From the NCBI GenBank assembly GCA_029547605.1, contig JAKPPB010000101.1, positions 1-40,833 on the forward strand: a stretch of 40,833 nucleotides of DNA. The letters are read 5' to 3'. Every line of letters starts with the position of its first letter. The stretch's first letter is position 1. Positions 1 through 40,833 of this stretch are shown piece after piece. The DNA is from Methanobacteriota archaeon (GTDB lineage Archaea; Halobacteriota; Methanomicrobia; Methanomicrobiales; Methanospirillaceae). A program made the translations under genes and the position numbers. The notes beneath the pieces were generated by a model. It saw only the letters and a list, made by a program, of their open reading frames with translations, searched no databases and was not told where the DNA came from.

Positions 1-1286
1 AGCGCCGCGGCAGCCTTTGCAGCGCCTGAAAGGATCTCGGCCTCCCCGGGGACAACCCGGTCCTTCATCAATATCCTTCCCTGGCAGATGGTGGTCTTCA
101 CTGCGTTCCCCGAGCAGGAATAGACCAGGTTCGAGGCGGCATGGTGCAGAGGAGTATTGCATACAGCATGGGAGTCCACCAGGATGAGGTTCGCAGGCTC
201 CCCGGAGGCAATCACGCCCCGCCCGAACCCAAGGGCCTTTGCGCCTGCGGAGGTCGCCATCGCGAGCGCCTCGCCTGCGGGAAGCAGGGTGGGGGAGTTC
301 CAGGCATGTTTCTGGAGGAGCGAGGCGATCTTCGTCTCCTCGAAGAGGTCCAGGTTGTTGTTTGAAGCACATCCATCGGTCCCGAGGGTGACGGATGCTC
401 CTGCCTCCGACAGCCAGTGATAGGGCATGGCCCTCCCTGTTGCAAGTTTCATATTGCTTGCCGGGTTGTGGGAGACGTGCACCCCTCTCTTTGCGAGGAG
501 GCCGCACTCGTCCTTGTCAAGCCAGCAGCAGTGGGCGGCGACCGTCCGGGGCGTCAGGACACCGCATTCGTCGAGTATCTGTACCGGGCGCTTCTTCCAC
601 TGTGAGACTGCGTCATGCACCTCTTTTTCTGTCTCGCTCACGTGTACGTGGATTCCGATCTTCTCTTCGGCTGCGAATTCCGAGACCCACCTGAGCCCTT
701 CGGGTGAGACTGTATAGACGGCATGCGGTCCGACGGCTGCCCTGATCCGGGGGTTCTGCATGCGCCTGATCGATGCGACCAGCCGCTCGGTTGCCCTGCA
801 CTCCGCCTCACGCCTTTCATCAGAGAAGAAGTCGATGAAGCCGTACGAGAGGACTGCACAGAGCCCCATCTCGTCGACCGCCCGGGCAGCGTCCTCCATG
901 AAGAAGTACATGTCATTGAAGGCGATCGTCCCTGACCTGATCATCTCGAGGCATGCGAGTTTCGTGCCCCAGTAGATGTCATCTCCAGTCAGGTGGGCTT
1001 CAAGGGGCCATATCTTCTGTGTCCACCATTCCTGCAATGGCATGTCGTCGGCATACCCCCTCAGCAAGGTCATGGCAGCGTGGGTGTGAGTATTCACCAG
1101 GCCAGGGAGTGCCAGGTCGCCTCCCCCTTCGATGCAGGTCTCAGCCTGGCTGCGGAAGGTGCGTCCGATATCCTCACCCACCGAAATGATAGTCCCGGTC
1201 TCGTCTATAAAGATGTCCTGGAACGTTCCATTCACGATGACCCGCTCGATCAGGAGCGAAGTACTTTTCGTTTTCGTCAGTTTCAT
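1..1286 (-). CDS. dadD: 5'-deoxyadenosine / methylthioadenosine / S-adenosylhomocysteine deaminase (3' end outside window)
   Basis: This amidohydrolase deaminates adenosine-type nucleosides such as 5'-deoxyadenosine, methylthioadenosine and S-adenosylhomocysteine. I translated about 428 residues; the reading frame stays open to base 1, so the C-terminus lies outside the window. The metal site NTHTHAAM is at residues 65-72 (H67, H69). HVHVSETE, HCCWLD and LGTDGCASNNNLDLF (around residue 304) follow in the order expected for the MtaD/DadD family. The ATG at 1286 is preceded by AGGTGA, which overlaps the phosphorylase stop codon, and only 11 bases separate the two genes, so they are very probably one operon. 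Family knowledge: methanogen DadD handles the 5'-deoxyadenosine left by radical SAM enzymes. The exact substrate preference here is inference. Confidence 0.88.
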   Translation of the reverse strand, partial: MKLTKTKSTSLLIERVIVNGTFQDIFIDETGTIISVGEDIGRTFRSQAETCIEGGGDLALPGLVNTHTHAAMTLLRGYADDMPLQEWWTQKIWPLEAHLTGDDIYWGTKLACLEMIRSGTIAFNDMYFFMEDAARAVDEMGLCAVLSYGFIDFFSDERREAECRATERLVASIRRMQNPRIRAAVGPHAVYTVSPEGLRWVSEFAAEEKIGIHVHVSETEKEVHDAVSQWKKRPVQILDECGVLTPRTVAAHCCWLDKDECGLLAKRGVHVSHNPASNMKLATGRAMPYHWLSEAGASVTLGTDGCASNNNLDLFEETKIASLLQKHAWNSPTLLPAGEALAMATSAGAKALGFGRGVIASGEPANLILVDSHAVCNTPLHHAASNLVYSCSGNAVKTTICQGRILMKDRVVPGEAEILSGAAKAAAA

Positions 1287-1297
1287 GAGAATGTCAC

Positions 1298-1969
1298 CTA
1301 TCCGAGGTCCCGGATGATTCGGGATACGATCGCCTCTGTTCGCTCTTTATGGCGCGCCGAGCATTCCACGATCCGCTCATAGGTGAGCAGCTCGTCCGAA
1401 AGCCCGTTTGCGTAGTTGTCAATGGTGCAGAGGGCTGCAACCTCCATCCCGAGTTCGACTGCAAGGGTTGCCTCGCTTGCAAGGGTCATCCCCACGATAT
1501 CGCCGCACAGGGCAAGGGCCCTGACCTCGGCCACCGTCTCGATCCTCGGCCCCATGGTCTGGACGTAGGTCCCCCCGAATATTGCCTCGGGGACGATCTC
1601 CTTCAGCCGGTTCGACAACTCAGGGGAGAATCCAGGATGCACGTGGCAAATGGCATGATCATGGAGAGTGGGAATGAGTGCGGAGGAGAAATAATCGGTC
1701 GGGATCACCATGCTCCCCGGCGCGATCTCCTTCTTGAGCGACCCCGAAGATCCGAGCACGACCAGGCGGTCCACCCCAAGAAGCGCGAGGGCCGACAGGT
1801 GGGAACGGTAGTTGATGCGGTGGGGGGGAGTGTTTCTCTGGTGGCGGAGAAGAAGGGCAATCCCCCCAGCCATTACCTCGCTGTTGCCAAACGGAGTATG
1901 CACCACCCTCTTCTCCAGGGGGGGAAGCCTTGCATACAGGAGGCTTGTTCCCCCGATGATCCCGAGCAT
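1298..1969 (-). CDS. mtnP: S-methyl-5'-thioinosine (or thioadenosine) phosphorylase
   Basis: This 223-residue purine nucleoside phosphorylase family protein cleaves methylthio-nucleosides to a base and methylthioribose-1-phosphate. The phosphate and substrate motif RHQRNTPPHRINYRSHL is at 42-58, and VGMTLASEATLAVELGM is at 159-175. Where human-type MTAP has TDYD for adenine recognition, this protein reads IDNYANG (183-189). An Asn there is typical of 6-oxopurine (inosine-type) enzymes, so methylthioinosine is the better guess. It is somewhat shorter than classical MTAP. The ATG at 1969 has GGTGAG about six bases upstream. The gene leads the operon with the downstream deaminase, giving a deaminate-then-phosphorolyse salvage route. 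Confidence 0.85.
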   Translation of the reverse strand: MLGIIGGTSLLYARLPPLEKRVVHTPFGNSEVMAGGIALLLRHQRNTPPHRINYRSHLSALALLGVDRLVVLGSSGSLKKEIAPGSMVIPTDYFSSALIPTLHDHAICHVHPGFSPELSNRLKEIVPEAIFGGTYVQTMGPRIETVAEVRALALCGDIVGMTLASEATLAVELGMEVAALCTIDNYANGLSDELLTYERIVECSARHKERTEAIVSRIIRDLG

Positions 1970-2008
1970 CAGGTCTCACCCAGGGGAGTTGTGCAGTTCA
2001 TGATCTCT

Positions 2009-2021
2009 CAATAAATATTCT
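2009..2021. promoter_or_regulatory. TATA-like box between divergent genes
   Basis: AATAAATATT lies in the gap between mtnP and the divergent phosphoribosyltransferase. On the minus strand it sits about 45 bases before the mtnP start, giving a short leader with GGTGAG. It may also serve the plus-strand gene. The assignment rests on base composition and spacing only. Confidence 0.45.
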
Positions 2022-2107
2022 GGTGAGACCGAATGTTCTGACTTTCGGTGCATCCTGACGCAAAAATTGCAATACCTGTATCAGCATGCCGCTCATATCC
2101 TACACCC

Positions 2108-3259
2108 ATGGGCAGGTTCGGTATTGTCGACGACGAGCGGATAAGGAGAGGGGAATGCACTGATATCTATTTCATGAGGAGCGAGGCGGTCCTCTCGGCA
2201 TCCGGCCGGAATCCCCGGGTTGCCATGGAGGTCACGGCCTCCATGGTCCCGGGAGGCGCCGGAATCCTCTGCGGGATAGAGGACGTCATATCCCTCCTTG
2301 AAGACCTCCCCCTGGATGCATCTGCCATGCCGGAAGGTTCGCTCTTCTCCCCATGGGAGCCAGTCCTGCGGATAGAGGGCAGATACCGCGACATTGCCCG
2401 GTACGAGACGGCGATCCTCGGATTTCTCTGCCACGCATCAGGAATCGCAACGGCAGCTGCCAGGATAAAGGCCGTGGCCGTTGATCGGGAGATCTTCTCG
2501 TTTGGTTCCCGCCGGCAGCACCCGGCCATTGCCACAATGGTCGAGCGATCGGCCTGGATTGGCGGTGTCGATGGGGTGAGCAATACATGTGCACCCGACG
2601 GGCTTCCGCTCGCGGGGACCATGCCTCATGCGTTCGTGATGTGCTATCCTTCTCCCGAAGAAGCATTCATGGAATTCGACCGACATTCCCCGCCCGGCGT
2701 CCCCCGCATAATGCTCTGCGACACCTTCTGCGACGAAAAGAGGGAGTCACTCACCGGTGCACGCTGCGGCGCAGAAGCGGTCAGGCTCGATACTCCCCGG
2801 TCTCGGAGGGGCGACATGCGCGCGATCCTCGAGGAGGTGCGCTGGGAACTCGACGCCGCGGGCTACCCGGATGTCAGGATATTCCTGTCAGGAGGCGTCA
2901 CCCTCGATGACGTGGCCCGGTACCGGGATATCGTAGGGGCTTTTGGGGTCGGAGGAGCGATCGCCAACGCACCCGTGATCGATTTTGCCATGGACATGGT
3001 AGAGAAGGAGGGGAAGAAATGCGCAAAGAGAGGGAAGCGGAGCGGCGCCAAGCAGGTATGGGAGTTAGCAGGGGGGAGGCATGTCACGCTGCCCGTAGAG
3101 GTGGCGGGCCCGGCCGGTGCAGAACCTCTCCTCCAGCCGCGGGTCCGCGAGGGTTCCGTGCTCTCCCGGTCTACCGTCGAGGAAGCCAGGCAGCGTGTAC
3201 TCGCCCGCATCCCAATCCTCCGCGACAGCGGGCAGGGAGGACAGAGAGGCCGCGCGTGA
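2108..3259 (+). CDS. pncB: nicotinate phosphoribosyltransferase, archaeal type
   Basis: The product joins nicotinate and PRPP to form nicotinate mononucleotide for NAD salvage. The protein is 383 residues from this ATG. It begins MGRFGIVDDERIRRGECTDIYF-like, the usual N-terminus of archaeal members. The PRPP-site region FSFGSRRQHPA is near residues 130-140, followed by SAWIGGVDGVSNT. IMLCDTFCDEKRE and a distal LSGGV (phosphate-binding barrel loop) are also present. The frame can be extended upstream to a GTG at 2048, but the extra 20 residues do not look like the family, so I chose 2108. The C-terminal KCAKRGKRSGAKQVW segment resembles the basic zinc-binding tail of relatives. It is monocistronic and followed by a T-rich stretch. 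Confidence 0.85.
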   Translation: MGRFGIVDDERIRRGECTDIYFMRSEAVLSASGRNPRVAMEVTASMVPGGAGILCGIEDVISLLEDLPLDASAMPEGSLFSPWEPVLRIEGRYRDIARYETAILGFLCHASGIATAAARIKAVAVDREIFSFGSRRQHPAIATMVERSAWIGGVDGVSNTCAPDGLPLAGTMPHAFVMCYPSPEEAFMEFDRHSPPGVPRIMLCDTFCDEKRESLTGARCGAEAVRLDTPRSRRGDMRAILEEVRWELDAAGYPDVRIFLSGGVTLDDVARYRDIVGAFGVGGAIANAPVIDFAMDMVEKEGKKCAKRGKRSGAKQVWELAGGRHVTLPVEVAGPAGAEPLLQPRVREGSVLSRSTVEEARQRVLARIPILRDSGQGGQRGRA

Positions 3260-3300
3260 AGCGGGGGGATGGGGAAAAGACCCGGAAAGGTGAGAGCACA

Positions 3301-3312
3301 CGGTTTTTTCTC
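3301..3312 (+). terminator. T-rich terminator after pncB
   Basis: A run of six T (GGTTTTTTCTC) lies about 40 bases after the pncB stop and before the tRNA promoter. U-rich tracts are the usual archaeal termination signal. No strong hairpin is needed or clearly seen. Confidence 0.45.
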
Positions 3313-3325
3313 AAACCGGGAAACA

Positions 3326-3336
3326 ATTCTTTTAAC
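3326..3336 (+). promoter_or_regulatory. TATA box for tRNA-Ala
   Basis: ATTCTTTTAAC is centred about 31 bases before the first base of the tRNA, the spacing expected for an archaeal TATA box with transcription starting just before the mature tRNA. Confidence 0.5.
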
Positions 3337-3361
3337 CCCCTGCAGCATACATTGTAGGCAC

Positions 3362-3433
3362 GGGCCGATAGATCAGCGGAAGATCGCTTCCTTGGCATGG
3401 AAGAGGCCGCGGGTTCAATTCCCGCTCGGTCCA
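3362..3433 (+). tRNA. tRNA-Ala (anticodon GGC)
   Basis: The 72-base sequence folds into a full cloverleaf. The acceptor GGGCCGA pairs with TCGGTCC (one G-U pair), and the D stem is GATC/GATC. The anticodon stem CTTCC/GGAAG holds the loop TTGGCAT, so the anticodon is GGC. The variable loop has five bases, and the T stem GCGGG/CCCGC encloses TTCAATT. The discriminator is A. CCA is not encoded and there is no intron. Confidence 0.96.
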
Positions 3434-3475
3434 TCACGGCACCCGGACTATCAAACCGGAGTGTTTTTCCCCACT

Positions 3476-3491
3476 GGAAAAAATTCTTTTG
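3476..3491 (+). promoter_or_regulatory. TATA-like box for the DUF47-pit operon
   Basis: GGAAAAAATTCTTTT lies 12-25 bases before the TTG start of the DUF47 gene, with no clear ribosome binding site between. A leaderless or near-leaderless transcript is likely. Confidence 0.4.
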
Positions 3492-3500
3492 TGATACATT

Positions 3501-4130
3501 TTGGGGATCAAAGAGTGGATAATTCCGCAGGACGAGGTGTTCTTCAGCCTCTTTGAGAGGCTGGCCGCAGTGGTGGTCCTTGCCTCCTACCGTATCGTGG
3601 ACCTCGTGGACGACTATACCTCTGTCCGGGAGAAGGTCCACCAGATCGAGCAGCTCGAGCACGAGGGCGACAGGATCACCCATGAGATCTATGAACAGCT
3701 GAACCAGACGTTCATCACTCCTCTGGACCCGGAAGAGATCTCGAAGCTTGCCTCCGCGCTCGATGATATCCTGGATTACATCAAGAGCACTGCCACGAGG
3801 ATGTACCACTATGGGATCCCCGAGACGGATATGCACATGGTGGAACTCGCAAAACTCATCCAGCTCTCCGTCGTCGAGCTGGAAGAGGCGGTCAAGGGGG
3901 TACGGTCAATGAAGAACCCCCGCCAGATAGAACAGCGATGCATCGAGGTCAACAGGCTTGAAAACCTCGCAGACGACGTCCTCCATAAGGCCTACGACGA
4001 CCTCTTCAAGTCGACAGATGCCATCGCCATCATCAAGCGCAAGGACATCTACGAGCACCTTGAGATCGCCACCGACAAGTGCGAGGACGTCGCAAATGTC
4101 CTCTCGGACATCGCGATACGCCATTCATGA
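3501..4130 (+). CDS. DUF47 (PhoU-like) phosphate transport accessory protein
   Basis: This 209-residue, all-helical DUF47 (TIGR00153) protein resembles PhoU. Members usually sit beside Pit-type phosphate permeases and are thought to control them or bind metal/phosphate clusters. The charged repeats VHQIEQLEHEGDRITHEIYEQL (about 46-67) and EVNRLENLADDVLHKAYDDL are the two E-x3-D-type helices typical of the PhoU fold. The start is TTG at 3501 (MGIKEW-), as no ATG near the N-terminus keeps the conserved MGIKEW start. The pit gene follows after seven bases, so the two are an operon. Control by phosphate is inference. Confidence 0.85.
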   Translation: MGIKEWIIPQDEVFFSLFERLAAVVVLASYRIVDLVDDYTSVREKVHQIEQLEHEGDRITHEIYEQLNQTFITPLDPEEISKLASALDDILDYIKSTATRMYHYGIPETDMHMVELAKLIQLSVVELEEAVKGVRSMKNPRQIEQRCIEVNRLENLADDVLHKAYDDLFKSTDAIAIIKRKDIYEHLEIATDKCEDVANVLSDIAIRHS

Positions 4131-4137
4131 GTGAGCA

Positions 4138-5319
4138 ATGGAGAATATCGTCATCGCCGGGATATTCCTCGCACTCCTCTTCAATTTTGTCAACGGCCTC
4201 AATGATGCGGCAAATTCCATCGCCACCGTCGTAGCCACCCGTGTGCTCACCCCCTTCCAGGCAGTGCTGATGGCAGCGTTCTTCAACATGGCGGGGCCTT
4301 TCATCTTCACGACCGTGGTCGCAAAGACCATCGGGAAGGGAATCGTCGAATCCGGTTTCCTCACGACTGAAGTCATCCTGGTCGGCATGAGTGCGGCGGT
4401 CTTCTGGGTGTTCATCTCGTCCTATGCGGGGATCCCCATCTCTGCAAGCCATGCCCTCGTGGGCGGCCTCATAGGCTCCGCGATTGCGTTCGGGGGCATT
4501 GGTTCGGTGCTGTGGCCGTCAACAGATCTGTTCCTTCGGGCGGTGACGATTGCAGCGGTAGGCGGGATCTGCGGCGCGTTTGTCCTCTCCCTTGCCGCGA
4601 GGAGCAAGGGTGAGGAGAACTGGCCTGAGTATACCGCGCTCGGGGCGCTGTGCGGGATGTCCATCGTGATCCCAACGGGAGTGATCACCGGGGTCCTGCC
4701 TGTAAGCGGGATCCTCGCAATCATCATCTTCATCGTTGTCTCACCCACCCTCGGGATGATCTCCGCGTATCTCCTGGGAATGGTCATCATCAGGCTGTTC
4801 CGGAACGCAAACTCAAAGTGGATGAATATGATCTTCTCAAAACTGCAGATCTTCTCTGCCGCTTTTTACAGTATAGGGCACGGGAGCAACGACGCCCAGA
4901 ACGCAATGGGAGTCATCACTGCACTCCTTGTAGCCGCAGGGATCCTCTCAGAGTTCATCGTCCCCGCGTGGGTCATCATCATATCGGGCCTCGCCATCGC
5001 GCTCGGGACCTTCCTCGGCGGCTGGAGGGTCGTGGAGACGATGGGCAAGAAGATCACGAAACTTCGCCCCTACCAGGGGTTCTGCGCGGAGACGGGCGGG
5101 GGAGTGGTCCTCTCCTTTGTCACGGCGTTCGGTGTCCCGGTCTCCACCACTCACGCAATCAGCGGCTCCATCATGGGAGTGGGGGCCACCAGGGGCTATT
5201 CGGCAGTGCAATGGGGAATCGTCCGCCGGATCGTCGCTGCATGGGTCCTGACGATCCCGCTCACGGCGACCTGTTCGTTTGCTGCGTTCCTTGCATACCG
5301 GGCAATCTTCGGGATCTGA
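4138..5319 (+). CDS. pit: inorganic phosphate transporter, Pit family
   Basis: This 393-residue membrane protein imports phosphate, probably driven by an ion gradient. It has the two inverted family signatures: GLNDAANSIATVVATR near residues 21-36 and GHGSNDAQNAMGVIT near 247-261. Around ten hydrophobic segments fill the protein, and there is a second repeat-end motif VPVSTTHAISGSIMGVG (matching IPISASHALVGGLIG in the first half). The start ATG at 4138 is close behind DUF47. The gene ends four bases before the convergent endonuclease III gene. With PPK and PPX in the same window it could supply polyphosphate storage. Confidence 0.92.
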   Translation: MENIVIAGIFLALLFNFVNGLNDAANSIATVVATRVLTPFQAVLMAAFFNMAGPFIFTTVVAKTIGKGIVESGFLTTEVILVGMSAAVFWVFISSYAGIPISASHALVGGLIGSAIAFGGIGSVLWPSTDLFLRAVTIAAVGGICGAFVLSLAARSKGEENWPEYTALGALCGMSIVIPTGVITGVLPVSGILAIIIFIVVSPTLGMISAYLLGMVIIRLFRNANSKWMNMIFSKLQIFSAAFYSIGHGSNDAQNAMGVITALLVAAGILSEFIVPAWVIIISGLAIALGTFLGGWRVVETMGKKITKLRPYQGFCAETGGGVVLSFVTAFGVPVSTTHAISGSIMGVGATRGYSAVQWGIVRRIVAAWVLTIPLTATCSFAAFLAYRAIFGI

Positions 5320-5323
5320 CCGG

Positions 5324-5980
5324 TCAGCAGGTCTGGACCCGGGAAAAATATGCACAGTACGCATGCACCGGGCATTCACTGCATCGGGGGTTCCTTGCAG
5401 TGCATGTGGCCCGCCCGTGCCGGATGAGGAGGTAGTTCAGGTCCCCCCAGACCTTTTCTGGGAAAAGGGCCATCAGGTCGCGTTCGATCCGGGCAGGGTC
5501 CGGGTGGGAAGAGAACCCGATGCGCACCGAGACCCTGCGGACATGGGTGTCAACGGCGATCCCCTCATTGATGCCGTACGCGTGGTTCAAGACGATGTTT
5601 GCAGTCTTGCGCCCGACGCCCGGAAGAGTGAGGAGGTCGTCCATCGTACACGGCACCCGGCCGTTGAACCGCTCGGCAAGTGCCCTTGCAGCGCCGATGA
5701 TATGTGCGGCCTTGGCATGGTAGAACCCGAGGCTCCGGATGATCGCTTCCACCTCCTCCTGGCGGGCTGCGGCGAGATCTCCGGGCTGAGGGTAACGTCG
5801 GAAGAGTTCATCCCTGACAGCGTTTACATTCCGGTCGGTAGTCTGTGCAGAAAGGATGGTGAGGACAAGGATCTGGTAGGGGTTCTCGAACCGGAGGAAC
5901 GTGCGGGGTGAGGCCGGGTCATTGAATTCTCGGCGAAGCAAGGAATATACCCTGCACGCAGTCTCCCTGTCCATGGTCAT
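5324..5980 (-). CDS. nth: endonuclease III (DNA glycosylase/AP lyase)
   Basis: The enzyme removes oxidised pyrimidines and cleaves abasic sites in base excision repair. The protein has 218 residues (216 if the second Met is used), close to E. coli Nth at 211. The helix-hairpin-helix LLTLPGVGRKTANIVLNHAYG carries the catalytic Lys, AVDTHVRRV carries the catalytic Asp, and the C-terminal C-x6-C-x2-C-x5-C binds a 4Fe-4S cluster. The frame stays open upstream through the tRNA-Pro gene, but that part is tRNA sequence, not protein. If the ATG at 5980 is used, its A is the tRNA discriminator base. The ATG at 5974 (MDRE-) would avoid this. The gene is probably co-transcribed with the tRNA. Confidence 0.93.
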   Translation of the reverse strand: MTMDRETACRVYSLLRREFNDPASPRTFLRFENPYQILVLTILSAQTTDRNVNAVRDELFRRYPQPGDLAAARQEEVEAIIRSLGFYHAKAAHIIGAARALAERFNGRVPCTMDDLLTLPGVGRKTANIVLNHAYGINEGIAVDTHVRRVSVRIGFSSHPDPARIERDLMALFPEKVWGDLNYLLIRHGRATCTARNPRCSECPVHAYCAYFSRVQTC

Positions 5981-6054
5981 GGGGTAGGGCAGATTCGAAC
6001 TGCCGTCAAAGCGTCCCAAACGCTCTAGGATGGACCAGGCTACCCTACTACCCC
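5980..6054 (-). tRNA. tRNA-Pro (anticodon TGG)
   Basis: A 75-base cloverleaf on the minus strand. The acceptor GGGGTAG pairs with CTACCCC and the discriminator is A. The anticodon stem GAGCG/CGCTT holds the loop TTTGGGA, giving anticodon TGG with G at position 37, as usual for proline tRNAs. The T stem GGCAG/CTGCC encloses TTCGAAT. CCA is not encoded. Its last base touches the endonuclease III start codon. Confidence 0.95.
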
Positions 6055-6092
6055 AAACAAGATCACATGTTGGACAGGGGCCGGCAAATAGG

Positions 6093-6815
6093 TTATGGTG
6101 GGCTAGGGCTCTCGAGGGGAAGAGGGTTCTCCTGGTCCCCGATGACCATGGTGCCGGCATCCTCCGCTGAATACAGCACCCTCTCGAGGAGCCGGGGATC
6201 GCGGCCATCCAGCACGAGGAGGGGGATACGACTCCTCTCTACCACTTTTGCGGCCACCATGTCGACGACCGTGTTCGAACCGGCTGCAAGGCTCCCTGAC
6301 CCGACAACCTCCAGCAGCTCCTGCGGGGTCATGCGCGAGAACTTCCTGGCCGCGGGGTCCTTCTTTGGGTCCGCGGAATAGATGCCGTCCACAGAGGTGA
6401 GGTTCACGAGCAGGGCAGCCCTGACCCGCTCGGCAAGGACCGCGGCGACCGCATCGGTGGTCTGGGCCGGGGTGACACCGCCCATCACAACGATCTTCCC
6501 CCTCCCGGAGTACTCCATCGCCTCCCCGGGTGTGAGCGCGACACGCGGATAGGCTGCCGTCCCGAGAGCCCCGATGAGGAGCGTCGCATTCAGCCGAGTG
6601 ACCAGGATCCCAATCTCGTCGCAGAAGGCTTCGTCTGCCCTGGTATCCCTTGCGGCCTGGATATACCTCCGGGCTTCCCCACCCCCGCCGACCACCACGA
6701 AGAGGTCGACAGAGCGTGCCAGGCCGCACAGCACGGGAGCCCAGTCGCGAAGGGTATGCGCCTCGAGGGTTGGGAAGAGAATGGAGCCCCCGAGGGAGAG
6801 GACCAGGCATGTCAT
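6093..6815 (-). CDS. pyrH: uridylate kinase (UMP kinase), archaeal type
   Basis: This 240-residue amino-acid-kinase-fold enzyme phosphorylates UMP to UDP in pyrimidine nucleotide synthesis. The N-terminal SLGGSI loop (residues 7-12), VVVGGGGEARRYI (about 40-52) and GILVTRLNATLLIGALG (69-85) match archaeal UMP kinases. DAVAAVLAERVRAALLVNLTSVDGIYSADPKKDP is the nucleotide/acceptor region. The start at 6815 gives the expected MTCLVLSLGGS N-terminus. The last 15 or so residues are Pro/Ser-rich and probably disordered. The gene lies upstream of tRNA-Pro and nth on the same strand and is divergent from a zinc-ribbon gene. Confidence 0.9.
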   Translation of the reverse strand: MTCLVLSLGGSILFPTLEAHTLRDWAPVLCGLARSVDLFVVVGGGGEARRYIQAARDTRADEAFCDEIGILVTRLNATLLIGALGTAAYPRVALTPGEAMEYSGRGKIVVMGGVTPAQTTDAVAAVLAERVRAALLVNLTSVDGIYSADPKKDPAARKFSRMTPQELLEVVGSGSLAAGSNTVVDMVAAKVVERSRIPLLVLDGRDPRLLERVLYSAEDAGTMVIGDQENPLPLESPSPP

Positions 6816-6860
6816 ACTACAGTATCATTTCTCCATGCGGCACATATAGGTGTTGAAGAT

Positions 6861-7067
6861 ATGCTGCGATGTCCTTCCTGCGGGAGCAGGGATGTCTATT
6901 GCGTGGTGGGGGGCTATATCGGCCAGATCTATCGTTGCAAGTCCTGCGGGTACCGGGGGTCACTGATCATGGAGTGCGAAAGGCCCAAAGAGCGCGAGCC
7001 GGGTAAAGGCAGGGTTCCGCCTGAAGATCCGGGGCATCAATTTAATAATTCCTGCACGCCTGATTGA
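6861..7067 (+). CDS. small zinc-ribbon protein, function unknown
   Basis: A 68-residue protein with two CxxC pairs, CPSC at residues 4-7 and CKSC about 20 residues later, forming a one-metal zinc ribbon followed by a charged tail. The pattern RCPSCGS-x-DVY...YRCKSCGYRG is typical of small euryarchaeal zinc-ribbon proteins of unknown role. The ATG at 6861 was chosen because it immediately precedes the ribbon; the longer frame upstream is antisense to the UMP kinase start. It ends five bases before the radical SAM gene. A nucleic-acid or protein-binding role is only a guess. Confidence 0.65.
   Translation: MLRCPSCGSRDVYCVVGGYIGQIYRCKSCGYRGSLIMECERPKEREPGKGRVPPEDPGHQFNNSCTPD
7040..7050 (+). promoter_or_regulatory. 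TATA-like box before the radical SAM gene
   Basis: ATTTAATAATT lies inside the end of the zinc-ribbon gene, centred about 27 bases before the next ATG at 7072. This spacing suggests an internal promoter giving a leaderless mRNA. Confidence 0.4.
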
Positions 7068-7071
7068 GAAC

Positions 7072-8082
7072 ATGCACAGGGCACTCCAGTGGTCTTTGGG
7101 AGAAGGTGGTGCGGTGCAGTGCTCGCTCTGCAGCCACCGGTGTCTCATCAAGGATGCAAGGACCGGGATCTGCGGGGTCCGGCGGAACGAAAACGGTGTC
7201 CTATATGCGACCACCTACGGGAAGGTGAGCGCAGAGGCAGTCGATCCCATCGAGAAGAAGCCCCTGTACCACTTCCTGCCCGGAACCCTCTCTTACTCAC
7301 TCGGCAGTATCGGCTGCAACTTCCGGTGCGAGCACTGCCAGAACTGGCATATCTCGCGCGCAGAGCGGGACGCCTCGTCCCTTCCGGACCTCTCGCCCGA
7401 AGAAGGGGTCCGGAGGGCCAGGGCGGCCGGGTGCGCCAGCATCTCCTGGACCTATAATGAGCCTACCATATGGCATGAGTATGCCCTCGACATGGGGATG
7501 CGTGCAAGGGGAGAAGGGCTTGCGACAGTGTACGTGACCAACGGGTATATCACGGAGGAGGCGCTCAGGGAGCTCTCTCCCATGCTAATGGCATACCGTG
7601 TGGACATCAAGTCGTTCTCGGAGGATTTCTACAGGAGAGTGTGCGGCGCCCGCCTCCAGCCTGTGCTGGACTCCGCGGTCCTTGCCCGGGAACTCGGGAT
7701 GCACGTGGAGGTCGTGAACCTTGTCATCCCTGGCCTCAATGACAGCACGGAGGAGACAGGAGCGCTCATCCGGTGGATCGTTGAACACCTGGGACCTGAT
7801 ACCCCTGTCCATTTCACCCGGTTCCATCCGGATTACCACATGCAGGACAGGAAGGCAACTCCTGTTGCGGTCCTCGAGCGTATCTATCACCAGGCAAAGG
7901 ACCTGGGCCTCCGTTATCCCTACCTTGGCAACGTATTGTCGCACCCCTTTGAGAGTACCTACTGCCCACGGTGCGGGGCGCTCTGTATCGAACGGAGAGG
8001 TTTTTCTGCGGTGTTTCGTCACCTGGAAGGCCATACCTGCACGATGTGCGGTGAGCGTATCGAGTATGTCGGGAACCACTGA
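7072..8082 (+). CDS. amrS: AmmeMemoRadiSam-system radical SAM enzyme
   Basis: A 336-residue radical SAM protein of the PflA-like AmrS family. It opens with a Cys-rich zinc-type segment CSLCSHRCLIKDARTGICGVR (residues 17-37). The 4Fe-4S/SAM motif C-x3-C-x2-C is in GCNFRCEHCQNW (about 84-95), and the SAM-binding features SWTYNEPT and VYVTNGY follow. CPRCG and CTMCG near the C-terminus form an extra zinc ribbon. The family usually works with AMMECR1 and Memo proteins, whose substrate is not established; neither partner is in this window. The stop overlaps the next gene by 17 bases, so translation is probably coupled. Confidence 0.85.
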   Translation: MHRALQWSLGEGGAVQCSLCSHRCLIKDARTGICGVRRNENGVLYATTYGKVSAEAVDPIEKKPLYHFLPGTLSYSLGSIGCNFRCEHCQNWHISRAERDASSLPDLSPEEGVRRARAAGCASISWTYNEPTIWHEYALDMGMRARGEGLATVYVTNGYITEEALRELSPMLMAYRVDIKSFSEDFYRRVCGARLQPVLDSAVLARELGMHVEVVNLVIPGLNDSTEETGALIRWIVEHLGPDTPVHFTRFHPDYHMQDRKATPVAVLERIYHQAKDLGLRYPYLGNVLSHPFESTYCPRCGALCIERRGFSAVFRHLEGHTCTMCGERIEYVGNH

Positions 8083-8569
8083 TGATCCTGCCAAGCACAC
8101 CCGGTTCCTCGCGGACCGGATGCTCGGCACTCTCTGCCGGTATCTGCGCTTCATGGGTTACGATACCGTGAGCGCTTCCGGATACAGGGAGGGAAATACC
8201 CGCGAGGATACGCTCCTCCTCATAAGGGCACAAAGCGAAGGAAGGGTGCTGCTCACCATGGACCGCGAGCTGGCAAGGAGAGGGGGCGAGGGAGCGGTCC
8301 TCCTCGAAGACCGTGATGTCATGGAACAGCTGCGGGTACTCGGGAGGAGAGGCCTGATTGTCCCTGCCCTGAGGCTCAACCGGTGTTCCCTCTGCAATAC
8401 TCTCCTCCGCCCTGCAAGAGAAGATGAGATCTCCGGGGCCCGCAATGCTCCCCTGATCACGCCGGGCATGGAATTCTTCTGGTGCCCTCAGTGCAGGAAG
8501 CTCTACTGGCTGGGCTCCCACGGGAAGAACCTGGAAAAAAGAATAAAAGAGAATATATTGCAGGATTAA
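8066..8569 (+). CDS. Mut7-C RNase domain protein (DUF82)
   Basis: A 167-residue protein. The N-terminal part RFLADRMLGTLCRYLRFMGYDT (residues 11-32) is the signature of the Mut7-C domain, a PIN-like RNase fold with an acidic active site (LLTMDRELARR follows). The C-terminal CSLC...CPQC pair forms a zinc ribbon (about residues 110-147). The ATG at 8066 has GGTGAG ten bases upstream and lies inside the end of amrS. RNase activity is predicted from the family, not shown. The stop shares the palindrome TTAA with the convergent gene's stop. Confidence 0.8.
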   Translation: MSGTTDDPAKHTRFLADRMLGTLCRYLRFMGYDTVSASGYREGNTREDTLLLIRAQSEGRVLLTMDRELARRGGEGAVLLEDRDVMEQLRVLGRRGLIVPALRLNRCSLCNTLLRPAREDEISGARNAPLITPGMEFFWCPQCRKLYWLGSHGKNLEKRIKENILQD

Positions 8570-8982
8570 GCGGTTTTTGCGGTGGTCTTCTCGTTCACCT
8601 GGGCCCTGCGCTTCAGCCAGACCAGTTCCTTGCCGTCAAAGCCGAAACTCTGCATGGGAAGGATCTGGACTTCCGGAGGGATACCTGCAGCCTCTGCCCC
8701 CTGCGGGACCATGAGGATCAGGTGTGGGGAAGCCACTCCCGCGATGGGGTTCGATACGGCCATCTCTTTCAGCGCCTTGACGGTCTCTGCAGTCACTTTC
8801 CGGTCAAAGCTCACAAGGACCTGCGATCCTTCGAAGCGCCCGAGTAACCTCCGCGAAATGGAGAAACCCGGATCGGCACCGGCCCTGGGTGCCTTTTTGA
8901 TCTGCCAGCCATCCACGCTTGGGTAAAGCCTCTTGAGCTCTCTTCGTACAAAATCATGCATGATGTCTTCGTTAGATCCCAT
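8566..8982 (-). CDS. conserved hypothetical protein, function unknown
   Basis: A 138-residue soluble protein that I do not recognise. It starts MGSNEDIMHDFVRRELKRLYPSV-like, with a predicted helix, then alternating beta strands (QVLVSFDRKVT, HLILMVPQGAE, VQILPM) and a basic tail. No Cys, signal peptide or membrane segment is seen. Base composition and codon use match its GC-rich neighbours, which supports a real gene. There is no obvious ribosome binding site before 8982; a start at the Met eight codons in is possible. It is convergent with the Mut7-C gene, overlapping by four bases, and divergent from ppk. Confidence 0.6.
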   Translation of the reverse strand: MGSNEDIMHDFVRRELKRLYPSVDGWQIKKAPRAGADPGFSISRRLLGRFEGSQVLVSFDRKVTAETVKALKEMAVSNPIAGVASPHLILMVPQGAEAAGIPPEVQILPMQSFGFDGKELVWLKRRAQVNEKTTAKTA

Positions 8983-9155
8983 GACGAATCACAGCAAGTG
9001 TTAGATGTACACTGGTATGGTAAAACAGTTTTGAAATGGGTATACTGCCCGTCAATCCTGGGGATACACAGCGCAAAAAGGCGGGCCCATTCCGGCAGCA
9101 TGCTTATGTGCCCGGCAATTCACAGTGATACAGGAATCAGAACAGGGAGTCGATT

Positions 9156-11303
9156 ATGGCCGGGCCTTCTCCAATGAAAGGGATGGTGCCCCGTGACAGG
9201 GAGCGATGCGACCTCCTTGAAGACCCGGGCCTCTTTATCAACAGGGAGCTCTCCTGGATCGAGTTCAACAGGCGGGTACTCGAGGAGGCGGCAGATTGCA
9301 GCCACCCCCTCCTGGAACGGGTCAAGTTCCTCTCGATCTTCGCCAACAACCTCGACGAGTTCTTCATGATCCGGGTCTCCGGGCTGCACCGGCAGGTGGA
9401 GCAGGGGGTCCTCGAGGCTCCCCCGGACGGCATGAGCCCGTCCAGGCAGCTCCGGGCAATACACCGGGCACTGCGTCCTCTTATCGGGGAGCAGATGGCG
9501 CTCTGGAAAGAGGCTCTCCTCCCCGCACTGGAGGCGTCCGGCATCTCGATCCTCCAGTACGGGGAGCTTGGGGGAGAGGACCGGGACTCTCTCGAACGCT
9601 TCTTCCGGCAGGAGATCTTCCCGGTCCTCACTCCCCTTGCGTTCGACCGCTCCCACCCATTCCCGTTCATCTCTAACCTCTCCATATCGCTCGCCGTGCA
9701 GGTGGAAGACCCCGGCGGCGGCGGGGAACGGTTTGCCAGGGTCAAGGTCCCCACCCACCTCTTCCCGCGACTGGTGCGTATCCCCGGGCATGATGCACCT
9801 GGGTCGCTGCACGATGATGTCCGCCTTGTTTTTCTGGAAGACGTCATCTGTGCCAACCTTGGCCACCTCTTTCCCGGGCTCGAGGTCGTTGCAGCGTACC
9901 CGTTCCGGGTCACAAGGGACGCGGACATGGAGATAGAGGAGGACGAAGCCTCCGACCTGCTGACTGCAGTAGAGGAAGGGGTGGAGATGCGGAGGACAGG
10001 GTCTCCCGTGCGAATCGAGGTCGTACCGGGAATGCCCGGGAAGATATGTGCTCTCCTCGGCAGGAAACTCGGGGTCCCGCAGCACATGTTCTATACCCAG
10101 GAGGCACCGCTCGGCATGGCAGACCTCATGCAGGTATGCTCACTTGACCGGCCCGACCTGAAAGACACCCCCTTTATCCCGTCGGTCCCGCCACCCCTTG
10201 AGAGAGAGGATGGTATCTTTCGCAGCATCAGGAAGAAGGACATCATGCTCTTTCACCCCTACGAGAGCTTCTCCCCGGTGGTGGCATTCCTGCGCCAGGC
10301 GGCCAGGGACCCCCAGGTCCTGGCTATCAAGATCACCCTGTACCGGGTCGGCGCACAATCCCCCGTGGTAAAAGCACTCCTCGAGGCCAGGGAGCGGGGC
10401 AAGGCAGTCGCCGCGCTGATTGAGCTCAAGGCAAGATTCGACGAGGAGAACAACATCGGGTGGGCGAGGGCGCTCGAGAGGGCGGGTGTGCACGTGGTCT
10501 ACGGGGTCATGGGCCTCAAGGTGCATGCCAAGGTCTGCATGGTCGTGCGAAGGGAAAAGGATGGAATCACGAGGTACGTGCACCTCGGGACAGGGAATTA
10601 CAATGCGTCGAGCAGCAGGATCTACACCGACATCGGCGTCCTCTCTGCAGACCCCGTGCTCGGAGAAGATGTGTCAGACCTCTTCAACAGCCTCACCGGG
10701 TATACCCGCATCCCTTCTTACCGGAGCCTCCTCGTCGCCCCCCAGTCGATCAGGAGCGAAATTCTCGCCCGCATCGAGCGGGAGATCGCACGGCACCGTG
10801 AGCACGGGGACGGCCGCATCATCTTCAAGATGAACGCGCTCGTTGACCGGGAATGCATCATGGCCCTCTACCGGGCATCGAAGGCAGGGGTCACGGTTAT
10901 CCTCCAGGTAAGGGGTATCTGCTGTCTGCGCCCGGGGATACCAGGCACGAGCGATCGGGTTACGGTCACGAGCATGGTGGGGCGGTTCCTCGAGCATGCC
11001 CGGATCTACTACTTCCGGAACGGGGGGAATGAAGAGGTATTCCTCGGGAGTGCTGACCTCATGCCCCGGAACCTCGACCGGAGGGTGGAGGTGCTCTTCC
11101 CAGTCAGGGATCCTGATCTCCACCGGGCGATCGTGGATATCATCCTGCCTGTGCACCTCCGCGACAACGAGAAGACCCGGAAGCTGCTGGCAGATGGCAG
11201 CTATGTCCGTGTGGGGAGACAGGAAGGAGAAACAGTATGCAACGCCCAGGAATGGTTCATTGCACACAGGGGGTGCTGGCAGTATGGCAAAGAGACGAGG
11301 TGA
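9156..11303 (+). CDS. ppk1: polyphosphate kinase (PPK1)
   Basis: A 715-residue enzyme that makes polyphosphate from ATP, and the reverse. The N-terminal LFINRELSWIEFNRRVLEEA block (26-45) and NNLDEFFMIRVSGL (64-77) are family hallmarks. The phosphorylated histidine is H457 in GLKVHAKVCMVV, equivalent to E. coli H435. It is followed by the phospholipase-D-like YVHLGTGNYNASSSRIYTDIG segment. The C-terminal repeat contains RRVEVLFPV. The ATG at 9156 has GGGAGT eight bases upstream. The CHAD gene overlaps its end by 20 bases, so the two are translationally coupled. Archaeal PPK1 is patchily distributed, mostly in methanogens. Confidence 0.95.
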   Translation: MAGPSPMKGMVPRDRERCDLLEDPGLFINRELSWIEFNRRVLEEAADCSHPLLERVKFLSIFANNLDEFFMIRVSGLHRQVEQGVLEAPPDGMSPSRQLRAIHRALRPLIGEQMALWKEALLPALEASGISILQYGELGGEDRDSLERFFRQEIFPVLTPLAFDRSHPFPFISNLSISLAVQVEDPGGGGERFARVKVPTHLFPRLVRIPGHDAPGSLHDDVRLVFLEDVICANLGHLFPGLEVVAAYPFRVTRDADMEIEEDEASDLLTAVEEGVEMRRTGSPVRIEVVPGMPGKICALLGRKLGVPQHMFYTQEAPLGMADLMQVCSLDRPDLKDTPFIPSVPPPLEREDGIFRSIRKKDIMLFHPYESFSPVVAFLRQAARDPQVLAIKITLYRVGAQSPVVKALLEARERGKAVAALIELKARFDEENNIGWARALERAGVHVVYGVMGLKVHAKVCMVVRREKDGITRYVHLGTGNYNASSSRIYTDIGVLSADPVLGEDVSDLFNSLTGYTRIPSYRSLLVAPQSIRSEILARIEREIARHREHGDGRIIFKMNALVDRECIMALYRASKAGVTVILQVRGICCLRPGIPGTSDRVTVTSMVGRFLEHARIYYFRNGGNEEVFLGSADLMPRNLDRRVEVLFPVRDPDLHRAIVDIILPVHLRDNEKTRKLLADGSYVRVGRQEGETVCNAQEWFIAHRGCWQYGKETR

Positions 11304-12276
11304 CCAAAACGGGAGGTTCTGCCGGTACGGTGCCTGGTACCTCTCCAGGGTCCACAGGGAGTTCTGCGCCGAGATAGAGGGAGTGAAGGAGGGCAGGGAT
11401 ACCGAGGCGGTACACCGGATGAGGGTAGCATCGCGGAGGTTGCGCGCAGGTCTCCCGCTCTTTTCCCGCTGCTTCTCAAAGAAAGTGTACCAGAAGGTCT
11501 CACGCGGGGTCCGCCGGATCACGAGTGACCTTGGGGATGCCCGGGATCTTGATGTCCAGATAGGATACCTTGAAGGGCTGATTGAGGGTCTCCGGGTGGA
11601 TGATGGGCCGGAGGTGAGGGGATGCATGGCGATCCTCTCCAGGAAAAGGGAGTTGAGGGATGCCCTGCAGCCAAAAGTGATCGCAGACTGTGTGCGCCTC
11701 GAAGAGAAGGAGATACCTGCACTGCTTGAAGAGGAGATTGGAGCGTGGGATATCCCTGATGGTCCCCCCCACAGGCTCCCTTCCCGGGGGTTTCCCATGA
11801 AGAGATCCGGGAGAGCGATCCAAAAAAAGATCGAGAAGCTGCTCTCGTACGCCCAGTCGGTTCGGGACCCGGATGCTGCCGAGGCGCACCATGCGATGCG
11901 GATCGCCGCAAAGAGGCTTCGATACGTGATCGAAGTCTATGCCCCTCTCTACCGGAATGAGTTGAAACCCATACTCAAACGGTTAAAGGCGCTCCAGGAG
12001 ATTCTCGGGAATCTCCATGATTGCGATGTGTGGATCATGGAACTGCAGGATACCCTTCAAAGAAGAGAGGACCAGTCGACGGACCGCGATCCGGAACTCG
12101 AGGCAGGGATGGCTTTCATCCTGAAAGACCGGAGAAAGGCGAGGGCCGCGCATTACCTTGCCCTGAAGGAGGAATGGGAAGCGCTCACGGCAAGCGGGCT
12201 ATTCTCCGATCTCATCGGTATCGTATCTTCAAGTACGAAGCAGGCGTGCAGATCATCCTCTTTCACCCCGCGATAG
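11284..12276 (+). CDS. CHAD domain protein, polyphosphate-binding
   Basis: A 330-residue helical protein with the CHAD (conserved histidine alpha-helical domain) fold in two halves. The first holds EAVHRMRVASRRLRAGL (residues 41-57), the second EAHHAMRIAAKRLRYVIEVY (200-219) and LQEILGNLHDCDVW (237-250). The conserved His and Arg residues line a basic surface that binds polyphosphate in studied CHAD proteins. Overlap with ppk1 by 20 bases supports a role in polyphosphate granules or in tuning PPK. There is no linked CYTH domain. The longer upstream frame overlaps ppk1 and is not used. Confidence 0.88.
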   Translation: MAKRRGDQNGRFCRYGAWYLSRVHREFCAEIEGVKEGRDTEAVHRMRVASRRLRAGLPLFSRCFSKKVYQKVSRGVRRITSDLGDARDLDVQIGYLEGLIEGLRVDDGPEVRGCMAILSRKRELRDALQPKVIADCVRLEEKEIPALLEEEIGAWDIPDGPPHRLPSRGFPMKRSGRAIQKKIEKLLSYAQSVRDPDAAEAHHAMRIAAKRLRYVIEVYAPLYRNELKPILKRLKALQEILGNLHDCDVWIMELQDTLQRREDQSTDRDPELEAGMAFILKDRRKARAAHYLALKEEWEALTASGLFSDLIGIVSSSTKQACRSSSFTPR

Positions 12277-12307
12277 AAAGGTATAACTGGTGCATTCCCC
12301 GATAGAA

Positions 12308-12319
12308 TGAATAAATTGG
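12308..12319 (+). promoter_or_regulatory. TATA-like box before ruvC
   Basis: GAATAAATTGG lies about 30 bases before the ruvC ATG in the 70-base gap after the CHAD gene. There is no good ribosome binding site just before the ATG, so a leaderless ruvCAB transcript is likely. Confidence 0.45.
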
Positions 12320-12346
12320 AGTGATTTTTCGTCATTTCCAGGCACC

Positions 12347-12829
12347 ATGATCGTGATCGGCATTGACCCGGGACTGGCAACCGTGGGATATGGAGTACTG
12401 GCAAAGCAGGACGGCAGGACGGTCCCGCTCACGTACTCCTGTATCCGCACCTCGGCTGCCAGGGGCGGTACGCCTGAGCGCCTGGAGAGGATATTTGACG
12501 TGATCTCTGCCATCCTTGACGAATATGGCCCTGGATGCATGGCCATGGAGAAGCTCTTCTTCTCCCGGAATGTCACTTCGGCGCTGGGAGTCGCAGAGGT
12601 GAGGGGAGTGATCATGCTCGCTGCCAGGAAGCGAAGGATACCCGTCGTTGAATACACCCCAAATCAGGTCAAGCAGGCGATCACCGGGTCAGGGAAAGCA
12701 GACAAGAGGCAGATGCAGGAGATGATCATGCGCCTCCTCTCCCTCCCGGAACTGCCGAGGCCCGACGATGTCGCCGATGGCCTCTCAGTTGCCCTCTGCC
12801 ATGTCCACAATGCGAGGGATGAGCGATGA
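12347..12829 (+). CDS. ruvC: crossover junction endodeoxyribonuclease RuvC
   Basis: A 160-residue Holliday junction resolvase of bacterial type. All four acidic catalytic positions are present: D7 in MIVIGIDPGLATVGYG, E68 in MAMEKLFF, and D141 and D144 in RPDDVADGLSVALCH. YTPNQVKQAITGSGKADKRQMQ matches the substrate-binding region of bacterial RuvC. The protein is slightly shorter than E. coli RuvC (173). The gene heads an operon with ruvA and ruvB through an ATGA overlap. Archaea normally use the unrelated nuclease Hjc, so this gene set points to an ancient transfer from bacteria. Confidence 0.94.
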   Translation: MIVIGIDPGLATVGYGVLAKQDGRTVPLTYSCIRTSAARGGTPERLERIFDVISAILDEYGPGCMAMEKLFFSRNVTSALGVAEVRGVIMLAARKRRIPVVEYTPNQVKQAITGSGKADKRQMQEMIMRLLSLPELPRPDDVADGLSVALCHVHNARDER

Positions 12830-13422
12830 TCGCAAGGCTCAGGGGAGAGATCGTAGGAGGTGGCGATGGATACGTGATCCTTGAATCCGGCGGCATTGGC
12901 TTCCAGGTCTTCATGCCCGGGCCCGTCGCTGAAGAGGCACGAAAATCCTCCGACGAAGTAGTGATATATACTCACCTGGTTGCAAGGGAGGATACGATGG
13001 CGCTCTATGGGTTTCTCACCCCCGGTGACCTTGAGATGTTCCGGCTGCTCATTACGGTCAACCGGGTTGGTCCGGCCCTCGCGACGGCCATCCTCTCGCA
13101 GATGACGGCCTCCGACCTTGCAGTGGCCGTGATCGGGGGAGATGAAAAGGCGTTGACGCGGGTGTCGGGAGTGGGGCGGAAGAACGCAGGAAGGATCATC
13201 CTCGAGTTGCGGGACAGGATGAAGAAGAAGGCAGCCCTCATCATCGGAGGCCAGGATGCCGGGATCGACCCGCTCCGAAACGATGCCGAGAGTGCCCTCC
13301 TGGCCCTGGGGTTCTACCCGCGCGAGTCAAGGGATGCGGTCTCGGAGGCACTCTCCGGCATGACCCATCCAGGCGTTCAGGATGTAATCAAGGCAGCTCT
13401 TCGGATACTGAGGGAGCGTTGA
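12826..13422 (+). CDS. ruvA: Holliday junction branch migration protein RuvA
   Basis: A 198-residue junction-binding subunit. The OB-fold begins [20 protein letters not shown] and includes [12 protein letters not shown]. Two helix-hairpin-helix motifs follow: [14 protein letters not shown]-like at about 77-90 and [20 protein letters not shown] at about 113-132. The C-terminal domain ([18 protein letters not shown]) is the one that contacts RuvB. The start codon overlaps the ruvC stop (ATGA). Length matches bacterial RuvA (about 200), so the junction-binding, HhH and RuvB-contact parts are all present. Confidence 0.94.
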
Positions 13423-13427
13423 CCGCC

Positions 13428-14420
13428 ATGGAGGAAGAGGTGGTCTCGCCCGGCCCACACGAGGGCGAGGTTGACGACCCGGCAATCCGCCCGGACCGTT
13501 TCAGGGACTTTATCGGCCAGGAGACCCTGAAAGAGACACTTCGCATCGCGATCGAGGCCGCCAGGAGACGCGGCGAACCCCTGGACCATACCCTCTTTTC
13601 TGGGCCGCCTGGCCTTGGGAAGACCACCCTTGCCCATATCATCGCACGGGAGATGGGGTCCTCCATCCACTGCACCAGCGGACCGGTGCTCGAAAAACCG
13701 GGTGACCTGGCAGCGATCCTCACCCTCCTCAAGAGGGGCGACGTCCTCTTCATCGACGAGATCCACCGCCTTCATACGGTGATTGAGGAGATCCTCTACC
13801 CTGCGATGGAGGACTTCTTCATCGACGTGATGATAGGGGAAGGGCCGAGTGCACGCTCCATCAAGATCACGCTCGAGCCATTCACGCTGGTGGGGGCCAC
13901 GACGCGGATAGGGCTGCTCGGGTCTCCCTTCAGGGACAGGTTCGGGCTCATCTCCCGTCTCTCCCTCTACAGTCATGAAGACCTGGCGAAGATCGTGGAG
14001 CGGAACGCTGCGATCATGGGCATCGCGATCGTCCCTGAAGGGAGCATGGAGATCGCGAGGCGGAGCAGGGGCACACCGCGCATCGCGAACAGGCTCCTTC
14101 GACGAGTGGGGGACTATGCGCTCGTGCGGGGCGGGGGAGTGGTGGACCGCGAGGTGGCCGACCGGGCGCTCTGCATGCTGGGGGTGGACAGCCTCGGCCT
14201 CGACGAGCTGGACCGCCGGATCCTCAAAGTGATCGTCGAGGAGTTCGGAGGGGGCCCCGTCGGGGCAAAGACGATCGCCATCGCAGTCGGGGAGGACACG
14301 AGGACGGTGGAAGAGGTCCACGAGCCTTACCTTATCCAGGCAGGGTTCATCAAGCGCACCCCACAGGGGAGAGAGGCCACCCCTGCAGCCAGGGGCCACC
14401 TCACCCGGCAGTGGTGGTGA
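13428..14420 (+). CDS. ruvB: Holliday junction branch migration ATPase RuvB
   Basis: A 330-residue AAA+ motor that drives branch migration with RuvA. Walker [10 protein letters not shown] is at 59-67, Walker B DEIHR at 110-114, sensor-1 GATTR follows, and [18 protein letters not shown] is the conserved sensor-2 region. The winged-helix C-terminus ends with [15 protein letters not shown], as in bacteria. A TTG at 13419 overlapping the ruvA stop could also start the gene, but ATG 13428 has GGGAG at a better distance. With ruvC and ruvA it forms a full resolvasome operon. Confidence 0.94.
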
Positions 14421-14448
14421 TACGGGCGGAAAACAGTGCGTTTTTGGG

Positions 14449-14461
14449 GATAATATAAATA
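14449..14461 (+). promoter_or_regulatory. TATA box of the PEGA/PKD protein gene
   Basis: GATAATATAAATA is a strong archaeal TATA box in the 143-base gap after ruvB. It lies about 105 bases before the ATG at 14564, implying a leader of about 75-80 bases. A second AT-rich stretch (GATATTATCGG) follows immediately. A short T5 run just upstream may end the ruvCAB transcript. Confidence 0.55.
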
Positions 14462-14563
14462 CTCGGAGATATTATCGGAAAATATACCAGAATTCCGCAG
14501 ATCTCAATACATCAATCTCGTGGGGAGGAGAATGGGATCGGGCGGAGTGATGGAGGGGCTGTC

Positions 14564-16555
14564 ATGCAGAGTGCATGGAGGGAAAAAAAGATTTGGAGAG
14601 GGTATGCAGGGGTAGTGTTGCTGGTCCTGGCGCTTGCATCGTGCGGGCATGCGGCGGGTTCCGAGATACGGGCGACCACCTGCAGTATTCCATCCCCTGG
14701 TGAGACAGGGGAATGCACGCTCATCCTTGACCGGGTCTCGCCCGGGCTTTCGGAGTTTGAGGTGCAGGTGACACTTGAGAACCCTGCAATCGGCAAGATC
14801 ACGGGGATACGGTTTCCATCTTGGGCGAACCTGAACAGCAAGAGTAAGGTGCCGGCAGATTCCGTCGTGCTGAAAGGTGCCGATGCGGGGAGAAAGGTCG
14901 GCCCCGGTCAGAGCGAGGTAGTCCTTGCCACGCTTACCATCCGCGGGGATGCCACCGGTACGTGCGGGATCCAGGTAGTGGTGCTTGGGATGAAGGACGA
15001 GGCCGGGTCGCCGTACCTCATTGCAGGAAAAGACGGGACCCTGACTGTGCGGGAACCGCCTGAAGATATCCCTGAGAGGGAGAGTTCTGCGGGATCATCC
15101 TCTCTCCTGCCCCACGACATGGGAGTTCAAATTATTTTGATGCCGACGCTGACTCCCGCTCCTCCAGGACCAGAGGTGACGGCCGTTCCGGAAGAATCCC
15201 TTCCCATTCCCCCTGATACCTTTAGGGAGAATAATATCGGGAGTGATGACCAGGATCCTGAAAATCCAGGCACAGAAGAGAAGACAGGGGTCCTCTGCAC
15301 CGATTCAGAACCGGGTGGTGCGAAGGTGACGGTAGACGGCCGCATCATCGGTAAAACTCCCCTTTGCATAGTACTTGATGAGGGGGCCCACCATCTCTTT
15401 GTCTCGGCAGAGGGATACTCCCCCTGGGAAGGAGAGGTGTTCGTCTCCTCGACCGAACAACCCAATCGTGCATATATCATCCTCGAAGAGGAACGGGTAT
15501 ACACCATCACCGCCGGCACGGGGACCCATGGCTCCGTGCATCCCTCAGGGAGCGTGAGGGTCGGCCATGGGGAATCGGCTGTGTTTACCTTCTCGCCTGA
15601 CCCGGGGTACCGTCTGGGCGGAATACAGATTGATGGAGTTTGGTATGATGCCAAATCTCCTGTCCTGTTCGAGGATGTGACCACCAACCATTCTCTGTGG
15701 GGGACTTTCACTCCGATCCCTCCCCCTGTAGCAGGTTTTTCGGCGAACCGAACCGAAGGATATGCGCCCCTGGGAGTCCTTTTCCGGGACCAGACCACGG
15801 GTGAGGTGTCTGGAATGCTCTGGGAATTTGGCGACAATACGAGTTCGTTTGAAACCTCCCCTGTGCATACGTACGTGCGGACAGGGAGCTACACGGTGAG
15901 CCTTGAAGTGTGCGGGGCAGGCGGGTGCAATCTCTCCCGCAAGGAGCATTACATCATTGTCAGAGAAAAAGAACCGCTCATTGCAGATTTCACAGCCAAT
16001 GCCACCTTTGGTCCCGCACCACTCTGTGTCCAGTTCCAGGACAATTCCACCGGGAATCCCGCATCCTGGTACTGGGACTTCGGGGACGGGACCAATTCCA
16101 CGGGTCCCTCCCCCTGCCACCTCTTTGCTGCACCGGGTATCTATACAGTCCGCCTCATCATCGTTGCCGATGATGGCGTGACGGAGGCAGCAAAGGAAGG
16201 GGTGGTGAACGTCAGTCCGCAGGTCATTGGAGGAAGTGTGGGATTCTTCGAAGTAAGGTGTCCTGCAGAAGGGGCGCATGTCTTCCTGGATGGACGATAC
16301 AAGGGCCCGGTTGAGAACGGGTCGCTGACCATCCCTGTCTATGTCACCGCAACCCCCTCTCGCATCATCCAGGTGAAAGCAGAAGGATACCTGCAATATT
16401 ATGGATACCTGCAGGACTATCCAATGGAAGGAGAGACCATAGTGCTGGAGATCCCCCTCCAACCCGCCCTCTCAAACGGCTCGGTCGCGGCGAGGTTCCA
16501 GGTACCCCCTCTTATGGGGAACCTCTCACTCTCCGGGTCCTCTCCCCTCGTGTGA
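14564..16555 (+). CDS. secreted surface protein with PEGA and PKD domains
   Basis: A 663-residue exported protein. Residues 13-27 form a signal peptide ending LALASC, so C27 could be a lipid anchor. Residues 33-162 resemble a cohesin-like beta domain (TLENPAIGKITGIRFPSWANL). A low-complexity Pro/Glu linker covers 163-240. A PEGA domain is at about 243-308 (AKVTVDGRIIGKTPL). An InlB/Listeria-Bacteroides-like repeat is at 312-382 (ITAGTGTHGSVHPSG). Two PKD domains are at about 388-467 and 472-551 (each with W-x-FGD), and a second PEGA domain is at 562-632. It is probably on the cell surface, in adhesion or envelope structure; the ligand is unknown. It has its own promoter and does not belong functionally to ruvCAB. 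Confidence 0.82.
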   Translation: MQSAWREKKIWRGYAGVVLLVLALASCGHAAGSEIRATTCSIPSPGETGECTLILDRVSPGLSEFEVQVTLENPAIGKITGIRFPSWANLNSKSKVPADSVVLKGADAGRKVGPGQSEVVLATLTIRGDATGTCGIQVVVLGMKDEAGSPYLIAGKDGTLTVREPPEDIPERESSAGSSSLLPHDMGVQIILMPTLTPAPPGPEVTAVPEESLPIPPDTFRENNIGSDDQDPENPGTEEKTGVLCTDSEPGGAKVTVDGRIIGKTPLCIVLDEGAHHLFVSAEGYSPWEGEVFVSSTEQPNRAYIILEEERVYTITAGTGTHGSVHPSGSVRVGHGESAVFTFSPDPGYRLGGIQIDGVWYDAKSPVLFEDVTTNHSLWGTFTPIPPPVAGFSANRTEGYAPLGVLFRDQTTGEVSGMLWEFGDNTSSFETSPVHTYVRTGSYTVSLEVCGAGGCNLSRKEHYIIVREKEPLIADFTANATFGPAPLCVQFQDNSTGNPASWYWDFGDGTNSTGPSPCHLFAAPGIYTVRLIIVADDGVTEAAKEGVVNVSPQVIGGSVGFFEVRCPAEGAHVFLDGRYKGPVENGSLTIPVYVTATPSRIIQVKAEGYLQYYGYLQDYPMEGETIVLEIPLQPALSNGSVAARFQVPPLMGNLSLSGSSPLV

Positions 16556-16625
16556 AGTATCCCCCTTCCCCGTATATTGGTACCGCTCCAACATTTTTTC
16601 TTCACGCAAGCCCTACTGATACAGC

Positions 16626-17057
16626 ATGGAGCAGTGCGATGTCACCGGCCTCTCGCCGAGGAAAGTCGCGTACCTGAAGTATCTTTACGACAGAGAAGGG
16701 ACGGCAAGAACGGGAGAGATAGCGACCCACTTCACCATTGATCCCTCCACGGCTACGAAGGCTGTCCGTGAACTCTCTGCCGCGGGCCTTGTGGACCACC
16801 GGCCTTATTCGGGCGTGAGGCTGACGGAGAAAGGACAGGAGTGTGCTGAATTCCTCGTGAGGCGACACCGTATCCTGGGGCTCATCCTTGCCCATTATGG
16901 CCTTGAAGGGGAAGAGGCATGCAGGGAGGCGGAACGGTTCGAGTCATACGTCACAAGCGATGCCATCAACAAGATGTGCGAGTCGATGGGCCACCCGACC
17001 CGCGGGATATGCGGCACCATCAGCCATGGGCGGGGATGCGGTATTGACGATCAATGA
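16626..17057 (+). CDS. DtxR/MntR-family metal-dependent transcriptional regulator
   Basis: A 143-residue regulator. The N-terminal winged helix-turn-helix spans about 10-70 (ARTGEIATHFTIDPSTATKAVRELSAAGLVDH). The dimerisation and metal-binding helices follow (RRHRILGLILAHYGLEGEEACREAERFE, about 79-106), with C99 and the nearby Glu and His residues as likely ligands. Family members bind Fe, Mn or Zn and repress importer genes. It lies directly upstream of a zinc/manganese ABC importer on the same strand, so it probably controls that operon and itself. There is no C-terminal SH3-like domain, as in MntR. It ends HGRGCGIDDQ, with extra Cys and His that might also bind metal. Confidence 0.82.
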   Translation: MEQCDVTGLSPRKVAYLKYLYDREGTARTGEIATHFTIDPSTATKAVRELSAAGLVDHRPYSGVRLTEKGQECAEFLVRRHRILGLILAHYGLEGEEACREAERFESYVTSDAINKMCESMGHPTRGICGTISHGRGCGIDDQ

Positions 17058-17076
17058 GAGGAGCGGGCATGGATTG

Positions 17077-18069
17077 GTGCCCTGGACTCTCCGGGATCGG
17101 CATGTATTCATTGGGAGAGGAGGCGACCGGTCCGCATCCTTTTTGATACTGCTCGTCCTTGCCGCACTATGCCTTGCAGGGTGCCTCGGAGGGAAGACAG
17201 GAGATGAGCCCTGGCAAAACGCGGCCGGGGATGGGCCTCGGCTCAGCGTGGTTGTCACGCTCCTCCCACAGGAGGAGGTTGCCAGGGCCGTGGGAGGTGA
17301 GAGGGTTTTTATCACGGTCGTCGTGCCACCCGGTGTTGAGCCGCATACCTATGAGCCTTCTGCCGCGCAGATCGTCCAGATATCCCGGGCAGATCTTTAC
17401 CTACGACTCGGCCCGGGTTTGCTGCCTTTCGAAGATGCGCTGGTTGATCGCCTCAAAACCCTGAATCCTGGCATGAGGATTGTCGACACATCGAGGGGGG
17501 TCTCCCCTATCACGATGCCAGGACAGGGGCATGACACCGCCAAGGGAGTCGACCCGCACGTATGGCTCTCTTTGGCTCACCTGCGCCTCATGGCAGGGAA
17601 CATGGCGGATGCATTTATTGCCGCAGACCCTGCGCATGAGGAGGCTTATGCCGCCTCGAGGGACGAATATATCGCCAGGGTCGAGGACACGGACAGGAGG
17701 ATAAGGGGCTTGCTTCTGGGGATGGAGGGAAAGCCGTTCCTGGTCTTCCACCCTGCATGGGGGTACTTTGCCCGGGAGTACGGGCTTGTCCAGGTGGCAG
17801 TGGGCGAGGACGGCAGGGAACCCGGCGCAAGAGGGCTCTCATCGCTGATAGCGCGTGCAAGGGAAGAAGGGATACGGGTGGTCTTTGCAGAACCTCAGTA
17901 TGACACGAGGGGGAGCGAGGTGGTCGCCCGCGAGATAGGCGGAAGGGTGGTCCTGATCGATCCTCTCGCCCCGGATACCCTTGCGAACCTTGAACGGGTC
18001 GCGTCCGAGATCTCCGAGAGCTACGGCGGTATGAAGGAGGAGGGGGAGAATCGTGATCCCGGCCATTGA
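17077..18069 (+). CDS. znuA: zinc/manganese ABC transporter, substrate-binding lipoprotein
   Basis: A cluster A-I metal-binding protein of about 330 residues. The signal sequence FLILLVLAALCLAGC gives a lipidated Cys. The metal ligands expected for ZnuA/MntC proteins are present: His in GVEPHTYEP, His in DPHVWLS, His in FHPAWGYF and Asp in LIDPLAP. The His-rich loop is short (PGQGHDTAKG), so Zn versus Mn is undecided. No ATG stands near the signal peptide in this frame. I chose GTG 17077 (TTG 17074 is the alternative) because GAGAGGAG lies 11-14 bases upstream. An ATG at 17069 is in another frame and stops after 25 codons. The end overlaps znuC by 17 bases. Confidence 0.83.
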   Translation: MPWTLRDRHVFIGRGGDRSASFLILLVLAALCLAGCLGGKTGDEPWQNAAGDGPRLSVVVTLLPQEEVARAVGGERVFITVVVPPGVEPHTYEPSAAQIVQISRADLYLRLGPGLLPFEDALVDRLKTLNPGMRIVDTSRGVSPITMPGQGHDTAKGVDPHVWLSLAHLRLMAGNMADAFIAADPAHEEAYAASRDEYIARVEDTDRRIRGLLLGMEGKPFLVFHPAWGYFAREYGLVQVAVGEDGREPGARGLSSLIARAREEGIRVVFAEPQYDTRGSEVVAREIGGRVVLIDPLAPDTLANLERVASEISESYGGMKEEGENRDPGH

Positions 18070-18823
18070 GGTAAAGGATGTCTCGTTTGGGCAGAATGGA
18101 AACCTTATCCTCGACAGGGTATCGTTGTCGGTCATGGAGGGCGACATGTACGCCCTTATCGGGCCAAACGGCGGGGGAAAGACCACCCTTCTTAAGATCA
18201 TCCTTGGCCTCGTACCTGCACGGGCTGGATCGGTCACTGTCTATGGGCAAAGTCCCCGGCAGGGAAGAGAGCTGGTGGGGTACGTACCCCAGTTCCGGAC
18301 CTTTGATTTCCGCTATCCCATCACTGTGAGGGAGATGGTCCTTTCCGGGAGACTCTCCCATACCCGAGGCGTGCTCAGGCGATACCGAGAGGAGGACCAC
18401 GCGGCGACCCGGGAAGTGCTTGAACGACTGGATCTCGCGGGACTCTCGGACCGGACGCTCTCGCACCTCTCGGGGGGAGAGCAACAGAGGGCGATCCTCG
18501 CGCGTGCCCTGGTGGGCAACCCCCGCGTGCTGATCCTCGACGAACCAACAGTGTACATCGATACACCCACTGCCTTTGAGTTCTTCGATATACTCAAGGA
18601 CCTGAAGAGGTCGATGACCATCCTCCTGGTGAGCCACGATATCGGGGTCATCTCAAGGCACGTGACCAAGGTTGCATGCCTGAACCACACGCTTCACACC
18701 CACAATACGCCCGAGATCACCGAGGACATGATTGCTGCAACCTACCATTGCCCGGTGGATCTCATCGCCCACGGACTGCCTCACCGGGTGTTCGGCGACC
18801 ACGGGGGGAGGGAAGGCAAATGA
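18053..18823 (+). CDS. znuC: zinc/manganese ABC transporter, ATP-binding protein
   Basis: A 256-residue ABC ATPase. Walker A GPNGGGKTT is at about 37-45, the Q-loop is in YVPQF, the signature LSGGEQQR is at about 140-147, Walker B is LILDEPT, and the H-loop is in VSHD. The start is GTG 18053 inside znuA, and the end overlaps the permease by ATGA. It powers metal uptake through ZnuB. The C-terminal stretch is His-rich (NHTLHTHN, YHCPVDLIAHGLPHRVFGDHGG), a feature often seen in zinc/manganese importers. Confidence 0.88.
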   Translation: MIPAIEVKDVSFGQNGNLILDRVSLSVMEGDMYALIGPNGGGKTTLLKIILGLVPARAGSVTVYGQSPRQGRELVGYVPQFRTFDFRYPITVREMVLSGRLSHTRGVLRRYREEDHAATREVLERLDLAGLSDRTLSHLSGGEQQRAILARALVGNPRVLILDEPTVYIDTPTAFEFFDILKDLKRSMTILLVSHDIGVISRHVTKVACLNHTLHTHNTPEITEDMIAATYHCPVDLIAHGLPHRVFGDHGGREGK

Positions 18824-19632
18824 TCGGACCGGGGATCCTGGAGTACGAGTTCTTCCAGAATGCCATTCTTGCCGGTCTCCTTGCAAGCCTCTCCTGCGGT
18901 ATCATCGGCAGTTACGTCGTGGTGAAACGCATGGTCTCGATCTCTGGGGGCATCTCCCACGCAGCTTTCGGAGGAGTGGGCCTTGGATATCTCTTCGGCG
19001 TGGACCCCCTGGCAGGGGCATTCGGGTTCACCACCGCGGTGGCGCTTGGCATAGGTGTCCTTAAAGAGAAGGCAGGGCAGAACCTCGATACGCTGGTTGC
19101 AGCCGTCTGGGCAGCCGGGATGGCAGTGGGGATCATCTGCATCAGTCTTGCGCCTGGGTATGCCCCGGACCTCTTCAGCTATCTCTTCGGAAACATCCTG
19201 CTGGTGCCGCGGTCGGATATCGTCATGATGGGGGTGCTGTGCGGGGTGGTCCTTGGTGTTGTGGCAGTTCTTTACACGCAGTTGCAGGCGGTCACCTTCG
19301 ACGAGGAATACGCCCGCGTGATGAACCTGCCTGTCACCTGGTTATCGCTTCTCCTCCTGGTGCTGGTCGCCATCACGGTGGTCATGCTCATACGGGTGGT
19401 GGGAATCATCCTCGTCATTGCCCTCCTCACCCTCCCTGCGGCGACGGCCCGCGGGTTTTCAAAGACACTCTTTTCCATGATGGCATTGTCTGTGTGCCTG
19501 GGCCTCGTATTCTCACTCGGGGGGCTCTGGCTCTCCTACCTCCTCGATATTCCTTCAGGGGCAACGATCATCCTCTTCGCGACTGCCGGGTACGTGATCT
19601 CCCTCCCCTTTTCCCGGATTGGGGGTGGGTGA
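18820..19632 (+). CDS. znuB: zinc/manganese ABC transporter, permease
   Basis: A 270-residue integral membrane protein with about eight or nine hydrophobic helices, of the ABC-3 family. SYVVVKRMVSISGGISHAAFGGVGLGYL (about 32-59) holds the conserved G-x-S-H-x2-[FL]-x-G motif, and VGIILVIALLTLPAATA (about 193-209) is the family's second signature. ATG 18820 overlaps the znuC stop (ATGA), and GGGAGGG precedes it at about eight bases. With znuA and znuC it forms a complete importer, probably under the DtxR-like regulator two genes upstream. The convergent ppx gene follows after 48 bases. Confidence 0.88.
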   Translation: MIGPGILEYEFFQNAILAGLLASLSCGIIGSYVVVKRMVSISGGISHAAFGGVGLGYLFGVDPLAGAFGFTTAVALGIGVLKEKAGQNLDTLVAAVWAAGMAVGIICISLAPGYAPDLFSYLFGNILLVPRSDIVMMGVLCGVVLGVVAVLYTQLQAVTFDEEYARVMNLPVTWLSLLLLVLVAITVVMLIRVVGIILVIALLTLPAATARGFSKTLFSMMALSVCLGLVFSLGGLWLSYLLDIPSGATIILFATAGYVISLPFSRIGGG

Positions 19633-19680
19633 CGTCAGAAAAAGTCCTGATCCAGGCAATCTTCCCAAGGCAGGCGTCCC

Positions 19681-21459
19681 TCAGCGGGAATCTCCTGTAT
19701 AGATGCGGCCGCTCGCCGTGCAATCTTTGGCCCGAGAAGAAATGGTATCGCACCTCTCATCCTTACTGTCCTCTCCAGGATGCCACTCCCTCGAAATGGA
19801 ATGGTTGAGAAGGTGCGGCAGAGAATCTCCTTCAAGCTCGTGTATCTCACCCAGTTCCGCCCTGCGCACTTCTGTCACGAGTCTTCGCCCGAATATCCTC
19901 CGGAAATTTCCTGCTTCATGCTCGATCCCCCACAACTCGAGCTGGCAGTCTCCCACGGCGCTGATGAGCAGGACCGCATTCTTCCCGGTGGTTCCCTGGA
20001 ACGCGGCATGGCGCACGAGGGCAGCATGACTCCGATCGAGGCTCTCGGCCATCCGGAGCAGTGCGACAAGCGCCCGTGCCCTCTTCTGGTCTGCCGGGTC
20101 GAGTCCCGTTGATGCCAGTTCCTGTTTTCCCGGGGCTTTTTTCCGGTGAAACCGTGCGATGGTTGCCATGATCAACGCCTCTTTTCGGGAGAACCCTGGC
20201 AGGTCGCTGTTGCTGATGAGGTAGTGGGAGTGGACCTGGTGGTCCTGGTAGGAGATAAACGACCCCACATCATGCAGGAACGTCGCATAAAGGAGGAGCT
20301 CCCTCTCCTCCTGCCCGAATCCGTGGAGCCCTGCCTTTCCCGCGGAGTCAAAGAGCTCCAGTGCGATCTTTGCCACGGTCCTTGCATGGAACTCGTTCAC
20401 TCCGCATGAGCGGGCGAATTGAAGGACACTCCGATCACGGACAGTGAGCTGGCCCAGGAGTGGAAACCCCTCCATCCTGGTGAGGTAATCTGCGAGGAGC
20501 CCGTCCTGAAGGCCTCTTCCGGTGATCTCAATCCTATCTATGGAGAGTGCCTCCATGAGGCAGTCTAGGACTGCTGCTCCGGCAATGATAATGTCTGCCC
20601 GGTCAGGGTTGATACCAGGGACATTCCGTCTCTCCTTGAGAGGCAGTGAACAGAGAAGTGAAATTACGCGGGAGAGGCTCTTTCGATCAAGGACTTCAGG
20701 GCCAGATGATCTCGACTGGTTATTGATCCGGCTTGCGATCTCCCCCAGGTTTATGATGGTCCCTGAACTTCCGATTGCCCTCCCTGGTATCTTCACGGGG
20801 AACCTGGAGATTTCCCTTGCGATTACCTCGTGCACGTAGCGGCAGATCGATTCGTATCGTTTTTTTGAGACGCTGCCATCAAAGCCGCGTACAAAGAACT
20901 GGTTCGTCAGGCGGATGGCACCAAGCGGCAGCGAGGCAAGCACCTCATAGGTGTGCTGTCCGCCAACGATAATCTCTGTGCTCCCGCCGCCGATATCAAC
21001 GAAGACTGCGCGTTCGTCTCCCAGATGCGTATTGCCAGCAACGCCGAGATAGATGAGCCTTGCCTCCTCTTCGCCCGATATGACCCGGACATCGAGGCGG
21101 GCCTCCTGCCTGAGACGGTGGAGGAGTTCATTCTTGTTCATCGCCTCCCTCGTGGCAGACGTCGCCACTGCCACATACTCTTCAACACCAAAGGAATGCG
21201 CGAGGTCGATGAACCTCTGGCAGACCACCACCGCCCTCTCGATGGCACTTTCCCTTATGCAGTGGTCATCGAAATCCCCTTCTCCCAGGCGCACGACCTC
21301 TTTCTGCCGGGTGAGCACCTGGTAGGTGCAGTCCCTGTGGAGGCAGACCACCAGGAGACGTATGGAGTTTGTGCCAATATCGAAGAACGCGACCACCCTG
21401 CCGTCCCCGTGGGTCCCGGCACCCGGTCTCCCCTGGGAACACGGCAGGCTTGCGGTCAT
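19681..21459 (-). CDS. ppx: exopolyphosphatase / pppGpp phosphohydrolase family with HD domain
   Basis: A 592-residue Ppx/GppA protein that probably removes phosphate from polyphosphate ends. The two ATP-fold phosphate loops are FFDIGTNSIRLLVV (25-38) and VDIGGGSTEIIVGG (154-167), and the catalytic region ISGEEEARLIYLG is at 127-139. The C-terminal half has an HD domain (YATFLHDVGSFISYQDHQVHSHYLI). The frame extends upstream into the MFS gene, but ATG 21459 overlaps the MFS stop (ATGA) and is the natural start. It is the last gene of the aCPSF1-MFS-ppx unit. Archaea usually lack ppGpp, so polyphosphate is the more likely substrate. Confidence 0.88.
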   Translation of the reverse strand: MTASLPCSQGRPGAGTHGDGRVVAFFDIGTNSIRLLVVCLHRDCTYQVLTRQKEVVRLGEGDFDDHCIRESAIERAVVVCQRFIDLAHSFGVEEYVAVATSATREAMNKNELLHRLRQEARLDVRVISGEEEARLIYLGVAGNTHLGDERAVFVDIGGGSTEIIVGGQHTYEVLASLPLGAIRLTNQFFVRGFDGSVSKKRYESICRYVHEVIAREISRFPVKIPGRAIGSSGTIINLGEIASRINNQSRSSGPEVLDRKSLSRVISLLCSLPLKERRNVPGINPDRADIIIAGAAVLDCLMEALSIDRIEITGRGLQDGLLADYLTRMEGFPLLGQLTVRDRSVLQFARSCGVNEFHARTVAKIALELFDSAGKAGLHGFGQEERELLLYATFLHDVGSFISYQDHQVHSHYLISNSDLPGFSRKEALIMATIARFHRKKAPGKQELASTGLDPADQKRARALVALLRMAESLDRSHAALVRHAAFQGTTGKNAVLLISAVGDCQLELWGIEHEAGNFRRIFGRRLVTEVRRAELGEIHELEGDSLPHLLNHSISREWHPGEDSKDERCDTISSRAKDCTASGRIYTGDSR

Positions 21460-22559
21460 GCGTTCCCTGCCTTCAGGCTGCACCCGCAGCGGCCGATAGT
21501 CGCGGCGACGAGGAGAGCGCACAGGGCAATGGCTGCAAATGCTGCAGGAAACCCTGCATACTCAGCCAGGGCTCCTGCAAGGAAGGGAAGGAGGGTCATT
21601 CCACCGTAGCTCGCAGTATTGAAGAGCCCCATCAGCACCCCCTGGCGGGCGCTTACACCGGCGAGAAACGCAAGCTGGGAGATCATCACCATCCCTGCGA
21701 GCCACCCGACAAGGAGGAAGCCCCACATTGAGAAGAAGGTCAATATCACTGCTCCGGCCATGGCGACTGCTGCAGCCCGGATAGTGGGGACAGGGGGAAG
21801 GCTGGCATGGGAAGCAACCAGGATGGCGGCGATCGTGGCCAGGTTCATCAGGGCGATCTCCTGGGAGACAAGATCAGGGGACAAGTCCGTGAACTCGGGG
21901 TGAAGCGCGGTGAGCGCGCCGGTGATGCCGATGATCAGGACAGCGGAGGCCCAGAGCCAGAAATAGGAAGAAAAGACCAGTTTCAGACGCCCAAAGGTTG
22001 CCGATGCGGTTTCAACAGGCATACCTGCAGCCCCCGGGATGCGTGTTTTCATCGCAAAGGAGAGCGCGAGGGGGAGCGCAGATGCGATGGTGAAGAGGTA
22101 TATCCCTGCGTATACGCCGGCCCACCGGAGCACGAGCCACCCTGTGCCCAGGAGTCCTACCAGGAGGCCGAGGTTGAGGAGCGCCATGAAATAACCGCTC
22201 ATGCGCTCGTGGTCGGGCCGGGCGTTGAGAAGGGCGAGCGCCGCAGGGACAAAGAGCCCTGCGCCAAACCCCTCAAGAAGCCGCCCTGCCAGGACAAGCG
22301 CGGGCGATGGGGCGACCGCGAGAACGATTCCACTGAGGAATGTGAGGAGGAGCCCGGCCCTGATGAGCGGGACCTCGCCAATCCGGTCGGCAAGATAGCC
22401 TGCGGGGAGGACAAGCAGGAACGCACCGAGAAAATACGCAGAAAAGAGAGCACCCTGTGCTGTTGTCCCGGCGGCAAAAGAGGGGAGGACCGGGACAATC
22501 GCATTGGAGAGGGCCATGACCACGAATACCCCGATGAAGAGGGGCAGGCGAGCTCTCAT
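21456..22559 (-). CDS. MFS transporter
   Basis: A 367-residue permease with about 12 hydrophobic segments. The MFS loop 2-3 motif is [13 protein letters not shown] (about 54-66), and [22 protein letters not shown] matches the fourth/fifth helix motif of drug/proton antiporters. The start ATG 22559 overlaps the aCPSF1 stop and the end overlaps the ppx start, both by ATGA. The substrate cannot be told from the sequence; multidrug or small-metabolite export is possible. Its placement between an RNA 3'-end nuclease and a polyphosphatase does not suggest a specific cargo. Confidence 0.82.
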
Positions 22560-24445
22560 ACCAGTCGGTACGTCTCCAGGTTCATGGGGGAATGGGTCTC
22601 GATGTGGAAGCGCTTGTAAAGCGAACTCGCAAGGTCTATGGTATTGTTCTCGTCGCCGTGCACCGTGAAGATCTTCTCGGGGCGGGGCTGGATGTGGCCG
22701 ATATAGTTCATCAGCTGCTTCCTGTCGGAGTGGCCGGAGAACCCGTCGATAGTTACGATCTCGAGGTTGATCACGATGGTGTCCTTTCTCCCGATCGGCA
22801 CCTCCCTCCACCCTTTCTGGATGCGCCGGCCCAGGGTCCCGTCAGCCTGGTACCCGACAAAGACCAGGGCATTGCGTTCGTCCGACGCGAGGTTGCTCAG
22901 GTACTCCATGACAGGCCCGCCGTTCAGCATCCCGCTCGTGGTGATGATGACGCAGGGATCGCCATTGATCACTCTCTCCCTGAGATCCGGCGAGTCAACC
23001 GGGACGAAGTACTCCGCAAGGAAGGGATTATGCCCTTCCTTGAAGATCTGCGTGCGGAGGTCGCTGTTCAGGTACTCGGGGTAGGTCGTGTGAATTGCGG
23101 TCGCCTCCCTTATCATCCCGTCGAGGTAGATCTTCACCCGCGGGATCTTCTCCTTCCTCATCGCCTCCTCGAGTGCCAGCATTACCTCCTGCGATCTTCC
23201 CACCGCAAACGCAGGAATGATGACTTTTCCTCCCCTCTGGATGACGGTCTTCACCGTCTCGTACAGTTTCTCCTCGGCCTCTGCCCTGGAAGGCTGCATG
23301 TCAGCACTTCCTCCGTAAGTGCTCTCCATCACGAGCGCCTCGAGACGGGGGAAGTTGTTTGTTGCCGGGTTGAAGAGGCGGCTCTTGCTGAAGTTGAAGT
23401 CACCGGTAAACGCGATGTTATAGAGACCGTCCCCGATATGGAAGTGGGTAATCGCCGAACCAAGGATGTGGCCGGCATTGTGGAACGTCAGCTTGATGTC
23501 GGGAGCGATGTCAGTGACGCTCCCATAGTTGAGGGTGATGGAGTGCCGGATGTAGTTCTTGACCTCGTTTGAGCTGTAGGGGATCTTCCGGTCCTCCTTG
23601 CTGACGACGTCGAGGTAATCGAGCTGAAGCATGGCCGAGAGGTCCCGTGTCGGAGGGGTGCTGTAGACAGGGCCGTCGTATCCATATTTAAAGAGAAGGG
23701 GCACCAGGGCACAGTGGTCGAGGTGCGCATGGGTGAGGACCACCGCGTCCAGCTGGCTCAGGGGGTGGATCTCTGGGATATAGAGGTAAGGGGTGCTCGC
23801 ACTGTTCCCCGGCTTCTCGCCGCAATCAACGAGGACCCTTGACTCCGGGGTGGAGATAAGGAACGCGGCCCTCCCCACCTCCCGGCAGCATCCGAGCATC
23901 GTGACCCTGACCCACTGGTCCCGTGCGATCACGTCCCTGTGGATGCGTCTTCCAATAGTGCGGAGGAAATCCTTCCTCTCCTCGTTGACAGACCGCAGGT
24001 ACTGGCGGATCTGCTTGACTGTCACGCTCTCGATGGGGGGCGTCCTCACGACTTTCGGCGTCCAGCCGATGTGTTTCGTGATCTCGCGGAGGGTCGCCCC
24101 GTTCTTTCCGATCACGACACCGGGCTTCTCTGCTTCGATAAGGACTTCGCCGGTATCTGCATCGAAGTAGATGTCGGTGATTCCCGCGTTCTCTGCAACG
24201 ACTGCACGGATGTCCTGGACCGCTTTTTCCGGGTCCTCGAGGACGTTTGGGCGGACGACGATCCGCTTCCGGAGGTCACGGGCCAGGATCTTGATCAGGT
24301 CTGCCTGGTCGGCGAACTTCTTGGGGTCATCGGTGTAGATGACCAGTTCCGGCCCTTCGAACTCCACCTCCGAGACGGTGATCCCATGGGGAACTTTCTC
24401 ATTGATCTTGTTCTTGAGCTCTTTGAGTCTCTCTTCTATAAGCAT
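22556..24445 (-). CDS. fttA: archaeal CPSF-like beta-CASP ribonuclease / transcription termination factor
   Basis: A 629-residue aCPSF1 (FttA) protein. Two KH domains fill the first 150 residues ([19 protein letters not shown] at about 110-128). A metallo-beta-lactamase domain has [13 protein letters not shown] (H239, H241, D243, H244). The beta-CASP insertion includes [12 protein letters not shown], and [12 protein letters not shown] is near the C-terminus. Established knowledge: this enzyme cuts RNA at U-rich tracts and ends transcription across archaea. The frame begins TTG-ATG; ATG 24445 with AGGT nearby gives the family-like [10 protein letters not shown]. It sits 24 bases after psmB and couples by ATGA to the MFS gene. 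Confidence 0.95.
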
Positions 24446-24469
24446 CAAAACCTACCCGAAAAAAAGGAG

Positions 24470-25111
24470 TTATGCGGGGACGGCCGGAAAGTGTTTTGCG
24501 ACTTCCTGGTCTCCAATCTCCCTGTATGCCTCTTTTGTGATGACCACCACGTGGATTCCTTCCCCGGAGCCTGCATCCCTCTTCATGGCAGAGCGGACCG
24601 CCCGCACAGCCAGCGATACCGCCTCATCCTCGTTCATGTCTTTCTGGTAACGGTCTTCGAGGACGCCGAATGCCATCGGCGAACCCGACCCGGTGGCCAC
24701 AATCTCCTCCTCTTTCGATGCCCCGCCGAGCGCGTCTACTGCATAGAGGTTCGGCCCGTTCTCGTCGATTCCGCCGACAAGCAGCTGGACATAGAAGGGG
24801 TAGTACCGGTTGTTGTTCAGGATATTTGAGAGGAGTGTTGCGACCGCGCCGACTGTCATTGGCCTGCCCCTCCTGATCTGGTAGAGGCTGCATTCCACGG
24901 TCATCAACCGCGCCATCTGCTGGGCGTCCCCCACCCCTCCTGCCGTGGTCATCCCGATCCGGTCGGCGATCTGGTAGATCTTTTTTGCGGTCTTTGAGGC
25001 GATCATGTATCCCATGGTGGCCCTCATCTCGGATGCAAGGACCACGCCGTCCTGGAAGACCAGGCCGACAGTGGTGGTGCCTTTCATTCCTTCCTGGTAT
25101 CTCTCATTCAT
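24470..25111 (-). CDS. psmB: proteasome beta subunit
   Basis: The 213-residue catalytic subunit of the 20S proteasome. The propeptide is short and is cut after G11 (MKG before TTTVG), exposing T12 as the nucleophile. In mature numbering T1, E17 (LASEMR) and K33 (TAKKIY) are the catalytic triad. [15 protein letters not shown] is the conserved GSG loop. The start at 25111 has GGGGTG seven to ten bases upstream. It is the first gene of a run followed by aCPSF1, and has its own TATA box. Confidence 0.96.
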
Positions 25112-25180
25112 TCAAACACCCCAAAATATTCTTAAACGCCATTAAAATGCTCGAAAAGCGCTTCCAAACAATACAATGTC

Positions 25181-25194
25181 CTTATAAAATTTAA
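25181..25194 (-). promoter_or_regulatory. TATA box of psmB
   Basis: On the minus strand the gap reads AAATTTTATAAGG, a strong archaeal TATA box about 75 bases before the psmB ATG. The region around it is very AT-rich. The leader would be about 45-50 bases and contains a GGGGTG ribosome binding site. Confidence 0.55.
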
Positions 25195-25203
25195 AAGTTG
25201 TTA

Positions 25204-26049
25204 TCAGGAACTTCCCCGGCAGAGGGCGCGGATAAGGTCCCTGTCAAAGAGCATGGCGACCAGTTTCTTGTCCCCGTTTACAACGGGGAGCTGGTCCACG
25301 CGCGCCCGCTTCATCTTCAGGGCGCACTCGCTCACCTCTGCGTTCATGGGAACCGATATGACGTTCTTGACCATTGCGGTCCTGACGGGGCGGTTGGGGA
25401 GCTGGATCTTGGAGATACCGTAACTGATGGTGTGCATGTCCCTGATGCTCTCCCAGGTCCACTCGTCGTCATCGGTCCCGTTCGAGAAGTCGCTCACCTC
25501 CACCATGTCCTCGATGGAGGAATGCCGTATAAGGTCACGCTCCGAGATGATCCCCTGGAGTGTACTCTCGGCGTCAAGGATGGGTATCGCCTCAAACCCA
25601 GAAATCTCCATGATCCTTCCCACCAGTGGGAGGGGCGTCTCCTCCCATATGGCGAAGGTCTGGCTGGTATAGAGGCCTTTTATCTCGTCCTTGATCTTCA
25701 TCTGGGCGAGGGCTGCGATGAGGTCTGCGACAGAGAGGAGACCGAGCAATGAACCGTCCTCTACCACCGGCAGGCGGCGGACCGAATGCGTGACCATCAT
25801 GGTGGCTGCTTCCTGTATGGTCGCATCCGGGCCGATTGTCACGGGGTCAGGAGTCATCAGGAGACCAAGCTGCGTCTCTTCTGCCTTGCGGAGGAGATCT
25901 TTCCGGGTAATGATCCCCACAAGTCTTCCGTCCTTTAAGACCGGGACGCCGGAAATCCCGGTCCGCTTGAGGATCTTCAGGACATCGTCGCGGTTCCCGG
26001 GGATCTCCACCGAGACCACGTCGGAGGTCATAAAGTCTTTGACGTTCAT
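25204..26049 (-). CDS. protein with four CBS domains
   Basis: A 281-residue protein made of two Bateman modules. CBS motifs are at about 8-56 (VKDFMTSDVVSV...GIITRKDLL), 63-113 (LMTPDPVTIGPDATIQEA...LLSVADLI), 128-178 (EETPLPLVGRIMEISGFEAIPI...GIISERDLI) and 222-272 (VRTAMVKNVISVPMNAEV...MLFDRDLI). CBS pairs bind adenosine nucleotides or SAM and act as energy sensors. There is no effector domain, so it may regulate a partner protein. The start overlaps the stop of uspA (ATGA), making a two-gene stress/energy-sensing unit. Confidence 0.88.
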   Translation of the reverse strand: MNVKDFMTSDVVSVEIPGNRDDVLKILKRTGISGVPVLKDGRLVGIITRKDLLRKAEETQLGLLMTPDPVTIGPDATIQEAATMMVTHSVRRLPVVEDGSLLGLLSVADLIAALAQMKIKDEIKGLYTSQTFAIWEETPLPLVGRIMEISGFEAIPILDAESTLQGIISERDLIRHSSIEDMVEVSDFSNGTDDDEWTWESIRDMHTISYGISKIQLPNRPVRTAMVKNVISVPMNAEVSECALKMKRARVDQLPVVNGDKKLVAMLFDRDLIRALCRGSS

Positions 26050-26483
26050 GTCCGCGATGGTCTCACCACCAGGACTGCGACGCTGCTGTTTCCAACCACA
26101 AACGAGCTCACGCTCCCGAGAAGGAGGCGGTCAACCTCGCTCTTCCCGTGCGAGCCCACGACGATCAGGTCCGCGCCAAGTTCCTGTGATGCCTTGATGA
26201 TCTCATTTCCTGCGTGGCCCTGCCTGATGTAGGTCTCGAGCCTGACCCCTTTTGCGGCAGCCTGCTCTTTTGCGTGAGAGAGGGTCTCCTGTCCCTCCTT
26301 CTCGAGCATGCTGTACATTATCTCCCACGTGCTGTCCATCGGCAGCGAGGAGAACAACCCAGTCTCCACGACGTAGATGACATGGACCCTTGCCTTCCAT
26401 AGGCGGGCCTCCTCGATCGCTACCTCAAGCGCCCTCTTTCCTATTTTTGACCCGTCTACAGCCACCAATATCTCTGAGAACAT
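26046..26483 (-). CDS. universal stress protein, UspA family
   Basis: A 145-residue Usp-fold protein. It begins MFSEILVAVDGSKIGKRALE, with the nucleotide-contacting Asp at residue 10. The ATP-binding pattern G-x2-G-x9-G-S is complete in VGSHGKSEVDRLLLGSVSS (G110, G113, G123), so it is an ATP-binding type. GGAGGG stands seven bases before the ATG. It is cotranscribed with the four-CBS gene. A stress or energy-status role is inferred from the family. Confidence 0.9.
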   Translation of the reverse strand: MFSEILVAVDGSKIGKRALEVAIEEARLWKARVHVIYVVETGLFSSLPMDSTWEIMYSMLEKEGQETLSHAKEQAAAKGVRLETYIRQGHAGNEIIKASQELGADLIVVGSHGKSEVDRLLLGSVSSFVVGNSSVAVLVVRPSRT

Positions 26484-26520
26484 GGTTACCCTCCAAAACA
26501 GTCTCCTTAATGAATGTAAT

Positions 26521-27570
26521 CTATAAATTTATAACCTTTCTCACGATATTTTCCGGGCCGGCCCTGTTTACCAGTGTTCCTGCGATATCGCGACTGAGTG
26601 CAAGGTTTGATTGTCCTGGGTCGATGACGAGAAAATTTGCCTTGTTCCCCTCTTTTATGGAATATGAACCGGAACACAGCAAAGATCCACGCGTCGCAGC
26701 CTTCAGCGCGTCCATGGGGGCGGTGCCGTATACGGTGCAGAGGAAATGAGCCTCCCTCCAGAGGTCGGGCTGCACGCACATGGCATTGTCAGTCCCAAGG
26801 AGGATTCGGCATCCGAGTGCCTGCATGGTATCGACAGGGGGATGATCTCGCGACGTGGTCACCCTGAATCTCCAGTTGGCCCTGGGGCAGATCGCGATTG
26901 GGATATCCTGGTCTGCAATGCGGCGGAGCTGCGGGTGGGTTGCGTGCGTGCAGTGGATCAGGAGGTCTGGATCATACGCGAGGGCATCGTCCACGTCTCC
27001 GGGATCCCTCTCCCCTGCGTGGAACGCAACGAGGCGTCCCGATCGCCTCGCGGCAGAGATTGCACCATCAAGGTCCCGGCCTGCGTCCCTCGCGCTGCTG
27101 ACCCCGAGCCCATCAGCAATTGCCTCTCCCCCATCCCTCCCAAAGATGACAGGCCGTAACGGGATGCCATGTGCTGCTTCACGGAGGGCCAAAACCCCTT
27201 CGACTCCCCCTTCCCTGAAGTCTGCACATCCGGCGGTACCCGATGCGGCCATCGTGAGGAGGGTTAGGCGCATGCCCCTTACGAGATCTTCCCTTGCGGC
27301 TGACCTGAGGACCCGGTGCTTGAGTCCGTCGGGGGGCCTGACCAGTTCATCGAGCGTGCCGTGCAGGGGGAGGTCCATCACCAGGCTGTCCCCGAGGTGA
27401 GTGTGCGCGTTGAAGAATGCGGGACATATCCAGGGCATGTCAGCGTGAATTGCTGACAGGTGCTCGATGCGGTGGACAATGCCGTCCTTTACGACCACCG
27501 CTACGGGCGCTTCCTCGAGATCTTCGCCAAGAAGCGCCCGACCTTCGACGAGGAGTTCTCCTCCGGCCAT
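26521..27570 (-). CDS. amidohydrolase family protein (chlorohydrolase/deaminase-like)
   Basis: A 349-residue metal-dependent hydrolase, shorter than the deaminase at the window start. Metal-site features are FNAHTHLGDS (H56, H58), VAFHAGERD, LLIHCTHATHP and LLGTDNAMCV. The family includes guanine, cytosine and SAH-type deaminases; the substrate here is not clear. ATG 27570 gives MAGGELLVEGRALL; the longer upstream frame would run back through the divergent sec61-beta promoter and start region and is rejected. The TATA region upstream is shared with the divergent Sec61-beta gene. The stop lies 37 bases before uspA. Confidence 0.8.
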   Translation of the reverse strand: MAGGELLVEGRALLGEDLEEAPVAVVVKDGIVHRIEHLSAIHADMPWICPAFFNAHTHLGDSLVMDLPLHGTLDELVRPPDGLKHRVLRSAAREDLVRGMRLTLLTMAASGTAGCADFREGGVEGVLALREAAHGIPLRPVIFGRDGGEAIADGLGVSSARDAGRDLDGAISAARRSGRLVAFHAGERDPGDVDDALAYDPDLLIHCTHATHPQLRRIADQDIPIAICPRANWRFRVTTSRDHPPVDTMQALGCRILLGTDNAMCVQPDLWREAHFLCTVYGTAPMDALKAATRGSLLCSGSYSIKEGNKANFLVIDPGQSNLALSRDIAGTLVNRAGPENIVRKVINL

Positions 27571-27582
27571 GCGTGCTGACTT

Positions 27583-27596
27583 GCTTTTATATACCG
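27583..27596 (+). promoter_or_regulatory. TATA box of the Sec61-beta gene
   Basis: GCTTTTATATACC is a near-consensus archaeal TATA box centred 27 bases before the ATG at 27617, with no ribosome binding site between. The mRNA is probably leaderless. The symmetric sequence could also serve the divergent amidohydrolase. Confidence 0.6.
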
Positions 27597-27616
27597 AGAA
27601 TGAGAAATATGTTTGT

Positions 27617-27775
27617 ATGGCAAAGAAGCAGGGTGGACGGCTCATCTCCTCCGCGGGACTGGTCAATTACTACGAGAGCGAGGACAAGAGGGCCTTTCAT
27701 ATCAGCCCCTATGCAGTGATCATCGCGAGCGCTGCCATCGGTGTGGCGATACTCGTGCTGAATATGATCTATTGA
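27617..27775 (+). CDS. secG: preprotein translocase subunit Sec61-beta
   Basis: A 52-residue tail-anchored membrane protein. The basic Gly-rich start MAKKQGGRLISSAGLVNYYE and the DKRAFHISPYAV segment before the membrane helix (IIASAAIGVAILVLNMIY) are diagnostic of archaeal Sec61-beta. It is the small non-essential subunit of the SecY channel. Longer upstream frames are excluded because the TATA box lies only 27 bases before this ATG. Confidence 0.92.
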   Translation: MAKKQGGRLISSAGLVNYYESEDKRAFHISPYAVIIASAAIGVAILVLNMIY

Positions 27776-27781
27776 AGAATT

Positions 27782-27797
27782 CCATTCTCTTTTTCTG
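27782..27797 (+). terminator. T-rich terminator after Sec61-beta
   Basis: ATTCTCTTTTTCT begins about eight bases after the sec61-beta stop. It is a pyrimidine/T-rich tract of the type used as archaeal termination sites. Confidence 0.45.
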
Positions 27798-27886
27798 AAA
27801 GATCGTGTGAAGATAGCTCCTCTGTCCCTGTTTGTCCCCACCGCAGGGGGCATGCACATGCATGCCGAGCTGGTGCGGGGATCTGG

Positions 27887-27901
27887 CGATATATATATAC
27901 T
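27887..27901 (+). promoter_or_regulatory. TATA box before the zinc-ribbon gene at 27.9 kb
   Basis: CGATATATATATACT is centred about 36 bases before the ATG at 27929. It predicts a very short leader. Confidence 0.5.
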
Positions 27902-27928
27902 GTAGGAAGAGACAATCACCCATTGTCG

Positions 27929-28195
27929 ATGTTCCTGATCATCCGCTGCCCTGGGTGCCGGACTTTTGGCTACGTTGACCGGTTCCAGCAGTGGAAGTTA
28001 TGCCCTGTATGCGGCGAAGCGATTGACGTGAGGCAGGCGACGGCTTATATGGAGGTCGACGAGTACCAGGTCGCCGAGCGGATTGTCATGCAGCTTGAAG
28101 AATACCTCCACCGGAACAGGAAAAAGGACTTTTCTCCTGACGAGATCAGGGCACTCCGGGAACAATACGCCCAGTGGATCCGGACCAAGGCGTAA
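27929..28195 (+). CDS. DUF1922-like zinc-ribbon protein
   Basis: An 88-residue protein. The N-terminal MFLIIRCPGCRTFGYVDRFQ and CPVCGEAI make a rubredoxin-like zinc ribbon (two CxxC pairs). The remainder is helical (DEYQVAERIVMQLEEYLHRN). This resembles the archaeal DUF1922 family, whose function is not known. A TTG two codons earlier could also start translation, but the ATG gives the family-like MFLIIRCPGC. The family label is from recognition of the pattern and is moderately sure. Confidence 0.7.
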   Translation: MFLIIRCPGCRTFGYVDRFQQWKLCPVCGEAIDVRQATAYMEVDEYQVAERIVMQLEEYLHRNRKKDFSPDEIRALREQYAQWIRTKA

Positions 28196-28206
28196 AGTCT
28201 CAGCAC

Positions 28207-28356
28207 TCACCACTTTTTGCCGCAACCATGGCAGAGGAGCGTGATCTCATGCCCGCATTTCGGGCAGTGGAGCCCGGTCCGCTCATTGAAAAGAACCGGC
28301 GTTCCACACCTCTTGCAGAGTATCTCCTGTTCATAGCCGCACTCGTGCCTGACCAT
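28207..28356 (-). CDS. small zinc-finger protein, HVO_2753-like
   Basis: A 49-residue protein made almost entirely of zinc knuckles: CKRC, CPKC and CHGC, plus an earlier Cys in HECGYE, enough for two metal sites. The pattern C-x2-C ... LHCPKCGHEI-x3-C-x2-C resembles the small archaeal zinc-finger proteins annotated after Haloferax HVO_2753. The ATG at 28356 is chosen because a TATA-like AATCTATATCTCC on the minus strand lies about 28 bases upstream, implying a leaderless mRNA, and the bases directly before the ATG hold no ribosome binding site. It is convergent with the DUF1922-like gene. Confidence 0.68.
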   Translation of the reverse strand: MVRHECGYEQEILCKRCGTPVLFNERTGLHCPKCGHEITLLCHGCGKKW

Positions 28357-28377
28357 AGGAAGGAGTGGAGGAGGGTG

Positions 28378-28391
28378 GGAGATATAGATTA
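28378..28391 (-). promoter_or_regulatory. TATA-like box of the small zinc-finger gene
   Basis: AATCTATATCTCC on the minus strand, centred about 28 bases before the ATG at 28356. It also marks the last GC-rich gene before the AT-rich island. Confidence 0.4.
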
Positions 28392-28464
28392 TCCCTGACA
28401 TCACAATTCAATTGTATCTCGAAAAATCAATATACCTATCCAACTAGGGATTTTTAAGGAGATT

Positions 28465-28902
28465 ATGCATGCAAAATGGAAAATTCTGGATTTTCCTTGG
28501 GTGAGTAACAATGGAACTTTGACGTATATTGAAGAGAAATCTTATATTCCTTTCCTGGTGAAGCGAATATTTTGGCTTACCAATATACCAGAGAATTCTA
28601 TTCGGGGGAATCATGCACATAAGAATGTGTACGAAATAATCGTCGCTATCTCCGGCAGTTTTTCTGTTCGGGTCAATGATGGGCAAAGAGTTGAGTTATT
28701 TCAATTGTCCTCTCCTTCATCCGGTATCCTCATTGCTCCATATGTGTGGATAGAATTATTCAATTTCACTTCGGACAGTATTTGCCTAGTTATCGCGTCC
28801 GGCGAATATAATGAAAAAGACTACATACGGAATTATGATGAATTCATCCAGTCTCAAAACAGCATTAGTCAAGGGATTCGCACTGATAAAAATGGTGGTT
28901 GA
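28465..28902 (+). CDS. FdtA/QdtA-like sugar 3,4-ketoisomerase
   Basis: A 145-residue cupin of the WxcM/FdtA/QdtA family. The active-site stretch NSIRGNHAHKNVYEIIVAISGSF (about 47-69) carries the two conserved His residues. VKRIFWLTNIP and GILIAPYVWIELFNF fit the family. Known members convert dTDP-4-keto-6-deoxyglucose to the 3-keto form, ready for transamination by a DegT enzyme, and such an enzyme lies downstream in the island. AAGGAG stands just before the ATG. There is a 91-base gap to the next gene. The enzymes that make the dTDP-4-keto sugar (RmlA, RmlB) are not in this window. Confidence 0.8.
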   Translation: MHAKWKILDFPWVSNNGTLTYIEEKSYIPFLVKRIFWLTNIPENSIRGNHAHKNVYEIIVAISGSFSVRVNDGQRVELFQLSSPSSGILIAPYVWIELFNFTSDSICLVIASGEYNEKDYIRNYDEFIQSQNSISQGIRTDKNGG

Positions 28903-28993
28903 TTGGTAACATGATATCTGCTTTTTCAATGAACCCTCCTTTAATGTATTCCTCTAATAGTAATGTTTATCATTTTTCAGGGGAGTATTGGCG

Positions 28994-29947
28994 ATGAAAA
29001 AGGAATTTAATGTACTTATTTTGGACATGGGATCCACCACTGCGATATCTGTTGCAAAAGGGCTGTATGCGCAGAATGATTACGATGTCCATATTTTTGG
29101 AGCAGATACTCACAATTCATGGGAAATCGCCGGATCTGCATTTTGTCATCAATTCTTCACCGTCCCTCCGGCGAAAACCGGAAAACCGTATATCAAATCG
29201 ATTCTTCGAATTATCAAAGAGAAAAAAATTGATTTACTTATTCCAATTGTTGACAGTGAACTGGAGATTCTCGCAAAAAATCGGAAATATTTTGAAAATG
29301 AGACCTCCCTTCTGCTCTCGCCGGAAGCATCAATCAGCATCTGCAATGACAAATTCCTCACATACAGGTTTCTCACAAGGCAATCCATCCCGACTCCCAA
29401 GACATGGACAGATATTGAACATGAAGGCCATAAGTACCCTGTTGTTATCAAACCACGTTTCGGGCTCGGCAGCAAGGGGGTTCATTTTGTCCATTCAGTG
29501 CAGGAAAAAATGGCAATATCTGGAGAAGAAGAAAAAATCATGCAGGAATACTGTAGCGGAAGAGAATATACTGTGGATATTTTTGCACGGGAAGGGAAGC
29601 TATTAGCAGCAGTGCCCCGGTGGAGGAGGGAGACGAGAGCGGGGATTTCATATTCCGGTAAAACCTGTAAGAATCCCACAATGGTTCATTATGCGGAAAA
29701 GATTGCCAAGCATCTCACCCTTCACGGGCCCGCAAATATCCAGTGCTTTGAACAGGATTCGAAGATATTCGTATCTGAGATCAATCCCCGTTTTTCAGCT
29801 GGCCTCCCCCTCACGACAGCGGCAGGTGTGAATATACCATTATTATGCCTCCGAATGGTAGCAGGAGAGAATATTGAGTATCAGGAATCATATGAAAATA
29901 TCAGCATGTGCCGTTATTGGGAGGAAGTATTTTATGAGGTCAATTGA
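28994..29947 (+). CDS. ATP-grasp family ligase, CarB-like
   Basis: A 317-residue ATP-grasp protein resembling the ATP-binding half of carbamoyl phosphate synthase. The N-terminal Rossmann-like part is residues 1-100. The ATP-grasp region includes NDKFLTYRFLTRQSIPTPKT, YPVVIKPRFGLGSKGV (Lys plus Gly-rich loop) and FVSEINPRFSAG, which carries the metal-binding Glu and Asn. Such enzymes in polysaccharide loci probably ligate an amino acid or acyl group, but no substrate can be assigned. AGGGGAG lies eight bases before the ATG; an in-frame TTG at 28988 is an alternative. It overlaps the epimerase by 14 bases. Confidence 0.78.
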   Translation: MKKEFNVLILDMGSTTAISVAKGLYAQNDYDVHIFGADTHNSWEIAGSAFCHQFFTVPPAKTGKPYIKSILRIIKEKKIDLLIPIVDSELEILAKNRKYFENETSLLLSPEASISICNDKFLTYRFLTRQSIPTPKTWTDIEHEGHKYPVVIKPRFGLGSKGVHFVHSVQEKMAISGEEEKIMQEYCSGREYTVDIFAREGKLLAAVPRWRRETRAGISYSGKTCKNPTMVHYAEKIAKHLTLHGPANIQCFEQDSKIFVSEINPRFSAGLPLTTAAGVNIPLLCLRMVAGENIEYQESYENISMCRYWEEVFYEVN

Positions 29948-30926
29948 GGGAATGCGCGTATTGGTGACAGGAGGGGCAGGGTTCATCGGCTCGCATATTG
30001 TAAATGATCTTGTCTTAAATGGCGCAATTGTCACTGTCTATGATCTTCCAGGTAGTCTGAAAAATGTTCGGAAACAATTTGCGGGAAAAGAGGTCCGTAT
30101 GATTTCGGGTGACATTCGTGATCGTGGGAGGTTGGATTCTGCATGCCGGGATCAGGATTTGATCTCTCATCAGGCGGCATTTCTTGGAACATCTCTTACC
30201 GATTCAAAATTAGTTTGCGATGTGAATATCCAGGGGAGTGTTGAGGTTTTTTCTGCTGCTGCCGATGCAGGAATTCCCCGAGTGATTTATGCCTCTTCAG
30301 AAACGGTTTACGGGCAGGCAATTACCACTCCACAACCAGAGACTCATCCCACAAATCCTCTGCACCCTTATGGAGTGAGTAAACTCGCAGTCGAGAAACT
30401 TGCCCAAGTCTATTCTGCACATAATGGAACCCTGATGACAGGGCTTCGCTATAGCAATGTATATGGTCCAGGTGAATGGTTCGGGAGAGTGTTGACAGTA
30501 TTCCTGAAGAGAGCGCGGGAAGGGAAACCGCCAGTCCTGTGGGGAGGTGACCAGATACGTGATTTCATCTATGTAACTGATGTTGCACAGTTACACTCAC
30601 TGTGTGCAGCAAGGGAGAAACTACCGTGGGATATTCTCAATGTCTCCACCGGAACCCGGACGACTATCAGGGAACTTGGACTTATGATATCAGATATGTT
30701 TGAACTCGATCCACCCATGGTTGAGAATGTTGGAATGGGGCAGGTATCATCAGAGTCAGAAGGCCGGATGAGGGGAAGAGTTGAATGCAAGGAAATGGTA
30801 CTTGATAATTCCAGAGCAAAGTCTCTTGGATGGAACCCCCAAGTCTCCCTTAAGGAAGGAATCATGATGCAGTATAATTGGCTGAAAGAGAACCCAGATG
30901 CATGGAATAACCCGGGGATATCATGA
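29934..30926 (+). CDS. NAD-dependent nucleotide-sugar epimerase/dehydratase
   Basis: A 330-residue extended short-chain dehydrogenase. The NAD loop TGGAGFIGSHIV is at residues 12-23, followed by YDLPGS. YASSETVYGQ and HPYGVSKLAVEKLAQVY contain the catalytic Ser/Thr and YxxxK. LRYSNVYGPGEW and IRDFIYVTDVAQ are typical of GalE-like epimerases and 4,6-dehydratases. GGGAGGAAG stands seven to eight bases before ATG 29934, within the end of the ATP-grasp gene. The precise sugar is unknown. A start at the Met seven codons in is possible. Confidence 0.85.
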   Translation: MRSIEGMRVLVTGGAGFIGSHIVNDLVLNGAIVTVYDLPGSLKNVRKQFAGKEVRMISGDIRDRGRLDSACRDQDLISHQAAFLGTSLTDSKLVCDVNIQGSVEVFSAAADAGIPRVIYASSETVYGQAITTPQPETHPTNPLHPYGVSKLAVEKLAQVYSAHNGTLMTGLRYSNVYGPGEWFGRVLTVFLKRAREGKPPVLWGGDQIRDFIYVTDVAQLHSLCAAREKLPWDILNVSTGTRTTIRELGLMISDMFELDPPMVENVGMGQVSSESEGRMRGRVECKEMVLDNSRAKSLGWNPQVSLKEGIMMQYNWLKENPDAWNNPGIS

Positions 30927-30945
30927 GGAATGATAAGCGGGGATA

Positions 30946-31581
30946 TTGCGATTGAACTTTGCTTTCTTTGTAGATCTCGATGGGACAATCATCGATCCCT
31001 GGTCCCGATATTTCTCAGTGTATAGTGATATTTTGCAAAATATGGGAATTCAACCCCTGGATTTTTTTAGGTTCGTAGAGATGAGAAGAAAAGGGATACC
31101 CACTGTTCAGCTCCTTCAGGGTGTAGAAGAAAAGGAAAAATCCTTTTTTACACAACAATGGGATTCCTTAATCGAATCAAAAGAGTATCTTGTGATGGAT
31201 CGTCCATTTACTGGATCTATAGATGCTCTATCGTATCTTAAGGCACGGAGTAACTTGGTGCTCGTCACTCTCAGAAAAAATCGTGCGAATCTTCTTGACC
31301 AGATAAGGGCTCTCTCTCTTGATGAGTACTTTGAGACAATTTTAAGCCAATCTCCCCATGTATCTCCTCAAAAGGCCCCCCTTATAAGAAGGTCCTGCGA
31401 TACTCTGCCTGAATTTGGATATATCATTGGGGATTCAGAGGCGGATGTCCTCGCAGGCAAGGAGCTTAATCTACCCACTATCTCGGTAACAAGCGGCATT
31501 CGATCGAGGGATTTCCTCTCGGGGTTCTTCCCCGATTATATCATCGAAGGGATTTGGGAAATTGGCAAGGTTGTAGGATGA
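30946..31581 (+). CDS. HAD-superfamily hydrolase
   Basis: A phosphatase-like protein of about 211 residues. Motif I is FVDLDGTIID near the N-terminus, motif II is LVLVTLRKN, and motif IV is IIGDSEADVLAGKELN. It could act as a sugar-phosphate phosphatase in the island's pathway. No ATG is in frame at the start; TTG 30946 or TTG 30952 (MNFAFFVDLDG) must serve. The ATG at 30923 is in another frame and stops after ten codons. The stop overlaps the aminotransferase ATG (ATGA). Confidence 0.78.
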   Translation: MRLNFAFFVDLDGTIIDPWSRYFSVYSDILQNMGIQPLDFFRFVEMRRKGIPTVQLLQGVEEKEKSFFTQQWDSLIESKEYLVMDRPFTGSIDALSYLKARSNLVLVTLRKNRANLLDQIRALSLDEYFETILSQSPHVSPQKAPLIRRSCDTLPEFGYIIGDSEADVLAGKELNLPTISVTSGIRSRDFLSGFFPDYIIEGIWEIGKVVG

Positions 31582-32684
31582 ATAATCACTGGAGAATTCC
31601 ACTGGTCCATTTGCAGCGGGAGTATGCGTGGTTAGGCGATCGTCTTCGGACAGCAATCATACGGGTTCTCGAGAGTGGAAACTTCATACAGGGCTGTCAG
31701 TTGGACCAATTTGAAAAGGAATTTTCGGAGTACATTGGAGTGAACTATTGTATTGGTGTGAATTCCGGATCTGACGCGATATATATTTCTCTTCGGGTGA
31801 TCGGTGTTGGGCCGGGGGATGAGGTAATAACTGTAGCAAATTCCTTCATCGCATCGGCGGATGCGATAGTCCGCTGTGGTGCCAGACCCATTTTTGTTGA
31901 CATAGAGAAGGACTGCTATTGCATCGACTCACAAAAGATAGAAGAGCATATCACGCCCCGGACAAAGGCAATTCTCCCTGTTCATATCCATGGAAAGGCC
32001 GCTGATATGGAGGAAATTAACGAGGTTGCAGAGAAATATTCACTATGGGTTGTGGAGGATGCATGCCAGTCTCATGGATCAGACGTAAACGGGAGAAAGA
32101 CTGGTAGTATCGGTAATTTAGGCTGTTTCAGTTTTTATCCTACGAAAAATATCGGCTGCTATGGGGATGGGGGGGCAATTACCACGAACAGCCCCGAGCT
32201 ATCTGAACGTTGCCGTATGTTCAGAGATTATGGGAGAGTTGGGAGGTATTCGCATGCGGTAACGGGTATAAACAGCAGGCTTGATGAGATCCAGGCTGCG
32301 GTATTGAGAGTCAAACTTGAGTATCTGGACAAATGGAATGAGCGAAGAAGAACAATCTCGATGAGGTATAGAGAAGGGTTTGAAAGGACCGATCTCGTTC
32401 TTCCCATTCAGGAATCTCAGAGGGGACACGTCTTTCACAATTTTGTCATAAGACATAAGAAAAGGGATGTGATCAAGGAGAAATTATCTGGAGAAGGTAT
32501 CGAATCTGCAATACACTATCCTGTTCCCATCCATATGCAGCCATCCTATCAGCCATATCGAAATATCAGGTTACGTGTCAGTGAGAGTGTATGCAATGAA
32601 ATACTCTCCCTTCCAATGAATCCATGGCTAACCGATAGTGAGATAGACACAGTCATCGATCAGGTGAAACTATGCCTCTTGTGA
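31578..32684 (+). CDS. DegT/DnrJ/EryC1 PLP-dependent sugar aminotransferase
   Basis: A 368-residue fold-type I aminotransferase. The PLP Lys is K190 in FYPTKNIGCYGDGGA, and D161 in VVEDACQSHG contacts the PLP nitrogen. VNSGSDAIYISL binds the phosphate, and FIASADAIVRCGARPIFVDI and GINSRLDEIQAAVLRVKL are family landmarks. Close relatives (FdtB/QdtB) aminate C3 of 3-keto-6-deoxy sugars made by FdtA/QdtA, and such a gene opens the island, so a 3-amino-3,6-dideoxyhexose is the likely product. It overlaps the HAD gene by ATGA and the GT2 gene by 13 bases. Confidence 0.88.
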   Translation: MNNHWRIPLVHLQREYAWLGDRLRTAIIRVLESGNFIQGCQLDQFEKEFSEYIGVNYCIGVNSGSDAIYISLRVIGVGPGDEVITVANSFIASADAIVRCGARPIFVDIEKDCYCIDSQKIEEHITPRTKAILPVHIHGKAADMEEINEVAEKYSLWVVEDACQSHGSDVNGRKTGSIGNLGCFSFYPTKNIGCYGDGGAITTNSPELSERCRMFRDYGRVGRYSHAVTGINSRLDEIQAAVLRVKLEYLDKWNERRRTISMRYREGFERTDLVLPIQESQRGHVFHNFVIRHKKRDVIKEKLSGEGIESAIHYPVPIHMQPSYQPYRNIRLRVSESVCNEILSLPMNPWLTDSEIDTVIDQVKLCLL

Positions 32685-33466
32685 GTGTGATACTCACCTC
32701 GTATAACTACTCGCGCTATCTTGAAAAAACAATCCAAAGTATACTTGCCCAGAGTTTTGACGATTTCGAGCTTCTCATTATCGATGATGCATCGGTCGAT
32801 GGATCACCTGATATCATCAAAAAATACGCAGACAGGGATCCGAGAATCAGACCATTATATCACAACAAAAACCTAGGAATATCATCGACTCAGAACGAAG
32901 GTATAGAGGAGTCTAGGGGAAAATACATCGCATTCTGTGCATCTGATGACCTCTGGCATCCTGATAAACTGAAAACGCAACTCAAGGAGTACAAAAATGA
33001 TGAAAATATTGTGGTCTGGTCTCAAGGTATAATAATTGATAAAGCTGACAACCTTACGGGTCAAACATGGACCACTCTCCTGAATATCCCCGATCCACCT
33101 CCATCAGGGGATATATTCCGTATTCTTTTAAACGGGAATTTTATCCTTGGATCAAGCAGAATGGTCAAGAAAGAAAATATTGGAAATATCCGGTGGAAGA
33201 AAAATCTTAAATATCTGGGAGATTATGCGTTCGCAGTCGATCTCGCCGCCCGGTACCATTATCGTTACATACCAGAAGGACTTGTCTTTTATCGTGTTCA
33301 CGGGGATAATACCTTCGATCGGGATCGCCGGGGTTATGGGAGAGATACTCTATTGATTCTGTGTTATTTTTTGATTCGTTACTGGAATAAGTTGACTATA
33401 CGGGATATAATTGATATAAGTCGGTGTCAATACAGAACATTCCGATATATTGTTTCAGTGGCATGA
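32672..33466 (+). CDS. glycosyltransferase family 2
   Basis: A 264-residue GT-A glycosyltransferase. It starts MPLVSVILTSYNYSRYLEKT, with the nucleotide-binding LLIIDDASVDGS (about 34-45), NLGISSTQNEGIEESRGKYIAFCASDD (the metal-binding SDD) and YLGDYAFAVDLAARY, then VFYRVHGDN. No membrane helix is obvious beyond a short hydrophobic patch near the end (LLILCYFLIRYW). It probably adds the modified sugar to a surface glycan or N-glycan. It is the last island gene, ending five bases from pelA's stop on the opposite strand. Confidence 0.87.
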   Translation: MPLVSVILTSYNYSRYLEKTIQSILAQSFDDFELLIIDDASVDGSPDIIKKYADRDPRIRPLYHNKNLGISSTQNEGIEESRGKYIAFCASDDLWHPDKLKTQLKEYKNDENIVVWSQGIIIDKADNLTGQTWTTLLNIPDPPPSGDIFRILLNGNFILGSSRMVKKENIGNIRWKKNLKYLGDYAFAVDLAARYHYRYIPEGLVFYRVHGDNTFDRDRRGYGRDTLLILCYFLIRYWNKLTIRDIIDISRCQYRTFRYIVSVA

Positions 33467-33471
33467 TTGAT

Positions 33472-34497
33472 TTACTGTATTGCATACCGCAGCAACGCCG
33501 CAATCCCCCCCAGTGCCTCGAGCCGCTTCCCGGGCTCAAACACGGAAGAGAGGACCACGATGCGGGCATTCTGGAGTTCGGCACGGTCGAGGAGGGAGAC
33601 AATGCCCTCATCGCGGAGGAGGGAGTCTGCAACCAGCACTTCCTCGGCAGCTCCATATTCGATACCCTTTTTGACCTCATCCCGGCCATATGCCGCAGGG
33701 AGACCCTTTGAGATCCGCATCAGGAGCTCGTCCATGGCCCTCACCTCGGATCCGAGCTGCACGTCCTCGTGGATCTTCTCAAGCAGGCCCTGGCCGATCA
33801 CCTCCTGGACGGCGCCCGCCCCGATGCGCCTGGTCTCGACGACGAGCATCTTACCCGACACTTCGGGGAGGCATGACCTCAGAAACCGTGCGAAGTCGTC
33901 CTTGATGAACCCGGGCCCCGCGATGATGAGGGGACCTTTCAATTCGGCGAGATGACCTGCAATTCTCGAAAAGAATGCAGGGCGGGAATCGGTCTCCCCC
34001 CCCTTGCCGCTCCCCATGGTGATGGTGACCACTCCTTCCGGCCCGTACTGCCGCATCCGGAAGATCTCGGCCTCTCCTTCCTCGATGGTGAGCACATGGA
34101 CAAGTTCGTGGATCGATGCTTTTACCGCACGTTCTACCCTCTCAAGGTCACGGGGCCTCCATCGCTTGATCACCGACAATTCGAAGCCTGGTTCGATATT
34201 GAGGGTGTGATACGCGCCGGAGTCCATCCCGTGCTCGATGGTCCCGGATACCCGCAAACGGTTGGAGAAGGCATGAAGTTCCACGCGCTCTACCCTTATG
34301 CCAAGCCTCACCGGGCGTTTTTCGAGCTTCTCAGGCCGCAGTTTGTCCTGGGCAGCTTCCACGGTCCGAAGAGTGGTGGCAAAGACGAGGTCTCCGGGGC
34401 AGACCAAGTGGGAGAGGTGCCAGAGGTCGTCCACGCTCTCGGGGAAGAGCCTGATCTCCCCGAAAGATTTTTGCATCTCGCAGTACTCAGCCTTCAT
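33472..34497 (-). CDS. pelA: mRNA surveillance protein Pelota
   Basis: A 341-residue archaeal Pelota (Dom34), related to release factor aRF1 but without the GGQ motif. It binds stalled ribosomes with a partner GTPase (aEF1A in archaea) and promotes splitting with ABCE1. The N-terminal Sm-like domain contains GEIRLFPESVDDLWHLSHLVCPGD, the central domain GPLIIAGPGFIKDDFARFL, and the C-terminal domain GIEYGAAEEVLVADSLLRD and VVLSSVFEPGKRLEALGGIAALLRY. The start overlaps the stop of rqcH by ATGA, so the two are translated together. Confidence 0.94.
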   Translation of the reverse strand: MKAEYCEMQKSFGEIRLFPESVDDLWHLSHLVCPGDLVFATTLRTVEAAQDKLRPEKLEKRPVRLGIRVERVELHAFSNRLRVSGTIEHGMDSGAYHTLNIEPGFELSVIKRWRPRDLERVERAVKASIHELVHVLTIEEGEAEIFRMRQYGPEGVVTITMGSGKGGETDSRPAFFSRIAGHLAELKGPLIIAGPGFIKDDFARFLRSCLPEVSGKMLVVETRRIGAGAVQEVIGQGLLEKIHEDVQLGSEVRAMDELLMRISKGLPAAYGRDEVKKGIEYGAAEEVLVADSLLRDEGIVSLLDRAELQNARIVVLSSVFEPGKRLEALGGIAALLRYAIQ

Positions 34498-36389
34498 TCT
34501 CCCTCCACGATATCTGACCCGCCCGGCGGGACAAACGCAGCGACCGCCTCTGTGTTCAGTACGGCTTTCATGCCCCTCTGTTCATCCGGGGGGATCTTCT
34601 CCTTGAGGATACGCAGCACCTTCTTTGCGGTGTCGTTTGGCTCGAAGCGGCCAGGGCGAAGCTCCACCATGACAGAAGCCCGCGACCGGACAGCTGAAGG
34701 CGGGCCGCCGATCACTCCCGTTTCAGGGGACCGCTGCAGCCCTATTGCCACCCCGAGCGCGACATCGCGGTAGTAGGTCCGTTCCCCGCGGACGATGAAC
34801 GAACCCCGGCTCACGTATTCTCCTGACTCAGGAGTCTTGCTCACCTGGGCAGGGGTGGCACTATACACGTCGGCAGAGAAGTGCCCGCTCTTCCAGGCAC
34901 CCGAGTACGAGGCAGCAAATGTCGCCACCTCGTCCATGTGCGCTGTCGCGCCCTTGACAATCACCACCGATGCCCCATGCACGTCGGCGTGGACGAAGAG
35001 GTCGCCTCCCTCCATGTATTTCTTGACAAGTTCCTCGTTCTGGGAGGCGTCCCTCCCCCCTACCACCAGGACGCCGTCGCGTGTGAAGAACCAGCGGAAC
35101 CGGTGATACCACCGCTTCTTTATGAGAGGGAGGGTGTCGACCTTTCTTTCCGTCCGGGCGGCCACCCGATCCATCGCCGTGGACGCACCCGCAATTTTCC
35201 TCTTAAACTTCTTTATTTCCTCGTAATACCGGGCGGCGTTGGCTTCCACACTCTCCCCCACGACGAGGGTAACGCGTTCGCCGAGATCCACATCCACTGC
35301 CGCGCGGTCAGGATACACGGCAAGGACTTTCGTAGCTGGGCCGCTCACCTGGGACTTCAGAATGGTCTCGATTTCCTGCCAGGAACGGCTGCCCCGTGCA
35401 TCCTGCAGGGTGCGGAGAAGATCCTGGACGAACGGGTAATTCGAGTAGATCGCATCCACAGCCCGTTCGCACCGGGTGATATTTTTATTGAACTTGGCAA
35501 CCGCTGCCTCCTGCTGGGCCCTGATACGAGCCTCACGGGAGACCTTCTCCTTCTGCATCATTGGGCCCTGCCGGGTGTCCTGTGAAGGGGGATAGAAGGT
35601 ATCGAGCGCCTGGTTGAAAAGGGAGAATTCACTCCCGCTGGCGCCCATGGCCAGGGGGAACGGCAGGCATTCTCTGGAGTGTATTACTGGGTTTATCTGT
35701 GTTTCAGCAGTTGAAAGGAGTTCCATGACTGCACGATGGAGGACAGCGGGATCAGCTCCTGACGCAGGCGTCTTCTTGTCGATGCCGGCAGCCTTCACGA
35801 TATATTCTGCATACGGTCCCCCGAGCATGGCACCAACGGCAAGCGCCCGGACGATATCCCTCTCGTCGGAAGCAAGGAAATTGGCAAATGCTTCATAACC
35901 TGAAGTGGCAGGACCTTCAGGAGGGAGGGCATAGTGCGCACCTGCAACCACTTCCCTCTCCCTGAACCGGTGGGTGGAGAACGGCTGGATGATACGGTAG
36001 TCATCGTCACAAAGAACGATGTTTCCCTGGTCGAAGAGCTCGATTATCAGGTGGTAGACGCGGTCGTGCTTCCCGACATCAAAGGTGATGATACGCTGGA
36101 TACCATGCTGCCGTATTCCAAGCACCCGCCCTCCCCCGAGGTATTTCCGGAGCAGCATGGCGAATGCCGGGGGATTCTTTGGCGGTGAAACGGGATGTGC
36201 GGTAAGGTGTGCCCTTCGACCCGGCTCGATCAGGAGCTGGTGCCGGGCGTGCTCTTTTCCATGGAGGCGGATGACCATGATTCCGGGGGAGATCACGTAG
36301 ACCTTGTAGACCCAGAGCGGGAGGAGCCGGTTCCACTCGGTGACTGCCGCCCGCACGTCGATCCCGCTCATGCCCTTCTCGGTGGCCAT
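34494..36389 (-). CDS. rqcH: RqcH / NEMF-family ribosome quality control factor
   Basis: A 631-residue NFACT protein. The NFACT-N domain fills the first ~200 residues (MSGIDVRAAVTEWNRLLPLWVYKVY...FDQGNIVLCDDDYRIIQ). Coiled-coil helices are in the middle (about 300-430). The NFACT-R domain is near the C-terminus (WFFTRDGVLVVGGRDASQNEELVKKYMEGGDLFVHADVHGASVVIVKG). Homologues bind 50S subunits still carrying peptidyl-tRNA and, in bacteria, add alanine tails. The pelA overlap links ribosome splitting to nascent-chain handling. GVAIGLQRSPETGVIGGPP lies near residue 545. The start at 36389 gives MATEKGMSG; the Met at residue 7 is the alternative. Confidence 0.93.
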   Translation of the reverse strand: MATEKGMSGIDVRAAVTEWNRLLPLWVYKVYVISPGIMVIRLHGKEHARHQLLIEPGRRAHLTAHPVSPPKNPPAFAMLLRKYLGGGRVLGIRQHGIQRIITFDVGKHDRVYHLIIELFDQGNIVLCDDDYRIIQPFSTHRFREREVVAGAHYALPPEGPATSGYEAFANFLASDERDIVRALAVGAMLGGPYAEYIVKAAGIDKKTPASGADPAVLHRAVMELLSTAETQINPVIHSRECLPFPLAMGASGSEFSLFNQALDTFYPPSQDTRQGPMMQKEKVSREARIRAQQEAAVAKFNKNITRCERAVDAIYSNYPFVQDLLRTLQDARGSRSWQEIETILKSQVSGPATKVLAVYPDRAAVDVDLGERVTLVVGESVEANAARYYEEIKKFKRKIAGASTAMDRVAARTERKVDTLPLIKKRWYHRFRWFFTRDGVLVVGGRDASQNEELVKKYMEGGDLFVHADVHGASVVIVKGATAHMDEVATFAASYSGAWKSGHFSADVYSATPAQVSKTPESGEYVSRGSFIVRGERTYYRDVALGVAIGLQRSPETGVIGGPPSAVRSRASVMVELRPGRFEPNDTAKKVLRILKEKIPPDEQRGMKAVLNTEAVAAFVPPGGSDIVEGE

Positions 36390-36415
36390 GCTATACCAAA
36401 TTAGATATGGCCTGA

Positions 36416-36429
36416 GCGCTAAAAAATAG
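36416..36429 (+). promoter_or_regulatory. TATA-like box before the small membrane protein gene
   Basis: CGCTAAAAAATAGG is centred about 22-24 bases before the ATG at 36446, in the 56-base gap between divergent rqcH and this gene. A leaderless mRNA is likely. Confidence 0.4.
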
Positions 36430-36445
36430 GACTACTGGTGTTGCG

Positions 36446-36976
36446 ATGAGTGCCGGACCTTCTGGAAAATCTGACAAGAATCCCCGCAAGAAGTCTTTCA
36501 TGGAGAAATACAGGGAGTACCTCGAGCAGCAGAAGAGGGCAGCCAGCGCTGCGAAGAAGGAAGAATCCTTGCAGAAGAAGGCCGGGAGCGGGAAGGAGAA
36601 AGAGACGCCTGCAGAGGAAGCGGTTGCCGATACCTCAGAAGAGGTCGAGGTCCCCCAGAAGAAGAAGACCCGCGAGGAGAAGCAGCAGGAGCACCTGGTC
36701 CGGATCGAGAAGACGCTCATCGCCTGCGGCCTTGGAATCGCAACGGGAATCATCGCGTTCCTGGTGATCAGCCCCGCCCAGGTTGAAGGGCTCAACAGCT
36801 ATACCATCCTCGCACTCCTTATCATGATCGCGGGCATCGTGGTCCAGCGGCATATATTCATGCTGCTCCGCCTCGGGTCCCAGAAGATGGGCGCAAAGGA
36901 CTGGCTTTACCAGGGCTTTATGACCTTTGCATTCTGGTTCATCAGCTGGACGCTCCTGCTGACCCAGGGAGCCTGA
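36446..36976 (+). CDS. small membrane protein with charged N-terminus (possibly EMC6-like)
   Basis: A 176-residue protein. The first ~85 residues are highly charged and Lys/Glu/Ala-rich (probably helical or disordered, cytosolic). Three membrane helices follow: LIACGLGIATGIIAFLVIS, YTILALLIMIAGIVVQRHIF and WLYQGFMTFAFWFISWTLLL. The three-helix layout reminds me of EMC6-like archaeal membrane proteins, whose eukaryotic relatives help insert membrane proteins, but I cannot confirm this. It is only 17 bases upstream of ABCE1 on the same strand, so it is probably cotranscribed. Confidence 0.7.
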   Translation: MSAGPSGKSDKNPRKKSFMEKYREYLEQQKRAASAAKKEESLQKKAGSGKEKETPAEEAVADTSEEVEVPQKKKTREEKQQEHLVRIEKTLIACGLGIATGIIAFLVISPAQVEGLNSYTILALLIMIAGIVVQRHIFMLLRLGSQKMGAKDWLYQGFMTFAFWFISWTLLLTQGA

Positions 36977-36993
36977 AGAGACCGGCATCACGT

Positions 36994-38772
36994 ATGCGGA
37001 TCGCAATCGTCCACAGGGACCGGTGTCATCCACGGAAGTGCGGCACCGAGTGCATTATCTACTGCCCGAGGGTACGGACAGGAGACGAGACGGTAGTCAT
37101 CGGGGAGGACGGAAAGGCCTTCATCTCCGAGGAGCTCTGCGTGGGCTGTGGAATTTGCGTAAAGAAGTGTCCGTTCGAGGCCCTCGATATTGTAAGCCTC
37201 CCTGAGGAACTCGAGCACCCTACTCACCGCTACGGCGAGAACGGGTTTGCACTCTACGGCCTCCCCGCGCCCACCGAGGGGAAGGTGACCGGAATACTCG
37301 GCCCTAATGGGATAGGCAAGAGTACCGCGGTGAAGATCCTCTCGGGGCAGCTCAAGCCAAACCTCGGCTTCTTCGAGCGGGAGATCGCCTGGGAGGAGAT
37401 CCTGAAGAAATACGCGGGCACCGAACTTTTCGAATACTTAAACACTATCTCCCAGAAGAAGCTGAAAGTGGCAGTCAAGCCTCAGTACATCGACTATATC
37501 CCGAAGGTCTTCTCAGGGACCCCCCGGGAACTTTTGAAGAGCACGGACGAGCGGGGGGCGCTCGCGTCCTGCATTGAAGCTCTGAATGTCACGCCTATCC
37601 TTGAAAACGACATCTCCACGCTCTCGGGCGGCGAACTGCAGCGTGTAGCGATTGCCGCCTGCCTCGCGAGGGACGCGGACTTCTATTTCCTTGACGAGAT
37701 CACGCCGTTCCTTGACATCTACCAGCGGATGGCGGCAGCGAACCTGATCCGAGAGCTCGCGCTCCGCCGCCCGATAGTAATCGTCGAGCACGACCTCGCC
37801 ATCCTCGACATGCTTGCAGACACCGTGCACGTCGCGTACGGGAAACCTGCGGCTTTCGGCGTGATTACCCAGCCAAAAGGGGTAAGGGTCGGGATCAACC
37901 AGTACCTCGAAGGGTTCCTGCCGGAAGAGAATGTCAGGTTCCGCGACCACCCGGTCCTCTTCGAGAAGAGGGCACATGCTGCGGGGTCTGACCGGGCAAC
38001 TCTCCTTGAATTCCCGCCGATGAAGAAGACTTTCGACCAGTTCAGCCTCGAAATTACTGGAGGAAGCATCCGCGCGGGCGAAGTCCTTGGTGTCCTCGGG
38101 GCGAACGGGATCGGAAAGAGCACGTTCGCTCGCCTTTTAGCGGGTGCGGAGGAGCCTGACGGCGGCCCCATCACGCTCTCGTCCCGTGTATCCTATAAAC
38201 CGCAGTACATCAAGGCCCCGAGCTCAGATACGGTCGAGTTTTACCTGCGCTCCTGCACCACCACGTTTGACACTTCGCTCTACCAGCACGATATCATCGA
38301 GCCCCTCTCTCTTCGGCCGCTGCTCCAGTCTCCTCTCGACACGCTCTCCGGCGGCGAATTGCAGCGGGTAGCAATCGCTGCATGCCTCTCCAGGCCTGCC
38401 GACCTCTACATCCTCGACGAGCCGAGCGCTCACCTCGACGTGGAGCAGCGTGTGAAGATCACGAGGATGTTCCGCCACCATGTCGACGGGCGGGATGCGG
38501 CGATACTCGTCATCGACCACGACATCTACCTCGTCGACATGATCAGCGAGCGTATTCTCGTTTTCGACGGGACACCGGGAGTCCACGGGGAAGCGACGGG
38601 GCCCTTCGACATGCGCGAGGGGATGAACAGGTTCCTCTCGCGCCTCGGGATCACGTTCCGCAGGGACAAGACCGGGCGCCCCCGGATCAACAAGCCGGGT
38701 TCATACCTTGACCGTGACCAGCGTGCGAACGGGGAGTATTATTACTATACCGATAAAGAAATGGGGGAGTGA
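36994..38772 (+). CDS. ribosome-recycling ATPase ABCE1 (Rli1)
   Basis: A 592-residue twin-ABC protein that splits ribosomes after termination or Pelota rescue. The N-terminal domain binds two 4Fe-4S clusters: C11-x4-C16-x3-C20-x3-C24-P and C49-x2-C52-x2-C55-x3-C59-P. NBD1 has Walker A GPNGIGKS (103-110) and LSGGELQR (210-217); NBD2 has GANGIGKST (369-377), LSGGELQR (451-458) and LDEPSAHLD (474-482). NBD1's Walker B/D-loop reads FLDEITPFLD (232-241), not the more common DEPSSYLD. There is no clear ribosome binding site. The C-terminal tail is Tyr-rich. It lies across a short divergent gap from rqcH-pelA. Confidence 0.96.
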   Translation: MRIAIVHRDRCHPRKCGTECIIYCPRVRTGDETVVIGEDGKAFISEELCVGCGICVKKCPFEALDIVSLPEELEHPTHRYGENGFALYGLPAPTEGKVTGILGPNGIGKSTAVKILSGQLKPNLGFFEREIAWEEILKKYAGTELFEYLNTISQKKLKVAVKPQYIDYIPKVFSGTPRELLKSTDERGALASCIEALNVTPILENDISTLSGGELQRVAIAACLARDADFYFLDEITPFLDIYQRMAAANLIRELALRRPIVIVEHDLAILDMLADTVHVAYGKPAAFGVITQPKGVRVGINQYLEGFLPEENVRFRDHPVLFEKRAHAAGSDRATLLEFPPMKKTFDQFSLEITGGSIRAGEVLGVLGANGIGKSTFARLLAGAEEPDGGPITLSSRVSYKPQYIKAPSSDTVEFYLRSCTTTFDTSLYQHDIIEPLSLRPLLQSPLDTLSGGELQRVAIAACLSRPADLYILDEPSAHLDVEQRVKITRMFRHHVDGRDAAILVIDHDIYLVDMISERILVFDGTPGVHGEATGPFDMREGMNRFLSRLGITFRRDKTGRPRINKPGSYLDRDQRANGEYYYYTDKEMGE

Positions 38773-38859
38773 CAGGATACCCTGTCCAGATGTTCTTTCA
38801 CAGATGAATGATGAAGGGCAGGGTTGCAACGCGACTGATTGGATAATATCTGCTGCTTC
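38773..38859. other. start of the non-coding stretch after ABCE1
   Basis: This is the first part of a 663-base region with no convincing gene (38773-39435). It has mixed composition with a short AT-rich patch (GGATAATATCTG) just before the first repeat copy. A similar AT-rich patch (GATTATAATAG) precedes the second copy, so the repeat unit may begin slightly upstream of where I place it. Confidence 0.4.
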
Positions 38860-39056
38860 GCACTGGCCCTATCGCGCTTAGGGGATGCCACAGTGGCGGG
38901 GCGAAGCCCCAAGAACGTCATCGTGTGATGAGTGCGGTTCGTGTTCAGCTTGGAAACAGATTGGACCGGAACCTTATACGGGGAGGGGGAGAATCCCCCT
39001 CCCCAGACCCCTCCCCCGATACGCGATAGCCTGCAGGAAGAGGTCAACTGGAAAAC
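38860..39056 (+). repeat. hairpin-rich tandem repeat, copy 1
   Basis: This copy begins GCACTGGCCCTAT. Three hairpins are visible: GGGGC/GCCCC around GAA (38898-38910), CATC/GATG around GTGT (38919-38930), and a perfect 10-bp G/C stem with a five-base AGAAT loop (38980-39004). It ends in GATACGCGATAGCC and a GAAAAC stretch. Copy 2 starts 219 bases downstream with most of the sequence preserved. The frame reading TSSCDECG is open in both copies but is broken by indels and lacks gene-like codon use, so I treat it as non-coding. The strand is unknown. Confidence 0.8.
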
Positions 39057-39078
39057 TTCTGATTATAATAGATGCCCA

Positions 39079-39264
39079 GCACTGGCCCTATAGCGCTCAA
39101 AGGATGCCACAGTGGCGGGGCGTCAGCCCCTAGAACATCATCGTGTGATGAGTGTGGTTTGTGTTTAGCTTGGAAACGGATTTCACTGGAACCTGTGACA
39201 GGGAGGGGGAGAATCCCCATCCCCCTGATACGCGGTAGCCAATGGGCAGGGTAAACTCGGAAAC
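39079..39264 (+). repeat. hairpin-rich tandem repeat, copy 2
   Basis: This copy starts GCACTGGCCCTAT and aligns with copy 1 along its length. The hairpins are retained: GGGGC/GCCCC with the loop changed to GTCA (39117-39130), identical CATC-GTGT-GATG (39139-39150), and a G/C stem around AGAAT with one mismatch (about 39201-39223). GATACGCGGTAGCC closes the unit (39227-39240). Substitutions are spread across the unit and not confined to third codon positions. Confidence 0.8.
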
Positions 39265-39290
39265 CCTCCTGACCCTTCAATTTCACCACG

Positions 39291-39350
39291 GCACTGGCCA
39301 TATCACAGGTTAGGGATTTCACTTTATGGGGGAAACCCAAAGGAGCGCCA
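39291..39350 (+). repeat. degenerate third copy of the tandem repeat
   Basis: GCACTGGCCATAT recurs 212 bases after copy 2, followed by GGTTAGGGATTTCACTTTATGGGGGAAACCC-like sequence (39309-39338). It matches the start of copies 1 and 2 loosely, and the first hairpin is replaced by a GGG/CCC stem around AAA at the same position. The rest of the unit is missing. Confidence 0.5.
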
Positions 39351-39408
39351 GATACAATACGTGCCGTTCTGTCTCGTAAAGAGAGCGATCAAGTCCTTCA
39401 GCTCTTGC

Positions 39409-39433
39409 AAAGGGAAAAATAAAAAAAAAAAAG
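39409..39433 (-). terminator. U-rich terminator of the surface protein gene
   Basis: On the minus strand a run of 12 or more T, then ATTTTTCCC, lies directly after the stop codon of the surface protein at 39436. This is a strong archaeal termination signal of the kind cleaved by aCPSF1. Confidence 0.65.
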
Positions 39434-39435
39434 GA

Positions 39436-40833
39436 TTATTGCAGTCCCTTTATGTCCCAGTCTTCAACAGGGGGTTCTGCCGGGGTCTCAGCCGGTTTCT
39501 TCCTCTTTTTAAGGAAGAAGAGGATGATGAGGACCGCTGCGATGACGATGATCACAAGGATGACGATCCTGATGATCATGTCCATCGGGAATCCGCCGTT
39601 GATCGGGGTTGCCGGGACCATTGTGGTGACTTCTGTTGCGACCGCTGTCGTGGGGGGTGGACTGGCCACGAACAGCGCGAAGATGCTGGTGTGCGTGATC
39701 TTGGCGCTCACGGTCCGGGTCTCGCTGCTCACGGTGGTGGGAATATCCTCCCAGGCAGAGGTCCCGGCATTGAACCACTTGATGGAGAGGTCCCGTCCCT
39801 GGAGGCTGCCCCATTCGTTCTCAGGGATGGTGATGGCGAAGGTCACGTAGGGATCGAATGTTGCCCCGGTGGGTTCGATCTCGTAGGCATACCCGGCAAA
39901 CGAGTAACCGGACGCAGGGACCGTGGGTACTTCTGAATTCGGGATCCTCCTGATGGAAATCGTCAGGAGTGGCCCTCCCGCCGAGTCCTGCGGCCTCATG
40001 CCGTTCGGCATGGATATCGATCCGATGCCGTCCTCCGAGACGATCACGACCGACTGGGAGAGTGCGAGCGCCGAGTTCAGGGGCAGGACGCCTCCCGGAG
40101 TCGAGGGAATGCCTGGTGTGGTGGGTGTCGGAGTGGGTGTCGGAGTGGGGGTTGCGGTTGCTCCGCCGGCTGCAAAGAAGCCTCCCCCTCCTCCACCGCC
40201 GCCTCCTCCACCGCCGCCGCTTGCGCCGCTGCGGACGTCGATGAAGTAGACTTTGGTCATGTTCCCGCTCCCGGCGATGTTCCATGCGGTGAGGGTGACG
40301 TTGTACCTCCCGAACATGTACCGGTGGACCGGGTTTTTCACATCCGAAGAGGTGCCGTCACCGAAGTCCCAGAGCCAGTGGTCTGGATAGCCGGTGGTGG
40401 TGTCAAAGAAAGAAACGTCGAGAGGCTCGTTCCCGTAGGTGGGGCTCGCAGCAAAGTCGACGACCGGGACGGTGATGTTGGTGCGGAGGTTCAGCTGGGT
40501 GGAACTGCCGGCATGGAACGGGTGAGACGTCACCCATGCGCCACCGCCCAGCACATCCTGGCACTCGGCGAGGATTCCGTCCACGTAGAACTGGATGGGG
40601 GCACCGCTCTCGATATAGCCATCGACCTGCAGTCTCGCGTCAGTCATGTTCGGCCCGCCGTACTTCCCCGCCGTGGTCACCGGGAGCGGGTTTCGGTCAT
40701 TCGTCCTTCCTCCCGTTACCCGCGCTTCAATATGGGCTCCGACAGGCGCCGGGACTCCGTCGCGGATAGTTACGTCACCGTAGAACTCATGCGGGTTGAC
40801 CGGGACGCCGGTTTGCGTGGGCGTGGTGCTGGT
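39436..40833 (-). CDS. membrane-anchored PKD surface protein (5' end outside window)
   Basis: The frame is open to the window end, so only the last 465 residues are seen. In order they show: a Thr/Pro stretch; an FYGDVTIRDGVPAPVGAHIEA domain common in methanogen surface proteins; a PKD domain with WLWDFGDGTSSDVKNPVHRY; a run of 13 Gly; a (TP)n linker; a beta domain of about 170 residues (SVVIVSEDGIGSISMPNG...THTSIFALFVA); and a C-terminal membrane helix (IVILVIIVIAAVLIILFFL) with a KKRKKP stop-transfer signal and an acidic tail. It is probably a cell-surface or S-layer-associated protein. GTG 40680 is an internal codon, not the start. Codon use matches the GC-rich core. Confidence 0.85.
   Translation of the reverse strand, partial: TSTTPTQTGVPVNPHEFYGDVTIRDGVPAPVGAHIEARVTGGRTNDRNPLPVTTAGKYGGPNMTDARLQVDGYIESGAPIQFYVDGILAECQDVLGGGAWVTSHPFHAGSSTQLNLRTNITVPVVDFAASPTYGNEPLDVSFFDTTTGYPDHWLWDFGDGTSSDVKNPVHRYMFGRYNVTLTAWNIAGSGNMTKVYFIDVRSGASGGGGGGGGGGGGGFFAAGGATATPTPTPTPTPTTPGIPSTPGGVLPLNSALALSQSVVIVSEDGIGSISMPNGMRPQDSAGGPLLTISIRRIPNSEVPTVPASGYSFAGYAYEIEPTGATFDPYVTFAITIPENEWGSLQGRDLSIKWFNAGTSAWEDIPTTVSSETRTVSAKITHTSIFALFVASPPPTTAVATEVTTMVPATPINGGFPMDMIIRIVILVIIVIAAVLIILFFLKKRKKPAETPAEPPVEDWDIKGLQ
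40123..40146 (-). repeat. 12-base direct repeat coding the Thr-Pro linker
   Basis: Two exact tandem copies of GGGTGTCGGAGT (plus strand) encode part of the TPTPTP linker of the surface protein. A related GGGGGTTG follows. The repeat unit is a multiple of three, so changes in copy number would keep the frame. Confidence 0.7.

Follow-up and report, generated by a model that had tools for sequence, protein, structure and literature searches.

What kind of element is the hairpin-rich, non-coding repeat that lies in the gap between two convergent genes in the archaeal DNA analysed here (the window, 40,833 nt in its full length)? A preliminary description, made from the sequence alone, had proposed either a structured RNA array or a mobile or recombination-prone intergenic element. 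These proposals differ in what they predict for base pairing, for the strand on which it is conserved and for the ends of related copies in other genomes, and we examined each of these.

The array consists of three head-to-tail units

The repeat is present in the window as three head-to-tail units of ~185 bp (Table 1). As described previously, direct repeats of the form GCACTGGCC[C/A]TAT recur at 38860, 39079 and 39291, with spacings of 219 and 212, and a 100-nt block (38905-39004) is repeated at 39125-39224 with 86% identity. The hairpins reported earlier are likewise all present in the sequence: the AGAAT-loop stem, CATC-GTGT-GATG, the two GGGGC hairpins, and GGG-AAA-CCC, the corresponding hairpin in what had been taken as the third copy. 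The register of those copies was half a unit off, the true unit being a circular permutation of them, as the array edges and solitary full-length copies in other genera show. Methanolinea arrays often begin near position 100 and stop near position 90 of the unit as first drawn, a profile of the permuted unit retrieves full-length copies, and solitary copies with exactly these ends occur in another genus. The first bases of the array lie near 38758-38816, before the start at 38860 initially assigned to it, and what had looked like a decayed third copy belongs to unit 3, as its 3' part. In unit 1 the 5' part, including the leading hairpin, has decayed, leaving the unit recognisable from ~38816; unit 2 is among the sequences used to build our model (R1). 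Tandem Repeats Finder did not detect the array in the window, presumably because of divergence and indels.

Each unit opens with an AGAAT hairpin (GGAGGGGG-AGAAT-CCCCCTCC), followed by GACC-TCCCCC, GCGATAG and a variable linker. The unit then runs through GCACTGG, CTATCGC, GGGG, the hairpins GCC-ACAGY-GGC and GGGGC-loop-GCCCC, and RAGARCGTC, and closes at GAGTGCGGT. As the sequence itself shows, each half repeats the other, imperfectly and in inverted orientation, around the linker.

On one side the array faces an ABCE1-like gene on the plus strand and on the other a PKD-domain protein gene on the minus strand. The ABCE1-like gene has as neighbours NFACT (34494-36389, -) and an archaeal EMC6-like protein (36446-36976, +). 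A scan of the window with a bacterial-type consensus (the host being an archaeon) found no terminator-like T tract, in keeping with the earlier remark that no terminator explains the repeat.

Table 1. Positions of the repeat units, their structural parts and the flanking genes in the window
Feature	Position	Strand	Basis or remark
ABCE1-like gene	36994-38772	+	Fer4_RLI and two ABC domains
Unit 1	38758..38943	+	R1 model full-length match, 118.6 bits; profile match 38816-38941 (positions 62-188)
3' domain of unit 1, GCACT (38860-38864) pairs AGTGC (38931-38935)	38860..38935	+	consensus fold
P1 central inverted repeat, right arm, unit 1, CTATCGCG	38869-38876	+	sequence
P2 (GCCACAGTGGC) and P3 (GGGGCGAAGCCCC), unit 1	38887..38910	+	exact pattern match
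GGGGC-GAA-GCCCC, unit 1	38898-38910		
CATC-GTGT-GATG	38919-38930		also present as a copy
Unit 2, complete	38974..39163	+	R1 158.6 bits, positions 1-185
P6 leading hairpin, unit 2, loop AGAAT	38980..39004	+	sequence; helix 85.8% paired, 127 copies
P1 central inverted repeat, left arm, unit 2, CGCGATAG	39022..39029	+	sequence
P1 right arm, unit 2, CTATAGCG	39088..39095	+	sequence
P2 (GCCACAGTGGC) and P3 (GGGGCGTCAGCCCC), unit 2	39106..39130	+	exact pattern match
GGGGC-GTCA-GCCCC, unit 2	39117-39130		
Unit 3, 3' part decayed	39194..39372	+	R1 68.7 bits; profile match 39194-39351
P6 leading hairpin, unit 3, loop AGAAT	39201..39224	+	sequence
PKD-domain protein gene	39436-40833	-	

The repeat recurs across the order Methanomicrobiales

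The genus used for close comparison was Methanolinea (Methanoregulaceae; 13 genomes/species). Copies, mostly in arrays, were found in 12/13 of its genomes, and the family also occurs elsewhere in the window's own genome, a recurrence that takes the repeat far beyond chance. The units of any one Methanolinea array all point the same way, head to tail. From one congener, G006, whose assembly is 99% complete, copies are almost gone (no match in one search, a single weak match in another). A model search of Methanomicrobiales, of the sort that the preliminary description had recommended, found the repeat in 145 of the 232 genomes, with its blocks and their order kept. Copy number and presence differ widely among species: some methanogen genomes carry tens of copies, and the model search found many in G138, G047 and G116, the per-genome numbers being lower bounds, as the candidates scored in each genome were capped (for the complete genome of G138, at least 46 core matches at E 1e-5 or better). 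The elements are mostly intergenic; by crude gene calls, convergent and tandem gaps prevail, with 7/51 classified elements in divergent ones, and in G138 11/17 copies lie in convergent gaps by the same crude calls.

Some copies are composite. In variant Methanolinea units (L046:9441-9580, L048:15417-15640 and L164) the central part is swapped for another hairpin, either GCAGTTGGGGC...GCCCCAACTGC or GCAGGAAAG...CTTTCCTGC, with the terminal AGCGTCATCGTG..GGAGTGCGGTT retained; these variants represent modular exchange. At four G138 loci (L220, L222, L223 and L236) the core is joined by a second repeated module, GGGCATAAGCCCC...CCCGGCCTGGACGCTACC...GGTAGCCTCGGCCGGG, which occurs in both orientations.

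Homologues on this scale bear on whether the region might be a decayed protein gene or a chance collection of GC-rich hairpins. ORFs of 60-100 aa do run across it in several frames. However, the units differ by indels of many lengths, their linkers vary freely, and the ordered blocks shared by those 145 genomes were absent from shuffled sequence. A gene origin, which the preliminary description had itself named as a way in which it could be wrong, is thus contradicted by the homologues, and we consider decay or chance extremely improbable.

No Rfam covariance model matches the repeat, even at E 1, and no earlier description of the family turned up in Rfam or in the literature searched. The earlier statement that no known family explains the repeat therefore holds for Rfam but not for its kind, small MITE- or BOX-like repeats being known. 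Several specific origins were also considered. A viral or plasmid origin was rejected, as the phage and plasmid collections contained no match to the repeat and one exact core pattern was not found in IMG/VR. An origin from 5S rRNA, prompted by GCCACAGCGGCGGGG, was set aside given the lack of an Rfam match for the repeat; the genome's own assembly shows no 5S gene for comparison. CRISPR arrays would not accommodate units of ~185 nt with linkers of ~20-50 nt.

Base pairing is conserved, with little to mark one strand as RNA

We aligned 127 copies with a model of 13 pairs that lacks P6 and P1, and scored a 39-pair structure on the alignment, in which P2, P3 and the GCAC/GTGC stem lie partly inside the aligning model. 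Overall, 83.8% of cells were paired, and 204 cells were changed on both sides, as compared with 90 in shuffled and 44-101 in slid controls; the covariation score was 0.136 (slid controls, 0.034-0.056). By helix, pairing reached 96.1% in P2, 90.2% in P3, 86.5% in the closing stem GCACT/AGTGC, where 5/5 pairs show changes on both sides, and 71.2% in P1, where for 8/12 pairs at least one copy has both sides altered. Conserved base pairing in the family is real, going beyond both kinds of control, and the loop sequences are conserved as well; a lack of conserved pairing among homologues had been put forward as decisive against the original proposal. RNAalifold, run on a 40-copy alignment, recovered only 13 pairs, probably because two subfamilies misalign in P1, and a general ranking by covariation mostly reflected shared descent.

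Conserved pairing and loops, taken together, would suit a functional structured RNA that serves the cell, is encoded several times on the plus strand and at times travels on mobile elements. If so, G-U pairs should be tolerated on its own strand, and G-U would exceed A-C. Across all cells we counted 247 G-U and 248 A-C, and hence no overall strand asymmetry, with the exception of two long-range pairs (30 G-U vs 7 A-C). Folding against shuffled sequence, another check suggested in the preliminary description, gave z -3.5 on the plus and -2.1 on the minus strand for one period of the window; the mean z values were -2.00 forward and -2.65 reverse for Methanolinea copies, and -1.56 and -1.61, respectively, for other genera. 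The plus-strand preference of the window copy is not upheld by the larger set, in which copies from other genera lean to neither strand and those from Methanolinea lean slightly to the reverse. The equality of G-U and A-C, together with a forward strand that folds no better than its complement, speaks for a palindrome acting as DNA rather than for a functional RNA. Also against the RNA are the near loss of copies from G006 and the failure of P1 to form in single-sequence folds of other genera. A structured RNA is unlikely in our judgement, and the structured RNA array first suggested is only half supported, by the conserved pairing but by no sign of the strand from which an RNA would be read.

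Relatives in other genera have terminal inverted repeats and target-site duplications

In genomes of related genera (G019 and G152), a single unit lies within elements of 260-268 bp that carry a 16-bp sequence, TIR1 (GGCTTTGTTGAAATCC), at one end and its complement at the other; in G024 a related element of ~294 bp has the core halves inverted. All 24 elements from these three genomes have the 16-bp terminal inverted repeat (TIR) with 0-4 mismatches. TIR1 was counted 129 times in G152 and 46 times in G019, as compared with 0-1 for the reversed control, and its sites are paired ~260 bp apart around the unit. Exact 8-bp target duplications (GAAATAAT, ATTATTTA, TATTAATC and GAAAATTC) flank 4/24 elements (re-pairing control, 0.20), and duplications with at most 2 mismatches flank 11/24 (control, 1.8). 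One G152 element is missing at the orthologous site in two congeners, in a region too diverged for the exact junction to be placed. In four Methanolinea genomes, TIR1-like sites number only 1-2 per genome. A shorter relative in a Methanoregulaceae genome (G167; L103:1890-2110) is delimited by a variant form of the TIR, which on its right side reads TGCTTTGTAGAAATCC.

Transposases of the DDE_Tnp_1, IS1595 and ISL3 families were searched as partners of TIR1 and rejected, none being flanked by it. One IS1595-family transposase gene in G152 (277 aa; L146, contig C42) has a different-looking end, GGGGGCAGTTTTTACATAATTACC, and is not a TIR1 partner; partial copies of it occur at several G152 contig ends.

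The same hairpin core is found in two other families, represented by G116 and G083, inside elements with other ends (TIR2, GAGGTCATCCCAAAAC). These, too, combine terminal inverted repeats with target-site duplications, in this case of 3 bp, which were detected at 15 of the 21 TIR2 elements as compared with a mean of 1.2 in the shuffled control. A profile built from four G083 elements scored 24.3 bits on the window and at least 15 bits at 14 places, with no such score in twenty-fold shuffled sequence. The weaker profile from G116 copies reached at least 15 bits at 3 places and at none in shuffled sequence, and gave only 4.3 bits on the window. Common descent of the core would be the simplest reading of these matches, with convergence on the same motif as the formal alternative. 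That the ends around one core differ, as do the duplications they leave (8 bp for one set, 3 bp for the other), indicates that at least two transposition systems carry it.

Methanolinea arrays turn over at orthologous loci

Several Methanolinea arrays are orthologous across species, as judged by their flanks. At one such locus, adjoining a putative nucleoside diphosphate kinase gene (read by eye), there are 8, 4, 1 and 3 units in G011, G008, G000 and G003, respectively. At the ABCE1 locus of the window, arrays occur in G000, G011, G003 and G012; the species without an array have a different downstream gene or sequence, so that no clean empty site is available. Identity within arrays averages 0.74, as compared with 0.64-0.66 between arrays. 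In a tree of the units, those at the outer edges of orthologous arrays pair with their counterparts in other species (support 98/97 and 100/99), and most inner units of G011 and of G008 group with others of their own species, many of the forks being weak. Orthologous outer units and inner units that turn over are the pattern expected of tandem duplication with turnover. Unit 1 of the window groups with the G008 units of the putative kinase locus (96/83), a sign that units may move, or undergo conversion, from one locus to another. After the last unit at one orthologous locus, a conserved stretch (GATATCAGAAACAGGCC...GAAATGGAGGYCGGRAA) is found in three species (L037:8218-8330, L040 and L054). 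Some contig ends fall inside arrays (L042:1-931 and L043:1-613, on G008 contigs C61 and C62), meaning that short-read assemblies break at the repeats and unit numbers are underestimated.

At the Methanolinea arrays no TIR1 pair was found, nor a target duplication, which could be assigned only next to defined ends; the array in the window, having no terminal inverted repeats, is not classed as a MITE. The suggestion of a mobile or recombination-prone intergenic element is supported, through the TIRs and duplications of the relatives and through the locus-specific amplification that leaves orthologous arrays with different numbers of units.

Retention of arrays at orthologous loci would also be compatible with a DNA site that has a host role, such as an intergenic palindrome that stops transcription or organises the chromosome, selected and amplified where it is useful. 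The strand-symmetric palindrome and the intergenic positions, including the convergent-gap copies of G138, fit this idea. On the other hand, the window shows no terminator-like T tract in the bacterial-type scan, species differ widely in whether they have the repeat and in how many copies, and neutral insertions, too, would be expected to favour gaps away from promoters. We therefore hold a host DNA site to be quite improbable, more so than a structured RNA.

Discussion

Our best reading is that the repeat is a small, mobile-element-derived sequence, MITE- or BOX-like in kind. We put at about 0.7 the probability that the array in the window arose by tandem amplification, without TIRs, of a small non-coding repeat interspersed across the order Methanomicrobiales. 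In other genera the palindromic core resides within MITE-like elements that leave target-site duplications; in Methanolinea the units have no such ends, sit at orthologous loci and vary in number by local duplication. Transposases acting in trans may have spread the core as DNA, and its strong hairpins could promote slippage or unequal crossing-over, giving rise to tandem arrays from which units would occasionally move between loci. The Methanolinea form probably lost its ends rather than never having them. A host function is probably absent, and none is needed to account for the evidence.

Several observations weigh against a mobile repeat. Sequence blocks are conserved across an order, which is more than a pure parasite needs; neither TIRs nor duplications were found at the Methanolinea arrays, and no transposase with TIR1 was found among the families searched; and the G-U excess in the two long-range pairs hints at a plus-strand RNA. 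It is conceivable, if somewhat doubtful, that the hairpin core works as a module in its own right, either as RNA or as palindromic DNA, to the benefit of hosts or elements; this would explain why two transposition systems that differ in their ends and target duplications carry it across an order and why Methanolinea kept and multiplied it after losing the ends.

The family offers a natural series, from solitary elements with one type of end, through those with a second type, to end-less arrays at fixed loci, in which the passage from mobile repeat to local tandem array can be studied. It is unusual for two transposition systems to share one structured core, and this raises the testable question of whether the core is merely a passenger or is itself what selection acts on.

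Among known systems, the structured RNA families of Rfam resemble the repeat in having a multi-hairpin unit with conserved pairing and loops, but differ in that the repeat matches none of them and shows no strand asymmetry in its pairing changes. The relatives in G019, G152, G024, G116 and G083 are like MITEs (reviewed in PMC10969869) in their TIRs, target duplications, size (180-360 bp), many intergenic copies and lack of a gene. Unlike MITEs, the Methanolinea arrays have no ends, and the relatives share a core rather than ends, of which there are two unrelated sets; no autonomous parent was found when the DDE_Tnp_1, IS1595 and ISL3 families were screened for TIR1. The BOX elements of Streptococcus pneumoniae are small, modular intergenic repeats with MITE features and a predicted multi-stem structure, whose internal module may be absent or present in multiple copies, and which were judged likely to be parasitic (PMC3049150). 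The likeness of our repeat to BOX is one of kind (small, intergenic, multi-stem, with MITE features) and is an analogy only, no sequence relationship being found or expected. Whereas BOX repeats one internal module, here the whole unit is repeated, in arrays without terminal repeats, and its relatives, unlike BOX, are spread over an order and have ends of two kinds.
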